Of a DNA stretch of 64,000 bases, positions 1 to 64,000 are shown in pieces (the first letter of the stretch is position 1; each line of letters begins with the position of its first letter). This DNA is from Edaphocola aurantiacus (GTDB lineage Bacteria; Bacteroidota; Bacteroidia; Chitinophagales; Chitinophagaceae): assembly GCF_019797745.1 (NCBI RefSeq), contig NZ_VOSI01000001.1, forward strand, positions 680,928-744,927. Direction: 5' to 3'. A model generated the notes under the pieces. That model was not told where the DNA came from. It made no database searches and saw nothing but the letters and a program-made list of their open reading frames with translations. A program made the position numbers and the translations under genes.

Positions 1-233
1 GCGTCAAAGATACTATTAATAACGGTTATGCCTGCCTGTTTGCATGCAGTTTCACATTTTCTTTAAATTTATGCCCAAACTGCTCCTACCGAATGAATAT
101 CAGCAAAATACAGCATAAATATTCTGCTTATATCTTATACCGGCCTGCCTTTTTCGAGACTTGTCACAAGCTTGTCGGCATATTTTACCATAATCGCCTT
201 ATCTTAGTGCCTGAATAGCAAGGATTACTGCTT

Positions 234-1619
234 ATGAGTGAGATTAAAGATATATTCCTGGAGAAAAGTAAGGAGAAGGTTAATGATGCCAAACATCGCA
301 AAACCATTGCGTTTAATATTGACAAGTACAATACGGCGGTAGTTAACGGAAAGAAACAGTATGCCGACCTGGAGATGGCGCGTAAAAGGGCCAAAAACAT
401 TAAATGGAAAGCTATTGAAGAACTGGACAGGCACCTGGAGACCTTCGAAAAGAAATTCTGTGAACAAGGCGGAAAAGTAATCTGGGCGGAAGATGCTGAT
501 GAGGCACTGGCCGCTATTGCTGCTATCTGTGATAAGGTGAAGGCGAAAAGTGTGGTGAAATCCAAATCGATGGTAACGGAGGAGATACACCTGAACCGAT
601 TCCTGGAGAAGCTGGGCATTGAGTCTGTAGAGACAGATCTTGGTGAATATATACAGCAGCTGGATGATGAGCCACCATACCATATCGTGACTCCTGCCAT
701 GCACAAAAGCAAGGAGGATATCGCAGAACTGTTTCACCAGAAACTGGGCGTGGCACCTAACCTGAGTCCTAAAGAACTGACCCTTATTGCCAGGGAGCGA
801 TTACGCTCTAAATTTATAACTGCTGATATCGGCATTACCGGTGGCAACTTTATTGTTGCTGATGCCGGTGCCATTGCCCTGACAGAAAATGAGGGTAACG
901 GCAGACTGACGACTACCTTACCCAAGGTGCATATTGCCATTGTGGGTATTGAGAAGGTCATCCCCTCTTTAAAAGACATTGCTCATTTCTGGCCGCTGTT
1001 ATCTACATTCGGTACAGGTCAGAAATTAACGGTATACAACACCTTGTTTTTCGGACCTAAGACCGCCAATGAAATGGATGGCCCGGAAGAGATGTATGTG
1101 ATCCTGCTGGATAACGGACGTACTAACCTGCTGCGTAAAGAAGTAAGGGAGAGTATGTACTGCATCCGCTGTGGCTCCTGCCTGAATGCCTGTCCGGTAT
1201 ATAAAAATATCGGTGGCCATGCTTATGGCACAACCTACAGTGGTCCTATCGGTGCGGTGATTACGCCACACCTGACCAGTATGCAGGAAAACGGTCACCT
1301 GAGCTTTGCCTCCAGCCTTTGCGGCAACTGTACCGAGGTATGCCCGGTTAAGATCAACATCCATGAAATGCTACTGGAGAACCGCAGTATTTTTGTAGAT
1401 GAGGGCAATAGTGAGGTAAAAGAGAGATTGGGCTGGAAGCTGTTCCGCACAGGGGTTTCCTACCGTCCGCTGATGAATATGGCGAGCAGCAATATGAAGA
1501 ATAAAATATTCACAAAGCTGTTTGCACCGATGTGGGGCGAATCGAGGGTTACACCGGTATTCCCGAAAAAGAATTTTGCTAAAATCTGGAAAGAATACCA
1601 GAAAAATAAAACGACTTAA
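234..1619 (+). CDS. lutB: LutB-like lactate utilization iron-sulfur protein
   Basis: The 461-residue protein has the LutB layout. A LUD domain covers about residues 60-300. It is followed by two ferredoxin-type cysteine clusters: C310, C313, C316 and C320 (CIRCGSCLNACP), and C363, C366 and C370 (CGNCTEVCP). In the family, LutB works with LutA and LutC in a cytoplasmic complex that oxidises L-lactate to pyruvate. Neither partner lies to the right, so they may lie left of the window or elsewhere. The ATG at 234 is the only start upstream of the conserved region. The gene ends inside a long terminator hairpin. The family assignment is firm; lactate as substrate is inferred. Confidence 0.88.
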   Translation: MSEIKDIFLEKSKEKVNDAKHRKTIAFNIDKYNTAVVNGKKQYADLEMARKRAKNIKWKAIEELDRHLETFEKKFCEQGGKVIWAEDADEALAAIAAICDKVKAKSVVKSKSMVTEEIHLNRFLEKLGIESVETDLGEYIQQLDDEPPYHIVTPAMHKSKEDIAELFHQKLGVAPNLSPKELTLIARERLRSKFITADIGITGGNFIVADAGAIALTENEGNGRLTTTLPKVHIAIVGIEKVIPSLKDIAHFWPLLSTFGTGQKLTVYNTLFFGPKTANEMDGPEEMYVILLDNGRTNLLRKEVRESMYCIRCGSCLNACPVYKNIGGHAYGTTYSGPIGAVITPHLTSMQENGHLSFASSLCGNCTEVCPVKINIHEMLLENRSIFVDEGNSEVKERLGWKLFRTGVSYRPLMNMASSNMKNKIFTKLFAPMWGESRVTPVFPKKNFAKIWKEYQKNKTT

Positions 1620-1663
1620 AATATAAAGGCTGCCTCAGGGCAGCCTTTATATTTTAAGTCGTT
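1610..1663 (+). terminator. 25-bp perfect hairpin overlapping the end of lutB
   Basis: The arms at 1610-1634 and 1639-1663 pair perfectly around a 4-nt loop (TCAG). The left arm includes the last three sense codons and the stop codon of lutB. The stem is unusually long. The T-rich part is inside the right arm rather than after it. Confidence 0.75.
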
Positions 1664-1771
1664 GCTTAGTCATAAATCCCTAAAAAGGAAAAGCTTATAC
1701 AGATTTTCTTTATCTTCGGCCTTATAGTCTGCAGCTGCAGCAATACGGTATACCCAAGACATTTTGAATAG

Positions 1772-2473
1772 ATGAACAGAATATTACTGGTAGAAGATGA
1801 AGCCCATGTAGTCTCTTTTATTACAAAAGGACTTAGTGAGGATGGTTATGAAGTCAGTGTTGCACTGGATGGCCAAACGGGCTTGTCTATGGCAGATCAG
1901 AATGCTTTTGACCTGATTATCCTGGACATCATGCTCCCGGAAATGAATGGTCTGGAAGTATGTAAAGCCATTCGTAAAAAAAATACCAAAGTACCTATCC
2001 TGTTCCTTACGGCTTTGGGCACTTCAGAAAATGTCGTGATTGGCCTGGAGGCCGGCGCAGATGATTACCTGGTGAAGCCCTTTAAGTTTATAGAGCTGGT
2101 AGCCCGCATCAAAACCCTGCTGCGCCGCACCGGCAATAATGACCAGGAGCACATACACCCAGAAGAGCAGGAAGCTATATATACTATAGATGACCTGATC
2201 CTCAACGATTATACTAAAAAGGTAACCCGCGACGGTATAGACATACAGCTGACCAGCACCGAATACCGCTTGCTCTTGTACTTTCTCCAAAACAAAAACA
2301 AGGTTCTGTCCCGTATGGAGATACTGGAGAAGGTCTGGCATGTAGACTTCAATATGTCTACCAATGTAGTGGATGTTTACGTCAATTACCTGCGCAAAAA
2401 GATTGAGGGATACAATCAGGACAAACTGATTCATACCGTTATCGGTATGGGGTATGTACTAAAGAGTGAATAG
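1772..2473 (+). CDS. OmpR/PhoB-family response regulator
   Basis: The protein has 233 residues. The N-terminal receiver domain (about 1-120) has acidic residues E9 and D10, phospho-acceptor D52 in LIILDIMLPEMNG, T80 and K102. The C-terminal winged-helix DNA-binding domain (about 135-230) has the usual ends RMEILEKVW and TVIGMGYVL. It is a cytoplasmic transcription factor controlled by phosphorylation. The histidine kinase gene starts 17 bp downstream, so the two form a cognate pair. Direct repeats with an 11-bp period just after the kinase gene (3922-3941) are a likely binding site for this type of regulator. Confidence 0.95.
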   Translation: MNRILLVEDEAHVVSFITKGLSEDGYEVSVALDGQTGLSMADQNAFDLIILDIMLPEMNGLEVCKAIRKKNTKVPILFLTALGTSENVVIGLEAGADDYLVKPFKFIELVARIKTLLRRTGNNDQEHIHPEEQEAIYTIDDLILNDYTKKVTRDGIDIQLTSTEYRLLLYFLQNKNKVLSRMEILEKVWHVDFNMSTNVVDVYVNYLRKKIEGYNQDKLIHTVIGMGYVLKSE

Positions 2474-2490
2474 CAGTTTAATTTTCCCGC

Positions 2491-3888
2491 ATGGCAAAAA
2501 TCAACATACAATTCAAGGCAATCATGATGCTGTTCTTCTCCATCATCGGCCTGACCATTATTCTTGGTGTGATCGTGTATATCTCGATCAACAATTATAT
2601 GTATGACGATTTTTTCAACACCCTTAAGATCCGGGCCAATACGGTTGCAAAGATCAGCATCGATGCGGCACACCAGGACTCTGCTTTCGTATCGGGCTAC
2701 AATGCCATACATAAAGAAGTTGCGGAGAAACTGAAAAACGAGAATGACTATGTATTCAAAGTTTCAGAACCCGTTGTCCCGCAACAACAGAAACTGGCCG
2801 ACTCTGTATCGGTTCCCCTGAGCTTTTTCACCACACTATACAAAACAGGAGATGCCGAATATATCCACGATAAAATTCTGTACAAGGGGGTTCTGTACCG
2901 ATACAGGGGTGTAACCTATTATGTAATCGCCTCTGCGGAGAATTATTTCGAAAACAAGCTGATCAAATACCTGCAGCGTACCCTGCTGGTGTCCATTGCA
3001 ATTGCTACACTGATTGCATTGATCGCTTCTGTATATGTATCCAAGAATATATTTAAACCTATCAACAGGATTACCAACAGGGTAAAACAGATCAGTTCCG
3101 AAAACCTGCACTTACGCCTGGATGAGGAGAAGTATAACAATGAACTGAATAAGCTTATCGCTACGTTTAATGATATGCTTAACCGCATCGAAACATCTTT
3201 CGAAACACAGAATAACTTTATCAGCAACGCCTCACATGAGTTGCGCACTCCCCTGACGGGCATTATCGGTACGGCTGATGTATGCCTCTCCAAGATCAGG
3301 TCTACGGAAGAATATATCGAGACCCTTTCTATCATTCTGGACGAAGCCGGAAAGCTGGACCGTAAGACCAAAGCCCTGCTGTCATTGGCCCAGACCGGGT
3401 TTGACGGAAAAGTACAGAAGTTTGAAAAACTGCGCATAGATCAGTTGTTATGGGATTGTATCGCTACAATCGAGAAACTGGATCAGCAGAATAAGGTGTA
3501 TTTCGATACCAGCCTCTTGCCTGAAAATTCCAAGAAGCTAAGGGTGGTGGGCAACGAGCAATTGCTGCACCTGGCCTTTACCAACATCATCAGTAATGGC
3601 TGTAAATATTCCGACAACCAGATGGTGCATGTATCCATTGGTTCTTCTAATGAAAAAGTATTTATCATCATCAGAGATACCGGCATCGGCATTCCGAATG
3701 ATGAACTGAAGTATATCTACGATCCGTTCTTCCGTGCATCCAATACGAAGAACTATGAGGGTTATGGTATAGGCCTGCCCCTCACCCGCAATATTATACG
3801 GATGCACTCCGGCAAGATAACCGTAAGGGCTATGGAGAACAAAGGTACTACCGTACAGATAGACCTGCCTATTGCAAATGGTAACTAA
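2491..3888 (+). CDS. Sensor histidine kinase (HAMP-HisKA-HATPase)
   Basis: The 465-residue inner-membrane kinase has a transmembrane helix at about 11-32, a periplasmic sensor region at about 35-160, a second helix at about 164-184 and a HAMP linker at about 185-240. The HisKA domain has phospho-acceptor H249 in NASHELRTPLTGIIG. The HATPase_c domain shows the N box (NIISNGCKYSDN), G1 box (DTGIGIPNDE) and G2 box (YGIGLPLTRNII). It is co-transcribed with the preceding response regulator. The signal sensed cannot be read from the sequence, as the periplasmic region matches no domain I recognise. Confidence 0.95.
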   Translation: MAKINIQFKAIMMLFFSIIGLTIILGVIVYISINNYMYDDFFNTLKIRANTVAKISIDAAHQDSAFVSGYNAIHKEVAEKLKNENDYVFKVSEPVVPQQQKLADSVSVPLSFFTTLYKTGDAEYIHDKILYKGVLYRYRGVTYYVIASAENYFENKLIKYLQRTLLVSIAIATLIALIASVYVSKNIFKPINRITNRVKQISSENLHLRLDEEKYNNELNKLIATFNDMLNRIETSFETQNNFISNASHELRTPLTGIIGTADVCLSKIRSTEEYIETLSIILDEAGKLDRKTKALLSLAQTGFDGKVQKFEKLRIDQLLWDCIATIEKLDQQNKVYFDTSLLPENSKKLRVVGNEQLLHLAFTNIISNGCKYSDNQMVHVSIGSSNEKVFIIIRDTGIGIPNDELKYIYDPFFRASNTKNYEGYGIGLPLTRNIIRMHSGKITVRAMENKGTTVQIDLPIANGN

Positions 3889-3921
3889 ATGTCAAATCTG
3901 CTACAGAACTGTTAAGAAACG

Positions 3922-3971
3922 GATTCTAATCCGATTCTAATTTCACCCCGTTTATTTTAATCTGATTCTTA
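3922..3971 (+). promoter_or_regulatory. Direct repeats, candidate response-regulator operator
   Basis: GATTCTAAT occurs at 3922-3930 and again at 3933-3941, exactly 11 bp apart (one helical turn). A near copy, GATTCTTA, lies at 3964-3971. OmpR-family regulators bind tandem half-sites with this spacing. The repeats lie between the kinase gene and the -7 element at 4005 and point at the downstream genes. Binding is inferred. Confidence 0.5.
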
Positions 3972-4004
3972 CATGGCTCTTAGGAGCCTCTAATGTGCCC
4001 GAAC

Positions 4005-4012
4005 TACTTTTG
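4005..4012 (+). promoter_or_regulatory. Bacteroidota-type -7 element (TACTTTTG)
   Basis: TACTTTTG matches TAnnTTTG exactly. No TTG/TTTG -33 element is visible at the usual spacing, as expected of an activator-dependent promoter. Because a GTG at 3995 would lie upstream of this box, the ATG at 4040 is taken as the start of the next gene. Confidence 0.5.
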
Positions 4013-4039
4013 CATTGTACATCAAAAAAACGTTCGATT

Positions 4040-4546
4040 ATGGCGCACAAGATTTTATTGCCAACCGATTTCTCAATTGAATCCTTAAATGTATTAAAGC
4101 ATTATTTACAGAAAAGTAGTAAGGAAGCAGTATTGGATGTTGTCCTGGTACATGGCCAAACCTTGTCTGATTCTATAAGCGACCTGCTTTTTTTCTCTAA
4201 ATACCGCATACTGAAAGAGCTGAATATTGAGCACTTTGAAGATGCTGTGAAAATTCTGCAGAATAAGTACGACAGCAAATTACGCAATGTCCATATCGAC
4301 ATTTTCACCGGGCATAACCAGAGTGCTTTTGAGAACTACCTTACCGGTAACAGGATCGATGAGATTATCCTTTCGGAACAATTGCCCTTTAAACCCCATA
4401 ACAAGAAGAGTTTCGACATCACCAGATATGCACTTAGGGCTGAAACGCCGGTCACTAAACTGAACTGTGAACAGGAAATTCCTAAGAACGCAGATACGGC
4501 AGATATCTCTTCCCTATTCAATAATAACGTGGCCCTGAGCCGCTAA
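4040..4546 (+). CDS. Universal-stress-protein-like protein
   Basis: From the ATG at 4040 the product has 168 residues. It starts MAHKILLPTDFSIESLNVL, the typical first strand and helix of the UspA fold, with the conserved Asp after the first strand. A second alpha/beta half follows with LVHGQTL at the end of a strand. The C-terminal ATP-binding glycine signature of ATP-binding members (GxxGxxxxxxxxxG) is not seen, so nucleotide binding is doubtful. The last 25 or so residues look disordered. It follows the OmpR-type system and the phased repeats, so it may be a target of that pair. Family moderately sure, function unknown. Confidence 0.6.
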   Translation: MAHKILLPTDFSIESLNVLKHYLQKSSKEAVLDVVLVHGQTLSDSISDLLFFSKYRILKELNIEHFEDAVKILQNKYDSKLRNVHIDIFTGHNQSAFENYLTGNRIDEIILSEQLPFKPHNKKSFDITRYALRAETPVTKLNCEQEIPKNADTADISSLFNNNVALSR

Positions 4547-4558
4547 AAACAGAACATT

Positions 4559-5014
4559 ATGATACTGAGAAAAGTAATATACACCCTGGCCTTTTTGCTG
4601 CTGTTGAGTCCGGCATACCTGCTCTTCGCAAAACTGAAGACTCCGGAGAAAAACTTTTTAGGTATCTGGAAAGAGGCCGCCTGGGAATACAAAGAAGCAG
4701 ACCGTTTCCTGTTACACCAGCTGGCGGATAAACAGAACAGGATCGCCACTGCCAATGAAGAAGGCGTTCGCATCCATACCGGAGAAACCTGGAATTTCAA
4801 AAAGAATGGTGTCTTGCTCCTGACCAAACATGACGATACGATCAAGACCATGAGGTGGTCGCTGAAAGGAAGGGGCAATGTGCTGGAGATTACCGACGGG
4901 GAGGTGACAGAACACTATGATATCTCGACAGTAGAGCAAGATAAGATCGAACTGAATTATTTATCAGACATGCATATAAAAGAATCAGCAAAATTAATTT
5001 TTGAGAAGACTTAA
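4559..5014 (+). CDS. Small exported lipocalin-like protein
   Basis: The 151-residue protein has an N-terminal hydrophobic segment (VIYTLAFLLLLSPAYLLFA, about 5-23) that is a signal peptide or membrane anchor. Alternating strands follow, with GIWKEAAWEY, TWNFKKNGVLLLTK and MRWSLKGRGNVLEITDGE, like the lipocalin-type small barrels common in Bacteroidota. It starts 12 bp after the stress-protein-like gene and ends 11 bp before the DUF1275 gene, so the three form an operon. No catalytic motif is visible and the function is unknown. Confidence 0.6.
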   Translation: MILRKVIYTLAFLLLLSPAYLLFAKLKTPEKNFLGIWKEAAWEYKEADRFLLHQLADKQNRIATANEEGVRIHTGETWNFKKNGVLLLTKHDDTIKTMRWSLKGRGNVLEITDGEVTEHYDISTVEQDKIELNYLSDMHIKESAKLIFEKT

Positions 5015-5025
5015 AGAAAGAAATT

Positions 5026-5832
5026 ATGTTACGGAAATATAGCAATAGCAGAACATTGAGTGATAATATCAAACTGGGCACCCTTACGGCTTTCGTAGCC
5101 GGTATGGTGAATGTAGCCTCCTTCCTGCTGTTTTTTTCCTTCAGTTCTAACGTTACCGGTTATTACGCGGTGATGATGTCGGAACTGATCAAGGGCAATC
5201 TGTACCAGTTTGCGGTTGTAGCCATATGGATATCTTCTTTCTTTTTCGGAAGCTTTTTATCCAACTTTATTGTCATCCACTTCAACAAGCGTAATGCTTA
5301 CCTGGCGCATGCTATGCCCATCATACTGGAGATGGCGTGTTTATTGTTTGTAGGTGTCTACGGCAGCTATTATTATAAGGATACGCTTATGGAGACTGAG
5401 GTACTGCTATTGCTGATGCTTTTTGCTATGGGACTGCAGAATGGCCTTACTGCAAGTATTTCCAACTTCGCAGTGAAGACAACCCACCTTACCGGTGCTA
5501 CTACGGACCTGGCTATACTCTTCTCTATGTTTACCCATAAAGAATACCGTAATAAACAGCATATCATAGACAAGGCCAAATTACTCGTCAGCATATTTGC
5601 CTCGTACCTGGCAGGAGCCCTGGTATCGAGTATGGGGTACAGTTTCCTGAAGTTTAAGGTATTCTATATTGTGAGCTTGTTCCTGCTGTTTGTAATTGTG
5701 TATGACCTGTATAAAATAAGATCTGTAAACCGGTTACTGAGAATCCGTAAGAAAGGTGAGGAAGAAGAAACCCCGGAAAAGATCGGTACTGAAATTTCCA
5801 AAAATAACAGAAATGAAATGGTACTGCAATAG
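5026..5832 (+). CDS. DUF1275 (YoaK-like) inner-membrane protein
   Basis: The 268-residue membrane protein has about six hydrophobic segments between residues 20 and 230, for example LTAFVAGMVNVASFLLFF, FAVVAIWISSFFFGSFL and VFYIVSLFLLFVIVYDL. It has the DUF1275 signatures AGMVNVASF near the N-terminus, NGLTASISN and KTTHLTGATTDLA. The C-terminal 40 residues are charged and cytoplasmic. The family has no settled function; a transporter role has been suggested from its architecture. It is the third gene of an operon that probably answers to the upstream two-component system. Confidence 0.85.
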   Translation: MLRKYSNSRTLSDNIKLGTLTAFVAGMVNVASFLLFFSFSSNVTGYYAVMMSELIKGNLYQFAVVAIWISSFFFGSFLSNFIVIHFNKRNAYLAHAMPIILEMACLLFVGVYGSYYYKDTLMETEVLLLLMLFAMGLQNGLTASISNFAVKTTHLTGATTDLAILFSMFTHKEYRNKQHIIDKAKLLVSIFASYLAGALVSSMGYSFLKFKVFYIVSLFLLFVIVYDLYKIRSVNRLLRIRKKGEEEETPEKIGTEISKNNRNEMVLQ

Positions 5833-5880
5833 CAGTACCAATATAAAGACGTTTTGTTCTACATATAGTAGGTGTATTAG

Positions 5881-5911
5881 GGTGGCAGATTCTTCTGTCA
5901 CCATTTTTTTT
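5881..5911 (+). terminator. Intrinsic terminator after the DUF1275 gene
   Basis: A 9-bp stem (5881-5889 with 5894-5902, one G-U pair) has a 4-nt loop and is followed by eight T at 5904-5911. Confidence 0.75.
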
Positions 5912-5919
5912 ATGCTTAT

Positions 5920-7113
5920 CTAAGGATGGTAGGCATAAGCAATTTCGTATGGCTGGTTTTTGTACTTTTCTGCCATCTGTCCAATTTTCAGATTACGGGC
6001 CTGTGGCGTCGGCTCACAGATCACATACTCCTGGTTGTTGTAAGACACGGTTTTCCCTTTCGTTTTATCCAGCTTCACAGCCAGCATCACGTGTGTCGGA
6101 TAACGCACGACAACCATAGGTAAATTGTAAATTTCTTTTACCAGGAAATAGAACAAGGCTATGCGGTCATCGCAATCGCTTTTGTCATTGATCAGCGTAA
6201 GTTCAGGAGAGAAGCGCTGTTCTTTGCCTGTGGCGACAATATCACTTTCATACTGGAAAGCATTCCGCACAAATTCCATCAGGTACTCTACACCCTGGCT
6301 TTGCGACATCTTTTTAGTCACTTGTTTCAGCTTAGGAATCAGCGTAGCATACGTATTGTTGCTCAAAGGAATATTGAAGTAGGCATCATAATCCAGTACA
6401 GGATAGTTGACAAATAAGGTATCTATAGACTTGTTTACTTTAATATCAAACTGATACTCCACATTATTAAATGTAAAATCGATCAGTTTATTGGTAAAGT
6501 TATCGTCCGTAAAATCCGGCAACTGGTTTATCTTATAAGAGAATGATTTTAATGCTACTGTACTGGCTGGTAAAGGAACATTATATAATTGCTGATGTTC
6601 AAAATCAACATCTTTATAATCATGTTTGTTCAGACAGAGGTATGCCTTGTTTTCGTACATAAAGAAAGGGATATCATATACCTCCTCATTGCTCTGCACA
6701 TAAAACAATAACCGCTCTCCGATTACCGCCAGTCGTACATCATAGCCCGATGCACGCATAAGATACCATTTCAGTAAAGTGTATCCTTCGTAATTATCTG
6801 GTTTGTGATAGAAATAATTGGCTGTTCTGCGTACCATCTGGTAGTACATCCAGTCGCTCAGCTGATGAGCTGTTTTATACTCTTTTAACGCGGTGGCCAC
6901 CTGCCGGAAACTACTGTTATCAAATGCAGCTGCATACACTGCAACCTTATCTGCAGTAATCGGGCCTTGCACCTGTGGATAATCGACCTCAATGGCCGGA
7001 ATCTGAAATGCTTCTTTGTAAATATCAATAGTCTGCGCATAACTGCTATAGCCCGCCAGTAGCAGCATACAGCTTAACGCCCATTGATATCCTGTTTTCC
7101 ATAAGCAATTCAC
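5920..7113 (-). CDS. Secreted transglutaminase-like protein
   Basis: The 397-residue product starts at GTG with a signal peptide (hydrophobic WALSCMLLLAGYSS, cleavage near SYAQ). A region at about 270-345 has the transglutaminase-like pattern: C314 in NDKSDCDDRIALFYF and H341 in RYPTHVMLA, spaced as the Cys-His pair of the fold. A clear Asp as third member is not evident, though E373 in ICEPT is near its expected place. The N-terminal 250 residues show no recognised domain. It is probably a periplasmic cysteine peptidase-like protein of unknown substrate, transcribed alone. Confidence 0.7.
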   Translation of the reverse strand: MNCLWKTGYQWALSCMLLLAGYSSYAQTIDIYKEAFQIPAIEVDYPQVQGPITADKVAVYAAAFDNSSFRQVATALKEYKTAHQLSDWMYYQMVRRTANYFYHKPDNYEGYTLLKWYLMRASGYDVRLAVIGERLLFYVQSNEEVYDIPFFMYENKAYLCLNKHDYKDVDFEHQQLYNVPLPASTVALKSFSYKINQLPDFTDDNFTNKLIDFTFNNVEYQFDIKVNKSIDTLFVNYPVLDYDAYFNIPLSNNTYATLIPKLKQVTKKMSQSQGVEYLMEFVRNAFQYESDIVATGKEQRFSPELTLINDKSDCDDRIALFYFLVKEIYNLPMVVVRYPTHVMLAVKLDKTKGKTVSYNNQEYVICEPTPQARNLKIGQMAEKYKNQPYEIAYAYHP

Positions 7114-7690
7114 AATATAAATATACGAAGAAAATCAAAAGGTAACAATTAATTAATATTGCCACTTCCCTATTTTAAGCTTCCTATAACGATCAGTATT
7201 CCGGTGTTCTATTGGGTTAATGATGCACAATTGAGGTCAATCATTCCAGCATCCAGAATGCCTTTCCGGAAAATGGAACATAAAATTCAAAAATACACGC
7301 GTAATCGATTGAAAATCAACACATATTTTCTTTGGCACGGTTATGGCATATACTCCCCCAAACAATCTTTACAGATTTAGATATTGAGTATTAATTGAAG
7401 AATGCGTAAAACCATTTTGCTTTTTAGCGGTAAACAAAGCGGTATGATAGAAAAAAACTATTGATAAATATATGTAATAGCGATTATGTTAACCGAAGTT
7501 AATATGATGTTATATACCATATTTTGCTTTAATTTATTTGTACATACAATTACTTTTGCGGCCTAATAATTACATAACAGTTATTTAATAATGAATTAAG
7601 TATGTAATTATGAACACCAACCCAACCCTATGAAAACAAAGAGTACTCCAGATTTATTAACCATTTGTTTAATCCCCTCAAACAAAATTC
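7114..7690. other. 577-bp AT-rich divergent intergenic region
   Basis: This region separates the transglutaminase-like gene from the T9SS gene at 7691. It holds the promoter at 7551-7558 and a long 5' leader of about 130 nt. A 48-codon frame from an ATG at 7630 overlaps the next gene in another frame and looks fortuitous. I see no RNA gene or repeat. Confidence 0.5.
7551..7558 (+). promoter_or_regulatory. Bacteroidota-type -7 element (TACTTTTG)
   Basis: An exact TAnnTTTG match with a TTTTG at 7522-7526, 24 bp upstream, close to the usual -33 spacing. The predicted transcript starts near 7563 and serves the T9SS cargo gene at 7691. Confidence 0.55.
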
Positions 7691-8728
7691 ATGAAAACAT
7701 CGTTTTTCAAAAGAGCTGTATTATGCCTGACGGCAATCACTTCCTTCTCTCTCTCTGCACGTGCAGATGTAGCGTACACCATTAGTCCGATCGCTTCTAC
7801 TAACGGGTATACGGTAAACACACAGATCATCATTACAGGTATTGATGTAGTAAACTACTACGGACCAGGTAACTTCCAGTACAACATTAAATTATCGTAC
7901 AAGAATACAGTAACCGGCACGGGTAATAGTGGTAACTTTTATTCTTACCAGGTGTTCTTTGCAAAAAATAACAACTACTTCCAGAGTGCACAAAGCACTT
8001 CATCCATTCCCGTTGCAACCCGTAATGGTACCATGACCTCTTATGGTCCTAATAATGGTGCAGCTGCAAAAGTTAATGGAACCGGACTGTATACTGACAA
8101 TGATGTAATTAATGATATCGTGGATGGCGTAAAACTGGCTGTAAATGCACCGGGTGTAAATACAACCGCTACAGGAACGCCTACTCCTATTGCTCCATTA
8201 CCAGTAACCTTAAGCAAATTCTCCGTTGCAGCTAAAGGACAGCATACAGTACTGTATTGGGAAACCTTAAGTGAGCAAAACAATAAAGGTTTTGAAATTG
8301 AGCGCAGCAATGATGCAACATCATGGACAACTGTTGGTTTTGTGGCAACACAAGCTGTAGCAGGTAATAGCAAAGAAGCTTTATCATATCAATACTCTGA
8401 ACTGAATACTGGTAAAAAAGCATACTATCGTTTAAAGCAAATGGATATGAATGCAGCATATGAATACTCTGCTATCGTTTCTGTAGAAGGCAGCAAAACT
8501 GCTAAAGCTACTGTTACGGCTTACCCTAACCCAACAAGCGGCAATATCAGCCTGATTGGCTTAAGCAATACAGAGCAGGTATATGTTTATAATAACCTGG
8601 GCCAGGTACAACAGGTTGCATCTGAGCAAAGTGCTCAGCAAACAAACCTGAACCTGAGCAACCTGTCAAACGGTACTTATTATATCCAGGCAGGACAAGA
8701 AAAATTCAAAGTAATACTGCAGAAATAA
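7691..8728 (+). CDS. T9SS type A sorting domain protein
   Basis: The 345-residue secreted protein has a signal peptide (SFFKRAVLCLTAITSFSLSARA, about residues 3-25). A 140-residue beta-rich region follows, with no family I recognise. A fibronectin-like module at about 175-265 (LPVTLSKFSVAAKG, YWETLSEQNNKGFEIERS, YYRLKQMD) is the unit that often precedes a T9SS tail. The C-terminal sorting domain (about 270-345) has TAYPNPTSGNISL and ends in FKVILQK. It is predicted to cross the outer membrane by T9SS and be released or surface-anchored. The cargo function is unknown. Confidence 0.85.
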   Translation: MKTSFFKRAVLCLTAITSFSLSARADVAYTISPIASTNGYTVNTQIIITGIDVVNYYGPGNFQYNIKLSYKNTVTGTGNSGNFYSYQVFFAKNNNYFQSAQSTSSIPVATRNGTMTSYGPNNGAAAKVNGTGLYTDNDVINDIVDGVKLAVNAPGVNTTATGTPTPIAPLPVTLSKFSVAAKGQHTVLYWETLSEQNNKGFEIERSNDATSWTTVGFVATQAVAGNSKEALSYQYSELNTGKKAYYRLKQMDMNAAYEYSAIVSVEGSKTAKATVTAYPNPTSGNISLIGLSNTEQVYVYNNLGQVQQVASEQSAQQTNLNLSNLSNGTYYIQAGQEKFKVILQK

Positions 8729-8742
8729 TTGTAGTTACAATA

Positions 8743-8794
8743 CGATATAAATAAAGAGGGATGCGTTACAACGCATCCCTCTTTATTTATATCG
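8743..8794. terminator. Bidirectional terminator between convergent T9SS genes
   Basis: The long stem pairs 8743-8766 with 8771-8794. The A-rich left and T-rich right arms give U-runs on both strands. Confidence 0.8.
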
Positions 8795-8806
8795 AAATCC
8801 TTAATC

Positions 8807-9541
8807 TTAGTTTTTGATCAGTTTACGGGTCGCAACCAGTGAACCGTCAGCGGCTACTACCTGTACAATATAAGTACCTTTTGCAAAGGCAGCAGTATTG
8901 ATCTGAGCTAATTCACCATTGATATTTGCAACAGCAACTTCAGCACCGATTACATTGTATACTTTAGTATACTTAGCTTTCAGGTCTTTGTTTACAAAGA
9001 TTGTAACATCATCCTGAACAGCAGGGTTAGGATAAACAGTTACGCGGTTATCATTTACTTTAATAGAGTTGATACCGGTTGGTGTTTTTGTTACAATGAA
9101 AATAGCCGTGTCAGACTGCGCATTATTATATACACGTACTTTTAAAGTACCTACGCCATTATCTGCAGTTGTAGGGATTTTGTAAGCAGGCTCAAACAGA
9201 GAGCTATCTCCTACCGCAATCGGCTGGAATGTTTTAGGAGAAGTAGTGTACTGTGGAATCTGGCCTTCTGTCAGACAGGTTTCATTATCACAGAACGTGT
9301 ATAAAGTCCAGGCAAACGGAAAGTTCTTCTCGATGATCTGCCATTTCAAATCAGTGATTGGCGCTGCACCAAGATTTCTTACGTAATTGATCAGTTTCAC
9401 TGCACCATCATCCCAATTGGAACCAGCATAACCTGGAGTAGAGGCAGTCATCGTAGGACGAGCCAATTCAAAAACCTGAGCTGAAGCGGATGTCAATCCT
9501 ATCCCAAAACCAGCGCACAACAGTGTAAAAACTTTTTTCAT
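8807..9541 (-). CDS. T9SS type A sorting domain protein
   Basis: The 244-residue protein has a signal peptide (MKKVFTLLCAGFGIGLTSASAQ). An immunoglobulin-like region at about 25-155 has one Cys pair in TFCDNETCLTE. The C-terminal sorting domain starts at ITVYPNPAVQDDVTIF and ends in ATRKLIKN. The central domain resembles the CARDB-type sandwich often found in Bacteroidota secreted proteins, but the match is weak. It lies just downstream of a larger T9SS protein on the same strand, separated by a terminator, so it is probably transcribed on its own. Confidence 0.85.
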   Translation of the reverse strand: MKKVFTLLCAGFGIGLTSASAQVFELARPTMTASTPGYAGSNWDDGAVKLINYVRNLGAAPITDLKWQIIEKNFPFAWTLYTFCDNETCLTEGQIPQYTTSPKTFQPIAVGDSSLFEPAYKIPTTADNGVGTLKVRVYNNAQSDTAIFIVTKTPTGINSIKVNDNRVTVYPNPAVQDDVTIFVNKDLKAKYTKVYNVIGAEVAVANINGELAQINTAAFAKGTYIVQVVAADGSLVATRKLIKN

Positions 9542-9607
9542 AATTTAATATTATATCAATTTTTTTAAAAACTTATTACCAAATTTAAGTATAAATTCTA
9601 TATAAAA

Positions 9608-9640
9608 ACGAAAGGCCAATAAAATTTATTGGCCTTTCGT
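9608..9640 (-). terminator. Terminator after the Omp28-like T9SS gene
   Basis: A 16-bp perfect stem (9608-9623 with 9625-9640) lies 20 bp past the stop of the minus-strand gene that ends at 9661. Confidence 0.7.
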
Positions 9641-9660
9641 CGTGTTTATATTAAAAAATA

Positions 9661-11580
9661 TTATTTTTTAACAAATTTTTGTTGTGTTTTTCCGTTAGGA
9701 GTTACAATATTCAGGAAGTAGATACCCGCTGGTAAAGCAGTTACATCCAGTTTAGTGCTTTGAACACCATTGTTCATGTTCTGAGCAACCGGAGCCATTA
9801 CTTCTTGACCTAAAGCATTCATTACTGTGAAAGTAACTTTAGTAGCTTTAGTCATTTCCATTTCAACATTCAGTTCATTAACCACTGGGTTAGGATAAAC
9901 TTTGATGCTGTTTTCTGCAACTACATCACCGATAGCAGTTGGTTCACCAGTTCTTACATTGATGTTATCAACGAAGATATAGTTACCACCACCTGAAGTA
10001 GCACGGAATGCTAAGTAAGCATCAGTAGGTACAGAGCTGATATCGATAGAACGTAATTTCCATGTATCAGATGTTGGAAGGTGTAATGTGTTAGATGCAG
10101 TTGGCGTTGTTGTTGCCAGGTTAGCTTGTTGTGCAGACCAAACTGAAGTCCAAGAAGTACCACAGTTAGTAGAGTAAACCAGTTCCAGTTTATCACCTAC
10201 TGTAGCTCTCATTGCATAGCTCAGGTAGAAATCTACAGCTTTAGCACCTGCAGGCAGCGTTGTTTTAGGGAAAATGTAGAAACCTACATCACCAGCATCA
10301 GTGTACGGAGCCGGGTAGTACAGGAAGTAAGTAGAGTTGTTATAACCTAAAGGTTGGCTAGCGCTACCAGACCATGCACGAACCATTGGTGCTTTATCAG
10401 CACTTGCATAGCTCACCCACGCAGCGTTAACAGCTTCCATATCGTAAGATAAAGGAATGTTTACAGCAGCAGGATCTAATACAGTAATTACACCAGAACC
10501 GCTGTTATCGTAAGCATTCAGGTCAATTTTTGTATTTGGCAATGCGATAGAATCCTGGATAGAGATTTGACCAGGAGTCGTTACGCTGATTGCAGGTAAA
10601 GTGAAGTTAGCTGTTGCACCAGCAGCCAGGTTACCATTCCAGGTAGCTGTTTGCCATGCACCTGTACCAACACGGTAGTAAACAGTAGCAGTAGTTAACG
10701 CAGCAGTACCCGTATTTTTAATGGTAGTAGTAACGTTGTTTAAAGAAGTTGGTAACTGACAAGTCAGATCACTTGGAATAGTAACCGCAGTGATTGATGC
10801 ATCAGCCGCTGGTTTAGTGATAGTGATGTTGCCTGTTTTACCTGCTTGCAGGACCTCTTTAGTAGTTTCGTTTTGCAGGAAAGCAACGAACATACGTGTA
10901 GGAGCTGTAGCGCTTACGTAAGAAGGAATAGAACCTGTAACAGTGTATGTTCTTACTTGACCAGCAGTCCATGCAGCATCTACAGTCTGACCATCCGCGT
11001 TAGGATACATCTGACGAACTACATTCTGGAAGTGCGTTTCACCATTGCTACCAGGAGCAGTTGCATATTGCAGCTCTTCTGCTAATGCAAAACGTAATTT
11101 TAAGTTATTTGTAGTGTTAGCAGTAGTAGCAGTTACCGTTACAGTTGCAGTGAAGGTTTGACCATCAGCATTGTAAGTAGGATTGCTTACTGCAATAGTA
11201 AAGTTAGATGCCTCAGCAGCAGCACCATCAATGATCGCCTGTGTAGTCATGCTGATGTTACCTGCATTAGAACCAGTACCTACTACTTTACCGTTAATAC
11301 GGCCATATGGCGCGAACGGTACAGAATAATAACCCATACGGTTATCAGTAAATACAGTGTTAGTCAGGTATATAGATCCCGCAGAAGGAATCGGAGACTG
11401 ATATTTCAGTAACAGTACTTTTGAAGGGTTAGCATTGATTAAAGTCATCAATGCAGGATTCAGAGCAGCACAAGGAGCACAGTTTTCACCGGAGAACTCT
11501 TCGTATAATGCTAATTTTTGCGCATTAGATACTCCGGCTAAAGTCAGGAATGTACCTAATAATAGTAAACTTCTTTTCAT
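9661..11580 (-). CDS. Omp28-like thioredoxin-fold T9SS protein
   Basis: With the ATG at 11580 the product has 639 residues; a TTG nine bases upstream is less likely. The signal peptide is KRSLLLLGTFLTLAGVSNA. The first 230 residues resemble Omp28-related proteins: EEFSGENCAPCAALNPAL gives a thioredoxin-like CAPC pair, and YYSVPFAPYGRINGK matches the later part of the fold. Beta-sandwich domains follow, including a MAM/jelly-roll-like region at about 395-545. The sorting domain starts at IKVYPNPVVNELNVEM and ends in KFVKK. It is predicted to be a surface-exposed or secreted protein. The CAPC motif suggests, but does not prove, thiol chemistry. Confidence 0.85.
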   Translation of the reverse strand: MKRSLLLLGTFLTLAGVSNAQKLALYEEFSGENCAPCAALNPALMTLINANPSKVLLLKYQSPIPSAGSIYLTNTVFTDNRMGYYSVPFAPYGRINGKVVGTGSNAGNISMTTQAIIDGAAAEASNFTIAVSNPTYNADGQTFTATVTVTATTANTTNNLKLRFALAEELQYATAPGSNGETHFQNVVRQMYPNADGQTVDAAWTAGQVRTYTVTGSIPSYVSATAPTRMFVAFLQNETTKEVLQAGKTGNITITKPAADASITAVTIPSDLTCQLPTSLNNVTTTIKNTGTAALTTATVYYRVGTGAWQTATWNGNLAAGATANFTLPAISVTTPGQISIQDSIALPNTKIDLNAYDNSGSGVITVLDPAAVNIPLSYDMEAVNAAWVSYASADKAPMVRAWSGSASQPLGYNNSTYFLYYPAPYTDAGDVGFYIFPKTTLPAGAKAVDFYLSYAMRATVGDKLELVYSTNCGTSWTSVWSAQQANLATTTPTASNTLHLPTSDTWKLRSIDISSVPTDAYLAFRATSGGGNYIFVDNINVRTGEPTAIGDVVAENSIKVYPNPVVNELNVEMEMTKATKVTFTVMNALGQEVMAPVAQNMNNGVQSTKLDVTALPAGIYFLNIVTPNGKTQQKFVKK

Positions 11581-11700
11581 TTTCAACAACGTGTTTTTTA
11601 ACAGTTAAATAATGCTATTTTAATAATCGGTTAAATTATAGAAGATGAAATTATACAAAAAATGCTAATAAAAAAATATTTTTTTTTACAATTTGTTTAT

Positions 11701-11735
11701 TTTGACGCATAACATGTTTTGTTACAATACTTTTG
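11701..11735 (+). promoter_or_regulatory. folC promoter (TTTG-N23-TACTTTTG)
   Basis: A -33 element TTTG at 11701-11704 and a -7 element TACTTTTG at 11728-11735 are 23 bp apart, a full match to the Bacteroidota consensus. Predicted transcription starts near 11740, 15 nt before the TTG start of folC. Confidence 0.7.
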
Positions 11736-11754
11736 TGCTTCATAATTATTTTCG

Positions 11755-13083
11755 TTGAAGCAGCAATTATCATATACCGAAGCGGTATCCTTTATGATGG
11801 ATCAATTGCCTATGTTCTCTAAAATAGGCGCACAGGCTTTAAACCCAAGCCTGGACAAGATTAAAGCATTGGTAGCCCACCTTGGCCACCCGGAACAAAA
11901 ATTCAAAAGCATTCATATCGCCGGTACTAATGGCAAAGGCAGTACCAGCCATATCCTGGCTGCAACCTTTCAGCATGCAGGTTATAAAACCGGTTTATAT
12001 ACCTCTCCGCACCTCATAGATATCCGTGAGCGCATTCGCATCAATGGTGTGCCAATTACTGAGCTGCAACTCGCTGCATTTATCAATGACCATACGGAGC
12101 TAATCACAGAGATCAAACCTTCCTACTTCGAATTGAATGTGGCTATGGCTTTCCAGGTATTTGCCGACGAAGCTGTAGACATTGCTATTATTGAAACCGG
12201 GCTGGGTGGTACCTGGGACAGTACTAATATTATTATACCGGAACTGTCTGTCATCACCAATATCAGCCTGGATCATACGCAGATCCTGGGCGATACGCTG
12301 GCGAAAATCGCAGGTGAAAAAGCTGGCATTATCAAACCCGGCATACCCGTAGTGATCGGATTGAGCCAGCCGGAAACAGAACCCGTGTTCTCTAAAGTGG
12401 CGATCTTAAACCAGACCAGCCTTGTGTTTGCAGACAAATTATTCGATGCCGTATACGCCGGCCGATCGGCCAGTAACCAAGAGCTGAAGATCGTTGATAA
12501 GGCGCAGATGAGTATCCTGAACGTGAAGACCGATCTGTTGGGCAATTTCCAGGCACAGAATATTATGACAGCACTGACCGCAGTTCGCCTGATGCAGCAA
12601 AAAGGCTGGAATGTATCTGAAGAGATCTGTATTGATGCGCTGCAATCCGTGAAAAAATCGACAGGTTTACGAGGCCGCTGGGACTGGATCCAGACGGGAC
12701 CGAATATTGTTCTTGATGTGGCCCATAACCCCGGTGGTATTCATACAATTATCGGTCAGTTGGAGCAAGCTGTCTTTAAAAGTGGTAACTTACACATCGT
12801 TACCGGATTTGTTGCAGATAAAGATGTTCCACAAGCCCTGTCCATCATGCCCGCAACAGCCAGGTACTACTTCACACAGGCACAGGTACCCCGTGCCTTA
12901 CCTGCGGCAACCCTTACCCAAATCGCAGCAGAACAGCATCTTCAAGGTGCAGCATATGATACAGTAACCGCAGCTGTAGCTGCAGCACTGAGCCATGCAC
13001 AGGCAGAAGACACTATTTTAATTACCGGCAGCTTCTTCATAGTTGGTGAGGCGCTGGACTATTTGGATAAACTAAAAAAATAA
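11755..13083 (+). CDS. folC: Dihydrofolate/folylpolyglutamate synthase
   Basis: The 442-residue Mur-ligase-family enzyme has the P-loop HIAGTNGKGSTSH at about residues 54-66, the FolC signature LYTSPHLIDIRERI, and GGTWDSTN at about 148. The C-terminal glutamate-ligase domain has LDVAHNPGG. It adds glutamate to dihydropteroate or to tetrahydrofolate in the cytoplasm, using ATP. The start is TTG: the N-terminus KQQLSYTEAVSFMMDQLPMF matches the family start, and no ATG lies near. The beta-barrel gene follows after 5 bp, so they are co-transcribed. Confidence 0.93.
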   Translation: MKQQLSYTEAVSFMMDQLPMFSKIGAQALNPSLDKIKALVAHLGHPEQKFKSIHIAGTNGKGSTSHILAATFQHAGYKTGLYTSPHLIDIRERIRINGVPITELQLAAFINDHTELITEIKPSYFELNVAMAFQVFADEAVDIAIIETGLGGTWDSTNIIIPELSVITNISLDHTQILGDTLAKIAGEKAGIIKPGIPVVIGLSQPETEPVFSKVAILNQTSLVFADKLFDAVYAGRSASNQELKIVDKAQMSILNVKTDLLGNFQAQNIMTALTAVRLMQQKGWNVSEEICIDALQSVKKSTGLRGRWDWIQTGPNIVLDVAHNPGGIHTIIGQLEQAVFKSGNLHIVTGFVADKDVPQALSIMPATARYYFTQAQVPRALPAATLTQIAAEQHLQGAAYDTVTAAVAAALSHAQAEDTILITGSFFIVGEALDYLDKLKK

Positions 13084-13088
13084 GAACT

Positions 13089-13703
13089 ATGCAGAAAATA
13101 AGTACATTCCTGGCTACTATTGGTGCAGCTTGTCTGTCGCTTACAGCAATAGCACAAGAGCCTATGGCCGGAATTAAAATCGGAGCCAACGTTTACCGAA
13201 CGACCGGCGATCAAATTGAAAATAATTACAAAGTTTTCCCGTTCGGCGGAGTATACCTGGGCATCAGGGGCGAGAAAATGAGCCTGGTGGCAGAAGGTTT
13301 ATTTACCCAGACACGCATGATTACCGGCGATAACTTTAATGATATTTACCACTCCTATATCCAGAATGGCAAGGAGCAAGTGCGCAATGCAGCATTTGAT
13401 TTTACAGAATTATCTGTACCGGTATTGTTGGGAGTTAAAGTATTCCCGGCTACCTGGCTGGAATTTGGTCCGCAGTTTACCAAAGTGGTGGACATGAGTG
13501 ACAAGGATAATATCCTTACTGAAGTGAAGAATGTCTACAAAGAAAGTTATGTATCTGGTGTTGTAGGCCTGAAAATAAGACTGCCGCTGCATCTTAACGT
13601 ATCTGCACGCTATGCATTCGGCATTTCTGACCGCAATAACACTACTGTAGATGAACGCTGGAGAACGCAGCATATCCAACTGGGTGTCGGTTTCGGACTG
13701 TAA
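13089..13703 (+). CDS. Outer-membrane beta-barrel protein
   Basis: The 204-residue protein has a signal peptide (FLATIGAACLSLTAIAQ, cleaved near residue 23). Its alternating amphipathic strands are typical of the porin-family/PorT-type small barrels of Bacteroidota: AGIKIGANVYR, GGVYLGIRGEKMSLVAEGLF, VPVLLGVKVFP, LNVSARYAFGIS and IQLGVGFGL at the C-terminus. It probably sits in the outer membrane with about eight strands. It starts 5 bp after folC, but no functional link to folate is evident. Confidence 0.75.
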   Translation: MQKISTFLATIGAACLSLTAIAQEPMAGIKIGANVYRTTGDQIENNYKVFPFGGVYLGIRGEKMSLVAEGLFTQTRMITGDNFNDIYHSYIQNGKEQVRNAAFDFTELSVPVLLGVKVFPATWLEFGPQFTKVVDMSDKDNILTEVKNVYKESYVSGVVGLKIRLPLHLNVSARYAFGISDRNNTTVDERWRTQHIQLGVGFGL

Positions 13704-13712
13704 AGATCCTGA

Positions 13713-13766
13713 TAAAAGAGCATAAAAAAAGGAGGGCGATTGCCCTCCTTTTTTTATGCTCTTTTA
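13713..13766. terminator. Bidirectional terminator overlapping the helicase stop codon
   Basis: A 25-bp stem (13713-13737 with 13742-13766) has a GATT loop and runs of A and T in the arms. It serves both the beta-barrel gene and the convergent helicase gene, whose stop codon lies in the right arm. Confidence 0.85.
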
Positions 13767-14996
13767 TTTCTTCTTTTTCTTCTTTTCCAGGTACTCCTCT
13801 TCTGCTTTCATCAGCGCTTTCCAGTTATTGTCCTTTACATCTTCTGTAAATACAATAGTGTCTGAATAGGTGGCTGCATCTATCTCCAGTTGGTTGATCT
13901 TCTTACCCAGGTATTGCTCAATATCTTTCAGTATAGCCAGCTCATCTTTGCTGCAGAAGGTATAAGCGATCCCCTTAGCCATGCCACGACCGGTACGTCC
14001 AACACGGTGTACATAATTTTCAGACTCATCTGGCAGGTCATAATTGACCACATAATCCACATTAGGAATATCTACTCCACGTGCATTCAGGTCGGTCGTA
14101 ATCAGTAATTTCACCTCACCTGATTTAAACGCATCCATAATTTCTGCACGCTCTTTCTGATCTTTGCCGCTGTGCATCGTCAGGGTTTTGATTTCTACCC
14201 GTTCCATTGCTGCAGCAACACGCTCTGCACGTACTTTGGTACGCACAAAAATCAATATTTTAGCTTCAGGATGTTCTCTTACCAGTCGCTCCAGGAAGAA
14301 GCGTTTATCGTCCTTCTCGATATGTGCCACGAAGTGGGTAACATTTTTCGATACAGGATCTTTCGGAGAGATCTGTATACGGATCGGGTTGCGCACAATG
14401 CTGTAGGCAATCTCTTTGATCTCACTATTGATCGTAGCAGAGAAGAACAGCGTCTGACGGTAATCCGGCAGAAACTTGATCACATCACGTATATCTTTGA
14501 TAAAGCCATAATCCAGCATCAGATCGGCCTCATCCAACACCAGTATCTCGGCGTGGTTAAGGTTCAGTTTTTTCTGGTAGATCAGGTCAAACATACGGCC
14601 CGGAGTAGCGATCAGGATATCGGTACCATTCTGCAATTGCTCGATCTGGTGATCCTGCTCTACCCCACCCAGCAAGACAGTAGTCTTCATCCTGGTATAC
14701 TTTCCAATGCTTCGGAATACGCTGGCAATCTGGATGGCCAGTTCGCGCGTAGGCACCATCACCAGGCATTTGGCTTCATTTTCCTGTGGCGGATGTTTTA
14801 CATACATCAGTTTGTGCAATATCGGTATCACAAAAGCAGCCGTCTTACCGGTACCGGTCTGTGCTACCGCCAGCACATCATTGCCCTGCAGTACTGGTCC
14901 GATGGTCTTAAACTGAATATCAGTCGGTTTCCGGAAACCCAGTTCTTCAAGGCCTCTTTTCAGTTCTGTGGCTATCTGGTATTGTTCAAACTTCAT
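13764..14996 (-). CDS. DEAD-box RNA helicase (RhlE-like)
   Basis: The 410-residue protein contains the full motif set: Q motif (GFRKPTDIQFKTIGPVLQG), motif I AQTGTGKT, Ia PTRELAIQ, GG, motif Ib TPGR, motif II DEAD, motif III SAT, motif IV IFVRTK, motif V TTDLNARGVDIPNV and motif VI HRVGRTGR. The C-terminus ends in a basic tract of lysines, likely for RNA binding. The family unwinds RNA during ribosome assembly or RNA decay, with ATP hydrolysis. It has the compact core of RhlE-type proteins. The gene is single, with its own -7 box upstream. Confidence 0.93.
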   Translation of the reverse strand: MKFEQYQIATELKRGLEELGFRKPTDIQFKTIGPVLQGNDVLAVAQTGTGKTAAFVIPILHKLMYVKHPPQENEAKCLVMVPTRELAIQIASVFRSIGKYTRMKTTVLLGGVEQDHQIEQLQNGTDILIATPGRMFDLIYQKKLNLNHAEILVLDEADLMLDYGFIKDIRDVIKFLPDYRQTLFFSATINSEIKEIAYSIVRNPIRIQISPKDPVSKNVTHFVAHIEKDDKRFFLERLVREHPEAKILIFVRTKVRAERVAAAMERVEIKTLTMHSGKDQKERAEIMDAFKSGEVKLLITTDLNARGVDIPNVDYVVNYDLPDESENYVHRVGRTGRGMAKGIAYTFCSKDELAILKDIEQYLGKKINQLEIDAATYSDTIVFTEDVKDNNWKALMKAEEEYLEKKKKKK

Positions 14997-15043
14997 ATAT
15001 GCTTAATCGGGTATTTATCGGGAAAAAATTAAAATTATTGCTG

Positions 15044-15051
15044 CAAAGTTA
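15044..15051 (-). promoter_or_regulatory. Helicase promoter -7 element (TAACTTTG)
   Basis: On the minus strand TAACTTTG matches TAnnTTTG. It lies 48 bp before the helicase ATG and just beyond the gap terminator. No clear -33 element. Confidence 0.4.
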
Positions 15052-15065
15052 GGGTAATAAAAAGA

Positions 15066-15093
15066 CAAAGGCCGGTTTTATAACCGGCCTTTG
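15066..15093 (-). terminator. gap terminator
   Basis: A 12-bp perfect stem (15066-15077 with 15082-15093) has a 4-nt loop, 21 bp after the gap stop codon. Confidence 0.75.
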
Positions 15094-15114
15094 CATTTAT
15101 CGTCAGACTAAATC

Positions 15115-16128
15115 TTATTTAGAGATCAGTTGTGCGAAGTATTTAACGGTACGAACCAGTTGAGATACATAGCTCATTTCGTTATCATACCAGCTAACTG
15201 TTTTTACCATTTGGTAATCACCAACAGTAATCACTTTAGTTTGTGTAGCATCGAACAGAGAACCGTAAGAAGTACCGATGATATCGCTGGAAACGATTTC
15301 ATCTTCGTTGTAACCGAAAGATTCGTTAGCAGCAGCTTTCATTGCAGCATTTACTTCTTCAGCAGTTACTTTTTTACCCAGAACGGTAGTTAATTCAGTC
15401 AGGGAACCAGTAACAGTAGGAACACGTTGTGCACCACCATCCAGTAAACCTTTCAGAGCAGGTAATACTAAACCGATTGCTTTAGCAGCACCTGTAGAGT
15501 TAGGAATGATGTTTTCTGCAGCAGCACGAGCACGACGCAGATCACCTTTTGAGTGAGGAGCATCCAGTGTGTTCTGATCGTTAGTGTAAGCGTGTACGGT
15601 AGTCATCTGACCAACTTTGATTTCAAAGTTATCGTGCAGCGCTTTAGCCATTGGAGCCAGACAGTTAGTTGTACAAGATGCACAGCTGATTACTGTTTCA
15701 GAACCATCCAGGATATCGTGGTTTACGTTGAATACTACAGTTTTCAAATCACCGGTAGCAGGAGCAGAAATTACTACTTTTTTAGCACCTGCAGTAATGT
15801 GAGCTTGAGCTTTATCAGCATCAGTAAAGAAGCCGGTACACTCTAATACCACATCTACCTCATGTTGTCCCCAAGGAATATTTGCAGGATCTTTCTCTGC
15901 ATATATTTTGATTTCATTACCGTTTACTGTAATTGCATTTTCAGAGCTGGTAACGTCCTGGTTGAAACGACCCTGAGCAGTGTCGTATTTTAATAAATGC
16001 GCCAACACATTTGGTTTGGTTAAATCGTTGATGGCAACTACCTCAATACCTTCCAGGTTGAAGATTTGACGAAAAGCTAAACGTCCGATACGACCGAAAC
16101 CATTGATGGCCACTTTTACTTTACTCAT
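15115..16128 (-). CDS. gap: Glyceraldehyde-3-phosphate dehydrogenase
   Basis: The 337-residue cytoplasmic enzyme of glycolysis oxidises and phosphorylates glyceraldehyde 3-phosphate with NAD(P)+. The Rossmann motif [12 protein letters not shown] is at about 9-20, catalytic C152 lies in [12 protein letters not shown], and the C-terminal WYDNEMSY is present. The frame extends upstream to 16170, but that end lies inside the promoter -7 box and the family starts at [10 protein letters not shown], so the ATG at 16128 is used. It is flanked by its own promoter and terminator. Confidence 0.97.
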
Positions 16129-16167
16129 TTTTATAAAAAATTTAATGGGTGTGAATGAAAATTTGTG

Positions 16168-16175
16168 CAAAGGTA
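16168..16175 (-). promoter_or_regulatory. gap promoter -7 element (TACCTTTG)
   Basis: A minus-strand TACCTTTG is an exact TAnnTTTG match. A TTG (plus-strand CAA at 16201-16203) lies 25 bp upstream, slightly beyond the usual spacing. It fixes the gap start downstream of 16160. Confidence 0.55.
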
Positions 16176-16361
16176 TGCAAAATAAATATTACATAAGGGA
16201 CAAGAGGGGATTTAGCCAATTATTAGCAATAATTGTATTCAATCCGGGTATATATAATACAAAAAACATATAAATCAGGCAAATCCATCGCTCCGGTATC
16301 AAGAAACACACTAATTTTTGTACCTTCATTCTGCATATTCACTTAAACACAATCATTTTTT

Positions 16362-16685
16362 ATGAAGATAATTCTACTTTCAGCTTTAGCCCTTCTGCCC
16401 CTTTCAGTATTGGCACAGAATAAACAAAAAACATACACGGAAGAGTTTAAAAAAGAATTCATGGATGCCTGCGTCGGTTCTGCCACAGAAGGTGGTGACA
16501 TTTCCGAAAAGATGGCAAAGGAATACTGTGCCTGTTCTTTTGAGCTCCTGTCTAAAAAGTATACCATGGATGAAGTAACCGCCATTTCGGAGAAAGGCGA
16601 GGAAGAATCAGCATTAATTATGCGTGCAGCGACACAGCCCTGCCTGGATGAACTGGTCAAGAAGCTGAAAAAAAATAAAGATTAA
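16362..16685 (+). CDS. Small exported Cys-containing protein, copy 1
   Basis: The 107-residue protein has a signal peptide (KIILLSALALLPLSVLAQ). The mature part is about 88 residues, helical and charged, with the pattern FMDACVGSATEGGDISEKMAKEYCACSF and a last Cys in QPCLDELVKKL. Four mature cysteines suggest two disulfides in the periplasm or outside the cell. It is a paralogue of the next gene, 54 bp downstream, with the same cysteine spacing. I do not recognise a named family. Confidence 0.7.
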   Translation: MKIILLSALALLPLSVLAQNKQKTYTEEFKKEFMDACVGSATEGGDISEKMAKEYCACSFELLSKKYTMDEVTAISEKGEEESALIMRAATQPCLDELVKKLKKNKD

Positions 16686-16739
16686 TAAGCTTCATTGAAA
16701 TCGAGCAATCCTATCCCATAAACCTAAATAATGCTTTAT

Positions 16740-17057
16740 ATGAAAAAGATCTTATTATCAGCCTTGGTTCTGCTACCCTTTACCTTGTCTGCCCAGAATA
16801 GGAAAGAAGAGAAGGCCTTTAAAAAATCCTATATAGATGCCTGTGTCAACTCTGCAACAAAAGAAGGCACGATTTCTGAAAAACTGGCTAAGGAGTATTG
16901 TAACTGTACACTGGAACGCTTATTAAAGAAGTATTCATACGAAGATCTGGCTGTAATCGGAGAGAATCTGGACGCGGAACAAATGAAAAAGCTGCTGGAC
17001 GATACCCTACCATGCCAGGAAGAACTGGCCAGAAAACTGAAGGCAAAGAAAGATTAA
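16740..17057 (+). CDS. Small exported Cys-containing protein, copy 2
   Basis: From the ATG at 16740 (MKKILLSALVLLPFTLSAQ) the product has 105 residues; an ATG three codons earlier is possible. The mature part repeats the layout of the preceding gene: SYIDACVNSATKEGTISEKLAKEYCNCTLERLLKKYS and LPCQEELARKL. The four cysteines and the KxAKEYCxC core are conserved between the copies, while the rest has diverged, so this is an old tandem duplication with both copies kept. No function can be named. Confidence 0.7.
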   Translation: MKKILLSALVLLPFTLSAQNRKEEKAFKKSYIDACVNSATKEGTISEKLAKEYCNCTLERLLKKYSYEDLAVIGENLDAEQMKKLLDDTLPCQEELARKLKAKKD

Positions 17058-17072
17058 ATACAAATGACACTA

Positions 17073-17098
17073 AAAAGGCGCTGTACACAGCGCCTTTT
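17073..17098. terminator. Bidirectional terminator
   Basis: A GC-rich 12-bp stem (17073-17084 with 17087-17098; the innermost pairs probably open as loop) is flanked by A and T runs. It lies between the small-protein pair and the convergent MgtC-like gene. Confidence 0.75.
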
Positions 17099-17102
17099 AT
17101 AT

Positions 17103-17747
17103 TTAAAATTGAAATCCCTTGATTTTAGGACTGACAATCAGCTCCCGGGTAAAGGCATCATGATCAGAGCGCTTTCCCGCTACCGTCCAGCTGCTGTTTA
17201 GCACACTTTCTGTATTCTTTTGTCCTTCCAGCATGTAACGTAGCTTATGCTGCTCAAACAATTGCTGACAATAGGCAACATCATCCAGGTTAGCGGTACT
17301 GATTTTATACAACCTCACACGATTACGATCATCGATTAATTTTTGTAACGGAAAAAGGAATGCCAGTACTACCAGCACAATGATCGTACCCAGGATGGCG
17401 AGGTACAAATGCCCGGAGCCGGCACACATACCTAGAGAGGCCGTAGCCCAGATCGTAGTCGCAGTAGTAATACCCCCTACCTTGTTATCTTCTTTAAAGA
17501 TTACCCCCGCACCCAGAAAACCGATACCGGTTATGATATTGGCCGCAATACGGTCATAGCTTTGTACCCCTATCTTTATAGACAGAATGGTAAACATACA
17601 GGACCCGAAAGAGACCAGTATAAATGTACGCAGGCCGGCAGACTTGCCTTTATACTCTCTCTCTGCACCAATGGCCAACCCGATCACAATGGATAGGATG
17701 ATCATTACAAATTCTTCGTAGAGGATGCCAATAGAGTACACATTCAT
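17103..17747 (-). CDS. MgtC/SapB family membrane protein
   Basis: The 214-residue protein has an N-terminal membrane domain of about four to five helices (residues 10-140) and the MgtC signatures IVIGLAIGAEREYKGKSAGLRTF, GIGFLGAGVIFK and TTATTIWATASLGMCAGSGHLYLA. The C-terminal 70 residues form a soluble ACT-like tail (IDDRNRVRLYKISTANLDD and on). Family members are inner-membrane proteins tied to magnesium limitation and ATP synthase control in some bacteria; transport itself is not established. It stands alone. Confidence 0.88.
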   Translation of the reverse strand: MNVYSIGILYEEFVMIILSIVIGLAIGAEREYKGKSAGLRTFILVSFGSCMFTILSIKIGVQSYDRIAANIITGIGFLGAGVIFKEDNKVGGITTATTIWATASLGMCAGSGHLYLAILGTIIVLVVLAFLFPLQKLIDDRNRVRLYKISTANLDDVAYCQQLFEQHKLRYMLEGQKNTESVLNSSWTVAGKRSDHDAFTRELIVSPKIKGFQF

Positions 17748-17798
17748 GGTTATACCGTTTTAATTTAATTGCTAAAATAGTACATTTTACAACAGCTT

Positions 17799-17845
17799 AT
17801 AAATGGAAAGATCTCATACGGCCTGTATGAGATCTTTCCATTTAT
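17799..17845 (-). terminator. Terminator after the MCE-domain gene
   Basis: A 21-bp perfect stem (17799-17819 with 17825-17845) has a 5-nt loop, 13 bp after the stop codon of the minus-strand MCE gene. Confidence 0.8.
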
Positions 17846-17858
17846 ATTATTAAGTTCT

Positions 17859-18842
17859 TTAGTCTTTCCTTGCTTTTGACGGGAATACCGAAATGTTGAT
17901 ATAGCGTGATGGATGTGCCTTAAGATCGGCAGACAGTTCGCCCAATTCTTTAACCGTCTTGTTCACGTTTTCATACAGTTTCGGATCATTCAGCAACATG
18001 CCTACTGTACCGTCTTTATTATCCAGTTTGGTCATCAGACCATTCAGCTTATTAGTCGTTGCCTCCAGGTTATCAATCGTCTGCTGGATTTTGGCCTGTG
18101 ATAACTGAGTGGTGGCTACCTGTGCATTCTCCAGAATTGCATTAATCTTAGCATTATTATTAGCCAGATTAGCCGTCAGTGCATTGGTATTTTTCATGGT
18201 CATATTGGCATTCTCCATAACCGTAGTAATGGTACCGGATTGCTGAGATAAAGCTCTGGACAATACTTCCAGCTGCTTCATCGTGATTTCCAGTGCCGCT
18301 ACACTCTGATCGATATGCTGTCCTGTACTTGGTGTTACCACACCTTTCAGGTTGGCCATCAGGGTATCTGCATTAGCCATTACACTGTTTACATTATTGA
18401 TTACAGAAGGCATGTTTTCAGACAACTGATCCATCATACCGGAACCGGCCATTGTTTTCAGCACTGCGCCTTCCGGTGCTATCTGCGCACTCTTGCCGGC
18501 AATCAATTCCAGGTTTTTCACCTCAGATAATAAGCCTGATGAAGTCACCTGTAATAAGGAGCCAACCGGAACTTTAAATTCATCTGTAACGGTAATTTTA
18601 ACCTTGAATTTCTGATCTTCGGTCATCTCAATATCTGAGATTTTGCCAATTTTATAACCATTTACCAGCACTTTACTACCGGTAGTCAATCCTTCTACAT
18701 TTTCGTAATAGGCGTAGTATTCTTTATCTTTAGCAAACAAGCTGTTTCCTTTCAGAAAATTAAAACCCAGGAATAATGCGACAATGGCACCCAGGGCCAG
18801 CAAGCCTATCTTAACCTCATTATTTTTTTTACCTTCTGCCAT
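17859..18842 (-). CDS. MCE-domain lipid-transport protein (MlaD-like)
   Basis: The 327-residue protein has one N-terminal membrane helix (VKIGLLALGAIVALFLGFNFL). An MCE domain at about 38-120 has YYAYYENVEGLTTGSKVLVNG and VGSLLQVTSSGLL. A long helical and coiled-coil region follows (about 130-300), rich in Gln and Asn. MlaD-type proteins form periplasmic hexamers that carry lipids between membranes with an ABC transporter. The ATPase and permease genes are not next to it here. It starts 59 bp after porQ on the opposite side, same strand. Confidence 0.88.
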   Translation of the reverse strand: MAEGKKNNEVKIGLLALGAIVALFLGFNFLKGNSLFAKDKEYYAYYENVEGLTTGSKVLVNGYKIGKISDIEMTEDQKFKVKITVTDEFKVPVGSLLQVTSSGLLSEVKNLELIAGKSAQIAPEGAVLKTMAGSGMMDQLSENMPSVINNVNSVMANADTLMANLKGVVTPSTGQHIDQSVAALEITMKQLEVLSRALSQQSGTITTVMENANMTMKNTNALTANLANNNAKINAILENAQVATTQLSQAKIQQTIDNLEATTNKLNGLMTKLDNKDGTVGMLLNDPKLYENVNKTVKELGELSADLKAHPSRYINISVFPSKARKD

Positions 18843-18901
18843 ATAAAGATTTTAGGGCCCAAAAATAGCCAAATATCTAACACCACCATCAAAATAAATG
18901 A

Positions 18902-20011
18902 TTACCAATTAGGATAATCATTGTTCCAGTGCCACGGTTCTGTTTTGGAACCGACCTTAAACAGTTTATCCAAAGCAATATTCAGGCCAAACTCATTATA
19001 CGCTCCGGCGGTAGCCATAAAAGAGCGCGCATAATGCACCTGAAATTTATTGAGGTATAGCCCTGCACCAAAAGAAAAACCGGCAAGACCCTTAGTTTCC
19101 AGGGTACTCAGTTCATTACGGCGCAAGTGATTATAAGCCACGGAAATACCCAGGCGCTTACCAATAGTCAGCTCTCCGCCGATCGTGAGATGGCGGAACA
19201 GCTTATCAGCAAAGTATGTTTTATCATCTGCAGTGGTATCTGCTCCGAAAATATTGCTTTTCTTATCTGCCGGGTTGTTATAACGGATATCCCACTGGTA
19301 CAGGTGGTGTGCAACCACAAATAACCTCAGCGGTACATTTTTGAGTGATTTGGTCAGCCCTATCTGCAGATCAAACGGCAATGGTTCTGCCGGATTATTC
19401 GGGTTGTACCGTTTCAGGGTAACGCCCATGTTTTTGGCCACAATACCCAGCGTAATGCCCCTGGCTGTATCAAAATAGGTAACCCCAACATCTCCGAGCA
19501 GCGCACTGGCCGAACGGTCGGCAAGTGTGGAATGTGCCCATTTTAGAGTAACCCCATAGCGCCAGTGTTCTTTATACTGGCGGGCAGCAGACAGATTTAA
19601 GGCAAAATCGCTGGCCCTCACCGTACCCAGGTAGCTTCCGTAAATATCTGTTGCCTGAAAGGTACCATAGTTGATACTCTGTACCCCCACCCCAAAGGTA
19701 GTCTGCAGTTTAGGGGAATGATATGCATATTGCAGATTGGTGATCCCGATATCTGCATAATAAAGATTATGATTTGCCGAAAGCTGGTTGTGAATACCGG
19801 GTCTGTACAGAGATGGATTCTGCATTGCCAGAGAGACATCAGCCTCCGGATTGGCCGGCGCAAGACCTCCTAATGCAGAGACGTGCGGACTGTTGGACAT
19901 ATTCAAAAATTCAAATGCCCTCGCCCCTCCTACTACCTGTGCCGAGGCATCAACAGTGCTCAGTCCGGTTAGTAAGGCAAGAGAGATATATGTACAGTAT
20001 TTAATATTCAT
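18902..20011 (-). CDS. porQ: Type IX secretion system protein PorQ
   Basis: The 369-residue protein has a signal peptide (YCTYISLALLTGLSTVDASAQ) and a PorV/PorQ-type beta-barrel body: ARAFEFLNMSNSPHVSALGG near the N-terminus, then repeated amphipathic strands to the end. The N-terminal phrase is characteristic of PorQ. In T9SS, PorQ is an outer-membrane member of the attachment complex and helps the PorU/PorZ sortase system at the cell surface. It fits the eight T9SS cargo genes in this window. No other por gene is adjacent. Confidence 0.85.
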   Translation of the reverse strand: MNIKYCTYISLALLTGLSTVDASAQVVGGARAFEFLNMSNSPHVSALGGLAPANPEADVSLAMQNPSLYRPGIHNQLSANHNLYYADIGITNLQYAYHSPKLQTTFGVGVQSINYGTFQATDIYGSYLGTVRASDFALNLSAARQYKEHWRYGVTLKWAHSTLADRSASALLGDVGVTYFDTARGITLGIVAKNMGVTLKRYNPNNPAEPLPFDLQIGLTKSLKNVPLRLFVVAHHLYQWDIRYNNPADKKSNIFGADTTADDKTYFADKLFRHLTIGGELTIGKRLGISVAYNHLRRNELSTLETKGLAGFSFGAGLYLNKFQVHYARSFMATAGAYNEFGLNIALDKLFKVGSKTEPWHWNNDYPNW

Positions 20012-20074
20012 AATAAGGAAACGAAAAACAGGCTGTAAAGTGTATACGCCCGACTGATAAACAAAAGCTGAAAT

Positions 20075-20890
20075 TTATGGGTACAAAGCGTCAATAATAT
20101 CGGTACTCACACCGGTAAAGGAGAATCCGCCGTCATGAAACAGGTTCTGCATAGTTACATACCGGGTAAGGTCACTAAACAGGGTAATACAATAATCGGC
20201 ACATGCATCAGCAGTTGCATTACCCAAAGGTGCCGTTTTTGCTGCATAATTAAAAAACTTATCAAAACCCGTCACCCCACTGCCGGCTGTAGTCACCGTT
20301 GGCGATTGAGAGATGGTATTGACCCTTACTTTCTTCTGCTTACCGTAGATATAACCGAAGCTGCGGGCAATGCTTTCCAGCATGGATTTGGCATCGGCCA
20401 TATCGTTATACCCGGGAAATGCTCTCTGGGCTGCAATATAGCTCAATCCTACCACCGATCCCCATTCATTAATCGCATCCTGTTGCAGGGCCGATTGCAG
20501 CAGCTTATGAAAGGATAATGCAGAGACATCAAGTGTCTTCAGGAAATTATCATAATTGGTGGCTTCGTAAGGAAAGCCTTTGCGCACATTCGGAGACATA
20601 CCTATAGAATGCAGCACGAAATCAATTTTCCCTCCAAAATGGTCCACAGCCTGCTGATACAGTGCATCAAGGTCTGCAATATTGGTCGCATCGGCACCGA
20701 TCACCGGGGCATCATTACATAAAGCTGCCAGTTCATGGATTTTGCCCATGCGCAGGGCAATCGGGGCATTGGTCAGGATAATATCCGCGCCGTGTGCCAC
20801 TGCCTTAAGCGCTACCTGCCAGGCAATAGAGCGCTCATCCAGTGCACCGAAGATGATGCCTTTCTTCCCTTGTAATAATTGAGGTACCAT
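20075..20890 (-). CDS. fabI: Enoyl-ACP reductase (NADH)
   Basis: The 271-residue SDR-fold enzyme has the FabI-specific nucleotide motif GALDERSIAWQVALKA, LHSIGMSP at about 95-102, and the active-site stretch SYIAAQRAFPGYNDMADAKSML with the catalytic Tyr and Lys. It reduces trans-2-enoyl-ACP in the last step of each fatty-acid elongation cycle, in the cytoplasm. It stands alone between porQ and a plus-strand gene. The family assignment is secure. Confidence 0.93.
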   Translation of the reverse strand: MVPQLLQGKKGIIFGALDERSIAWQVALKAVAHGADIILTNAPIALRMGKIHELAALCNDAPVIGADATNIADLDALYQQAVDHFGGKIDFVLHSIGMSPNVRKGFPYEATNYDNFLKTLDVSALSFHKLLQSALQQDAINEWGSVVGLSYIAAQRAFPGYNDMADAKSMLESIARSFGYIYGKQKKVRVNTISQSPTVTTAGSGVTGFDKFFNYAAKTAPLGNATADACADYCITLFSDLTRYVTMQNLFHDGGFSFTGVSTDIIDALYP

Positions 20891-20970
20891 GAAGAGAATA
20901 TTTGGGTAAAAATAACAAAATCAATGGATATGCATGGTCATAGACATGGGATTAATTTAAACAACATCAT

Positions 20971-20978
20971 TACTTTTG
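20971..20978 (+). promoter_or_regulatory. -7 element (TACTTTTG)
   Basis: An exact TAnnTTTG match, 40 bp before the ATG at 21019. No -33 TTG at the usual distance is seen. Confidence 0.5.
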
Positions 20979-21018
20979 TGAATAGTTCATTACTTTTAAT
21001 TAAATCGACAGATTGGTT

Positions 21019-22494
21019 ATGAAAAGAATATTAGCACTTTGCTTTTGGTTAATCGGCTCCCTCAACGGGGTTCAGGCACAGACTATTTTTTACTCCAACC
21101 CACAGGATTTTAATGTGGCTAAAGACCTGTTTGAAATCGGCGGATGGAGCGGTGACCGCCTGGCCATTTTTTACACGCAGAAGAATGAATCATTCATTGA
21201 CCTGTATGATGAGCAGATGAATCGTAAGGCGATTGTCTCGCTGAGTTTTATGCCGGAAAAACCGAAACAGATCTCGGTGGTCCCCATGGAAAATAAGATT
21301 ATCCTGTTATACAGTGCCATGTCCGGAAGCACAGAACATTATTATGCCGCCCAGCTGGACGGGCAGGCCCGCCTTATCGGCAAACCTAAAAACCTGGATG
21401 AGCAGCAACAAAACTTTTTCGGGGTCAGCAAAACCCGCTACCAGTTTGTGATTTCTGAGAATCGGCAGAAAATGGCTCTTGTAGGATACCAGGTAAGAGA
21501 TAATAAATTGCAGTACCATATCATGCTCATTGACCCGAACCTGGCAACACAAAGCCTTTCGGGCAAAGCGGAATGCAAAAACAATATGGATATAGAACAG
21601 ATCCTGCTGCAGGACAACGGAACCATAGTACTGAACGTAAGCGATCTGAGCTCGAGCCGCGACCAGTCTATCTCTTCCGCAGCGATCTATACCATCCGGA
21701 AAAGCGAAGGAAAGAACGAAGTAAGCATCAAACCATTAGAACTTAAAAACCAGTTTCTGAGCGGCGTGTTTCTTAAAGAAGACCTGGCGCACAGCGATCA
21801 GCTGTACTTTGCCGGATTTTATAAAAGCAACAGTAATGGTGTGATTGAAGGTACCTATATGGGTACAGTAGGCCTGCAATCCGGCACAGATCCGGTATCG
21901 GCAACATTCACCGCATTTGACACCAGCATGCTGCGCAATTACAAAGGCCGCGACCGCCGCCTGCTGAATGAATACCGTGTTAAAGATATCGTGATCAAAA
22001 ATGATGGCGGCTGCATACTCACTGCAGAGGCCTCTTATAGCATTACACGTACCACCAATAATGGTATGTATAACGGTGGTTTTTACAGTATGGGATTCGG
22101 TGGAATGGGTATGGCCAGCACCAGCTATACAGAATACAATTACGGTGACATCCTGATCATGGACTTCAATAATACCTTTGTCAACAACTGGTATAATGCC
22201 ATCAGCAAACAGCAGCGCACTATTGACGATTACGGCACCTACTCTTCTTACAATATGCTGAACAGCGGCGCCCAGCTGGTATTTACCTACAATGACATTC
22301 AGCGCAACAGCATCAAATTGCAGGTATCTGCACTGAATATGGACGGTCAGCTACAGGAAAAAGATATCGCAGCAACCATGAAAGGAAATGGTTTATGGTT
22401 ACCTAAAATGAGTGTACAGACCGACAATAAAGAACTGGTGATACCGGTTGTAAAATCAAACAAGAAACTATCTTTTGCAAGATTGCAGTATTAA
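21019..22494 (+). CDS. Exported protein of unknown function, 491 aa
   Basis: From the ATG at 21019 the product has a signal peptide (RILALCFWLIGSLNGVQAQ) and about 470 mature residues rich in beta strands: WSGDRLAIFYTQKNESFIDLYD, KIILLYSAMSGS, RQKMALVGYQVRDNKL and GTIVLNVSDLSSS. The repeating strand pattern suggests a beta-propeller. A Gly/Met-rich segment (MYNGGFYSMGFGGMGMAS) lies at about 350-367. It has no T9SS tail and no lipobox, so it is probably periplasmic or outer-membrane associated. I do not recognise a family. Confidence 0.65.
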   Translation: MKRILALCFWLIGSLNGVQAQTIFYSNPQDFNVAKDLFEIGGWSGDRLAIFYTQKNESFIDLYDEQMNRKAIVSLSFMPEKPKQISVVPMENKIILLYSAMSGSTEHYYAAQLDGQARLIGKPKNLDEQQQNFFGVSKTRYQFVISENRQKMALVGYQVRDNKLQYHIMLIDPNLATQSLSGKAECKNNMDIEQILLQDNGTIVLNVSDLSSSRDQSISSAAIYTIRKSEGKNEVSIKPLELKNQFLSGVFLKEDLAHSDQLYFAGFYKSNSNGVIEGTYMGTVGLQSGTDPVSATFTAFDTSMLRNYKGRDRRLLNEYRVKDIVIKNDGGCILTAEASYSITRTTNNGMYNGGFYSMGFGGMGMASTSYTEYNYGDILIMDFNNTFVNNWYNAISKQQRTIDDYGTYSSYNMLNSGAQLVFTYNDIQRNSIKLQVSALNMDGQLQEKDIAATMKGNGLWLPKMSVQTDNKELVIPVVKSNKKLSFARLQY

Positions 22495-22497
22495 TGA

Positions 22498-22545
22498 CTG
22501 ACAATAAATAAGGGGCTTCACATGAAGCCCCTTATTTATTGTCAG
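22498..22545. terminator. Bidirectional terminator
   Basis: A 23-bp perfect inverted repeat (22498-22520 with 22523-22545) lies between the plus-strand unknown gene and the convergent murB. Confidence 0.85.
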
Positions 22546-22557
22546 ATATGCTGAATA

Positions 22558-23574
22558 TTATATAATCTGTACCTCACGCTCGAGGCTGATGCCGAACTTA
22601 TCTTTTACCGATGCGATCACCCGCTCAGACAAGCGGTAAATATCCTTACCCTTTGCCTGTCCGTAATTGACCAGCACCAACGGCTGACGCTGATGTACAC
22701 CATAATCACCTTCACGGAAGCCTTTCCAGCCGCATTGCTCAATGAGCCAAGCCGCCGGTATTTTCGTAACCGTATCAGACACTACATATCCCGGAATAGC
22801 CGGACAATCGGCTTTCAGGGCTTCATAAGTTGCTTTGGGTACTTCCGGATTTTTAAAGAAGCTACCGGCATTACCGATCACTGCCGGATCGGGCAGTTTG
22901 GTACGGCGTATATGGATCACCACATCAGAAACGGCTTTCAGGCTAAGGTCTGTAATACCCTGCTGTTCCAGTTCTTCTTTTATATTACCATATGAAATAT
23001 TAAAGTATGGCGCCTTGGATAAACGGAATAATACTTTTGTAACCAGGAATTTTCCCTTAAGGGCTCCTTTAAATATGCTGTCTCTGTAACCAAAATTACA
23101 GGCTTCATTAGTCAGGGTTTCAAATACCTGCTTGTCAAAGTTCCAGTAGGTAACGGATTCTATTACCTGCTTCACTTCTACTCCATATGCACCGATATTC
23201 TGTATGGGCGCGGCTCCTACGGTGCCCGGTATTAAAGACAGGTTCTCTATACCGGCATAGCCATGCGCCACACAGTACAATACAAAGTCATGCCATACCT
23301 CTCCGGCACCGGCTTCCAGCCATACTGATCCTTCATCTTCTTTAACCAGCGTTATGCCTTTAATCTCATTTTTGAGGATGAAAGCATGCGGATCTTGTGT
23401 AAAGAGCATATTACTGCCCCCGCCCAATGGCAGCACAGGATAGCCTTCCGGTATATGCTGCTGTATCTGCTCACAATCTGCTGCAGAACGGATCACGGAA
23501 AAGAATGGTGCATGCGCCGGCATCCCGAAGGTGTTCAGGCTTTGTAAGTTTATATTCTGTTGAACAGTTAACAT
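22558..23574 (-). CDS. murB: UDP-N-acetylenolpyruvoylglucosamine reductase
   Basis: The 338-residue FAD enzyme of peptidoglycan synthesis reduces UDP-GlcNAc-enolpyruvate to UDP-MurNAc in the cytoplasm. Motifs are LNTFGMPAHA near the N-terminus, the FAD pyrophosphate loop PLGGGSNML, AGAGEVWHDFV, IPGTVGAAPIQNIGAYG, and the C-terminal active site GSFFKNPEV with the catalytic Ser. The length fits the type I (E. coli-like) enzyme. It lies 35 bp downstream of the Ldh-family gene on the same strand and may be co-transcribed. Confidence 0.94.
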   Translation of the reverse strand: MLTVQQNINLQSLNTFGMPAHAPFFSVIRSAADCEQIQQHIPEGYPVLPLGGGSNMLFTQDPHAFILKNEIKGITLVKEDEGSVWLEAGAGEVWHDFVLYCVAHGYAGIENLSLIPGTVGAAPIQNIGAYGVEVKQVIESVTYWNFDKQVFETLTNEACNFGYRDSIFKGALKGKFLVTKVLFRLSKAPYFNISYGNIKEELEQQGITDLSLKAVSDVVIHIRRTKLPDPAVIGNAGSFFKNPEVPKATYEALKADCPAIPGYVVSDTVTKIPAAWLIEQCGWKGFREGDYGVHQRQPLVLVNYGQAKGKDIYRLSERVIASVKDKFGISLEREVQII

Positions 23575-23609
23575 AGTGTCTATGGCTTAAAACGCTGGAG
23601 TAAATAGGC

Positions 23610-24692
23610 CTATATGGCCTGTATCATGGTTACGGAAAACTTATCAGAAAGCTGCTGCAGGTCTGCGATTACATCTTCATGTAAAGGAATACCGTTTTGC
23701 AGTCGGTCAGCTTCCGCTTCGCGTTCCGGATCACCGGGAATCAGTACCCGCTCTTCGCCCGGTATAGTTTCTGCATTACGGAAACGACCGATCCAGTTAT
23801 CCATCTGGTCCAGGAATTCTGATTCCGGACGGAATGCATCTACGCGCATAGCGCCGAAGAAATGCCCTAACCCCTCGCCGGGCATATTCTGCGGCAAAGG
23901 CACATAGGCCGGGAATGGTGGTGCCCAGGGGCCATAAGAGGCACCGCTGAGTACACCGGATAGTATATCTACAATACTACCCAGGGCATAACCTTTATGG
24001 CTACCATGTACACGGTCTCCACCCAGGGGCAATAGTGCCCCCTGTTGTTTTAATATATTGGCATCTACAGAAGGGTTACCATCTGCATCCTGCACCCAAC
24101 CCGCAGGCGTATCCTGTTTCTTACGTTGTAATATTTCCAGCTTGCCGTTGGCTGCTGTAGTTGTAGCAAAATCAGCTACAAAAGGGGGCTGCTCCTTTGC
24201 CGGAATCGCATAAGCGATAGGATTGGTACCCAGCATCCGTTCTGTAGAGAATGTGGGGGCAACCAGCGCACTGGCATTGGTCATAGCCATACCGATCATC
24301 TGATGCTCCAGCGCCATCATTGCATGAATGCCGGCAATACCAAAGTGATTGCTGTTCTTAACCGCTACCCATCCGGTACCGGCGTTACGCGACTTTTCGA
24401 TTGCAACCTGCATGGCATATGGTGCAACAACAAGCCCAAGTCCCCGATCTCCGTCTACCACTGCGGTAGAGGGTGTTTCATGCACGATCTTTATCTCTGG
24501 AGTAGCATTTACCCTGCCTACTTCCCAAAGCCGTACATACCCGATCAGCCGGGCAATGCCATGACTGTCTACGCCCCTGAGATCGGCGCTGAGTAATACT
24601 TTGGTTGCAGTATGGGCATCGGCTTCCGGACAACCGATCTTTGTAAATACGGAATAAGCAAAATCGTATAAATGCTGGTATGTATATTTCAT
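23610..24692 (-). CDS. Ldh-family malate/lactate dehydrogenase-type oxidoreductase
   Basis: From the ATG at 24692 the product has 360 residues and begins MKYTYQHLYDFAYSVF, as family members do. LDH2-family motifs are LRGVDSHGIARLIGY, VKNSNHFGIAG (with catalytic His), NPIAYAIPA and HKGYALGSIVDILSGVLSG. Such enzymes use NAD(P)H to reduce 2-oxoacids, giving (S)-malate, lactate or ureidoglycolate; the exact substrate cannot be read. The longer frame (to 24755) would overlap the upstream DUF2480 gene. The three minus-strand genes at 22.6-25.2 kb may form one transcript. Confidence 0.88.
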   Translation of the reverse strand: MKYTYQHLYDFAYSVFTKIGCPEADAHTATKVLLSADLRGVDSHGIARLIGYVRLWEVGRVNATPEIKIVHETPSTAVVDGDRGLGLVVAPYAMQVAIEKSRNAGTGWVAVKNSNHFGIAGIHAMMALEHQMIGMAMTNASALVAPTFSTERMLGTNPIAYAIPAKEQPPFVADFATTTAANGKLEILQRKKQDTPAGWVQDADGNPSVDANILKQQGALLPLGGDRVHGSHKGYALGSIVDILSGVLSGASYGPWAPPFPAYVPLPQNMPGEGLGHFFGAMRVDAFRPESEFLDQMDNWIGRFRNAETIPGEERVLIPGDPEREAEADRLQNGIPLHEDVIADLQQLSDKFSVTMIQAI

Positions 24693-24721
24693 GAAAGCTG
24701 AAAACGGTATAATCTGCTGAA

Positions 24722-25228
24722 TTATTTTTTCTTGTAAATGGGCACGGTCGAGCAAGGCTCACCATACATCAGGCTTTTAACAACCGGCAACAGGCGTGCA
24801 CTTATTCTGAGGAAGGCACTCTCCGGCAGGGGTACATCACCACAACCTTTCACTACTACACGACCATCAGTATAGGGTTGTACGTCCAGTGCATCAATGG
24901 CCTGGTTCAGCAATTGTTCTTTTAACTGCGCTTCATTGCCATGAAAAGGCGCGGCCTCACATTTGTATAACCAGGAGGAGATAAGCATATAAGCCCACAT
25001 AGGTATAATGGCCTCTGCAGAGCAATAGACAGCTACTTTTTTATGAGCATAAGGTGCCCAATCCATTTCCTGCAATGCGGTTCTGAAATCTTTTTCACGC
25101 AGGATCATGCCTTTAAATAAATAAGGGGCTATATCAAATATTGCCAGTGTATCTGCAGCAGGTAATAAATGCTCCAGGTTGAGGGTAAGGATACCACTCT
25201 CAGCAACTTTATTTACAATAGTTTCCAT
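24722..25228 (-). CDS. DUF2480 family protein
   Basis: The 168-residue protein matches the Bacteroidota DUF2480 family. The N-terminus METIVNKVAESGILTLNLE, the central LFKGMILREKDFR, and VAVYCSAEAIIPMWAYML are typical. There is no signal peptide, so it is cytoplasmic. The family has no known function. A -7 box ends only 5 bp before the ATG, implying an mRNA with little or no 5' leader. The downstream Ldh gene begins 29 bp after its stop codon. Confidence 0.85.
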   Translation of the reverse strand: METIVNKVAESGILTLNLEHLLPAADTLAIFDIAPYLFKGMILREKDFRTALQEMDWAPYAHKKVAVYCSAEAIIPMWAYMLISSWLYKCEAAPFHGNEAQLKEQLLNQAIDALDVQPYTDGRVVVKGCGDVPLPESAFLRISARLLPVVKSLMYGEPCSTVPIYKKK

Positions 25229-25232
25229 CCTG

Positions 25233-25240
25233 CAAAGATA
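25233..25240 (-). promoter_or_regulatory. -7 element (TATCTTTG) at the DUF2480 start
   Basis: Minus-strand TATCTTTG ends 4 bp before the ATG at 25228. With transcription starting 4-6 bp past the box, the mRNA would be essentially leaderless. No -33 element is clear. Confidence 0.4.
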
Positions 25241-25327
25241 AGCCTTCGCAAAAGGAAATGATATAGATTATTTCTTTTTCGCCTTAATCGAAATCAAGCC
25301 TATGCCCTCTAATTGGCATTTGAGGGA

Positions 25328-25846
25328 TCAGTACATTTCCAGTATTCGTTCTATTTGCCTCTGGTGATGTACTGGATGATAGGACATAAGGTAGAACATT
25401 TCCCGTATCGTTAATTTTCCGAGCAAGGGATGTGGTAAACTAAGGGTATCCAGTTCCTCTTCGGAATAATTGCGCAGCAGATTCTCTATATCGGTAAGAT
25501 GTTGCTGAATACCAGAAATAATGGCTGCCTTTTGCTGGTACAGCACCTCGCCTTTGGGCAGATATGACTCCGGCGCTTTTAAGCTGGTTTGTGCATAGTG
25601 ATGCAAAACAGTCTCATAATCCCAGGTCTGCCGGTCAACCGTCCCGAATTGTGCTCTGATAAATTCTTTAGAGGACAAGACCTTAGGAAAAGGGGTTATA
25701 GTCAGTAAGATATGCGCTAAATGCGCCCCAGCGGTCCATTTATCCTGATAGCGATAAGAGAATTTACTATCCTCCAGGCCATCAATATACTGAACTACCT
25801 GTTGATGATTCGCGACAAAAACCGCAATTAATTCCTGCTTTTTCAT
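25328..25846 (-). CDS. DinB-family protein
   Basis: The 172-residue four-helix DinB/YfiT-like protein carries likely metal-ligand histidines in WTAGAHLAHILLT (H near residue 43) and YHPVHHQRQIERIL (two His near residues 156-160). The DinB superfamily contains metal-dependent thiol transferases and many proteins without known role. It has no signal peptide. It precedes the Crp/Fnr gene on the same strand only in the sense of order; a 57-bp gap separates them, so joint transcription is possible. Confidence 0.8.
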   Translation of the reverse strand: MKKQELIAVFVANHQQVVQYIDGLEDSKFSYRYQDKWTAGAHLAHILLTITPFPKVLSSKEFIRAQFGTVDRQTWDYETVLHHYAQTSLKAPESYLPKGEVLYQQKAAIISGIQQHLTDIENLLRNYSEEELDTLSLPHPLLGKLTIREMFYLMSYHPVHHQRQIERILEMY

Positions 25847-25903
25847 ATAGCTGATTTTACTACGAAGAACGGTAAAATGCTATAAGCAAACAATGAACCC
25901 TGG

Positions 25904-26455
25904 TTAAGAAATGCGCCTGCGGATGCGGCTCAGCGCCTGTGGCGTTACACCTATATAGGAGGACAAGTATTTAAGCGGGACGTATTGTATAAAAAGAGGT
26001 GTATGTTTCAGGAGGAACAGATACATCTCCTCCGGAGTTGATTTAAGCAACTGGATTTCCCGAAGCACTTTCGCCCGCAGCTGCTCTTCTAAAAATACTT
26101 TTTGCGTGGCACTGCACAGCTTTGATTCCAAAAACAGTTTACGGACTTCATCCATAGCAACGTACCATAATACACCCTTACTGATCGGTTGGTAGCTAAA
26201 TTGGCGCTCGACCTCATTATCAGCTTTTGCGGTAAAAATATCTCCCTCAAGAAAAAAATCAACAGAAATATCGATTTCAGGATCTGAAGTGCTATCTACT
26301 ATTGCTTTGCGTATCAAACCTTTCTGCAGGAAACACAGGATATCTTTAGGCAATACAGTCTTCCGGCCAAAATGCACCGGAACGAGTTTGTCCCAGATTG
26401 CGCCATAGTGATCTATCGGATACTTGTCGAAAATATGTTTGTCTATTACGTCCAA
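25904..26455 (-). CDS. Crp/Fnr-family transcriptional regulator
   Basis: The 183-residue protein starts at TTG. A cyclic-nucleotide-binding-like jelly roll covers about residues 15-115 (LPKDILCFLQKGLIRK, EGDIFTAKA). A C-terminal helix-turn-helix (about 150-183) ends YLSSYIGVTPQALSRIRRRIS, with the recognition-helix phrase TPQALSRIRR common in Bacteroidota Crp/Fnr proteins. It has no cysteine cluster for iron-sulfur sensing, so it is not an Fnr-type oxygen sensor. The effector and targets are unknown. It may regulate the nearby DinB gene. Confidence 0.85.
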   Translation of the reverse strand: MDVIDKHIFDKYPIDHYGAIWDKLVPVHFGRKTVLPKDILCFLQKGLIRKAIVDSTSDPEIDISVDFFLEGDIFTAKADNEVERQFSYQPISKGVLWYVAMDEVRKLFLESKLCSATQKVFLEEQLRAKVLREIQLLKSTPEEMYLFLLKHTPLFIQYVPLKYLSSYIGVTPQALSRIRRRIS

Positions 26456-26469
26456 TCTTTACTGTTTTA

Positions 26470-27270
26470 TTATTTCTTTTTCACCAGTGAGGATAAGGGA
26501 TACTTCAGTCCGCTGTAGCCCATCATATCTACCTTAATACTACCCACCAGGATAGGACTGCTGATCCGAACCGGGATATGGTTATCATCGTCACTCACAT
26601 ACACCTCCATTTTCTCACCACCTTTGAAGAGTGTACCCTCTACGAGCAGCGGTTTAATCTTGATGGTGTTGAAAGTTCCGTACTTTGTTGTGATTTGAAA
26701 TTTACCCATGTAGCGGATATACAGATGATATACCTGATCGTCAAGAAACATATCAAACGGTATTTTATCGCCGGGTTTATAACGGCTGTAATCTATATTA
26801 CGGGCATAATATACCGCTGAGAGTACATCCTGGACACAGGCCGGCACATCGAAGACTTTATTATTAAGTGTATAGGCCTTTTTCTGCGCCTGGTTAAACC
26901 GTACATACTGGTACAGTTTATATCCGTCTTCATGAATATCACGGACAAACTTCATCGGCAACATGGTTGTCGTGTCAATATAGGTCTCGTATTTATCCTT
27001 TACAGAGAATATCCAGTCATAAGACTTAATGGTATTGCCCAGCCCGGTCACATGAAAAACAGGACGTCCATCCAGGGTCTCCAGCTTGGTACTGAAGCTG
27101 GCTTTGGCCGCTGCCACCCATACCGCACTCAGGTTATAATAAACGGTAAAGTTCACCGTCTCCCCGGATTTGACAACACGGTTCTTTAAGCCGCAAAAGA
27201 CATTTTGGGCTTTGCTCTCCCCGATCGTAAACCCAAGGAGTAAAACAATAATGATCAGTATTTTCTTCAT
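26470..27270 (-). CDS. DUF3108 family exported protein
   Basis: From the ATG at 27270, chosen because a strong Shine-Dalgarno-like GGAAGGAAAGA precedes it and the signal peptide (KKILIIIVLLLGFTIGESKA) follows, the product has 266 residues. The DUF3108 pattern is visible: VKSGETVNFTVYYNLSAVWVAAA, then DGRPVFHVTGLG and FDMFLDDQVYHLYIRYMGK. The family is a periplasmic or outer-membrane beta-rich protein of unknown role. An ATG at 27291 in the same frame is possible. It sits downstream of the TPR gene by 59 bp. Confidence 0.8.
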   Translation of the reverse strand: MKKILIIIVLLLGFTIGESKAQNVFCGLKNRVVKSGETVNFTVYYNLSAVWVAAAKASFSTKLETLDGRPVFHVTGLGNTIKSYDWIFSVKDKYETYIDTTTMLPMKFVRDIHEDGYKLYQYVRFNQAQKKAYTLNNKVFDVPACVQDVLSAVYYARNIDYSRYKPGDKIPFDMFLDDQVYHLYIRYMGKFQITTKYGTFNTIKIKPLLVEGTLFKGGEKMEVYVSDDDNHIPVRISSPILVGSIKVDMMGYSGLKYPLSSLVKKK

Positions 27271-27329
27271 TCTTTCCTTCCAAACATTCATATGGCCTTT
27301 TAGACCTATATTTACCGCAATGGTTTAGT

Positions 27330-29156
27330 TTAAGGTGTGTCGCCTTTCAAAGCATCATATCTGGTGCGGGCCTGTTGTATGTAGGTACTGCCCGGGTAAG
27401 TGGTGATCAGGTGTTCGTACTGCTCCCTTGCCTTACCCTTATCTTTTATCTGTTCTTCAAATATCTCGGCCAGTTTCATCGTGGCATCATCGCCCAGCAC
27501 ATCATCACTGTACTTGTCCTGTATGATGCGCAGATAGTCGATTGCTTTGTAATAATCCTGTTTTTTCATGGCGATTTTAGCCCTTTGCATGGCTATATCA
27601 TCCTGCAGGTCATTATCTGGATAGGCTTTTGCAATACTGTCCAGCAATCCATCTGCCTCATCATATTTATGCTGAAACAACAGCAGATCTGCTTTGGCAA
27701 AGCGTTTGAGCACCGTAAAATCTTTATCTTCCGGTGTATTCTCTGTGATGAGCACTGAAAGGTAGAGGGCATCATTGGCGATCAATTCGGATGTCGACGC
27801 TTTTAATACAGATAACTGCCCTTGTGCATAATCGAAGTCTCCACGGTAATAAGAAAGTTTGGCATTGCGAAAGCGGGCTTCCTCTCCGAGGTAATCTTCT
27901 TTAAAGGTTTTATCTACCTGTGCATAGAGTAGTGCGGCATCCCAGATCTTGCCGGTCAGGATGTTATAATCACCCAGAGCCAGTTTCATCTTTCCCTGCA
28001 GATCGGGCGCCAGGTAGGGCTGCTCCAGCATATGCTCCAGAGTATCTATAGCGATCTCTGGCTGATGCTCATATAAAGCCATATTTCCGGTATAGTCCAG
28101 TACAAGATCATTGTTTCTGTACTGCGGATACTCTTGTATAAATGAGCTATAGTCCTGCTGCAATTGCTGCAACATGGCCATATTTATGGGATAGCTATGC
28201 TCCAGCTTTTCCTGCATAATGATCAGGTACAATTGTCGTGCCTGCATATAAGACGGACTGATCTTACTCAGCTGTATTACATACCGTACACCTTGCAGTG
28301 CCAGCTCATGCTCTTCTTTCTGATACTGTTCTTTGGCCCAGTTCATCACCAGTCCACCCTGCCTTTGCTGGCCTTCATCCAGTTGTATCATTTCTTTCAA
28401 CTGCTCAGACTTGTCTCCCTTACCGGATTGCAACCAGGCATACAACTCTTTCCACAAATAATTATTTGATTCCTGATTCAGCTTTTTCGACAAAGCCGTT
28501 TCAAACTTTTTGACCTTTTTAGGATTCCCCTGTATGATACGGTCTATGGAGTTCTTCGCATTTTCTATGGAGAATGGCTGTGCTGCGATGGATTCCAGCA
28601 GCAGTGTCACGGCCTTATCCGTCTCTCCCTTCTGGTCGTACAGTAATGCCAGTTCGTAACTAAAAATGTATGGATTCCGCACTTTATCCCGGAAGGCTTC
28701 CATTGTTTTGAGCTCATAGTCCGCATTCTTATAAAACCGGAAAGCACCCACTAGGCCCGTAGCCTGAAACTCATTGCCATTCAGCATGGTAAGGCTCTGA
28801 TCGTAATACTGTCGGGCCGATTTCGCATCTCCCTTCAATTCAAATGCATTTCCGATATCAACCATAATACTCAGGTCTTCCCGGCGGATGCGGCTCATAT
28901 ATTGCCCCAGGGCTATTGCGGTATCATAATTTTTCGTCTGCAGTAATGCAGAAAGGTAATTGTCGTAAAATCGTTTATCGAAAGGTGCAGACACATACAG
29001 CTCCTTCAGCAGGGGTAATGCTTTATCATACTCTTTATTATTCAGCATCATCTGTGCATTCCGCTCTGCTTCCAGGGTACTCTGTGCCATTGCCGGTACC
29101 GACAGCAACCACATTGCTGCAGCTATTAAACCATATTTCCAGTATGTCCAGTTCAT
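27330..29156 (-). CDS. Exported tetratricopeptide-repeat protein
   Basis: The 608-residue protein has a signal peptide (YGLIAAAMWLLSVPAMAQ). Helical repeats run along the whole length, with TPR-like phrases YDKALPLLKELYVSAP, YDTAIALGQYM, GDAKSARQYYDQSL, GETDKAVTLLLESI and, near the end, DDATMKLAEIFEEQ and GKAREQYEHLITTYPGS. TPR proteins are scaffolds for protein assembly; in Bacteroidota several act in the periplasm. The lone tail from about 560 resembles the BamD-type repeat ending TYPGSTYIQQARTRY. Its partners are unknown. Confidence 0.82.
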   Translation of the reverse strand: MNWTYWKYGLIAAAMWLLSVPAMAQSTLEAERNAQMMLNNKEYDKALPLLKELYVSAPFDKRFYDNYLSALLQTKNYDTAIALGQYMSRIRREDLSIMVDIGNAFELKGDAKSARQYYDQSLTMLNGNEFQATGLVGAFRFYKNADYELKTMEAFRDKVRNPYIFSYELALLYDQKGETDKAVTLLLESIAAQPFSIENAKNSIDRIIQGNPKKVKKFETALSKKLNQESNNYLWKELYAWLQSGKGDKSEQLKEMIQLDEGQQRQGGLVMNWAKEQYQKEEHELALQGVRYVIQLSKISPSYMQARQLYLIIMQEKLEHSYPINMAMLQQLQQDYSSFIQEYPQYRNNDLVLDYTGNMALYEHQPEIAIDTLEHMLEQPYLAPDLQGKMKLALGDYNILTGKIWDAALLYAQVDKTFKEDYLGEEARFRNAKLSYYRGDFDYAQGQLSVLKASTSELIANDALYLSVLITENTPEDKDFTVLKRFAKADLLLFQHKYDEADGLLDSIAKAYPDNDLQDDIAMQRAKIAMKKQDYYKAIDYLRIIQDKYSDDVLGDDATMKLAEIFEEQIKDKGKAREQYEHLITTYPGSTYIQQARTRYDALKGDTP

Positions 29157-29190
29157 CCAGTGCTAATTTAGGTAATCTTACCTTATATAA

Positions 29191-29230
29191 ACGATAAAAA
29201 GCGAAATCCGTGGACTTCGCTTTTTATCGT
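29191..29230 (-). terminator. Terminator after the TlpA-like gene
   Basis: A 15-bp perfect stem (29191-29205 with 29216-29230) starts right at the stop codon of the minus-strand gene. Confidence 0.75.
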
Positions 29231-30673
29231 TTATGATTTTTTTGCTGCTCTGGCTTTCTTTTCTTCTTCAAACTCTACTACTTTCAGGATAGTACCACTC
29301 GAAAGACTCTTGCCTACCAGTTTTTTATCCTTATCCAGCAGGTAGATTTTCGGAGTGCTGTATACATCATAAAGCGGTTTGTATTCCAGCTTATTTTTTG
29401 CATCTACCAGCGTCTTCCATTCTGTGATCTTGTGATCTGCATTGAACTTCAGTAATTCAGAACGATCGCCGTCGGTTGGTACAGATACCACGCGAACACC
29501 ATATTTTTTCAGATCTGTATTGTACAGGTCAATGATTTTAGGCATCTCTTCCATACAGTGACCGCATTGCGGAGACCAGAAGATCAGTAAGGTATACGGT
29601 GAATTCCCGCTGCGGATACTCTCATCCTGTAAGGTCGTTAAATCCTGCAGCGTTACATCCGGCGCCGGATTGCCCAATACATTCGGTGCAATTTTAGCAG
29701 CACGGTCCAGGTAGCGGTTTACACCGGCAGTGTCGAGCCAGTAAGCCTTTCCTTTACCAAAATAGTTTTCTACCAGGTGTACAAAGGAGGCATCCACACC
29801 CATCATTTTGCTCTCGGCAGTATAATTACCCAACCAGTGCAGGATATATTTATATACTTCCTGGGCCGGTTCCGCTTTCTTCAGCAGTTTGTCCATCTCC
29901 ATATTAATGGTATCCGGTACCGGGTATACCAGCTGGGAGAAGTATTCGTTCAATCTGCCATCAAGAATAGGCGTTTTGGCCAGCCTGTTATCGGTAAAGT
30001 CAAAATTATCCCAGAAGTGGGCTTTGTAATTATTCAGTGCATACATAGAATCTACGGTCTTACCGTCGGCCATGTAGTGCTTTTTCTTATCTATATCCGG
30101 AGCATCCATAGCTCTGAAGATCTGTGTCAGCAAGCTTTTCGGATGGCTGCCAAAGTATTTTCTGCGATAGGCCTTATCTTCCTGGCTTAGCTTTTCATAC
30201 TTTTCCTGCAATTTAGTGGTATCGGATTTTGTTTTGGCTTTGGAGGCCTCATCCTGCAGTGCTTTACGCTTAGCCGCCTGTCCTACCATAAAGGTTTCAT
30301 GGGCCTCAAAATCTTTATTGATCTCATTTTTAGCAAAGTGTGCTCTGTGGTCTGCTCCAACGGTAGCTTCTACATCGTAACCATTGTCCAGCAATAACTG
30401 AAAGAAGGCTCCGCGCTCCTTATACATCACCACATAAATACCGCCTAATATGCTATCTTTATGCTGAAACGTAGCACTGGTGCCATTCTGCACCTGGGCG
30501 GAGTCTGTTTTATAAATGGTAGGAAGTCCTTTCCCGAAATAGTGTGCCAGGTAAACGTACTTGTCAGTGATCGGTTCTGAAAAATTGACTTTTACGGTAT
30601 AACCGTTTTTTTGTGCCTGAGCGGCGCCTGTCATGGCCACCAGGGCAGTAAGTACGGATAAGATTTTCTTCAT
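29231..30673 (-). CDS. TlpA-family thiol-disulfide protein (DUF4369-like N-terminus)
   Basis: The 480-residue exported protein has a signal peptide (KKILSVLTALVAMTGAAQA). An N-terminal DUF4369-like beta domain (about 22-120: VNFSEPITDKYVYLAHYFG) is followed by a helical middle region with a charged KSKTK stretch. A C-terminal thioredoxin domain (about 330-470) has the active-site motif FWSPQCGHCMEEMP. In the family the CxxC pair reduces or oxidises disulfides in the periplasm. The cis-Pro is present in YSTPKIYLLD. The gene is single, with a terminator after it. Confidence 0.85.
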   Translation of the reverse strand: MKKILSVLTALVAMTGAAQAQKNGYTVKVNFSEPITDKYVYLAHYFGKGLPTIYKTDSAQVQNGTSATFQHKDSILGGIYVVMYKERGAFFQLLLDNGYDVEATVGADHRAHFAKNEINKDFEAHETFMVGQAAKRKALQDEASKAKTKSDTTKLQEKYEKLSQEDKAYRRKYFGSHPKSLLTQIFRAMDAPDIDKKKHYMADGKTVDSMYALNNYKAHFWDNFDFTDNRLAKTPILDGRLNEYFSQLVYPVPDTINMEMDKLLKKAEPAQEVYKYILHWLGNYTAESKMMGVDASFVHLVENYFGKGKAYWLDTAGVNRYLDRAAKIAPNVLGNPAPDVTLQDLTTLQDESIRSGNSPYTLLIFWSPQCGHCMEEMPKIIDLYNTDLKKYGVRVVSVPTDGDRSELLKFNADHKITEWKTLVDAKNKLEYKPLYDVYSTPKIYLLDKDKKLVGKSLSSGTILKVVEFEEEKKARAAKKS

Positions 30674-30761
30674 TGTTGAAAATTACTGTTATGAGTCTTC
30701 TGTATTAAGCATACATCCTTCAAATCTAAAAAACTAAATTTTCCCATCGGAAAAATCAGCC

Positions 30762-30769
30762 TAAATTTG
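30762..30769 (+). promoter_or_regulatory. -7 element (TAAATTTG)
   Basis: An exact TAnnTTTG match, 36 bp before the TTG start of rlmD. No -33 element is clear. Confidence 0.4.
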
Positions 30770-30797
30770 CAAAGGTTTAACCTTACAAATATATACA

Positions 30798-32210
30798 TTG
30801 GGACGTAAAAATAAAAAGACAATCCTCAGCGGCATAAGGTTGGAACGATATGCTGCCGAGGGTAAATCCATAGCACACCTGGAAGACGGGAAAACCTTGC
30901 TGGTACAGGGTGGTGTGCCGGGAGACACTGTAAAGCTGATAGTGTTAAAAAATAAAAAAAGTTATGCAGAGGCTAAAGTGATGCAAATTGAAAGCCCTGC
31001 AACGGAGCGCGTTGAGCCTTTTTGCAAGCATTTCGGAGTATGTGGTGGCTGTAAATGGCAGATGCTTCCTTATCATAAACAGACAGAATATAAACAACAA
31101 CAGGTTGCCGATCAACTGCGCCGTATCGGTAATGTAGCATTACCGGAGATTATGACAATCTGTGGTAGTGAGCGCACCGAATTTTACCGTAATAAACTGG
31201 AATTCACCTTCTCTACCCAACATTACCTGACCCAGGAGCAGATCGATGCAGCCCAGGGAGAGGTGATCGAACGGGAACCAGCTCTTGGTTTCCACGCACC
31301 GGGTATGTTTGATAAAGTGGTGGATATCGAAACCTGCTATCTGCAACCAGAGCCCTCTAATAAGATCAAAAACCTGATGCGCCAGCTGGCCAAGGAGCAC
31401 GATCTTCCTTATTATGATTTCAAAAAACAGGAAGGCTGGCTGCGTAATATGATCGTAAGGGTAGCCACTACCGGAGAGGTTATGGTAAACCTGATCGTAC
31501 ACCATAAACGCCCGGAGCTGTTTATACTGCTGGATGCGCTGAAGGATCAATTCCCGGAGATCAGCTCACTGAACTATACTATTAACGGTAAAAAGAACGA
31601 TACGATCTATGACCTGGACGTGATCAATTATCATGGCAAGGCTTATATCGAGGAATACCTGGAGGACTTCCGTTTCAAAATATCGCCGAAATCATTCTTC
31701 CAGACCAATACTAAACAGGCAGAAAAACTGTACCAGATCACCCGCGACTTTGCCGGCCTGACCGGAGAAGAGGTGCTATATGACCTGTACTGCGGTACGG
31801 GAAGTATCGGTATCTTCTGTTCTAAAGGTGCGAAAAAAGTAGTGGGTATTGAGGTCGTAGCAGATGCTATTGAAGATGCCAAGATCAATGCAGCCTGGAA
31901 CAACCTGGAGCATTGTGCTTTCTTTGCCGGTGATGTGGCAGATATTGCTACTGATGCCTTTTTTGCAGAACATGGCCGTCCGGATGTGATCATTACCGAT
32001 CCTCCACGTGCCGGTATGCATGAGAAACTGGTGCAGCAATTGCTGAAAATGCGCGCACCGAGAGTGGTATATGTAAGTTGTAACCCTGCCACACAGGCCC
32101 GTGACCTGCAATTGCTGGATGAGGCTTATGCAGTACTCAAAATACAGCCGGTAGATATGTTCCCGCATACACACCATATCGAGAATGTGGTGCTGCTGGA
32201 ATTAAAATAG
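30798..32210 (+). CDS. rlmD: 23S rRNA uracil-5 methyltransferase (RlmD-type)
   Basis: The 470-residue protein starts at TTG (MGRKNKKTIL). A TRAM domain covers about 5-60. The Fe-S cysteines C76, C82 and C85 lie in FCKHFGVCGGCKWQ, with a fourth Cys in IETCYLQPE near 180. The SAM-binding motif is DLYCGTGSIGIF, and DPPRAGMH is motif IV. The catalytic Cys lies in VYVSCNPATQARDL. This is the RumA/RlmD and RlmCD layout, which methylates C5 of uracil in 23S rRNA (U1939 and/or U747). The exact target base is not decided by sequence alone. Confidence 0.9.
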   Translation: MGRKNKKTILSGIRLERYAAEGKSIAHLEDGKTLLVQGGVPGDTVKLIVLKNKKSYAEAKVMQIESPATERVEPFCKHFGVCGGCKWQMLPYHKQTEYKQQQVADQLRRIGNVALPEIMTICGSERTEFYRNKLEFTFSTQHYLTQEQIDAAQGEVIEREPALGFHAPGMFDKVVDIETCYLQPEPSNKIKNLMRQLAKEHDLPYYDFKKQEGWLRNMIVRVATTGEVMVNLIVHHKRPELFILLDALKDQFPEISSLNYTINGKKNDTIYDLDVINYHGKAYIEEYLEDFRFKISPKSFFQTNTKQAEKLYQITRDFAGLTGEEVLYDLYCGTGSIGIFCSKGAKKVVGIEVVADAIEDAKINAAWNNLEHCAFFAGDVADIATDAFFAEHGRPDVIITDPPRAGMHEKLVQQLLKMRAPRVVYVSCNPATQARDLQLLDEAYAVLKIQPVDMFPHTHHIENVVLLELK

Positions 32211-32227
32211 ACATAGTATCTCATTTG

Positions 32228-32259
32228 CTAAAGGCTGCTCCCATAGGAGCAGCCTTTAG
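32228..32259. terminator. Bidirectional terminator overlapping the aat stop codon
   Basis: A 14-bp perfect stem (32228-32241 with 32246-32259) lies between rlmD and the convergent aat. The right arm covers the aat stop codon. Confidence 0.8.
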
Positions 32260-32885
32260 TTTTCCAGGTATCGTCTATACTCGTCCCGTGGTATCATAAT
32301 GGCCCCCAGGCTCATCAGGTGATCGTTAGGTATCTGGCAGTCCAGCAAACTAAACTTCCCCTGCCGGCAGAGCCAGATCAATGCCATCTTGGAAGCATTA
32401 CTAACACCGCTAAACATACTTTCACCACAAAAAACATTCTTAACCACCACACCATACATGCCCCCTACCAGCGATCCATGCTCCCATACTTCTACCGAAT
32501 GAGCATGCCCAGCCTGGTGCAGCCGGAGGTATGCAGCCTGCATTTCCGGTATGATCCAGGTACCATCCTGTCCCGGTCGCTCTATTTGCGCACATTGCCT
32601 GACCACCTGCTCAAAGGCCTGGTCAAAGGTGACCTGAAAACGCCCGCTCCGGAGCAATTTCTGCATACTTTTACTTACCCTCACCTGCTCCGGCACAATC
32701 ACACAACGCTCGGGCGGAGCATACCAGCAGATCGGCTCCCCCTCGCTATACCAGGGAAATATCCCATGCTGATAGGCTTTTTTCAGGGTTTCACATTCCA
32801 GGTTGCCGCCAATCGCGAGTAGACCATCCGGGTCGGCATGGAATACATCAGGAAATCGGGTAAAATGTGGGGGTAAAATGATCAT
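32256..32885 (-). CDS. aat: Leucyl/phenylalanyl-tRNA-protein transferase
   Basis: The 209-residue product begins at the ATG at 32885 (MIILPPHFTRFPDV). Aat signatures are GLLAIGGNLECETLKKAYQHGIFPWY, SVEVWEHGSLVGGMYGV, FCGESMF and SNASKMAL. The enzyme transfers Leu or Phe from tRNA to N-terminal Arg or Lys, marking proteins for ClpAP degradation by the N-degron pathway. It is cytoplasmic. The family start is short in Bacteroidota and agrees with the ATG used. Three codons of a TTG extension are rejected. Confidence 0.93.
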   Translation of the reverse strand: MIILPPHFTRFPDVFHADPDGLLAIGGNLECETLKKAYQHGIFPWYSEGEPICWYAPPERCVIVPEQVRVSKSMQKLLRSGRFQVTFDQAFEQVVRQCAQIERPGQDGTWIIPEMQAAYLRLHQAGHAHSVEVWEHGSLVGGMYGVVVKNVFCGESMFSGVSNASKMALIWLCRQGKFSLLDCQIPNDHLMSLGAIMIPRDEYRRYLEN

Positions 32886-32940
32886 ATAATTCAATTACGG
32901 TAATGATTTTAAAATGTCAGGATTGATAAAAAACCATAAG

Positions 32941-34437
32941 CTATTGAGCCAGGTCACTTACTGCCTTCGCCAGAATAGCGATTGCCTTCTCCATTTCCGT
33001 CTCGTTCAGGTCTCCAAAACCCAGCCTCATAGCGGTAATATTACGGTTTTGGTACAATATCGTTTTGGGAATAAATAAATCGCTGCGGGCACAGATTTTA
33101 CTGACCTGGCTCAGGTTGACAGGTGCGGCCCATTCAGCCCAGATCGCCAGGCCTCCGGAAGGCTTCTGAAAGCGTATATGGCCTCCAAGATACTGCTGTA
33201 ACAGCGCAGTACAATCATCACGGCGTTGTTCGTATATCTTAAGTGATTTCTTCAGGTAGCGATGTATCTCCCCTTCGGCAATCATTTCACCCAGGGCCTG
33301 CTCCATCACGATATCTCCCTGCCGGTCTATAATGCCCAGCAGTTTGCGCATCTCCACCATCAGGTTCTGCGGTGCTACAATAAAACCGGTACGAAAGCCC
33401 GGCGCCAGTGATTTGCCGAACGAACCTACATAGATTACCATGCCATGTGTATCGGCACTGGCCAGCGGCAATACCGGATTTTTATCATAGTGGAAGTCGT
33501 AATCATAATCATCCTCCAGGATAATAAAGCCATAGGTTTTAGCCAGCTCCAGCAAGGCAAGCCGCCTTTGAGCACTAAGCGTAACCGTCGTGGGATAATG
33601 GTGATGCGGTGTAAGGTATAACATACGCACGGGGTATTGCTCACACATGGCTTTTACTGCCGCCACATCAATTCCCTCCTCATCTATGGATACGGTTTTG
33701 ATCGCCGCACCGGATTTCTGGAAAATCATATTGCTGGCAAAATAGCTTAACTCCCCTACCAGTACGATATCTCCTTTGTTCAGCAATATTTCTGAGGCTA
33801 TATAAATACTCATTTCTGTACTGCGGGTGATCAGCAGATTCTCGCGGGAGATATGCAGCCCCCGGGACAGGTTCAGGTAATTAGCTAAATGCTTTTTAAA
33901 AAATTCACTACCGTCCTGGTTATAGTGCCCCAGCATTTTCTTAGTGCTTCTTCGTTTCAACTGCGCGCTATACCAGCGGGAGTGCTGATCGATATGCGAT
34001 AAACGGATATCGGGTATACCATCATTAAAGACATGGGTGCATTCTGAATGCTCAAAAGGATTATCCAGCAGATTGGTCTTCTGAAATGTGAAGCCGGTTT
34101 CCTGCGGATATCCGGACCAGGACATAACACCACCAGATAGTCCGGACAATTTCCGCCCTTTACCGGCCGGTGTACCTATAACAAAGGTCCCTTTATTGGG
34201 TCTCGCTTCTACCCAACCCTGTGTCAGCAGTTCTTCATAAGCTGCCACAACGGTATTCCGGTGCAGATCCAGTAGGGCACTTAGCGCCCTGGTACCCGGC
34301 AGCCGGGTGTTGGCAGGCAGGTACCCCCGCTGTATCGCCTGTATTAACTGGTGGGTCACCTGCATATAGATCGGGGTCTCCAGGTCACGAACGATTTGTA
34401 CAAAACTCTTATATGGGATCTCAACCGGACTACTCAT
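32941..34437 (-). CDS. MocR-type regulator (GntR HTH plus aminotransferase domain)
   Basis: The 498-residue protein has an N-terminal GntR winged helix (about 12-80: PIYMQVTHQLIQAIQRG, TRALSALLDLHRNTVVAAYEEL). The aminotransferase-like domain (about 130-490) has the PLP features LEDDYDYDFHY and the lysine of GSFGKSLAPGFRTGF. MocR regulators (PdxR, GabR, TauR) sense PLP or PLP plus a substrate and control a nearby gene set. It diverges from the biotin operon at 34.5 kb, with only about 60 bp between them, so it is a candidate regulator of it. Most similar in layout to PdxR. Confidence 0.88.
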   Translation of the reverse strand: MSSPVEIPYKSFVQIVRDLETPIYMQVTHQLIQAIQRGYLPANTRLPGTRALSALLDLHRNTVVAAYEELLTQGWVEARPNKGTFVIGTPAGKGRKLSGLSGGVMSWSGYPQETGFTFQKTNLLDNPFEHSECTHVFNDGIPDIRLSHIDQHSRWYSAQLKRRSTKKMLGHYNQDGSEFFKKHLANYLNLSRGLHISRENLLITRSTEMSIYIASEILLNKGDIVLVGELSYFASNMIFQKSGAAIKTVSIDEEGIDVAAVKAMCEQYPVRMLYLTPHHHYPTTVTLSAQRRLALLELAKTYGFIILEDDYDYDFHYDKNPVLPLASADTHGMVIYVGSFGKSLAPGFRTGFIVAPQNLMVEMRKLLGIIDRQGDIVMEQALGEMIAEGEIHRYLKKSLKIYEQRRDDCTALLQQYLGGHIRFQKPSGGLAIWAEWAAPVNLSQVSKICARSDLFIPKTILYQNRNITAMRLGFGDLNETEMEKAIAILAKAVSDLAQ

Positions 34438-34477
34438 AATATAAAAACTGGCACATCGTGACAGACCGGCAATATAC

Positions 34478-34485
34478 TACTTTTG
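34478..34485 (+). promoter_or_regulatory. -7 element of the biotin operon (TACTTTTG)
   Basis: An exact TAnnTTTG match. Transcription would start near 34490, so a TTG at 34483 cannot be the start codon and the ATG at 34501 is used. The -33 region has GTG (34458-34460, 17 bp upstream) rather than TTG, which leaves room for control by the divergent MocR protein. Confidence 0.6.
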
Positions 34486-34500
34486 GCGCAAAATACGCTT

Positions 34501-35121
34501 ATGAGCTTTTATGAACTGCTGCAACAGGTCGCGTCAAATCCGGAGTTACACGCCCGTTGGCTGAACACACTCTCCTTTATGGAGAATGCCGGTGCCCGCA
34601 AAATATCGGCCTGTGAGCATGAAACGGAGGTGGACATCATTCAGCTGAAACACGCTGCAGAAGAGCATCGTCATGCTTACTATCTGAAAAAGCAGATTAG
34701 CAAGATCGACCCGGCACTTTGCCCGGACTACCATGCCGATCACCTGCTGGCCCCGGTGGCTACCCGCCAATACCTGCATCGCCTGGACATTCTGGCCTGT
34801 AAATATCTCCTGCAACACTTTGAACTGGACCGGAAAGCGCTTAAATATGCTGCCTACCTTTTTGTTACTTATGCGATCGAGGTCCGTGCAGATGAATTAT
34901 ATCCGGTGTACCAGCAGGTACTGACTGAACAAGGGCATAAGGTAATGGTGAAATCCATTATCCTGGAAGAAGCGGGGCATCTTGAAGAAATGATCCAGCA
35001 ATTACAACGCTTTTCTCCTGTCTGGGAGGAGTATGCAGCTGCGGTTGCAGCTATAGAACAGACCCTGTTCAATCAATGGATAGAGCGCCTGCAACAGGAG
35101 GTGAAACCGGTATATGCATAA
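34501..35121 (+). CDS. Ferritin-like di-iron protein, first gene of the biotin operon
   Basis: The 206-residue helical protein has the complete ferritin-like di-iron ligand pattern: E28 in helix 1 (SFMENAGARKI), E55xxH58 in helix 2 (AAEEHRHAY), E127 in helix 3 (TYAIEVRADELYP), and E157xxH160 in helix 4 (LEEAGHLEEM). This pattern is typical of oxidases and oxygenases with two irons. It lacks a signal peptide. bioF overlaps its end by 8 bp and bioD, bioB and bioA follow. No bioC or bioH is near, so it may serve an early pimelate-forming step, a role other organisms give to BioI (a P450). That role is inference; I do not recognise a named family. Confidence 0.6.
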   Translation: MSFYELLQQVASNPELHARWLNTLSFMENAGARKISACEHETEVDIIQLKHAAEEHRHAYYLKKQISKIDPALCPDYHADHLLAPVATRQYLHRLDILACKYLLQHFELDRKALKYAAYLFVTYAIEVRADELYPVYQQVLTEQGHKVMVKSIILEEAGHLEEMIQQLQRFSPVWEEYAAAVAAIEQTLFNQWIERLQQEVKPVYA

Positions 35122-36220
35122 TATTCTCCGGCATATAGACCAATACCTTGATACCGCGGCCAGTCTGCAGACATTAAGAAGCCTGCAGCAACCGGCAACG
35201 GGGATAGATTTTTGTTCTAATGATTACCTCGGTTTTGCCCGGAACCGCAAGTTGCACAAGCAGCTGGCACAAGATATACAAAAGGATCCGGCAGTACTCT
35301 CCGGCAGTACGGGCTCGCGGCTGATTAGCGGAAACTCTTTACTGGCTGAGCATACAGAAACATTCATTGCGGCGCAGCATAAAAGTGCGGCGGCATTATT
35401 ATTCCCTTCGGGCTATATGGCTAACCTGGCCTTATGGTCGGCCTTACCGCAGCGGGGCGATACCCTTATCCTGGACGAGTATATACACCGTTCGGTACAT
35501 GATGGCTGCCGCCTCTCCCCTGCTACCCGCTGGAAGTTCCGGCATAATGACTGCAATGACCTGGAATCCAAACTTAAGAAGACCTCCGGCGGTTGCTTTG
35601 TGGGCATCGAAAGCCTGTATTCTATGGACGGCGATCTGGCTCCCTTGCAGGATATAGCGGAGTTATGTACCCGGTATGGTGCGGCCCTGCTCGTAGATGA
35701 GGCACATGCGGTGGGCATATTCGGCCTGGGACTGGTACACCAGCTTGCCTTACAGGAGCAGGTACTGGCTACTACTATTACTTATGGAAAGGCTATGGGC
35801 AGCCACGGTGCAGCTATACTGTGTCCCGAACCGGTAAAGCAATACCTGATCAACAAAGCCAGTCCGCTGATCTATACCACTGCTGCGCCTGACAGCCAGT
35901 GGCTCGCGATAAAGGCCGCTTATACACTGTTGTCTTCAGATGCCACAGCACAACAACAATTACAAGATAATATCCTGCACTGGAAGGGGTATAAACTAAG
36001 CGCTCAAGACCAGGCAGGACCTATACAAACAATTAACTGCCCCGGCGTACAGGAAGTCAAAAAAATGAAACAGACATTACAGAAACAGGGAATAAACTGC
36101 TATGCCGTATGCAGCCCTACAGTGCCGGCAGGTACTGAGCGATTAAGGATATGCCTGCACAGCTATAACCTACCCCATGAAATTGAGCTGCTGGCTACAA
36201 CGGTGTCGGCTTTCTTATAA
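35114..36220 (+). CDS. bioF: 8-amino-7-oxononanoate synthase
   Basis: The 368-residue PLP enzyme joins pimeloyl-ACP (or -CoA) with alanine to give 8-amino-7-oxononanoate, the first ring-forming step of biotin synthesis. Visible features are FCSNDYLGFA, the glycine-rich GSTGSRLISGN, LLVDEAHAVGIFG and K226 as PLP lysine in TTITYGKAMGSHG. Its ATG overlaps the end of the preceding di-iron gene by 8 bp. Lengths fit the family. The operon order here is di-iron protein, bioF, bioD, bioB, bioA. Confidence 0.94.
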   Translation: MHNILRHIDQYLDTAASLQTLRSLQQPATGIDFCSNDYLGFARNRKLHKQLAQDIQKDPAVLSGSTGSRLISGNSLLAEHTETFIAAQHKSAAALLFPSGYMANLALWSALPQRGDTLILDEYIHRSVHDGCRLSPATRWKFRHNDCNDLESKLKKTSGGCFVGIESLYSMDGDLAPLQDIAELCTRYGAALLVDEAHAVGIFGLGLVHQLALQEQVLATTITYGKAMGSHGAAILCPEPVKQYLINKASPLIYTTAAPDSQWLAIKAAYTLLSSDATAQQQLQDNILHWKGYKLSAQDQAGPIQTINCPGVQEVKKMKQTLQKQGINCYAVCSPTVPAGTERLRICLHSYNLPHEIELLATTVSAFL

Positions 36221-36229
36221 AATATTGAC

Positions 36230-36847
36230 ATGACACGAGAGACCTTATTCGTCAGCGGTATCGGTACCGGCGTAGGAAAGACTATTTGTTCCGCGATACT
36301 GGCCCTGCATTTTGAAGCAGAATACTGGAAGCCGGTACAGGCAGGTGATCTGCACTGCTCCGACAGCATAACGGTATCCACCCTTTGTTCGGGCAAAATA
36401 CATACGCATCCCGAAAGGTACCGCCTGCAAAAAGCAGCATCCCCGCATAATGCAGCTGCAGCGGAGGAAATCTGCATAAAACTTTCGGACTTTACCATAC
36501 CGGATTATCGAAAAAAACTGCTGATCGAGGGTGCCGGTGGACTATGGGTTCCATTGTCTGACGATCATTTTATGATCGACCTCATACAATTATGCAATGC
36601 ACCTGTGGCACTGGTGGCCAGGGATTACCTGGGTTGCATCAACCATACTTTACTATCTATTGAAACGCTGAAGCAGCGCAATATTCCGCTGGACTATATG
36701 GTGTTCAATGGCAATTTTGATCCTGATACGTTCAGGGTCCTGTACAGGCACCTGCCGCGAGGCGCCCATGCGATTCACATACCAGAACTGACAGACATCA
36801 ATCTCGAAACGATTGCTGCTGCTGCACAACAAATCAAATTCTTTTAA
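36230..36847 (+). CDS. bioD: Dethiobiotin synthetase
   Basis: The 205-residue P-loop enzyme closes the ureido ring of dethiobiotin from 7,8-diaminopelargonate, CO2 and ATP. The N-terminus ETLFVSGIGTGVGKT contains the BioD P-loop (GTGVGKT, residues 12-18), and IEGAGGLWVPL is the family signature for the Mg and substrate site. It lies 9 bp after bioF and 6 bp before bioB. The protein is slightly short but keeps all core motifs. Confidence 0.93.
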   Translation: MTRETLFVSGIGTGVGKTICSAILALHFEAEYWKPVQAGDLHCSDSITVSTLCSGKIHTHPERYRLQKAASPHNAAAAEEICIKLSDFTIPDYRKKLLIEGAGGLWVPLSDDHFMIDLIQLCNAPVALVARDYLGCINHTLLSIETLKQRNIPLDYMVFNGNFDPDTFRVLYRHLPRGAHAIHIPELTDINLETIAAAAQQIKFF

Positions 36848-36853
36848 ACTAAC

Positions 36854-37843
36854 ATGATACAAAGTACCTCAATTCGTAACGACTGGACCAAAGAAGAAGT
36901 CCATGCTATCTATCACCAGCCGCTGATGGAACTGATCTACCAGGCAGCGACTGTTCACCGTCAATGGCATGATGCAGCTGCCGTACAGGTCTGTACGCTG
37001 CTTTCTGTAAAAACCGGCGGCTGCCCTGAAGATTGTTCTTACTGCGGACAAGCTGCCCGTTATCATACGGACATTACGGTACAGGCACTGCTTCCTACAG
37101 AAAAAGTACTGGAGCATGCCCAAAAGGCAAAGGATACCGGATCGACCCGCTTCTGTATGGCTGCGGCATGGCGCGAAGTACGCAACAACCGGGACTTTGA
37201 CCGCATTATTGATATGGTAAAAGGGGTAAATGAAATGGGTATGGAAGTATGCTGTACCCTGGGTATGCTTACAGAAGACCAGGCAGAAAGATTGAAAGAA
37301 GCCGGCTTACATGCCTATAATCATAACCTGGATACATCGGAAGCGTATTATAACGAGATCATTTCGACCCGCACCTTCGACAACCGGATCAATACGATTA
37401 ATAATGTACGCAAGGCGGGCATTACCGTATGCTCCGGTGGCATCATAGGCCTGGGCGAAACGCATCAGGACCGTATTGCGATGCTGCTCACCCTGGCAAC
37501 TATGCCTAAGCATCCGGAATCTGTTCCGGTAAATGCACTGGCCCGTGTAAAAGGTACCCCGCTGGAAGATAATCCTAAAGTGGATACCTGGGAAATGGTG
37601 CGCATGATTGCGACGGCCCGCATCATCATGCCCGCAGCTACGGTAAGACTGAGTGCCGGCCGTATCGAAATGACCGAAACGGAGCAGGCATGGTGCTTTA
37701 TGGCCGGGGCCAACTCTATCTTTACGGGTGAAAGAGAAACCCTACTGGTTACACCAAATCCGGGCATTTCAGAAGACATGCTCATGCTGCAAAACCTGGG
37801 TCTGAAACCACTGCAAAAAGAGGCGGCAACATGTGCACATTAA
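36854..37843 (+). CDS. bioB: Biotin synthase
   Basis: The 329-residue radical-SAM enzyme inserts sulfur into dethiobiotin. The CxxxCxxC cluster is C57, C61, C64 in [16 protein letters not shown]. Other family motifs are [42 protein letters not shown] and RLSAGRIEM. It is a soluble enzyme with a [4Fe-4S] and a [2Fe-2S] cluster. The last 13 bases overlap the start of bioA, so translation is likely coupled. Confidence 0.95.
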
Positions 37844-39099
37844 GTGAACGGGACCGGAAGGTAAACTGGCACCCCTACACGCAAATGCAGACTGCCGCTC
37901 CGGCTGTTCCTGTTGTTCGTGGCGAGGGGGCTTACCTGTATGATGATAAAGGGAATCGCTATATAGATGCGATTTCCTCCTGGTGGGTAACCCTGCATGG
38001 TCATGCCCACCCCTATATTGCTCAAAAGGTTTCGGAGCAATTGCATACGCTGGAGCAGGTGATTTTTGCGGGTTTTACCCATGAACCGGCCATATTATTA
38101 TCGGAGCGGTTACTGGAGTTATTGCCCGCAAACCAAAGCAAGGTTTTCTATTCTGACAATGGCTCTACTGCTGTAGAGGTAGCCTTAAAGATGTGCCTGC
38201 AGCAGTCATATAATAATGGCCTGCCGAAAACGAAGATACTGGCGTTCACAGATGCGTATCATGGCGATACCTTCGGCGCTATGTCGGTAAGCGGCCGCAG
38301 CGTGTGGACCGCTCCGTTTAAGGACCAATTGTTTGATGTATTGTTTATCGATCCACCGAACGCAGACAATCTCCCGGCCATCAAGGATACGATCAGTCAG
38401 TATGCACAGGAGCTTGCCTGTTTTGTATATGAACCGCTGATACAGGGCGCTGCAGGTATGCTCATGCACCGCGCCGAAGAGCTGGATGAGCTGCTATCTT
38501 TCTGCCGTACGCTGAACATTCCTTTAATACAGGATGAGGTGTTTGTGGGCTTTGGCAGAACGGGCAAATTATTTGCAGCCAATCACCTGCATACCCAACC
38601 GGATATTATGTGCTTCTCTAAAGGGTTGACCGGTGGTACTATGCCTATGGGCATTACTACTTGCACGGAAAAGGTATACCAGTCATTTTTGTCTGAAGAT
38701 CGTTATAAGGCATTGTTTCATGGCCATTCTTTTACAGCTAATCCACTCGCTTGCGCTGCGGCCCTGGCCAGTATGGACTTACTGTTACAGCAAGAAACAC
38801 TGCAACGGATACAGTCCATCACGGAGCAGCATATTGTATTCGCCCAAAGCATTAATGAGCATCCGAAGGTTAAAACGGTAAGGTATACCGGTACAATCCT
38901 GGCTATTGAATGGAATACAGGTGAGGACACCTCGTACTTTAACCAGTTTGCTGCTGCACTGTACGGGTATTTCTGGGAGCGGGGTATACTGATACGGCCA
39001 CTGGGTAATATACTATACCTGGTGCCTCCATACTGCATCAGTAATGAGGACCTCAATTACATTTACCAGACAATATCACAGGCATTGGATACCTTATAG
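37831..39099 (+). CDS. bioA: Adenosylmethionine-8-amino-7-oxononanoate aminotransferase
   Basis: The 422-residue class III aminotransferase forms 7,8-diaminopelargonate using SAM as amino donor. Evidence: WHPYTQM near the N-terminus (typical of BioA), [44 protein letters not shown] and PLP lysine K264 in [10 protein letters not shown]. It overlaps bioB by 13 bp and closes the operon. With bioF, bioD and bioB it supplies every step from pimeloyl-ACP to biotin. Confidence 0.94.
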
Positions 39100-39161
39100 C
39101 GGCTGAATATTACGGAGTATTGACAAAAGGCATAGTATATTTGCATCCAAACAATTATACT

Positions 39162-40004
39162 ATGCTTCGTTATATATTATTCACCTGTCTACTGGGCATT
39201 AGTGCACTGGTACAGGCACAAACCCCGACGGCCAACTATACAATCTACAATACTAAAACAGGTGCGGAAGTTTCTTTTGCCGACATGATGCAATCATTGG
39301 GCAATGCAGATGCAGTACTGTTTGGCGAAGAGCATAATGACAGTATTGGTCATATGCTGGAACTGGATGTGTTGCAGCGCATGCATCAGCAGCACGGAGA
39401 TAAGCTGACCTTATCGCTGGAGATGTTCGAAACGGATGTACAGGGCATTATGGATGAATACCTGGCGGGATGGATCAGTGAGAAGAATTTCAAAAAAGAA
39501 AGCAGGTCATGGAACAATTATAATGATTACCGTCCAATGGTACAATATGCACAGGAAAAGCATCTGCAGGTAGTTTGTGCCAATGCTCCTGCACGGTATA
39601 CCAATATGGTCACCCGTAAAGGGCTTACGGCATTATTGCAGCTCCCTAAGGCTACGCAAAAAGCATACCTGCCCCCAATGCCTGTTGACACATTAACGGG
39701 TGCTTATTATGATCAGTTCCTGGAAGTAATGGGCGGACATACGGTGCCTAATATGCAATTGTATCAATCTCAGAATTTATGGGATGCGACCATGTCTTAT
39801 TCCATTACCCGTGCGATGAAAAATAAAGTGGTACTGCATATGAACGGACGCTTTCATAGTGACCGCTACCTGGGTACTGCATACCGGGTAATCCAGCAGC
39901 ATAAAAAGAAGAAAGTATACACGATTTCCTGTTTCAGGGCAGATCAGTATACCGCAGCAGAACATCAATCACTGGCTGATTTTGTGATCCTGACCAGGCT
40001 TTAA
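39162..40004 (+). CDS. ChaN-family haem-binding-like exported protein
   Basis: From the ATG at 39162 the 280-residue product has a signal peptide (RYILFTCLLGISALVQAQ). ChaN-like features are VLFGEEHNDSIGHMLELDVLQ, TLSLEMFETDVQGIMDEY, and CANAPARYTNMVTRKGL. The founding Campylobacter ChaN binds haem and is linked to iron uptake; other members have different roles. A longer in-frame start at 39120 would include TTG upstream sequence and no signal peptide. Its TAA stop abuts the stop of the convergent DUF692 gene with no base between. Confidence 0.8.
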   Translation: MLRYILFTCLLGISALVQAQTPTANYTIYNTKTGAEVSFADMMQSLGNADAVLFGEEHNDSIGHMLELDVLQRMHQQHGDKLTLSLEMFETDVQGIMDEYLAGWISEKNFKKESRSWNNYNDYRPMVQYAQEKHLQVVCANAPARYTNMVTRKGLTALLQLPKATQKAYLPPMPVDTLTGAYYDQFLEVMGGHTVPNMQLYQSQNLWDATMSYSITRAMKNKVVLHMNGRFHSDRYLGTAYRVIQQHKKKKVYTISCFRADQYTAAEHQSLADFVILTRL

Positions 40005-41138
40005 TTATTTCCATTTCCGGGCTATACGAATGGCAGTTTCGAGCATATCGGGCTGCCATTTTTCTATATCCCAAACGCTGTTGCGTAAAGCGGTATGCTG
40101 CAGCTGCTCCATTGCCTCTGCATGTCCAGCCGCGTGTTCGAGGATGTAGGATAAGATCTGCTGTTCTCCGTACAGGTACTCATCTTCGATAATTTGTCCC
40201 GGAGGCAGACTTTGCTCCGGCAGGAAATTATTAGGAACTGCAGCCATTCGGGGATGATGCTCCAGGAATTGTTCTGTGATCTTTTGCATCTGCTGAAAAT
40301 CATTTCTGAAACCGATCTTAGCTGCTTCAGTTTGCAGGCCGGCACCCAGCTGTTCCATCACCACATATTTTACCTGCGGGCACAAAGGCAAGGTCCGCTC
40401 CAACAGCTCAAATACCGATTCCGGCACCCTGCCATCATGCGTATCTCTGCGTATGCTACGGCTTTGGTCGGTCACAGCGGTTTCCCAGCTGCCTCCGGAG
40501 ATATGAATCTCTCTGACCCGATCCAACGGATAGGCTTGTATCAGGACTTCAAATGGTATATTGAAATTGTGTAACTGGCAGTAGACATTGTGGAGGTCAA
40601 GGATAATGAATCCGTTTACCGGTTCTATTAACTGCTCCAGGAATGCTCCTTGTCGTTTTACCTCATCCAGGCTGTAGGCAAACGCCAGATTCTCCAGTCC
40701 TACCGGGCATTGTGCGGCATCCTGTATACGTTGCAGGCGATCGCGGCCTATGGCTACTGTGCCTGAAGTATAGGGAACACTCATTGGTGCTCCTTTATGA
40801 AAATCACTGCCGGTCATGAAACCGAAATGTTCTGTAATATGATCAAAACGGTATTGTCTGGTCAGCTGCTTCAAGCGCTGCAACCATGCAGCCTGCTCCG
40901 GCAGCAGCCTTCCGGAGAACAGAGAAAAAAATACCCCATGCCCAATAAGCCGGCCTTCATTGCTGTACGCAGTCAGCAGATCATAAAACCATTCCGGTAT
41001 CACATGATCCTGCCGGAACAGGGCATCAAAAGACCATTCCAATGCGCCTACTACACCCTCTTCTAATAAAGGTAAGGATGCCGACAAGATATCGGCATCC
41101 AGGTTACAAGCAATAGTGGGTAAAATCGTTCTGCTCAT
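40005..41138 (-). CDS. DUF692/MNIO family enzyme with C-terminal extension
   Basis: The 377-residue protein has the DUF692 TIM-barrel and the expected metal ligands: H67 (IGHGVFF), H100 and H104 with E103 (DHITEHFGFMTGSD), E149 (GLENLAF), D181 and H183 (LDLHNVY), H212 (HISGGS), H234 and D235 (RRDTHDGRVPE), and E262. Members MbnB, TglH and ChrH use two or three irons to modify cysteines of RiPP precursors. It starts 9 bp after a 59-residue Cys-containing peptide gene, its likely substrate. Residues about 300-377 form an extra segment not needed for the barrel; it may bind the precursor or replace the separate partner protein seen elsewhere. The product chemistry is unknown. Confidence 0.88.
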   Translation of the reverse strand: MSRTILPTIACNLDADILSASLPLLEEGVVGALEWSFDALFRQDHVIPEWFYDLLTAYSNEGRLIGHGVFFSLFSGRLLPEQAAWLQRLKQLTRQYRFDHITEHFGFMTGSDFHKGAPMSVPYTSGTVAIGRDRLQRIQDAAQCPVGLENLAFAYSLDEVKRQGAFLEQLIEPVNGFIILDLHNVYCQLHNFNIPFEVLIQAYPLDRVREIHISGGSWETAVTDQSRSIRRDTHDGRVPESVFELLERTLPLCPQVKYVVMEQLGAGLQTEAAKIGFRNDFQQMQKITEQFLEHHPRMAAVPNNFLPEQSLPPGQIIEDEYLYGEQQILSYILEHAAGHAEAMEQLQHTALRNSVWDIEKWQPDMLETAIRIARKWK

Positions 41139-41147
41139 AGTAATTTT

Positions 41148-41327
41148 TTATCCCATTCCACAGGCCGGGCAGTTATATGCTGTATCCGGCTGTTGATTGG
41201 CAGGGTTTTCAGTCCCAACCTTTTTCGCTTTTTCCGGCTTGGTTTGCACCTTATCGCAGGAACTGCTGCTTGCTTGTACGGCCAGCCCAACCACCAGGGC
41301 TCCCAATACTTTTTTAGAAATTTTCAT
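41148..41327 (-). CDS. Candidate MNIO RiPP precursor peptide (C-terminal CPACGMG)
   Basis: This 59-residue frame runs from the ATG at 41327 to TAA at 41148. An N-terminal export segment (VLGALVVGLAVQA, about 7-19) is followed by S20-C24, where a signal-peptidase or weak lipobox cut could occur. A Lys- and Gln-rich linker leads to the C-terminus TAYNCPACGMG with C53 and C56. Cys next to Pro/Ala/Gly at the very C-terminus is the pattern of peptides modified by DUF692 enzymes; from memory, Chryseobacterium chr precursors end in the same CPACGMG. It lies 9 bp before the DUF692 gene and 40 bp after a lipoprotein gene. Its small size would let gene callers miss it. Confidence 0.78.
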   Translation of the reverse strand: MKISKKVLGALVVGLAVQASSSSCDKVQTKPEKAKKVGTENPANQQPDTAYNCPACGMG

Positions 41328-41367
41328 GACGATATTGTTTAGATGTGTGTGACAATATGGATAATGT

Positions 41368-41778
41368 TTATTGCTTTTTCAATTTGTAGATATCAACTGT
41401 AGTATTTCCCTGCTGGCGGGTAAGCACCAGGGTATCATCATACTGGGTTATTTCATAAGTTCCATCCAGGATCAATGTCCAGTCAAAATTGGCACTCCAT
41501 GTGCAGGTATCTTCAAATTGTACCTGGTTGTTGCCGATGGTATATGTACCGGAGCAAAGTGCAGGATAGCGCTCCATAGAAGCGTTTCCGGTCCAGTTAC
41601 CATTGGATAAGGTAAGGCTTACTGCTGACGGGAGGCTTGAAGCCAGTGTCTGGCGCTGAAAAGTCCCAACATAAGTCCCGTCGCTCAGTGTAACCGTTGC
41701 CGGGTCCCGGAACATATCCTTACTACAGGAAAGTAAGGATGTTGCTATACATAAAAATATTATACCTGTTTTCTTCAT
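41368..41778 (-). CDS. Lipoprotein with lipocalin-like barrel, first gene of the MNIO operon
   Basis: The 136-residue protein has a lipoprotein signal peptide with lipobox LLSC (lipidated C18). The mature part is a small beta barrel: DGTYVGTFQRQ, AVSLTLSNGNWTGNAS, LCSGTYTIGNNQVQFEDTCTW and DDTLVLTRQQGN. C75 and C92 could pair. It starts the transcript that also carries the precursor (40 bp downstream) and the DUF692 enzyme. Whether it belongs to the RiPP pathway, for instance as a surface receptor or carrier of the product, is inference; such lipoproteins are also common alone. Confidence 0.7.
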   Translation of the reverse strand: MKKTGIIFLCIATSLLSCSKDMFRDPATVTLSDGTYVGTFQRQTLASSLPSAVSLTLSNGNWTGNASMERYPALCSGTYTIGNNQVQFEDTCTWSANFDWTLILDGTYEITQYDDTLVLTRQQGNTTVDIYKLKKQ

Positions 41779-41884
41779 GATTTAATTACTATTATGGGAT
41801 CGGGACTGCTTCCTGCTCCCGTATTAATAAAGACGGATAATTCAGTACTTTGCTTAGTAAGTAACCTAATTTTCCTTAAAAAAA

Positions 41885-41922
41885 GAAAGAGAGGATATCC
41901 TTTAACAGGATTTCCTCTCTTT
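41885..41922 (-). terminator. Terminator after atpC
   Basis: An imperfect stem built on AAAGAGAGGA and TCCTCTCTTT, with A and T flanks, lies 22 bp after the atpC stop codon. Confidence 0.65.
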
Positions 41923-41944
41923 GTATTGTTTACGATACTGTAAA

Positions 41945-42196
41945 TTAAGCAGTAGCTGCGCCTTCCAACAAAACAGTTGCTTTGTTATTCAGTACTTCTA
42001 CAAAGCCGCCTTTGATCGTATATAATTCTGTATTCGTTTTATCTTTCAGAATTTTCATTTTTCCTTCGCCCAGCGCGGCAACCATGGCTGCGTGGTTTTC
42101 CAGAATTTCGAAAGAACCCTCTACACCCGGAAGCTGTACACCGTACACCTCTCCGCTATAGATTTTTTGTTCTGGCGTTAATATGTCTAATTGCAT
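41945..42196 (-). CDS. atpC: F1 ATP synthase epsilon subunit (short form)
   Basis: The 83-residue protein is the N-terminal beta-sandwich of the epsilon subunit: MQLDILTPEQKIYSGEV, GVEGSFEILENHAAMVAALGEGKM and the last strand VEVLNNKATVLLEGA. The C-terminal helical hairpin that inhibits rotation in other bacteria is absent, as is usual in Bacteroidota, where the subunit is short. It is co-transcribed with atpD, which ends 56 bp upstream on this strand. The remaining ATP synthase genes are not in this window. Confidence 0.94.
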   Translation of the reverse strand: MQLDILTPEQKIYSGEVYGVQLPGVEGSFEILENHAAMVAALGEGKMKILKDKTNTELYTIKGGFVEVLNNKATVLLEGAATA

Positions 42197-42252
42197 TTGA
42201 TCAAGTTTAAAATTTCAAAAGTCAATATGTGCACTGACCTTTTACTTTACAA

Positions 42253-43767
<1,515 letters not shown>

Positions 43768-43803
43768 TTAATTATTAAGAATTGTAATATTTCAATTTGG
43801 GTG

Positions 43804-43811
43804 CAAAAGTA
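43804..43811 (-). promoter_or_regulatory. atpD promoter -7 element (TACTTTTG)
   Basis: Minus-strand TACTTTTG, an exact TAnnTTTG match, 45 bp before the atpD ATG. The -33 region is weak. Confidence 0.55.
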
Positions 43812-43870
43812 TGACTCTATTAGCAAAAAATAAAATTTTATTCTGATTTAATTCATATTTAAATGGATTG

Positions 43871-44509
43871 TCATTTAATTTCTACACTTATATAAGGATT
43901 TAGGCTTTTCTGCTGTCCATTCTGAGGATTTAAACACTGTATTTCAGAAAAAACAATAACATCCCCCACCTGCACCTCATTGACCATTCTGTTATACTCA
44001 GCAGTAAATTTAGGACCATTGGCAAAAGACTGATCTGCCAGCTTATGTCCGTCCCGGAATACCCTTACCCTGTACTGGCTCACCGGTTGCGGTACATTGT
44101 AGTCAAATCCGTTCAGGGAAGACACCAGCCCTATCTGGGCCAACAGTTCCTGGCGGCTGATCTTGCCCTCATCACTGATACCGGCCAGCGTTACCGTAGG
44201 CGCAGGAATCGTTTTCACACGGTAAGTATAACTTTCTATTATTTTTTCCTTACCATATATCTTTAAGGTAACAGAACCAGGAGCATTTGGCGTAAAGATG
44301 TAATGCACAGGATCAACTCTGTTGATCACCACCTTATCCATTTCCATTTTTACATCTTCCGGTTTGTAACCCGATACCAATATGCTTACCGGGTTAGGTA
44401 CGCCGGCGTACAGGATATTCATTTTATCCAGAGCAACCATGGCTTGTTGTGCCTGCAGCAAAGCAGGGCAACCACCAGTCACTAACGACAATAAGAAAAG
44501 CTTTTTCAC
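43871..44509 (-). CDS. Stand-alone GldM C-terminal-like exported protein
   Basis: From the GTG at 44509 the product has 212 residues: a short signal peptide (KKLFLLSLVTGGCPALLQAQ), then AMVALDKMNILYAGVPNPVSILVSGYKPEDV, the phrase that opens the periplasmic domains of GldM. The remaining strands also match GldM's D3/D4-like modules. GldM is the trans-periplasmic shaft of the T9SS motor, normally over 500 residues with a membrane helix. This protein has only the outer part, so it may be a separate periplasmic partner or regulator. The longer frame to 44572 would cover the terminator of the upstream gene, so the GTG start is preferred. Confidence 0.65.
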   Translation of the reverse strand: MKKLFLLSLVTGGCPALLQAQQAMVALDKMNILYAGVPNPVSILVSGYKPEDVKMEMDKVVINRVDPVHYIFTPNAPGSVTLKIYGKEKIIESYTYRVKTIPAPTVTLAGISDEGKISRQELLAQIGLVSSLNGFDYNVPQPVSQYRVRVFRDGHKLADQSFANGPKFTAEYNRMVNEVQVGDVIVFSEIQCLNPQNGQQKSLNPYISVEIK

Positions 44510-44539
44510 CTGACTTGATATTAAAAATGAATAAAACAA

Positions 44540-44563
44540 TATCCCCGCATTATTGCGGGGATA
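44540..44563 (-). terminator. Terminator after the BNR-repeat T9SS gene
   Basis: A 10-bp perfect GC-rich stem (44540-44549 with 44554-44563) lies 37 bp past the stop at 44601. Confidence 0.75.
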
Positions 44564-44600
44564 AATATACAATTTTTAAACATGGATTGAGACAATAATA

Positions 44601-45857
44601 TTACTTCGTCAGTTGTATTTTTCCGGTATACAATTCCTTATTGGTTTGTATCATCATAAAATACATGCCATCTGCCATATCTGCCAGGGAAAGCGCAGAC
44701 GGTATCTGCTGATCGTAGCGTTTGCATTCTCTGCCGGTCATGTCATAAAGTTTCAGGCTTTGAATCTCCTTCTGCTGCTCATTCTGAATATACACGATAT
44801 CCCGGGATGGGTTGGGATAAAAACGAAAACCGCCTTCTGATGCAGGAATACCCTTTAATGAAGTCGGTGCACCGCCATTAATGGTTTTAAACAGCCCGTG
44901 TCCGCTGGCAAAGCCAACCTGCCCGTTCAGCATTTCTATTTCCAGTATCAGCATATCCTGCGGACTGGTCAGTTGCTTGGTCCATGATAGCCCACCGTTC
45001 GTTGTTTTATATATAGATTGTGCATACACTATATATCCCTCCAGGGGACTGGTAAAGTGAATATCTGTAAGCGACATATCTGTAAAGGTATGGCCGGTCA
45101 GCTCTGTCCAGGTGTTTCCGCCATTGGTTGTCCGTAATATTTTGCCGGGCATACCGGTAGCTACAGCCCATCCATGCTGCGCATCAGAGAAATGCATCTG
45201 GCTGATGCCATCATATACAAATACCTGCTGAGGTTCTGTGGTATCACTGTATACTTCTGTCCAGGACACCCCGGCATTGGTCGTTTTAAAAATGCGATCC
45301 AGGTTGGTGACATTTCCGTACTGGGCCAGGCTTACGAAACCGGTCGTCTGATTGATGAAATAAATATTGGTTATATAATGATACTCAGGTATCAGCTCCT
45401 GGCGGCTAAAGGTAGCCCCGCCATCTGTAGTACGGGACAGTGTGCCCATATTACTGATAAAACCGGTATCCTTGTTCAGGAAACGGATTTTATAAAAATA
45501 AGCACCGCCACCGATCGTATCATACATTGGTTGCCAGGTCTGCCCGCAATCGCTGGTCTTGAAACAGGTGGGGCCTACCGCAAAGGCGGCAAAGCCTGCT
45601 GCGAATCCGTGCTGTTGGTCTGTAAAATGTACTTTGAGCGCTGTCGTTGTACCAAAGGTAATAGTGTCCCAGGTCTGGCCACCGTTTACCGATTTCAGCA
45701 ATCCCATGCTTTCTGAAGAACTGGCAAAGATGGTATCCTGATTGAGTACATTGAGGTCTGTGATACCGCTGGTTAAGGAAGGGGAACGCATGACCCACTG
45801 GGCATTTGCGTTAAGCGCGAGTATCCCGGATAAAAGGATGAGGCATAACTTTTTCAT
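44601..45857 (-). CDS. T9SS protein with Ycf48/BNR-type repeats
   Basis: From the ATG at 45857 (MKKLCLILLSGILALNANAQ, signal peptide) the product has 418 residues. About six BNR-like repeats fill residues 25-320, seen as VNGGQTWDTITF, TSDCGQTWQPMYD, TTDGGATFSR, TTNAGVSWTEVYSD, TTNGGNTWTELTG and TTNGGLSWTKQL, giving a beta-propeller. The T9SS sorting domain begins at FRFYPNPSRDIVYIQN and ends YTGKIQLTK. It is predicted to be secreted or surface-bound. The longer frame (to 45947) lacks a signal peptide and is rejected. The ligand is unknown. Confidence 0.85.
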   Translation of the reverse strand: MKKLCLILLSGILALNANAQWVMRSPSLTSGITDLNVLNQDTIFASSSESMGLLKSVNGGQTWDTITFGTTTALKVHFTDQQHGFAAGFAAFAVGPTCFKTSDCGQTWQPMYDTIGGGAYFYKIRFLNKDTGFISNMGTLSRTTDGGATFSRQELIPEYHYITNIYFINQTTGFVSLAQYGNVTNLDRIFKTTNAGVSWTEVYSDTTEPQQVFVYDGISQMHFSDAQHGWAVATGMPGKILRTTNGGNTWTELTGHTFTDMSLTDIHFTSPLEGYIVYAQSIYKTTNGGLSWTKQLTSPQDMLILEIEMLNGQVGFASGHGLFKTINGGAPTSLKGIPASEGGFRFYPNPSRDIVYIQNEQQKEIQSLKLYDMTGRECKRYDQQIPSALSLADMADGMYFMMIQTNKELYTGKIQLTK

Positions 45858-45956
45858 GATCGCTGAATTTATAGGGTTATAATTACTCCTACAAAGGTCC
45901 GCAGTATCGGTGTACACTGTTTGCAAATACCCGTAATAAAATTGCAAAAAAACACA

Positions 45957-46781
45957 TCAGGCCTTATACTCCGAAGGGCTCTGTCCTGACTGCATTTTAA
46001 ACCAGTTACTGAAATGTGCAGTTTCTTTAAAGCCCAGCTCCAGTGCTATTTCATTGACCGGCAGCCCTGAAGTCATCAGCAGTTGCCGTGCTTCTTTGAG
46101 CAGGCGTTCCTGTTCCAGCTGCCTGAGGCTTTTGCCGGACGCTTGTTTGATACGGTTCTGCAATGTTCTGGCAGTGACATGTAGTGCAGCGGCGTACTGA
46201 TCGGGTGTCCAGCGGTCTTTAAAATGTTTATGGATCAGCGAGACTACCTGCTTCAGCAAAGGATCATTGGTGCGGGAAGTACCTGGTACATCATGAAAAA
46301 CAGTTGCGATCCTGGTCAGGAAAGCGCCGATGAGTTGAAGCATATATAGCTTATCGCCTTTATTGGCCTGCATTTCCTGAAAGAGCAAGGCAAACTTCAC
46401 CTGATCTTCTTCATTGAGGTTAATAATGCGGGAGCGGTTAAATATATCCTGGAAGTCTATTTCTGAATTCAGGATGGAAAGCTTGTCCAGCAACTGATCT
46501 TTGTATACAATAGCAAATCCTTCAGAATGCATGCTGCGCTCTACCCAATGCAGATCGCGCGCAGCAATAAGGTGTATCGACTGATCTTCGATGCTATAGT
46601 CTTTAAAGCTGATATTGTGTGTACCTCCACCTTTGAGGAAGACCATAATCTCATTGTATTCATGTCCGTGATAATGGTCGAAGGGGTAACTTTCAGGATT
46701 GTCCAGGTATACATACCGTGCAATATTGCTACGGACTTCATCTTCCGAATATTTGTATACTTCGTAATGCTCCTGTTTCAT
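45957..46781 (-). CDS. AraC-family transcriptional regulator
   Basis: The 274-residue protein has an N-terminal cupin-like sensor domain (about 15-135: YNEIMVFLKGGGTHNISFKDY, HLIAARDLHWVE). The C-terminal AraC double helix-turn-helix (about 175-272) has DQYAAALHVTARTLQNRIKQASGKSLRQL and ALELGFKETAHFSNWFKMQSGQSPSEYKA. It senses an unknown small molecule, by analogy with AraC proteins. It is divergent from nothing: the tRNA block lies beyond it on the same strand, so it is transcribed alone. Confidence 0.9.
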   Translation of the reverse strand: MKQEHYEVYKYSEDEVRSNIARYVYLDNPESYPFDHYHGHEYNEIMVFLKGGGTHNISFKDYSIEDQSIHLIAARDLHWVERSMHSEGFAIVYKDQLLDKLSILNSEIDFQDIFNRSRIINLNEEDQVKFALLFQEMQANKGDKLYMLQLIGAFLTRIATVFHDVPGTSRTNDPLLKQVVSLIHKHFKDRWTPDQYAAALHVTARTLQNRIKQASGKSLRQLEQERLLKEARQLLMTSGLPVNEIALELGFKETAHFSNWFKMQSGQSPSEYKA

Positions 46782-46865
46782 GATGGCTTACAGATTGGGC
46801 TACCAAGTTACTGCATTTACGGGTGGGACACAAGCTGCTGATGCAGAAAAATACATGCATAAAAA

Positions 46866-46886
46866 AACCCTGCAATATGCAGGGTT
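46866..46886 (-). terminator. Terminator of the tRNA-Val array
   Basis: A 9-bp perfect stem (46866-46874 with 46878-46886) has a T run on the minus strand (A tract at 46860-46867). It follows the last tRNA-Val by 13 bp. Confidence 0.75.
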
Positions 46887-46899
46887 AAAAAAAATGTAG

Positions 46900-46974
46900 T
46901 GGAAGCACACGGATTCGAACCGCGGACCCTCTCGGTGTAAACGAGATGCTCTGAACCAGCTGAGCTATGCTTCC
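46900..46974 (-). tRNA. tRNA-Val (TAC), array copy 3
   Basis: 75 nt fold into a full cloverleaf: acceptor GGAAGCA/TGCTTCC, D arm GCTC/GAGC, anticodon arm TCTCG-TTTACAC-CGAGA with anticodon TAC, and T arm with TTCGAAT loop. CCA is not encoded. It is the last of three tandem copies. Confidence 0.95.
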
Positions 46975-46992
46975 TGAAATAAAAGAAAGTAG

Positions 46993-47067
46993 TGGAAGCA
47001 CACGGATTCGAACCGCGGACCCTCTCGGTGTAAACGAGATGCTCTGAACCAGCTGAGCTATGCTTCC
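46993..47067 (-). tRNA. tRNA-Val (TAC), array copy 2
   Basis: Same 75-nt sequence and anticodon TAC as its neighbours, with 18- and 20-bp spacers. No encoded CCA. Confidence 0.95.
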
Positions 47068-47087
47068 GGGAAATAAAGAACTTTTAG

Positions 47088-47162
47088 TGGAAGCACACGG
47101 ATTCGAACCGCGGACCCTCTCGGTGTAAACGAGATGCTCTGAACCAGCTGAGCTATGCTTCC
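47088..47162 (-). tRNA. tRNA-Val (TAC), array copy 1
   Basis: Promoter-proximal copy of three. The cloverleaf is identical to the others, anticodon TAC, no encoded CCA. A -7 box lies about 45 bp upstream. Confidence 0.95.
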
Positions 47163-47206
47163 TTGTAATAACTGTATGATGACATACTGTTTTCACTAAT
47201 GGATTG

Positions 47207-47238
47207 CAAAGGTAAACTCTGAAATCCGAACAACCAAA
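47207..47238 (-). promoter_or_regulatory. Promoter of the tRNA-Val array (TTTG-N20-TACCTTTG)
   Basis: On the minus strand a -33 TTTG (47235-47238) and -7 TACCTTTG (47207-47214) are 20 bp apart, a full consensus match just upstream of the first tRNA-Val. Confidence 0.75.
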
Positions 47239-47254
47239 TTTTTTACTACAATTC

Positions 47255-48169
47255 TTAAATCTGATTTGCATTAAATAGGGGCCATCCATTTACTGATGCA
47301 GTATGGTTAATAAGTGCCAGGCTCTTTACCGGGTCTACTTTGCGGCAAAGCAATGCTCCCGAAGCCTTTATTACTTCATAGTCTTCAAGGTCCAGTACTT
47401 TAGGACTCTTACCATCCGGAGAATTGGCCCAATCTATATAGCGCAGTATCGGATTTATACGGTCTTTGAATGTACTGTTGAGAATGACGGTTTGAAAAAA
47501 TATTTCGTCTGCACAAAATGTGGTGCGGAAAAACCGGATCAGCTCAGGATGCTGATCTATATAGTCCAGGATATAATTAATGCAGGCCTGGTCGAGCATC
47601 CACCATTGCGATCCGCCATAGGCTTTAAGCCCCAGAGGCAGCACACGCCAGCGTCCCTTAAATAGACGGTAAGTACCATTGACCAGGTAGTAAACGCTTT
47701 TATACAATACCTTGCCCGCAAAACCTGCAAGCCCTTTGCGGCGGATATACAGGCGCGTCAGTTCACTACGGTGAAAGTGCCCTACCCTTTTCTTAACCTC
47801 CGGCCAATCTTCATCAATGCTGCTATAATCGATGTACTGCTGCCCTTCCTGCAGGCGCTGTGCAATCTCTGTTGTAGTGTACACCGGCAGATCTTGTCCG
47901 GAAAGGAAAATAACATGGCCGTACTGTGGTTGCTCTGCCTTGATCTGCCTCAGCGAATTTATGGTCGCTTCGCATTGAGACCAGCCGCCCCAGTTAATCG
48001 ATACACGTTGCTTAACCTGTACTGCTTTAGGATTGATCTTACTGCAGTCCATAGCAGACTTCTTATCTATATTGACATACACCACTGACTGCGGACCAGA
48101 CAAACAATCGATCAGGTAGTTAAGGTACTCCAGGTGATTATGTGCATGGATAAGGTAAATCTGTTTCAA
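47255..48169 (-). CDS. GT14-family (core-2/I-branching) glycosyltransferase
   Basis: The 304-residue protein starts at TTG (MKQIYLIHAHNHLEYL). It shows the beta-1,6-N-acetylglucosaminyltransferase pattern: VYVNIDKKSAMD, SINWGGWSQCEATINSLRQI, VIFLSGQDLPVYTTTEI, GGSQWWML and FFRTTFCADEIFFQTVILNS. The family transfers sugars, often GlcNAc or xylose, onto glycans. It has no membrane helix and is likely cytoplasmic, for surface polysaccharide. It lies between the two tRNA-Val groups on the same strand, an unusual single gene within a tRNA block. The acceptor is unknown. Confidence 0.85.
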   Translation of the reverse strand: MKQIYLIHAHNHLEYLNYLIDCLSGPQSVVYVNIDKKSAMDCSKINPKAVQVKQRVSINWGGWSQCEATINSLRQIKAEQPQYGHVIFLSGQDLPVYTTTEIAQRLQEGQQYIDYSSIDEDWPEVKKRVGHFHRSELTRLYIRRKGLAGFAGKVLYKSVYYLVNGTYRLFKGRWRVLPLGLKAYGGSQWWMLDQACINYILDYIDQHPELIRFFRTTFCADEIFFQTVILNSTFKDRINPILRYIDWANSPDGKSPKVLDLEDYEVIKASGALLCRKVDPVKSLALINHTASVNGWPLFNANQI

Positions 48170-48254
48170 GGATAATCCGGTTTAGGAAACGAAAATAGGA
48201 AAAAGCAACGCAGGTGCCAAGCGCAACATGTTATAGAACATAGCGGGCATAAAA

Positions 48255-48282
48255 AAAGGCAGATAGAATGCTATCTGCCTTT
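48255..48282 (-). terminator. Terminator after the tRNA-Leu/tRNA-Val pair
   Basis: A 12-bp perfect stem (48255-48266 with 48271-48282) is followed on the minus strand by T residues, 3 bp after the tRNA-Val at 48286. Confidence 0.75.
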
Positions 48283-48285
48283 GTG

Positions 48286-48360
48286 TGGAAGCACACGGAT
48301 TCGAACCGCGGACCCTCTCGGTGTAAACGAGATGCTCTGAACCAGCTGAGCTATGCTTCC
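48286..48360 (-). tRNA. tRNA-Val (TAC), fourth copy
   Basis: Identical 75-nt sequence to the three copies at 46.9-47.2 kb, anticodon TAC, no encoded CCA. It follows tRNA-Leu on the same transcript. Confidence 0.95.
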
Positions 48361-48396
48361 CTTTTTTTGATTAAAATAATTCTTTCAAATTACTTT

Positions 48397-48483
48397 TGGT
48401 GCCCAGAACAGGAATCGAACCTGCACTCCGTTGCCGAAACAAGATTTTGAGTCTAGCGCGTCTACCAATTCCGCCATCTGGGC
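48397..48483 (-). tRNA. tRNA-Leu (CAA)
   Basis: 87 nt including an encoded CCA. The acceptor GCCCAGA/TCTGGGC, a D arm starting TGGCGGAATTGGTAGACGC, a long class II variable arm (GTTTCGGCAACGGAGT region) and a T arm with TTCGATT are present. The anticodon loop CTCAAAA gives CAA. The anticodon stem has one T-T mismatch. A promoter lies about 24 bp upstream. Confidence 0.92.
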
Positions 48484-48506
48484 TCACACCATAAAAAAGT
48501 GGATTG

Positions 48507-48538
48507 CAAAGGTATAGGATAAGATTCAGAATAACAAA
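48507..48538 (-). promoter_or_regulatory. Promoter of tRNA-Leu/tRNA-Val (TTTG-N20-TACCTTTG)
   Basis: On the minus strand -33 TTTG (48535-48538) and -7 TACCTTTG (48507-48514) are 20 bp apart. This is the same spacing and the same -7 sequence as the other tRNA promoter. Confidence 0.75.
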
Positions 48539-48573
48539 AATATTTTGACTTCTGCATTCCCGTCTGCATAAAA

Positions 48574-48601
48574 AATGGCACTGCTGTACAGCAGTGCCAT
48601 T
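48574..48601 (-). terminator. Terminator after the 330-residue T9SS gene
   Basis: A palindrome of 14-base arms (48574-48587 with 48588-48601) with its middle as loop lies 19 bp past the stop at 48621. A run of A before it gives a minus-strand U run. Confidence 0.75.
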
Positions 48602-48620
48602 AAGATAAAAGGTACAGGTT

Positions 48621-49613
48621 TTATTTTTTAATCATTTTAATTGCAGTACCATTTTCAAACGTCAGGACGTACAGGCCGGAAGCCAGTCCTGCAGTATTTA
48701 CCTGAACAGCATTACTGCTCAGGGTAACCTGGCGTATAACCTTTCCGGAAAGATCAGTCAATACTGCTTTAGTACCTACCAGGGCTGCATCAGGAGCCGA
48801 CACTACAAACGACTGATCGAAAGGGTTTGGTGCAACAGACGCTGCATCAGCTCTGCTAAACTGCAGTACTGATACATTACTGTAGGTACGGCCGCCATTT
48901 TCGTCGGTCAGCAGCAGGCGATAGTAGTTATTACCCTCTGCCGGGCTGATATCTGTAAATGCATATTGTTGCGTACCATTACCGATACCCTTCTGTGCAC
49001 CAATGAGCTCAAAGGTACGGCCGTCGCGACTACGCTCTAACTGGTATACCGGTACAAAACCCTCTTCGGTTACGGTCCAGTTGAGGACAGCAGTACGCCC
49101 TTTACCCTTCTCTGCATTGAATGCAAGCAGATGCAACGGCAATGGCAGCGCACTGGAAGTACTGGTCACACGACCCAGCGTAGTTCCGGCAAAGTCCTGG
49201 CTGATAAAGCTGGAACCCGTATTAACCGTACTGCCCGTTGTAGTGGTCCATTGTGTCCAGGTAGAGCCGGGTGCTGCAGAAGTAAATGCCACCTGCATTA
49301 AGGCTTCTGTATTTGTACCCAGTTCTGAAATATTATAAAAGAAGCCGGCATTACCATTATATACCACCGGACTGGAAAAGTTAAATACCCTTCCAATACT
49401 GGTAGCTCCGCTGGTGCCGACAACAGGAGTAGCTGTCCTGGTCAGTACAGTTGATGTAAGGGTCAGATCCGAAGAAGGAACCAACACCAGTTGATCTGCA
49501 CTTAAGGTTGTACCACTCAATATCGTCATACCCGAAGTCTCGACGCTCAGTTGTGCATGCAAGGATACAGGCAAAACTGCCGCCAGCAACAGGCTGCATA
49601 TTTTGTTGTGCAT
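48621..49613 (-). CDS. T9SS type A sorting domain protein
   Basis: The 330-residue protein has a signal peptide (KICSLLLAAVLPVSLHAQ). A beta-rich region covers about 20-165. A fibronectin-like unit at about 175-255 (AVLNWTVTEEGFVPVYQLERS, YYRLLLTDENGG) and a T9SS sorting domain (SVAPNPFDQSFVVSAPD to IKMIKK) follow. The first 160 residues, with GATSIGRVFNFSSPVVYNGN, resemble no named family. The gene lies 48 bp downstream of the next gene on the same strand and may share its transcript. Confidence 0.83.
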   Translation of the reverse strand: MHNKICSLLLAAVLPVSLHAQLSVETSGMTILSGTTLSADQLVLVPSSDLTLTSTVLTRTATPVVGTSGATSIGRVFNFSSPVVYNGNAGFFYNISELGTNTEALMQVAFTSAAPGSTWTQWTTTTGSTVNTGSSFISQDFAGTTLGRVTSTSSALPLPLHLLAFNAEKGKGRTAVLNWTVTEEGFVPVYQLERSRDGRTFELIGAQKGIGNGTQQYAFTDISPAEGNNYYRLLLTDENGGRTYSNVSVLQFSRADAASVAPNPFDQSFVVSAPDAALVGTKAVLTDLSGKVIRQVTLSSNAVQVNTAGLASGLYVLTFENGTAIKMIKK

Positions 49614-49661
49614 AATGTAATTATTTAATGATTTTCAAATAGTTTTTCTTTTTGGCAGCCA

Positions 49662-50345
49662 TTACAGTTGCTGAATCGTCATATAATTACTTGCACCACC
49701 ACTTAATGTGGCTGCACCCAGCAGGCCGAACATCTGCAACTGCAGTACATCTCCTGCGGCAAGCGTCACGATAGCCTCGGAACGGAAGTTGTTCAATGAA
49801 ATCGTCGGAGAAATTGTCAGGGCAGCAATACCGGAACCATTTACAGTAACGCGTGTACTTAACAACAATGAGGCTGTTGTAGACACGTTATAGCTGATGC
49901 GATATGCACCTGCAGCAGGCACGGTAAAGGAAGTGTTGCCACCATTAACCGTAATACCGCTCAAGTATTGAGCATCGGGCAGCGGAACATTCGTACCACC
50001 CAATATAACAGCAATTACCGAACTGCTGGTATTGGCTGCTGAAGCTTTTGCTAAAGAGCTGGAGCCTGCGTCTGCGGTAGTGGTCATACGCAACCATTGA
50101 GAATTGACGTACATCCATAAACCAATAGGGGCATCTGTCTGATACACCATCAGACCCTGTGCCGGTGTAGTGATACCGGTACGCTGTGTGGCGGTCATAC
50201 GAGGAATCAGCATACCTCTTGTTGTGGATTGAATGTCTAATGCGGCAGTGGAGTTAGGTGTTGGGGTTCCGATACCTACCTGCGCGCGCGCGGCGGAGAA
50301 TGTCAGCCCGGCTAAGGCTGACAAAAGGATAAACTTTTGTTTCAT
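49662..50345 (-). CDS. Exported protein with GIGTPTPNSTAALDI head and C1q/BclA-like tail
   Basis: The 227-residue protein has a signal peptide (FILLSALAGLTFSAARA). Then comes the phrase VGIGTPTPNSTAALDIQS with TRGMLIPRMTATQRTGI, common at the N-terminus of Bacteroidota tail-fibre-like or surface proteins. A C-terminal jelly-roll-like domain (about 105-227) has GGNTSFTVPAAGAYRISYNV and LAAGDVLQLQMFG, as in C1q or BclA tails, which trimerise. It lacks a T9SS sorting tail, so how it leaves the periplasm is unclear. A trimeric surface fibre is possible; no function known. Confidence 0.65.
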   Translation of the reverse strand: MKQKFILLSALAGLTFSAARAQVGIGTPTPNSTAALDIQSTTRGMLIPRMTATQRTGITTPAQGLMVYQTDAPIGLWMYVNSQWLRMTTTADAGSSSLAKASAANTSSSVIAVILGGTNVPLPDAQYLSGITVNGGNTSFTVPAAGAYRISYNVSTTASLLLSTRVTVNGSGIAALTISPTISLNNFRSEAIVTLAAGDVLQLQMFGLLGAATLSGGASNYMTIQQL

Positions 50346-50962
50346 AATTTGCTAGTGGTTAATTGTTTCGGGGTAAAGGTAGCCAATAGAACAATATTTC
50401 ACACAAATATGTAAAACATAATTATTTTTTAAAGATTAACGAAGGTTAATAAGAGACAATAAAATAAATACTGGCAAATATTTTAGGTGATTATCATTAA
50501 AAATAATTACACTAAAAAGTGAATTATATATAAAAATGTATGTACTGTAACCAGATTACAGATTCCATATTGCCCTAGGACAGGAGCAATATAAAGGGCA
50601 TAGCCTGCTGGCTATGCCCAAAGATTTTTGCTTAGTTTGTATGCTGTAAACACTCTTAAATACTAACAGCGGGACAAAAATCTTGGCAGCAAAGATATGT
50701 AAATCACTAACATACATCTGACTTAAAAAGATACTTTAACATTTATTCCACCGATCCTCATCAAATAAGCAGCAGTGAAGACATTTTCTGTTGTCTTTGG
50801 AACCACAAAAGATACGCAGGATACTTACTGCTAATTTTCAACACAAAAAAGCCGGCTATAGAAATAGCCGGCCATTCTCCTCATAGATTAACCAAAAATC
50901 TGCTTAGTCCATGATTTTATGAGAGAGCTAATGAAGAGAGTTATGAAGGGAGCTTAATAGCA
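50346..50962. other. 617-bp AT-rich intergenic region with hairpins
   Basis: This lies between two minus-strand genes. It contains a 10-bp hairpin at 50596-50619 (GGGCATAGCC with GGCTATGCCC) without a T run, and the terminator at 50851-50872. Its left part should hold the promoter of the 49662-50345 gene, but no clear -7 box was found. I see no ORF of note. Confidence 0.45.
50851..50872 (-). terminator. Terminator after the 1733-residue T9SS gene
   Basis: A 9-bp GC-rich stem (50851-50859 with 50864-50872) is preceded on the plus strand by seven A, giving a minus-strand T run. It lies 90 bp past the gene's stop codon. Confidence 0.65.
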
Positions 50963-53900
50963 TTATTGAATAACATTTATCTGTTGTGTACGCAAGGTTC
51001 CATCTGTCCATATACTGAGCATATACACACCCGATACAATACCCTGCAGGCTGATCATGTTGTTAGCATTGTCCTGTAACTTACCACGCAGCAGCACACG
51101 ACCCAGGGCATCACGCAACTCATATACATTGCTGGTACTATTACCCTGGAGTACGACATGCACTTCAGCGTTCGCAGGATTAGGATACACACTTATGTTG
51201 TTACTGGTACATTTTACGGCATTTATATTCATAACAGGACTGTAACCTGCACTACCGCCTGCTTCTGTGGCTTTGATACGATAGAACCATTTGCCAGATG
51301 AAGGCACAACATCTATATAGCTGGTTGCAGTGGCCGGAAGTGTAGCGACATTACTGAACGCCTGCCCGTTGCTACTGCGCTCTATAATAAATTGCAGTAC
51401 GCTGTTATTATCGGACTTGTATTCCCAGCTGAGGTTTACGGCACAATTATCAGCAGTAACTCCTGTTTTGATAAACGTAACCGGTAATGGTACGCCAGAC
51501 ATGGTATAACTACCAGGTGCGCATAAGCACTGTGCTGTACCCGCTGCTGTAGTCGTTTGTATCCTGGCAGTTACCAATGCACCGGTAGTACAGAATCCGC
51601 CGGTTGGTACTGTAATGGTAAAATCATCATAATCACTGCCACCAGTAGCTACACCTTTGGTAAGGGCACGTTTGGCAAATGGTACGGTACTGCTGCCACA
51701 GAAAAACTCTACCGTATCGATATTGGCAACTGATGCTTGTGTACCGGTGTTGCTATACGTAAGGTGTATCGTCTGACTTGTGCTGGTGGTCCAGCCTGTT
51801 GTTCCGGTACTCATACCGGTAATATTGAGGCTCGGCTTGTTCAAGGTAATAGCTGGTGACATTGCTGATGCGATCACGACACTACTACCGGTACAAGGGG
51901 TGCCATTACAACTCAGGGGTGCAATGTCGCGCTTGTAGGCTCCTGTAATGTTTACATTGCCACAACCACTACCACCGGGTACCACATTAAAGCTATAATT
52001 AATAGGTGTACTGGCGGCTACGCCTACGGGCATGGCTACTTTCACAATAGTAGTTGCTCCAGCTGTAGTCACATCAGCAGTAAATCCAGAGGTCAGTCCA
52101 CCTGCATAGTTCATACCTGCAGGCAGGGTGTACATCATTGTATCACCGGCTGCGGTACCGACACTGGTAGGTGTCGTCGTAAGCGAAACGGGAATGGTAG
52201 TACCACAAGAAGCGCTGGTGGCACTGCCGAAACCAATGGTTACACCAGCCGATCCGGAAACGGTAACACCATTAATATTTAATGCTGCGGTAGTAGCCGT
52301 AACGCCATTACCTGTTGCAACGGAGCCACAAGGCTGGTTACCATAGGCATTAAAGGTGAAGGATGAGCCCGAGGTAAAACCACAGGTCGTTGTAAAGTCC
52401 AGTTTAATTTTTGCTTGTCTGTCCCCACCCAGCGGGCTGAAGGCAGGATTGGCCAGAGCCGTACCCAACATGCCGTTTACACCGATGGCAGTATGAGCAG
52501 TAAGGTCTATTTTATAACCACCGCCACCAATTGAGCTGATCGCTGCTGGCTGATAGTTGCCACTACCCAATGGGTATTCTACCTGTATGGTAGAGGCCAT
52601 TATTATACCTGTTGGTGGATAGAAGATTACATAAGGATTTATCAGGTTAGCTGCCTGCGCACTGTTTACGATCAGTAAGGTGCTGTCTGTAGTACACAGA
52701 TCAATACTGTTGCCTGCGCCTGGCTGACGGGCAACACTCAACTGGATCTGGCTCGGCTGAGGATCAACGTTCAACCATGTTTGTGCTGCAGTACAGGCAT
52801 AGGCAGAAGGATCTCCGGCCGGATAACCACTACAGTTCCATCCTGCTTTCAGCAAAATACTATCTGATGTACAGTTGGTATATTTGAAGTATACTCTTGC
52901 CTGTTGTGTGCTTCCGGTGGTTAAACCTGCTGTGCTTACCTGGTACCATTTGTTGCCGGTACCATAGATAGATGCAACAGGAAGCACCACATTACTTGGC
53001 TTCAACACAACGCTGTCTATAGTAATGCCACTAGCAGCAGCTTTTTCCAGTGCCAGCCAGAGATAAGGCGCTGTTTGTGTACTGGGGTTGGCTACCTGCA
53101 CATCCCAGTAATGCTGCGGTTGAATACCCTGCACCGCACCAGTATTATTTTGAACCGTTACGCTGGGGCGCTTGCTGCCATCAATACCCAAAAAGAATGC
53201 ATTGTTAGAATAAATAGTGTTAACGGCCATGGCCACACCGGGATTATTGTAATAATAATTCTTACCATAATACTGTTCCAGCAAAGGCAATGGGCCGGTG
53301 GTGGTGCCCGCCTCGCAGGTAGATTTGATGCTATAGTTTATGCGACTGTCACTCTGACTTCCATTATAACCAACGTCATTCAAAGGCCAATTTCCGGGGT
53401 TGATAAACGTAAGCCTTTGCCCATTGATTATCGGCGCAGCAATAGTAATTGTTCCAGCAGTACTAGTATATGCATCCGCCCACCCGGTATAATTCATCGT
53501 GGGGGTAACACTGGCATCATATTGTACGCCCGTGGGCAATATGATCACTACAGAATCTATCCGGTGATTGGGGCGGAATTCATTGTTGAACACCCGGTAG
53601 GTTACACTATATCCACTTTGATAAGAAGAACGGGGTGCTGCTGAAGCACAACCCACCAATGTATTGGGTCCACCACCCCAGTAAGTAGTTCCTCCATTTA
53701 CAAAACCTACAAAACGGATACGTGGGATCAGGTTCAGGCAATATTGCTTTACAGCACTGGCATCATTACTATAAAAATATGAATTGGCATTGGGTGCATA
53801 CGTGGGAACCCCACCATAAAGCGAATAGGTACCAGGTACACCGGCATTGGTAACAGCATAGGTAACGGCTACCCATACACTATCGCCTACCGAAAGTGTA

Positions 53901-56164
53901 GTAGGCAATCCGCTCAGGCCGGTAAGGTTCCAGTCCCACTGTGTATGTGTGGCAGTGCTCAGGTCGGTTGGCGAAGGCATGGCCACGCTGGTAATGGTGC
54001 CGCTGCCCGCCGCTTTATGATTGTAAGTGCCGCTGATAAATACAAGGGTATTCTGCCCGTTTGCCTTATCCAACTCAAAATTGAAATGTACGTTATTGTA
54101 TGCTACCGACGATTGCTGTGCACTGTTGGTCACCACCACGGTATCGTAAGGCAATACCGTAGCCAGTTGCAAGGCAGGTATGCTGCTTGGGCTTATCCTT
54201 GTAGCCAATGTGGCATCGGTAAAGCCCAGCGAAGCACGTTCGGCCTTGGTAAAAATATTGGCCAGGCCGCCGGGGCATGGGCTAGGGCATACGGCAGGTA
54301 TGGTTTGTGAACCGCAATAAAGCCGCTCTACGATATCGCCACAGCTACGGGTGTTTACATAATCCATTTCCCAAGAGAAACTTACCGGGCTGCCGCCGCT
54401 GCAATCGTACACCAAGTCAAAAGCAAAATCAAAAGGATAGGTAAGATTGTTAGTGCCATTGCGCTTGGTGCGGAACTGGAGAGTGGAACCTGAAACGGTG
54501 ACATTCGCCGCATCGGACAAAGCCCCACCACGAAATTTGTAGGTGCCGGGCACATAACTAAGGCCGGCTGGCAATGTAAGGGTCAGTTCTAAACTATCTG
54601 TCGATTGGTTGACTGCTGTTATATATGCTGCACTATGGGTAATGCTGACTGTAAAAGGTACCCCATTAAAAATTTGCGGTACGGTGCTGATGCTACGAAC
54701 GGTTGATGTGTATAAAGAACGCTGACCGCCGATGCCATTTGCGGGTAGGCTGGTAGCCGAAGTACCGCACATATCAGTATATGTAATCGTAGCACCTACA
54801 GAATTACTGTAAAGTGCTCTTGGGCACAGTGTGCTTGGCTTATAATTTCGGTTGAAGAAAATGGTAAAACTTTTGCCGGGGGCAAGGTCGTCGTACTGGC
54901 CATCGCCATCCAGGTCGTCCAGCCCTACACCGGCGCCATCAGGGTCGGTGGCAAACTGGCTGAGGCGGGCACGTACGCTGGCATTGGTCGTGTAGGCGGT
55001 ACCGAGGGTGTCAACCACTAATGCGGTGCCTGTGCCCGGTGCTGTGCCAAAAGTAAAGTTGCTCAGGTATTCGCCATTGCTGCTAACAAACAGAGGGTTA
55101 CCCAAGTCGGTAAAACCAAGGTTGGCAATTACATTGTACATAGCCCCGGCATTGCCGCCGCTGCCATTGTTGGTAAACACCGATTTTGAAAGACCTGGTG
55201 CAGTAGCACAGGCGCCCAAGAGGGTAACATCGCTGGTAGCTATGCTTAAGTTGGGTACACCTGTGGCCATGGTCACCGCACTGGTGGCGGTTGCTATCTG
55301 GCATTGTGAAGCTTTCGTTTTGCCCCACCCTGCACCATAAGCAGTGGCGGCATTACATTTTGCCACATTAATGGGTTCAGCAATAATTACGGTTTCACCA
55401 TTGCTTAGCAGGTTGTCGCCGCCAAATATTGTCGTGCCGTATATTTTGTAAAACAGCGTATCGCCGCTCGTACTGCTGGGTGTGAACGATACACCATTGG
55501 CAGTAATCGCATTGGTACCACTGGTGTTGATCATGCCACCACCAGGGTATACAATGTAATACCGTACAGTATCGGTAGCACCGTTACCACCATTAGTAAT
55601 AGTGGTGGTGCGGGTGGCGGTGGTACCGATTACTGCATTGGTAAGTGCTGCCGGTGGCGTAAGTGCCAGCGATGGCGACAGCAGGTTATAGGTGTTTACC
55701 ATAGCCGCCAGCTCGCTGCCATTGCTACAACCACCACTTGTAAATACATACACACTATCCTTAGCTGTAGCAAGATTGCCACAGGTTGCTCTGCGCGCTA
55801 TGGTAAAAGTTATATGATCACCGGTGGCTGCAATACCACTGATGCTGAAGACCGGATTACGCGGATCGGAAATACTACTTTCCGCAATACTGATTGCTGC
55901 TGTACCTCCTGTTTTGATTACGGTACCTGCTGCATAAGTAACTGATGCGGGTAAGGCTACCTTTACGGTTGTAGCACCGGTGCAGGCACCATTAAATACA
56001 ACCTTAACTGTAAGATTGCCTTGACTGTAGCCCCGGGTAAGATCCTGGGCTGCAGTGGGGTAACTGATTGTGGGTGCCTGGGCATAGTTTCTCTGCGTAC
56101 TGATTAATGAAAGCAGTAGCAAAATACCTGCCATGAGCATGGTACGATTTTGTTTTACGTGCAT
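50963..56164 (-). CDS. Large T9SS surface protein, 1733 aa
   Basis: The signal peptide is in MHVKQNRTMLMAGILLLLSL (cleavage near NYAQ). Many tandem beta-sandwich domains follow, with DUF11-like phrases such as VKVALPASVTYAAGTVI, LSPSLALTPPAALTNAVIG, LELTLTLPAGLSYVPGTY and VSVARQPGAGNSIDLC, consistent with a long adhesin-like stalk. A fibronectin-like unit (LSWEYKSDNNSVLQFIIERS) precedes the sorting domain, which starts at ISVYPNPANAEVHVVL and ends QQINVIQ. Its first 10 codons are nearly identical to the next gene's, but the tail is different. Ligand unknown. Confidence 0.82.
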   Translation of the reverse strand: MHVKQNRTMLMAGILLLLSLISTQRNYAQAPTISYPTAAQDLTRGYSQGNLTVKVVFNGACTGATTVKVALPASVTYAAGTVIKTGGTAAISIAESSISDPRNPVFSISGIAATGDHITFTIARRATCGNLATAKDSVYVFTSGGCSNGSELAAMVNTYNLLSPSLALTPPAALTNAVIGTTATRTTTITNGGNGATDTVRYYIVYPGGGMINTSGTNAITANGVSFTPSSTSGDTLFYKIYGTTIFGGDNLLSNGETVIIAEPINVAKCNAATAYGAGWGKTKASQCQIATATSAVTMATGVPNLSIATSDVTLLGACATAPGLSKSVFTNNGSGGNAGAMYNVIANLGFTDLGNPLFVSSNGEYLSNFTFGTAPGTGTALVVDTLGTAYTTNASVRARLSQFATDPDGAGVGLDDLDGDGQYDDLAPGKSFTIFFNRNYKPSTLCPRALYSNSVGATITYTDMCGTSATSLPANGIGGQRSLYTSTVRSISTVPQIFNGVPFTVSITHSAAYITAVNQSTDSLELTLTLPAGLSYVPGTYKFRGGALSDAANVTVSGSTLQFRTKRNGTNNLTYPFDFAFDLVYDCSGGSPVSFSWEMDYVNTRSCGDIVERLYCGSQTIPAVCPSPCPGGLANIFTKAERASLGFTDATLATRISPSSIPALQLATVLPYDTVVVTNSAQQSSVAYNNVHFNFELDKANGQNTLVFISGTYNHKAAGSGTITSVAMPSPTDLSTATHTQWDWNLTGLSGLPTTLSVGDSVWVAVTYAVTNAGVPGTYSLYGGVPTYAPNANSYFYSNDASAVKQYCLNLIPRIRFVGFVNGGTTYWGGGPNTLVGCASAAPRSSYQSGYSVTYRVFNNEFRPNHRIDSVVIILPTGVQYDASVTPTMNYTGWADAYTSTAGTITIAAPIINGQRLTFINPGNWPLNDVGYNGSQSDSRINYSIKSTCEAGTTTGPLPLLEQYYGKNYYYNNPGVAMAVNTIYSNNAFFLGIDGSKRPSVTVQNNTGAVQGIQPQHYWDVQVANPSTQTAPYLWLALEKAAASGITIDSVVLKPSNVVLPVASIYGTGNKWYQVSTAGLTTGSTQQARVYFKYTNCTSDSILLKAGWNCSGYPAGDPSAYACTAAQTWLNVDPQPSQIQLSVARQPGAGNSIDLCTTDSTLLIVNSAQAANLINPYVIFYPPTGIIMASTIQVEYPLGSGNYQPAAISSIGGGGYKIDLTAHTAIGVNGMLGTALANPAFSPLGGDRQAKIKLDFTTTCGFTSGSSFTFNAYGNQPCGSVATGNGVTATTAALNINGVTVSGSAGVTIGFGSATSASCGTTIPVSLTTTPTSVGTAAGDTMMYTLPAGMNYAGGLTSGFTADVTTAGATTIVKVAMPVGVAASTPINYSFNVVPGGSGCGNVNITGAYKRDIAPLSCNGTPCTGSSVVIASAMSPAITLNKPSLNITGMSTGTTGWTTSTSQTIHLTYSNTGTQASVANIDTVEFFCGSSTVPFAKRALTKGVATGGSDYDDFTITVPTGGFCTTGALVTARIQTTTAAGTAQCLCAPGSYTMSGVPLPVTFIKTGVTADNCAVNLSWEYKSDNNSVLQFIIERSSNGQAFSNVATLPATATSYIDVVPSSGKWFYRIKATEAGGSAGYSPVMNINAVKCTSNNISVYPNPANAEVHVVLQGNSTSNVYELRDALGRVLLRGKLQDNANNMISLQGIVSGVYMLSIWTDGTLRTQQINVIQ

Positions 56165-56226
56165 TTTAATGTACTATTTAGTTATAAATAAAAAGGACAG
56201 GAATCGTGTTTGCTGTTAGCTATACA
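56101..56226. repeat. 5' duplicated segment, copy A
   Basis: The signal-peptide coding end and upstream leader of the 1733-residue gene match 59063-59191 (the same part of the 966-aa family gene), for example the shared TGATTAATGAAAGCAGTAG and ATAAATAAAAAGG. The segment is diverged with small indels. Confidence 0.65.
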
Positions 56227-56245
56227 AAATATAACCGTATCGAAA

Positions 56246-56275
56246 TGTAGCTGACTATCACTCTAGCCAGCCACA
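56246..56275 (-). terminator. Hairpin after the SprB-like T9SS gene, copy A
   Basis: A 12-bp stem (56246-56257 with 56264-56275, two G-U pairs on the minus strand) lies 20 bp past the stop. The same hairpin recurs at 59212-59241. Confidence 0.6.
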
Positions 56276-56834
56276 TCGAATACAAACACTCACCTCACGA
56301 TCCTGCTTTTACCAGCTTAATATTGATGATTTGTTCTGTGCCATCGGCAACAACGATCTGATAAGTACCGGCTGCCAGGCTACTCAGATCCAGCAGTTCA
56401 TTACTTCCGGTTGCCTTTTGTTGCAGGATTAACTGACCATTTATTCCAAAGATTTTAATGATCTCTCCTTTATGCAGGTTAGCAATCTGTATCTTATCTT
56501 TTGCAGGATTAGGGTATACGCTTATATTCCGGTTATTGTTACACGGAGCACCTATTTTAAGGGTATTACTATAGGCATAGGCACCACCCTCATCGACCAT
56601 TCTCAATCTGTAATAACTGGTAGTCGATTGCGGTGCACAATTGAAATGATAGTTATTCCCTGTACTTTTTCGGGCAGCCATAACGGTACCTTCTTTATAA
56701 AAATCACCACCATTTGTACTGCGCTCTATTTCAAAATGACTGAGATTTTGCTCATAGCCCGTTATCCAGCTCAATTCAGTTGTACAATCTATTGCAGTTG
56801 CAGCAAAGGAAAGGAGGCTGACAGGCAGCGGTGT
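56246..56834. repeat. 3' duplicated segment, copy A
   Basis: This 589-bp stretch covers the terminator hairpin and the last ~180 codons of the gene at 56295. It aligns without net gap to 59212-59800. Long identical runs are visible throughout, and I judge overall identity as high (about 80-90%, by eye). Confidence 0.75.
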
Positions 56835-59126
56835 ATTACAAAGTGTAGAATTTAAAGTAACCGCCACATTGCGTGTAACGCAGCCACCTGCAATAACTAC
56901 AGTACATACATAAGTACCATTATCTCCGGCAGAATAATTCGGGAAAATAATCTCCCTGCTGTTAGAGATAAGTGTCCCGTTCTTCTTCCAGGTATAAGTA
57001 GCATCTACCATATCCGGAACGCTAAGTGTATATGGAATTCCGACACAAGGTTGCATCGTGTTTACGCTATGCAGCTGGCTGAGTTGACCAATAGTGATTT
57101 CTGTAACCGTAGCGGCACCACAGTTATCAGTTATTCTTACAGTGTAAGAAGTGTCTGCGGTAAGGCCTGTTATGGTCTCACTTCCATCGGAGTTATTGGT
57201 CAGGTTTACATAGCTGGCATCAGGCTGCGAAGTTTTTTTATAATCTACCTTCAGCGGACCTGCTCCTATAAATGAAAATATTGCACTGCCAGTTGCGAGT
57301 GGAGTACCAGCTACACTTTCACAAACCACACCAAGTTTTTTGACAATTTGAGGCCCTGAGCCTCCAGGCAACACATTGACCTGTGATGAGTAAGAGTAAG
57401 GGCCACAACCGAACACATTAGTTGTGACAGTGTAGATTCCTGCAGGCAAATTACTATATATCCCACCCGGTGCAGATCCTGTTCCTACAACGGTATTTGC
57501 ACTGTTCGTGATGGTATAACCGAATGCTCCGTATCCATTATAGGCTGCTTCAACAACTATATCTCCAGTACCTCCGCAAAGCTGTTGCACAGATGCATTG
57601 GTATGTTGTATGAGGTTGCTGCCAGGATCAGTCGGCACAGTCACGTTCACTGTATCAGATTGTCCACAACCATTCTCTATCTTAATATAATAAGTGGCAC
57701 CTGGTATTACATTTGCCCAATGAAAGGTACCAAACCCTATCGCCGTACCCACTACACCAACATTATTGGGGCTTGGCGCAATTATTGTAGGCATGATATT
57801 ACTTAAGTTTGCCATTGTACCCCCTATTATTACTCCCAAAGTGGTTTGACCTTCAGTACTTGAACAACCTGCAAATGAACTAGCATAAGTTACAGCTACC
57901 TGATCTGGAGGCCCTGAGGGTGGCGTCAATGTCAGCACATCACTATAAGAACATGCGTCAGTAGCAGTCGAGGTATAAGTATCAGATGGCAGCCCATCAA
58001 AACTATGCGGAATATCTGCCAGGCTATTTGCTGTAAATGTCCCTACAACTACATTAGAGCTGTTTTTTATTACCCAGGTCACAGGAAAAACGTAATATCG
58101 ATTAACATTCACGCTAATTGAATGTGTAACAGGGTTGCCTGGTGCAACACAGCCTTTTGAGATCATAAAGGTATTTTGGAGAAACTGCGTATTGGCAGCA
58201 TTGTAAGTATAACAATAAGTACAAGCTGTACCACAAGGTGTGCGCATTACTAAGAGCAAATTTTTACCGTTCGGTATTTTGACCTTATTATCGGATGAAG
58301 TATTGTTGTAATGATATGTCTTTACAAATGTACCTTGGACGGGACTTGCACAGGTACCACTATTCTCGTAAATATCCAGATCAATACCTGCTGATGGAAG
58401 CGTAGAGAATTGTGTAGCCCCGGTTGGCCCCATGTAAAAGGTTGCGAAGATAGAATCCTGTAATTGAGCACAGGTTAAATTTCCGAACTCCAGGTAAAAT
58501 TGACTGATACAAACATCCGGGTAGGGATTAGCCACTGTCACCTGCTGGGTCACAAATACGCCACAGGCATCTTTGGTACGTACATTATAGGTCCCAAAAG
58601 CGGGAGCCGTAAAAGTGTTGGCCGCAGTGTATGTTAATGTTCCATCTGTAGCAGCAGGATCTCCCTGCCAATAGGCATATGTAAATGGTGTGCTGCTTCC
58701 TGTTGCGGATGTGGTTATGGTACCACCCGGCGCACTGGCACTACACACATTATTCACTGTAGAATTGGCTGCCACTTGAGTATAGCTATTGGGAATAGTG
58801 ATGCTCGTCGTCGCAAATATACCGGGGTCTGCCTGACAGGCTACTTTAACGGTATACGATCCAGGCAACAAACCAACAAATGTATTGTTATTCTGTGCCG
58901 AAGTCGGATAACCAACAGGGCCGCTCGTGATCTGGTAAGTGGCTCCGGTACCCGCAGTGGCGTTAATTGTAAAGCCTCCGTTCGAAGGACACGAGGCCGT
59001 AGTGACGTTTACGGAACCAATACTGATGCTTGCAGGGCATTGGGCATAACTGCCTGGCATATTGATTAATGAAAGCAGTAGTGCAAGGACTGCCATCAGC
59101 ATAGTGCGATTTTGTTTTACATTCAT
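56295..59126 (-). CDS. T9SS surface protein with SprB- and Ig-like domains
   Basis: From the ATG at 59126 the product has 943 residues and begins MNVKQNRTMLMAVLALLLSL, nearly the same as the 1733-residue protein. SprB-like repeats with TASCPSNGGFTINATAGTG, NVCSASAPGGTITTSATGS and similar phrases occur in the first 300 residues. Further sandwich domains follow, then an immunoglobulin-like domain (YTWKKNGTLISN, DNGTYVCTVV). The fibronectin-like unit (LSWITGYEQNLSHFEIERS) and sorting domain (ISVYPNPAKDKIQIAN to NIKLVKAGS) match those of the 711-residue protein. SprB-type repeats are found on gliding adhesins. The longer start at 59195 has no signal peptide and is rejected. Confidence 0.8.
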   Translation of the reverse strand: MNVKQNRTMLMAVLALLLSLINMPGSYAQCPASISIGSVNVTTASCPSNGGFTINATAGTGATYQITSGPVGYPTSAQNNNTFVGLLPGSYTVKVACQADPGIFATTSITIPNSYTQVAANSTVNNVCSASAPGGTITTSATGSSTPFTYAYWQGDPAATDGTLTYTAANTFTAPAFGTYNVRTKDACGVFVTQQVTVANPYPDVCISQFYLEFGNLTCAQLQDSIFATFYMGPTGATQFSTLPSAGIDLDIYENSGTCASPVQGTFVKTYHYNNTSSDNKVKIPNGKNLLLVMRTPCGTACTYCYTYNAANTQFLQNTFMISKGCVAPGNPVTHSISVNVNRYYVFPVTWVIKNSSNVVVGTFTANSLADIPHSFDGLPSDTYTSTATDACSYSDVLTLTPPSGPPDQVAVTYASSFAGCSSTEGQTTLGVIIGGTMANLSNIMPTIIAPSPNNVGVVGTAIGFGTFHWANVIPGATYYIKIENGCGQSDTVNVTVPTDPGSNLIQHTNASVQQLCGGTGDIVVEAAYNGYGAFGYTITNSANTVVGTGSAPGGIYSNLPAGIYTVTTNVFGCGPYSYSSQVNVLPGGSGPQIVKKLGVVCESVAGTPLATGSAIFSFIGAGPLKVDYKKTSQPDASYVNLTNNSDGSETITGLTADTSYTVRITDNCGAATVTEITIGQLSQLHSVNTMQPCVGIPYTLSVPDMVDATYTWKKNGTLISNSREIIFPNYSAGDNGTYVCTVVIAGGCVTRNVAVTLNSTLCNTPLPVSLLSFAATAIDCTTELSWITGYEQNLSHFEIERSTNGGDFYKEGTVMAARKSTGNNYHFNCAPQSTTSYYRLRMVDEGGAYAYSNTLKIGAPCNNNRNISVYPNPAKDKIQIANLHKGEIIKIFGINGQLILQQKATGSNELLDLSSLAAGTYQIVVADGTEQIINIKLVKAGS

Positions 59127-59191
59127 ATCAATGTATTGTTTTAGTTTATAAATAAAAAGGCAGGGATCGTGTCTAGTCCTGTCGACTATAC
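59063..59191. repeat. 5' duplicated segment, copy B
   Basis: Matches 56101-56226 around the start of the neighbouring large gene: signal-peptide codons, ribosome-binding region and leader. Confidence 0.65.
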
Positions 59192-59211
59192 ACAATGTAT
59201 TAGTGTCAGAA

Positions 59212-59241
59212 TGTAGCTGACTATTACGCTAGCCAGCCACA
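59212..59241 (-). terminator. Hairpin after the 711-residue T9SS gene, copy B
   Basis: A 12-bp stem (59212-59223 with 59230-59241), the same sequence as at 56246-56275 with small loop changes, 20 bp past the stop codon. Confidence 0.6.
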
Positions 59242-59800
59242 TTGAATAATAACACTCACTTCACGATCCTGCTTTTACCAGCTTAATATTGATGATTTGT
59301 TCCGTACCATCGGTAACAATGACCTGATAAGTACCGGTGGCCAGGCTGCTCAGGTCCAGCAGTTCATTGCTTCCTGCTGCCATTTGTTGCAGGATTAACT
59401 GACCCGTTATTCCGAAGATTTTAATCATCTCCCCTTTATGAAGATTCGTTATGTGTAGTCTATCCTTTGCAGGATTTGGGTATATATTTATGTTCCGTTC
59501 ACGGTTACATGGAGCCCCTATTTTAAGGGTATTACTAAATGTATATGCTCCATCTTCATCCACCATTCTCAATCTGTAATAACTGGTAGTCGATTGCGGC
59601 GCGCAATTGAAATGATAGTCAGGTTCAATATTATTCTGAGCAGATAATACGGTACCCTCCTTATAGAAATCATTTCCATCAGCACTTCGCTCTACTTCAA
59701 AATGACTAAGCTTTTGCTCATGAGCTGTTATCCAGTTCAGCATAGTATTACAATCCTCTGCATGTGCTGTAAAGGACAAGAGTGATACTGGTAATGGTGT
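59212..59800. repeat. 3' duplicated segment, copy B
   Basis: 589 bp aligned with 56246-56834 without net indel. Covers the hairpin, T9SS sorting domain and fibronectin-like unit of the 711-residue gene. Confidence 0.75.
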
Positions 59801-61396
59801 TGATGTGGTAATCGTATAGGGAACAAGTGGACTTGTTTTTCCCGCAGCATCTGTAATAGAGTATGTAAATCCAACCGGACTACCAGAAATACCGCTGCCT
59901 ACTTGTCCGTAGATCACCAGTTTTGCAGGGTCATAGTTGCTGATTACTGTATTGCCGGTAAGCAGTACAGGCCCAGCTCCGAAGTTGTAATACAATTTTG
60001 TATTACTGTTAATCGCCCCGACAGTAAAGGTTTTACCTGTATTACAGGCATTCGCCGCAAGACAGTCTTCTGGATCACTGCCAGACAGTTGTCCGCCGGT
60101 ATTATTATACCCGGTCAGGTTTGTACTGGATGTGGCAATAGATACATATCCGGCAACAACCGGATAACCCGTTGGTGGTAAACTTGCAAAAGCGTCCGAT
60201 GCTACCGTAAATGATTTTGCCGTAGCGGCTGGCGGTTGCTCTATACCAAAGTTGGCCTGGGTAATATTGCCCGATACCGTCCCTAAAGACAACACTCCAT
60301 CAGGAGCACCATCGTTACCGGCACAGCCTGCACTGGCCACACAGTTTTGCTCACCTGTGTTTCCCCAGCCCGCCGGCAAAGCCATAACCGGTACCGTGGT
60401 TTGTCCTACTGAAACTGTATTAGAAGTAATGTATACACTATAATTATTTTCTGCTTTTACACTAAAGCTATAAGCACCGCCGGCATTTACCGGTACAGTG
60501 GCCACCACCTTACCTGTAGTGAAATCATATAAAACGGCATTTAATCCTCCGGCATTGGTACCGGTGCCGTCTACAGTATTGGTGGGTGTACCCTGCAGTC
60601 CGTTTGCATCGTTATACACATGGCCGGAAATAGTGATCGGACATGCCGTTAAGCTTACCGCGGCAATACCGAAATCATCAGCTGCATCGCCGGATGAGGT
60701 ACCGCCCGGATCAAATTCTATAACGAGATTACTATTATTGGGCACAGATGATGGTAATAAGATCTGCCAGTTGGCCAGGTTAATGATGCCAAAACCCTGA
60801 GGACTTGCCCCATAGTCAAAAGTGTATCCATTCGCGACACTCCCTGTTGCACCATTCAGATAATTAACCGTTGCAATGTGTCCGTCCGTAGCAGTGGTCC
60901 CATCAGTAGTAACGGTTGCATAGGTAAGCCCTCCATACTTAATGGAGAGTACACTTGCCTTGCCGTAATTGTTAATAGTAGGAACACCTGCAATACCATT
61001 TCTGACGCCAAGGCTTATGGTAACAATAGCACCTGAGCCCAGCGGATTTACTCCTGTAAAAGCATGGGTAAATGTTTGCGTATTAGAATTATCATGAATG
61101 TAGGTATCATTGGATCCGACATCTATGATACCACTCCCAGAACCCACCCAGCCATTAAAGTTGAGCGATGTTATGCTAACGGTACCACTGGGAATATTCG
61201 TAAAAATAAACCTGGTATCGGCCATGAGTTCGGTCGTAGCACATGGTGCAGCAGCCGCTGCAAATGTTTTTTTGAAAGGAATGGCCAGCACAGCACATAA
61301 TACAGACCATCTTACCATGCTTGACCTTAGGGGTATACCTATAATAGTCTGAACCATCATGGTGGGCTCAAACCTGTGTTTGGTAAAATTGCTCAT
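59261..61396 (-). CDS. T9SS surface protein with Cna-B-like domain, 711 aa
   Basis: The N-terminus carries a signal peptide (about residues 25-47, MVRWSVLCAVLAIPFKKTFAAAA), after a longer than usual lead; an internal ATG near residue 13 is possible. Region about 48-245 is a beta sandwich with the phrase FDPGGTSSGDAADDFGIAA. A SdrD-B/Cna-B-like domain follows at about 250-350 (GHVYNDANGLQGTPTNTVDG). The C-terminal fibronectin-like unit and sorting domain (INIYPNPAKDRLHITN to NIKLVKAGS) are close copies of those of the 56295 gene. It is predicted to be a secreted surface protein. Confidence 0.8.
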   Translation of the reverse strand: MSNFTKHRFEPTMMVQTIIGIPLRSSMVRWSVLCAVLAIPFKKTFAAAAAPCATTELMADTRFIFTNIPSGTVSITSLNFNGWVGSGSGIIDVGSNDTYIHDNSNTQTFTHAFTGVNPLGSGAIVTISLGVRNGIAGVPTINNYGKASVLSIKYGGLTYATVTTDGTTATDGHIATVNYLNGATGSVANGYTFDYGASPQGFGIINLANWQILLPSSVPNNSNLVIEFDPGGTSSGDAADDFGIAAVSLTACPITISGHVYNDANGLQGTPTNTVDGTGTNAGGLNAVLYDFTTGKVVATVPVNAGGAYSFSVKAENNYSVYITSNTVSVGQTTVPVMALPAGWGNTGEQNCVASAGCAGNDGAPDGVLSLGTVSGNITQANFGIEQPPAATAKSFTVASDAFASLPPTGYPVVAGYVSIATSSTNLTGYNNTGGQLSGSDPEDCLAANACNTGKTFTVGAINSNTKLYYNFGAGPVLLTGNTVISNYDPAKLVIYGQVGSGISGSPVGFTYSITDAAGKTSPLVPYTITTSTPLPVSLLSFTAHAEDCNTMLNWITAHEQKLSHFEVERSADGNDFYKEGTVLSAQNNIEPDYHFNCAPQSTTSYYRLRMVDEDGAYTFSNTLKIGAPCNRERNINIYPNPAKDRLHITNLHKGEMIKIFGITGQLILQQMAAGSNELLDLSSLATGTYQVIVTDGTEQIINIKLVKAGS

Positions 61397-61658
61397 CTAA
61401 ATCTGCTCAATTAATAATTAATGAATATTTGCAGGGAATTACTTTTTTTCGGTAATTTTATGACTGTTACTATCTCTTCATTTATAGTAACAAGTCTTGC
61501 AAATAATTTATCTCTTCTATACGGCCACAAAATTATCGGGCTGAAAAAAAACTTTTTATCCCCCGATTTTGTATATTTTATACCATAATACTAGTAGGTG
61601 TATACTTATATTATGCTATTTCCATATTCTTAAAATCAATAAATCTTTGTAAAAACGG

Positions 61659-62303
61659 ATGACAGATTTCTTTAGCAAGCTTAATGAATTGAAGGTCATT
61701 ATATTAGATGATCACTTACTTTTAACGGAAGGCTTAATCGAGTTATTAAAGCGGATTATCCCAACTGCAGAGATCAATGCTTACGCACAAGTAGATCTGG
61801 CAAAGGCTGCAATGAAGATCAGTGCATACGATTTTCTGCTTTGTGATGTTCTTGTCCCGGGCGATAACATCGAAGAGTTTATTGTGTACTGCCGGAAGCA
61901 TTATCCTGATCTGATTATTATCATGCTGACTAGTGTGATTGACACAGATACAGTCCGGAAATTCTTCAGCTATAATATAAACGGATATATGAGTAAAGGG
62001 ACAAACTTCTCTGAGTTCAAAATGGCATTAGAAAAAACGTATAAAGGCCAGACTTATATAAGCAGCGACCTGAGTGGCCGTTTGGTATCCAGCATGTTTT
62101 TCGAAAAAGAATCGGGCTTAACCCCTAAGGAGCTGGGCCTCCTGCGTCTGATCGCAGCCGGACACAATACTGATAAAATGGCGGCAATCCTGCATATAAG
62201 CCCGCATACGGTCTCTGCTCATCGCCGAAGCATCATGAATAAACTGGGCATCCATACCTCATCCGGCCTGGTAAAATATGCCTATGAGCATAAGATTATC
62301 TAG
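61659..62303 (+). CDS. NarL/FixJ-family response regulator
   Basis: The 214-residue protein has a receiver domain (about 10-130) with D17, D18 and phospho-acceptor D63 (FLLCDVLVPGD), the Thr/Ser in IIMLTSVID and K near 114. The C-terminal LuxR-type helix-turn-helix (about 150-214) reads LTPKELGLLRLIAAGHNTDKMA then ILHISPHTVSAHRRSIMNKL. It starts 262 bp from the divergent T9SS protein at 61396 and 33 bp before the histidine kinase gene, its likely partner. Confidence 0.93.
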   Translation: MTDFFSKLNELKVIILDDHLLLTEGLIELLKRIIPTAEINAYAQVDLAKAAMKISAYDFLLCDVLVPGDNIEEFIVYCRKHYPDLIIIMLTSVIDTDTVRKFFSYNINGYMSKGTNFSEFKMALEKTYKGQTYISSDLSGRLVSSMFFEKESGLTPKELGLLRLIAAGHNTDKMAAILHISPHTVSAHRRSIMNKLGIHTSSGLVKYAYEHKII

Positions 62304-62336
62304 CGGCTTACAAAACAACTTAATACTACAATATTT

Positions 62337-64000
62337 ATGAAATATAATTACATGCTCCTATGGGCACTGTGTATGTTTACTTGTGCCTGCTATCTTCCAT
62401 CTGGCGTGTATGCCCAGCAGCCAACGGCATTTGATCAGCAATGGCACAAACTCAACCAGCAGTATAAAAAAGGGGCTATAAAATCGGCACGGTACATGGA
62501 CATGGTGGACAGCCTTGCCCTAATAGATGCGGCAAACCCTCATTTAAAAGAGCATTTACAACCGTACAAAGAGCTGGTCTGGAAAAATGATCCGACAAAG
62601 ATGCGGCGCAGGAAATATTATTATTTCCTGATCGCTAATGCAAAAGTCAATGGCCAGAGCGGCAAGGAACTATATTATGTTGAGAAGTTTGTGAAAGAAC
62701 CGGGAAGCAATGATCCAAACCACTTCCGTAATGTCACAAAAATGCAGCTCTTTGTAGCTGCGGGTGATAATATTAATGCCGCTGCTATGTTTGACACTGA
62801 TGCCCCCTACTACAATAATATACCCCGTAAAATCGCCGATGGAACTTATAAAGGTGACCCTCAGTCTGATCAGTTTATATTCTACCAGATGGCACCCGTT
62901 TTTTTCGATTTAAAAGACTCTGCACGGCTATTCCGCATGCTCAGCTTGGCTAATCAGACTTATAACAACCTCATTAAGGTCAAAGGAATTTCGGACTGGG
63001 ACCGGCAGATGTGTTATGCATTCGTAAAGGCTGCAAAATGCTTTGGCTACCGGCAGCAGCAGAAAACAGATTCAGCAGAAAAGGTATTAAAAGAGTTAAT
63101 CGCTTATGCAAGCCTTCCGATGGACCCTAGCCTGACCAGGCAGGTCATTCTTCAGAAACATCTGTTACAAAATGTTACCGGCCAATTACTGGATGTATAT
63201 ATATCCGTAAAAAATATAGACAGTGCAAAAAAATACCAGGCAATCGCGGAACAACTATCAGGTGTTGATTTTATCGAAGATGACCTTGCCTTGCTTAAAA
63301 GCAGAAGCCAGATACAGGCCCTCTCCGGCGACTATAAAAGTGCATTCAATACAATGGAGTCCATTTTTCAGAAAACGGATACCCTTTTAAAAAGAAAAAC
63401 GGTAGAGATCTCTGAAAATATGTATGCCCAGGCACTTGCAGAGGATAAGAAGGAAGAGACAGCTCTGCTCATTGCAGAAAAACGAAAATTAATCGCATTC
63501 GCAACGCTCGGCGCCATAGTACTTATATTGATCATCACCTTGCTGTACTATCGTGGCAAGGCCAAAGAAAGAAAGGCTAAACAATCTATTGATGGTTTAA
63601 ACAGGGCGACTGCATTGCAGATAGCAGAACTGGAAGAAAGGAACAGGATAGAGCAGCAAATAGAAAAGAAAAAGCTGGGGCTGGAGCTGCATGATGGCCT
63701 GGCCAACCAGCTGGCACACCTGAAAATGCTCAGTGAAATAGCCATTTTAGATCTTGGCAAACCCGGCACCTTAAACACCCTTACTAAAATAAATGAATTA
63801 ATAAACACGGCTTACGAAACGACCCGGGACAAAAGTCATGACTGGTACAAAATCAAAGAGGATACATCTTATGCAGCTAAGATAAGCGGTATAGTACAGA
63901 ATGCGCTGCCGGATGAGCTGTTTCAAAAGGAGGTTTCTATTGACGAGTATCACTTGAATACCTTACCACTGTCCACCAAAATAGAATTAATGTACATCAT
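62337..64000 (+). CDS. Sensor histidine kinase (HisKA_3 type), partial at window end
   Basis: The visible 554 codons begin with ATG and a signal peptide (YMLLWALCMFTCACYLPSGVYA). A long periplasmic region of helical repeats (about 30-380) is TPR-like, for example VLKELIAYA and ALSGDYKSAFNTMESIF. One membrane helix lies at about 380-402 (LIAFATLGAIVLILIITLLYY), followed by a coiled coil. The HisKA_3 box KKLGLELHDGLANQLAHLKML gives the phospho-acceptor His. The ATPase domain lies past the window edge. It is adjacent to the NarL-type regulator, so it should phosphorylate it. TPR-containing kinases of this kind are common in Bacteroidota. Confidence 0.88.
   Translation, partial: MKYNYMLLWALCMFTCACYLPSGVYAQQPTAFDQQWHKLNQQYKKGAIKSARYMDMVDSLALIDAANPHLKEHLQPYKELVWKNDPTKMRRRKYYYFLIANAKVNGQSGKELYYVEKFVKEPGSNDPNHFRNVTKMQLFVAAGDNINAAAMFDTDAPYYNNIPRKIADGTYKGDPQSDQFIFYQMAPVFFDLKDSARLFRMLSLANQTYNNLIKVKGISDWDRQMCYAFVKAAKCFGYRQQQKTDSAEKVLKELIAYASLPMDPSLTRQVILQKHLLQNVTGQLLDVYISVKNIDSAKKYQAIAEQLSGVDFIEDDLALLKSRSQIQALSGDYKSAFNTMESIFQKTDTLLKRKTVEISENMYAQALAEDKKEETALLIAEKRKLIAFATLGAIVLILIITLLYYRGKAKERKAKQSIDGLNRATALQIAELEERNRIEQQIEKKKLGLELHDGLANQLAHLKMLSEIAILDLGKPGTLNTLTKINELINTAYETTRDKSHDWYKIKEDTSYAAKISGIVQNALPDELFQKEVSIDEYHLNTLPLSTKIELMYI

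Follow-up and report, generated by a model that had tools for sequence, protein, structure and literature searches.

A DybA/DybH-type precursor and MNIO gene pair in Edaphocola aurantiacus, predicted to make a lipid-anchored RiPP

We analyzed a 64,000-nucleotide stretch of the Edaphocola aurantiacus genome (contig NZ_VOSI01000001.1, positions 680,928 to 744,927), hereafter referred to as the window. A 59-residue precursor peptide and an MNIO enzyme are encoded side by side in this region. We consider, with a probability of about 0.93, that this gene pair constitutes a minimal RiPP cluster of DybA/DybH (ChsA/ChsH) type, whose product would be unmethylated and lipid-anchored. The gene pair, its conservation, the selection acting on the peptide, the lipobox-position cysteine, the ligand positions and predicted fold of the enzyme, and the Lgt and LspA proteins of the genome are established by sequence.

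Precursor peptide gene

The gene for a DAG-RiPP precursor peptide of the DybA/ChsA type (ChrA-related), 59 amino acids long, was located at 41148..41327 on the minus strand, based on the NCBIfam profile NF050125, conservation, and reading of the open reading frame (ORF). Translation from the ATG start gives MKISKKVLGALVVGLAVQASSSSCDKVQTKPEKAKKVGTENPANQQPDTAYNCPACGMG, in which a basic N-terminus is followed by a hydrophobic segment, a hydrophilic linker, and the C-terminal sequence CPACGMG (C53 and C56). We divided the peptide into a lipoprotein-type signal (residues 1–23), a predicted lipidation cysteine (C24), a linker (residues 25–52), and the core CPACGMG (residues 53–59). The codons of the core and the stop codon occupy 41148..41171 on the minus strand and are where the macrocycle and hydantoin are predicted to form, by analogy with the chemistry of DybA and ChsA (PMC12636315). 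The precursor ORF is separated by 9 bp from the start codon of the MNIO gene, which is also on the minus strand. The 59-residue frame, its CPACGMG end, and the 9-bp spacing to a DUF692 gene, as described in the initial annotation, were borne out.

The precursor is alone in ending with CPxCGxG among the window's 896 ORFs (minimum length 20 aa). It scored 65.1 bits against NF050125 (cut-off 40), and the earlier description of the peptide as unannotated is outdated in the sense that this specific NCBIfam model matches it. NF050125 and PF05114 each gave a single match in the source genome (3.69 Mb, 8 contigs), both at this locus. The C-terminal LysC fragment of the precursor, VGTENPANQQPDTAYNCPACGMG, has a computed [M+H]+ of 2337.95 when unmodified, 2333.92 with a DybA-like modification (-4.03 Da), and 2347.94 when methylated. 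A promoter and terminator scan gave 6 promoter-like sites (4.8 in shuffles) and 2 terminator-like sites (2.3 in shuffles), and was not used.

MNIO enzyme

The adjacent gene (40005..41138, minus strand) encodes a 377-aa MNIO (PF05114), which was assigned to the DybH/ChsH type, with a TIM barrel and C-terminal helices, from profiles, alignment, and a structural model. The protein is 97% identical to that of Edaphocola flava, its closest named relative, and 57–58% identical to DybH of Dyadobacter crusticola DSM 16708. Identity to 14 Chitinophaga MNIOs was 58–62% over the best segment, with the C. sancti sequence not among the data compared, and identity to two enzymes of a Bacteroidia family with type I-like precursors was 43–44%.

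Assignment to chryseobasin proper was rejected. The enzyme scored 379.3 bits against NF050165 (ChrH), far below the equivalog cut-off of 600, the precursor scored 14.6 bits against the ChrA equivalog (cut-off 50), and no protein in the genome matched PF08592 (E 0.001), which we take to be the DUF1772 family, the domain of ChrI. A bufferin was likewise rejected, as the enzyme reached 91 bits against NF050167 (BufB), far below the cut-off of 310, and the core of the window precursor is CPACGMG. TIGR04159 (MbnB) gave 20.8 bits, also far below its cut-off.

Nine positions of the MNIO match the iron ligands of TglH (H67, H104, E149, D181, N184, H212, D232, H234, and E262) and are invariant in 58 sequences, comprising the window enzyme and those from 57 of the 80 loci described below. 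Seven of the ligands were matched by direct alignment with TglH, and H67 and H104 through alignment with 3BWW and spacing; the ligand list was taken from PMC10880893. The AlphaFold2 model of the MNIO had a mean pLDDT of 88.6 and a pTM of 0.89, and its top PDB matches were TglH and MbnB structures. Helices 320–335, 339–346, and 363–375 of the model lie where a C-terminal helical domain is described for the ChrH subfamily of MNIOs (PMC12636315).

Linkage and selection across relatives

The search for CPACGMG-type ends upstream of DUF692 relatives, suggested in the initial annotation, was run on loci encoding a relative of the MNIO, of which 80 out of 104 were kept. It was positive at 77 of the 80 loci, where the 900 bp preceding the MNIO contain at least one same-strand ORF ending in CPxCGxG. 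In total, 85 such ORFs were found upstream of the MNIO and none elsewhere among the 11,348 ORFs of at least 25 aa in the 80 loci. Two of the remaining loci encode peptides that end in CQGCGMG (L064) or CPACSMG (L081), each a single substitution in the motif, and retain both the signal and the place; at the third, from a metagenome-assembled genome (L094), no recognisable precursor was found. CPxCGxG ORFs were absent beside MNIOs of other types (0 of 23 and 0 of 17 fetched loci, 1.5 kb flanks). Two ChrH-type matches outside the 80 loci, lying near a contig end or partial (L118 and L149), also had no precursor.

Of 244 genomes sampled from the same family, 22 (in 13 of 101 genera) matched NF050125, 16 of them above the cut-off. 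The precursors of 15 of the 16 genomes end in CPxCGxG, and that of the other (L016) ends in CLACGMG. The six matches below the cut-off (L018–L023) are probably other lipoproteins, because their fetched loci contained no CPxCGxG ORF. NF050165 matched 36 of the 395 genomes of the class; seven, including the source genome, exceeded 300 bits, and the rest scored about 73 bits or less. A precursor stands beside the MNIO in six of these seven genomes. The seventh (L118) has no precursor, and its match begins at contig base 410 and contains an internal stop.

The precursor gene differs from that of E. flava at five positions, all of them synonymous and none non-synonymous. A simple count, taking about 40 synonymous and 137 non-synonymous sites, puts the probability of a 5:0 ratio in the absence of selection at about 0.0006. 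A synonymous/non-synonymous ratio near 1, which had been named at the outset as a reason to discard the frame, was not what we observed. The dN/dS of the MNIO against E. flava was 0.107. The exclusively synonymous differences from E. flava and the CPxCGxG ORF upstream of nearly all related MNIOs indicate that the precursor is a real gene. The proposal that this peptide is the substrate of the MNIO is likewise supported, as a prediction, by the NF050125 match, the linkage, the conserved motif, and the characterised relatives.

Lipobox cysteine and export route

A third cysteine, C24 (codon 41256..41258, minus strand), lies directly behind the hydrophobic segment and had been overlooked in the initial annotation. 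It is the predicted lipidation site (SSSS-C), based on its lipobox position and on conservation in the family. We compared 88 precursors, namely the 85 ORFs, the two motif variants (L064 and L081), and the window precursor. A cysteine at the lipobox position, 18–32 residues past the start motif, is present in 87 of them, and S, A, or G directly precedes this cysteine in every case (87/87). The exception is one of three precursors at L032 (5128-5373), which ends in CPPCGRG. The -3 residue in the window is S, not L; in the precursor family this position is most often occupied by T, V, A, or S. The signal type was assigned by eye together with family conservation. Profile searches of the genome matched two LGT proteins and one LspA protein, which constitute lipoprotein machinery.

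In DybA, this third cysteine is the lipidation site, and DybA is tri-acylated in E. coli (PMC12636315). Together, C24 at the lipobox position, the lipidation of DybA at the same cysteine, and the Lgt and LspA proteins of the genome lead us to expect a 36-residue lipopeptide as the exported form. Export after modification, as originally proposed, is still predicted and would proceed via the lipoprotein pathway; a membrane-anchored lipopeptide is predicted instead of a free secreted product.

The surface-export signal of Capnocytophaga is given as K(D/E)2 after the lipid cysteine in PMC5080379. By a simple pattern, Lys or Gln and two acidic residues occur just past the lipid cysteine in 16 of 87 precursors (e.g., L034, L035, L041, and L100), 11 of which are from Chitinophaga or Pontibacter. 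This surface-export-like pattern suggests that some of these RiPPs may face outward. Eight Chitinophaga precursors carry such a K(D/E)2 motif, whereas the corresponding sequence of the window precursor is CDKVQ. Since the window precursor lacks a motif of this type, we make no claim of surface exposure for it. A term search of the main text of PMC12636315 found neither "lipoprotein export signal" nor "surface".

Precursor variants in relatives

Several variants of the precursor were observed in related bacteria. Two or three precursors per MNIO occur at 7 of the 80 loci (L032, L033, L059, L068, L072, L089, and L099). Ten of the 88 precursors (L058, L070, L073, L079, L083, L084, L091, L102, L104, and L106) were read by eye as having an additional CxxxCxx[DEN]H motif, placed between lipid cysteine and core, which looks like a metal site. 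All ten are from metagenome-assembled genomes, comprising six Saprospiraceae, one Lewinella, and three unassigned Bacteroidetes.

In a Bacteroidia family designated f42, 2 to 4 tandem precursors precede one ChrH-type MNIO (L112, L113, L142, L144, L145, L146, and L148). These precursors have type I-like signals, no lipobox cysteine by eye, and differing cores, such as CPPCGMG, CPGCGMG, CEACGRG, and CGKCGKG, several of which are kept between genomes. Ten f42 loci scored above 400 bits in 87 genomes; two or more precursors were found at seven, one at L143 and L147, and none at L149, which is partial. When four of these cores were sought in the main text of the papers searched, only CPPCGMG was found, as an engineered DybA variant (PMC12636315).

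Gene neighbourhood

A 136-aa predicted lipoprotein with an LLSC lipobox, assigned by eye, is encoded upstream of the precursor (41368..41778, minus strand) and is a possible operon partner. Its gene lies between atpC and the precursor, and the protein matched no Pfam or NCBIfam model; L030 has a 50% identical copy at the same place. It was found in three members of the genus only (the window, E. flava, and Taibaiella sp. KBW10). Five genomes of the genus keep the order atpD, atpC, one variable gene, the precursor, the MNIO, and a chaN-like gene; the variable gene encodes the 136-aa lipoprotein in three of them and a second CPACGMG precursor in the other two. By tblastn, the atpDC/chaN-like location was found only within the genus (the window, E. 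flava, Taibaiella sp. KBW10, Bacteroidetes bacterium 43-16, and G192), which points to vertical inheritance.

Over a wider range, the most common neighbour after the MNIO was present at 9 of 81 loci (ORFs of at least 90 aa by crude ORF calling, flanks up to 6 kb), and the neighbourhood thus gave no function. SusCD-type importers are reported as frequent neighbours (PMC12636315). A search for viral carriers gave two pattern matches, from which no relative was confirmed.

Discussion

The pair described here is a further example of a system already characterised in related bacteria in a 2025 preprint (PMC12636315). DybA/DybH of D. crusticola DSM 16708 (L107) shares with it the precursor just upstream, the CPACGMG end, the lipobox-position cysteine, and a similar MNIO, and the L107 precursor agrees with the published numbering of DybA (M26/D27, A46, and a 13-residue LysC fragment). 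DybA is 50 aa in length compared with 59 aa in the window and has the lipobox TITAC in place of SSSSC. ChsA/ChsH is from Chitinophaga sancti, a member of the same NCBI family, Chitinophagaceae, and ChsA gives a -4 Da product (PMC12636315).

Chryseobasin (ChrA/ChrH/ChrI) of Chryseobacterium shares the CPACGMG core and the MNIO subfamily, as described in PMC10214503; this confirmed the statement in the initial annotation that chr precursors have the same end. ChrA differs from our reading of the window precursor in its type I signal and its lack of the third cysteine, and it yields an S-methylated product (PMC12636315); the chr cluster additionally holds ChrI, ChrE, and ChrP (PMC10214503). Bufferins (BufA/BufBC) and methanobactin (MbnA/MbnBC) are also MNIO-modified RiPPs but carry other modifications, and about 16% of one bufferin family has predicted lipoprotein signals, according to PMC12452194. 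As models for the window peptide, DybA and ChsA, with their unmethylated -4 Da products, are closer than bufferins or MbnA.

We propose the chemistry, the absence of methylation, and the lipidation by analogy with characterised relatives. In the cytoplasm, the iron cluster of the MNIO would bind the C-terminal CPACGMG of the precursor and perform a four-electron oxidation with the loss of four hydrogens. C53 would be joined to the former C56 in a macrocycle accompanied by a hydantoin, leaving one free thiol and no methyl group. Afterwards, Lgt and LspA would lipidate C24 and remove residues 1–23, resulting in a 36-residue membrane-anchored lipopeptide with its modified end free. DybH converts CPACGMG into a macrocycle and a hydantoin with a -4 Da change (four hydrogens) and no partner protein, as solved by NMR for the DybA product, and ChsH and HymH also give -4 Da on ChsA and HymA, as determined by mass (PMC12636315). 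CPACGMG is a sufficient recognition tag for DybH, and the preprint likens the DybA macrocycle to the B ring of nisin (PMC12636315).

Because the core is identical in ChrA and the window precursor, and ArlAH gives a mixture of methylated and unmethylated products (PMC12636315), an S-methylated ChrA-type product (chryseobasin, +10 Da) has to be considered. We regard it as very unlikely, since the enzyme is 57–58% identical to DybH and scores under the ChrH cut-off, and DybH, ChsH, and HymH all gave the -4 Da product (PMC12636315). The lack of a PF08592 protein in the genome also argues against methylation, although ChrI is now reported to be dispensable (PMC12636315). It is hardly credible that the peptide is no more than an ordinary small lipoprotein standing by chance beside a DUF692 gene, with a coincidental CPACGMG end. 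Its lipobox-position cysteine and its place downstream of a second predicted lipoprotein (41368-41778) would fit such a case, but CPxCGxG ends occur only beside this MNIO type in the loci examined, and this very end is the recognition tag for DybH.

A metal-binding or metal-sequestering peptide resembling bufferins or methanobactins, as initially suggested, would be compatible with an unmethylated, lipid-anchored product of the DybA type, and concerns its function. The membership of the enzyme in the MNIO family, the binding of copper by bufferins and methanobactins (PMC12636315; PMC12452194), the free thiol retained in the modified DybA-type product (PMC12636315), and the extra Cys/Asp/His motif of the ten related precursors are consistent with this role. 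However, a second Cys/His motif is absent from the window peptide, no neighbour (ORFs of at least 90 aa, crude calling) is common to more than 9 of the 81 loci, and the DybA product, a thioether macrocycle and hydantoin with one free thiol, shows none of the absorbance that comes from aromatic groups in methanobactins and bufferins; its authors describe the function as unclear (PMC12636315). We found no direct support for a metal role and consider it unlikely. Also quite unlikely, in our estimate, is that in Edaphocola the lipidated macrocycle works with a companion from the same operon (the 136-aa lipoprotein, or the second CPACGMG precursor in two relatives) as a membrane-display module whose macrocycle binds a phosphate-bearing envelope ligand.

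The two genes very probably encode a genuine RiPP precursor, conserved among relatives, together with its enzyme; the central proposal of the initial annotation stands, now including lipidation, and the metal role is unsupported. The pair provides a new, well-conserved example, from a small-genome lineage of Chitinophagaceae, of the newly described lipidated class of RiPPs. The comparison shows a nearly universal lipid-anchor cysteine among the precursors examined, and two unexplained precursor variants in relatives. Present only once in a genome of 3.69 Mb, the pair is a handy place for gene deletion and a search for a phenotype.
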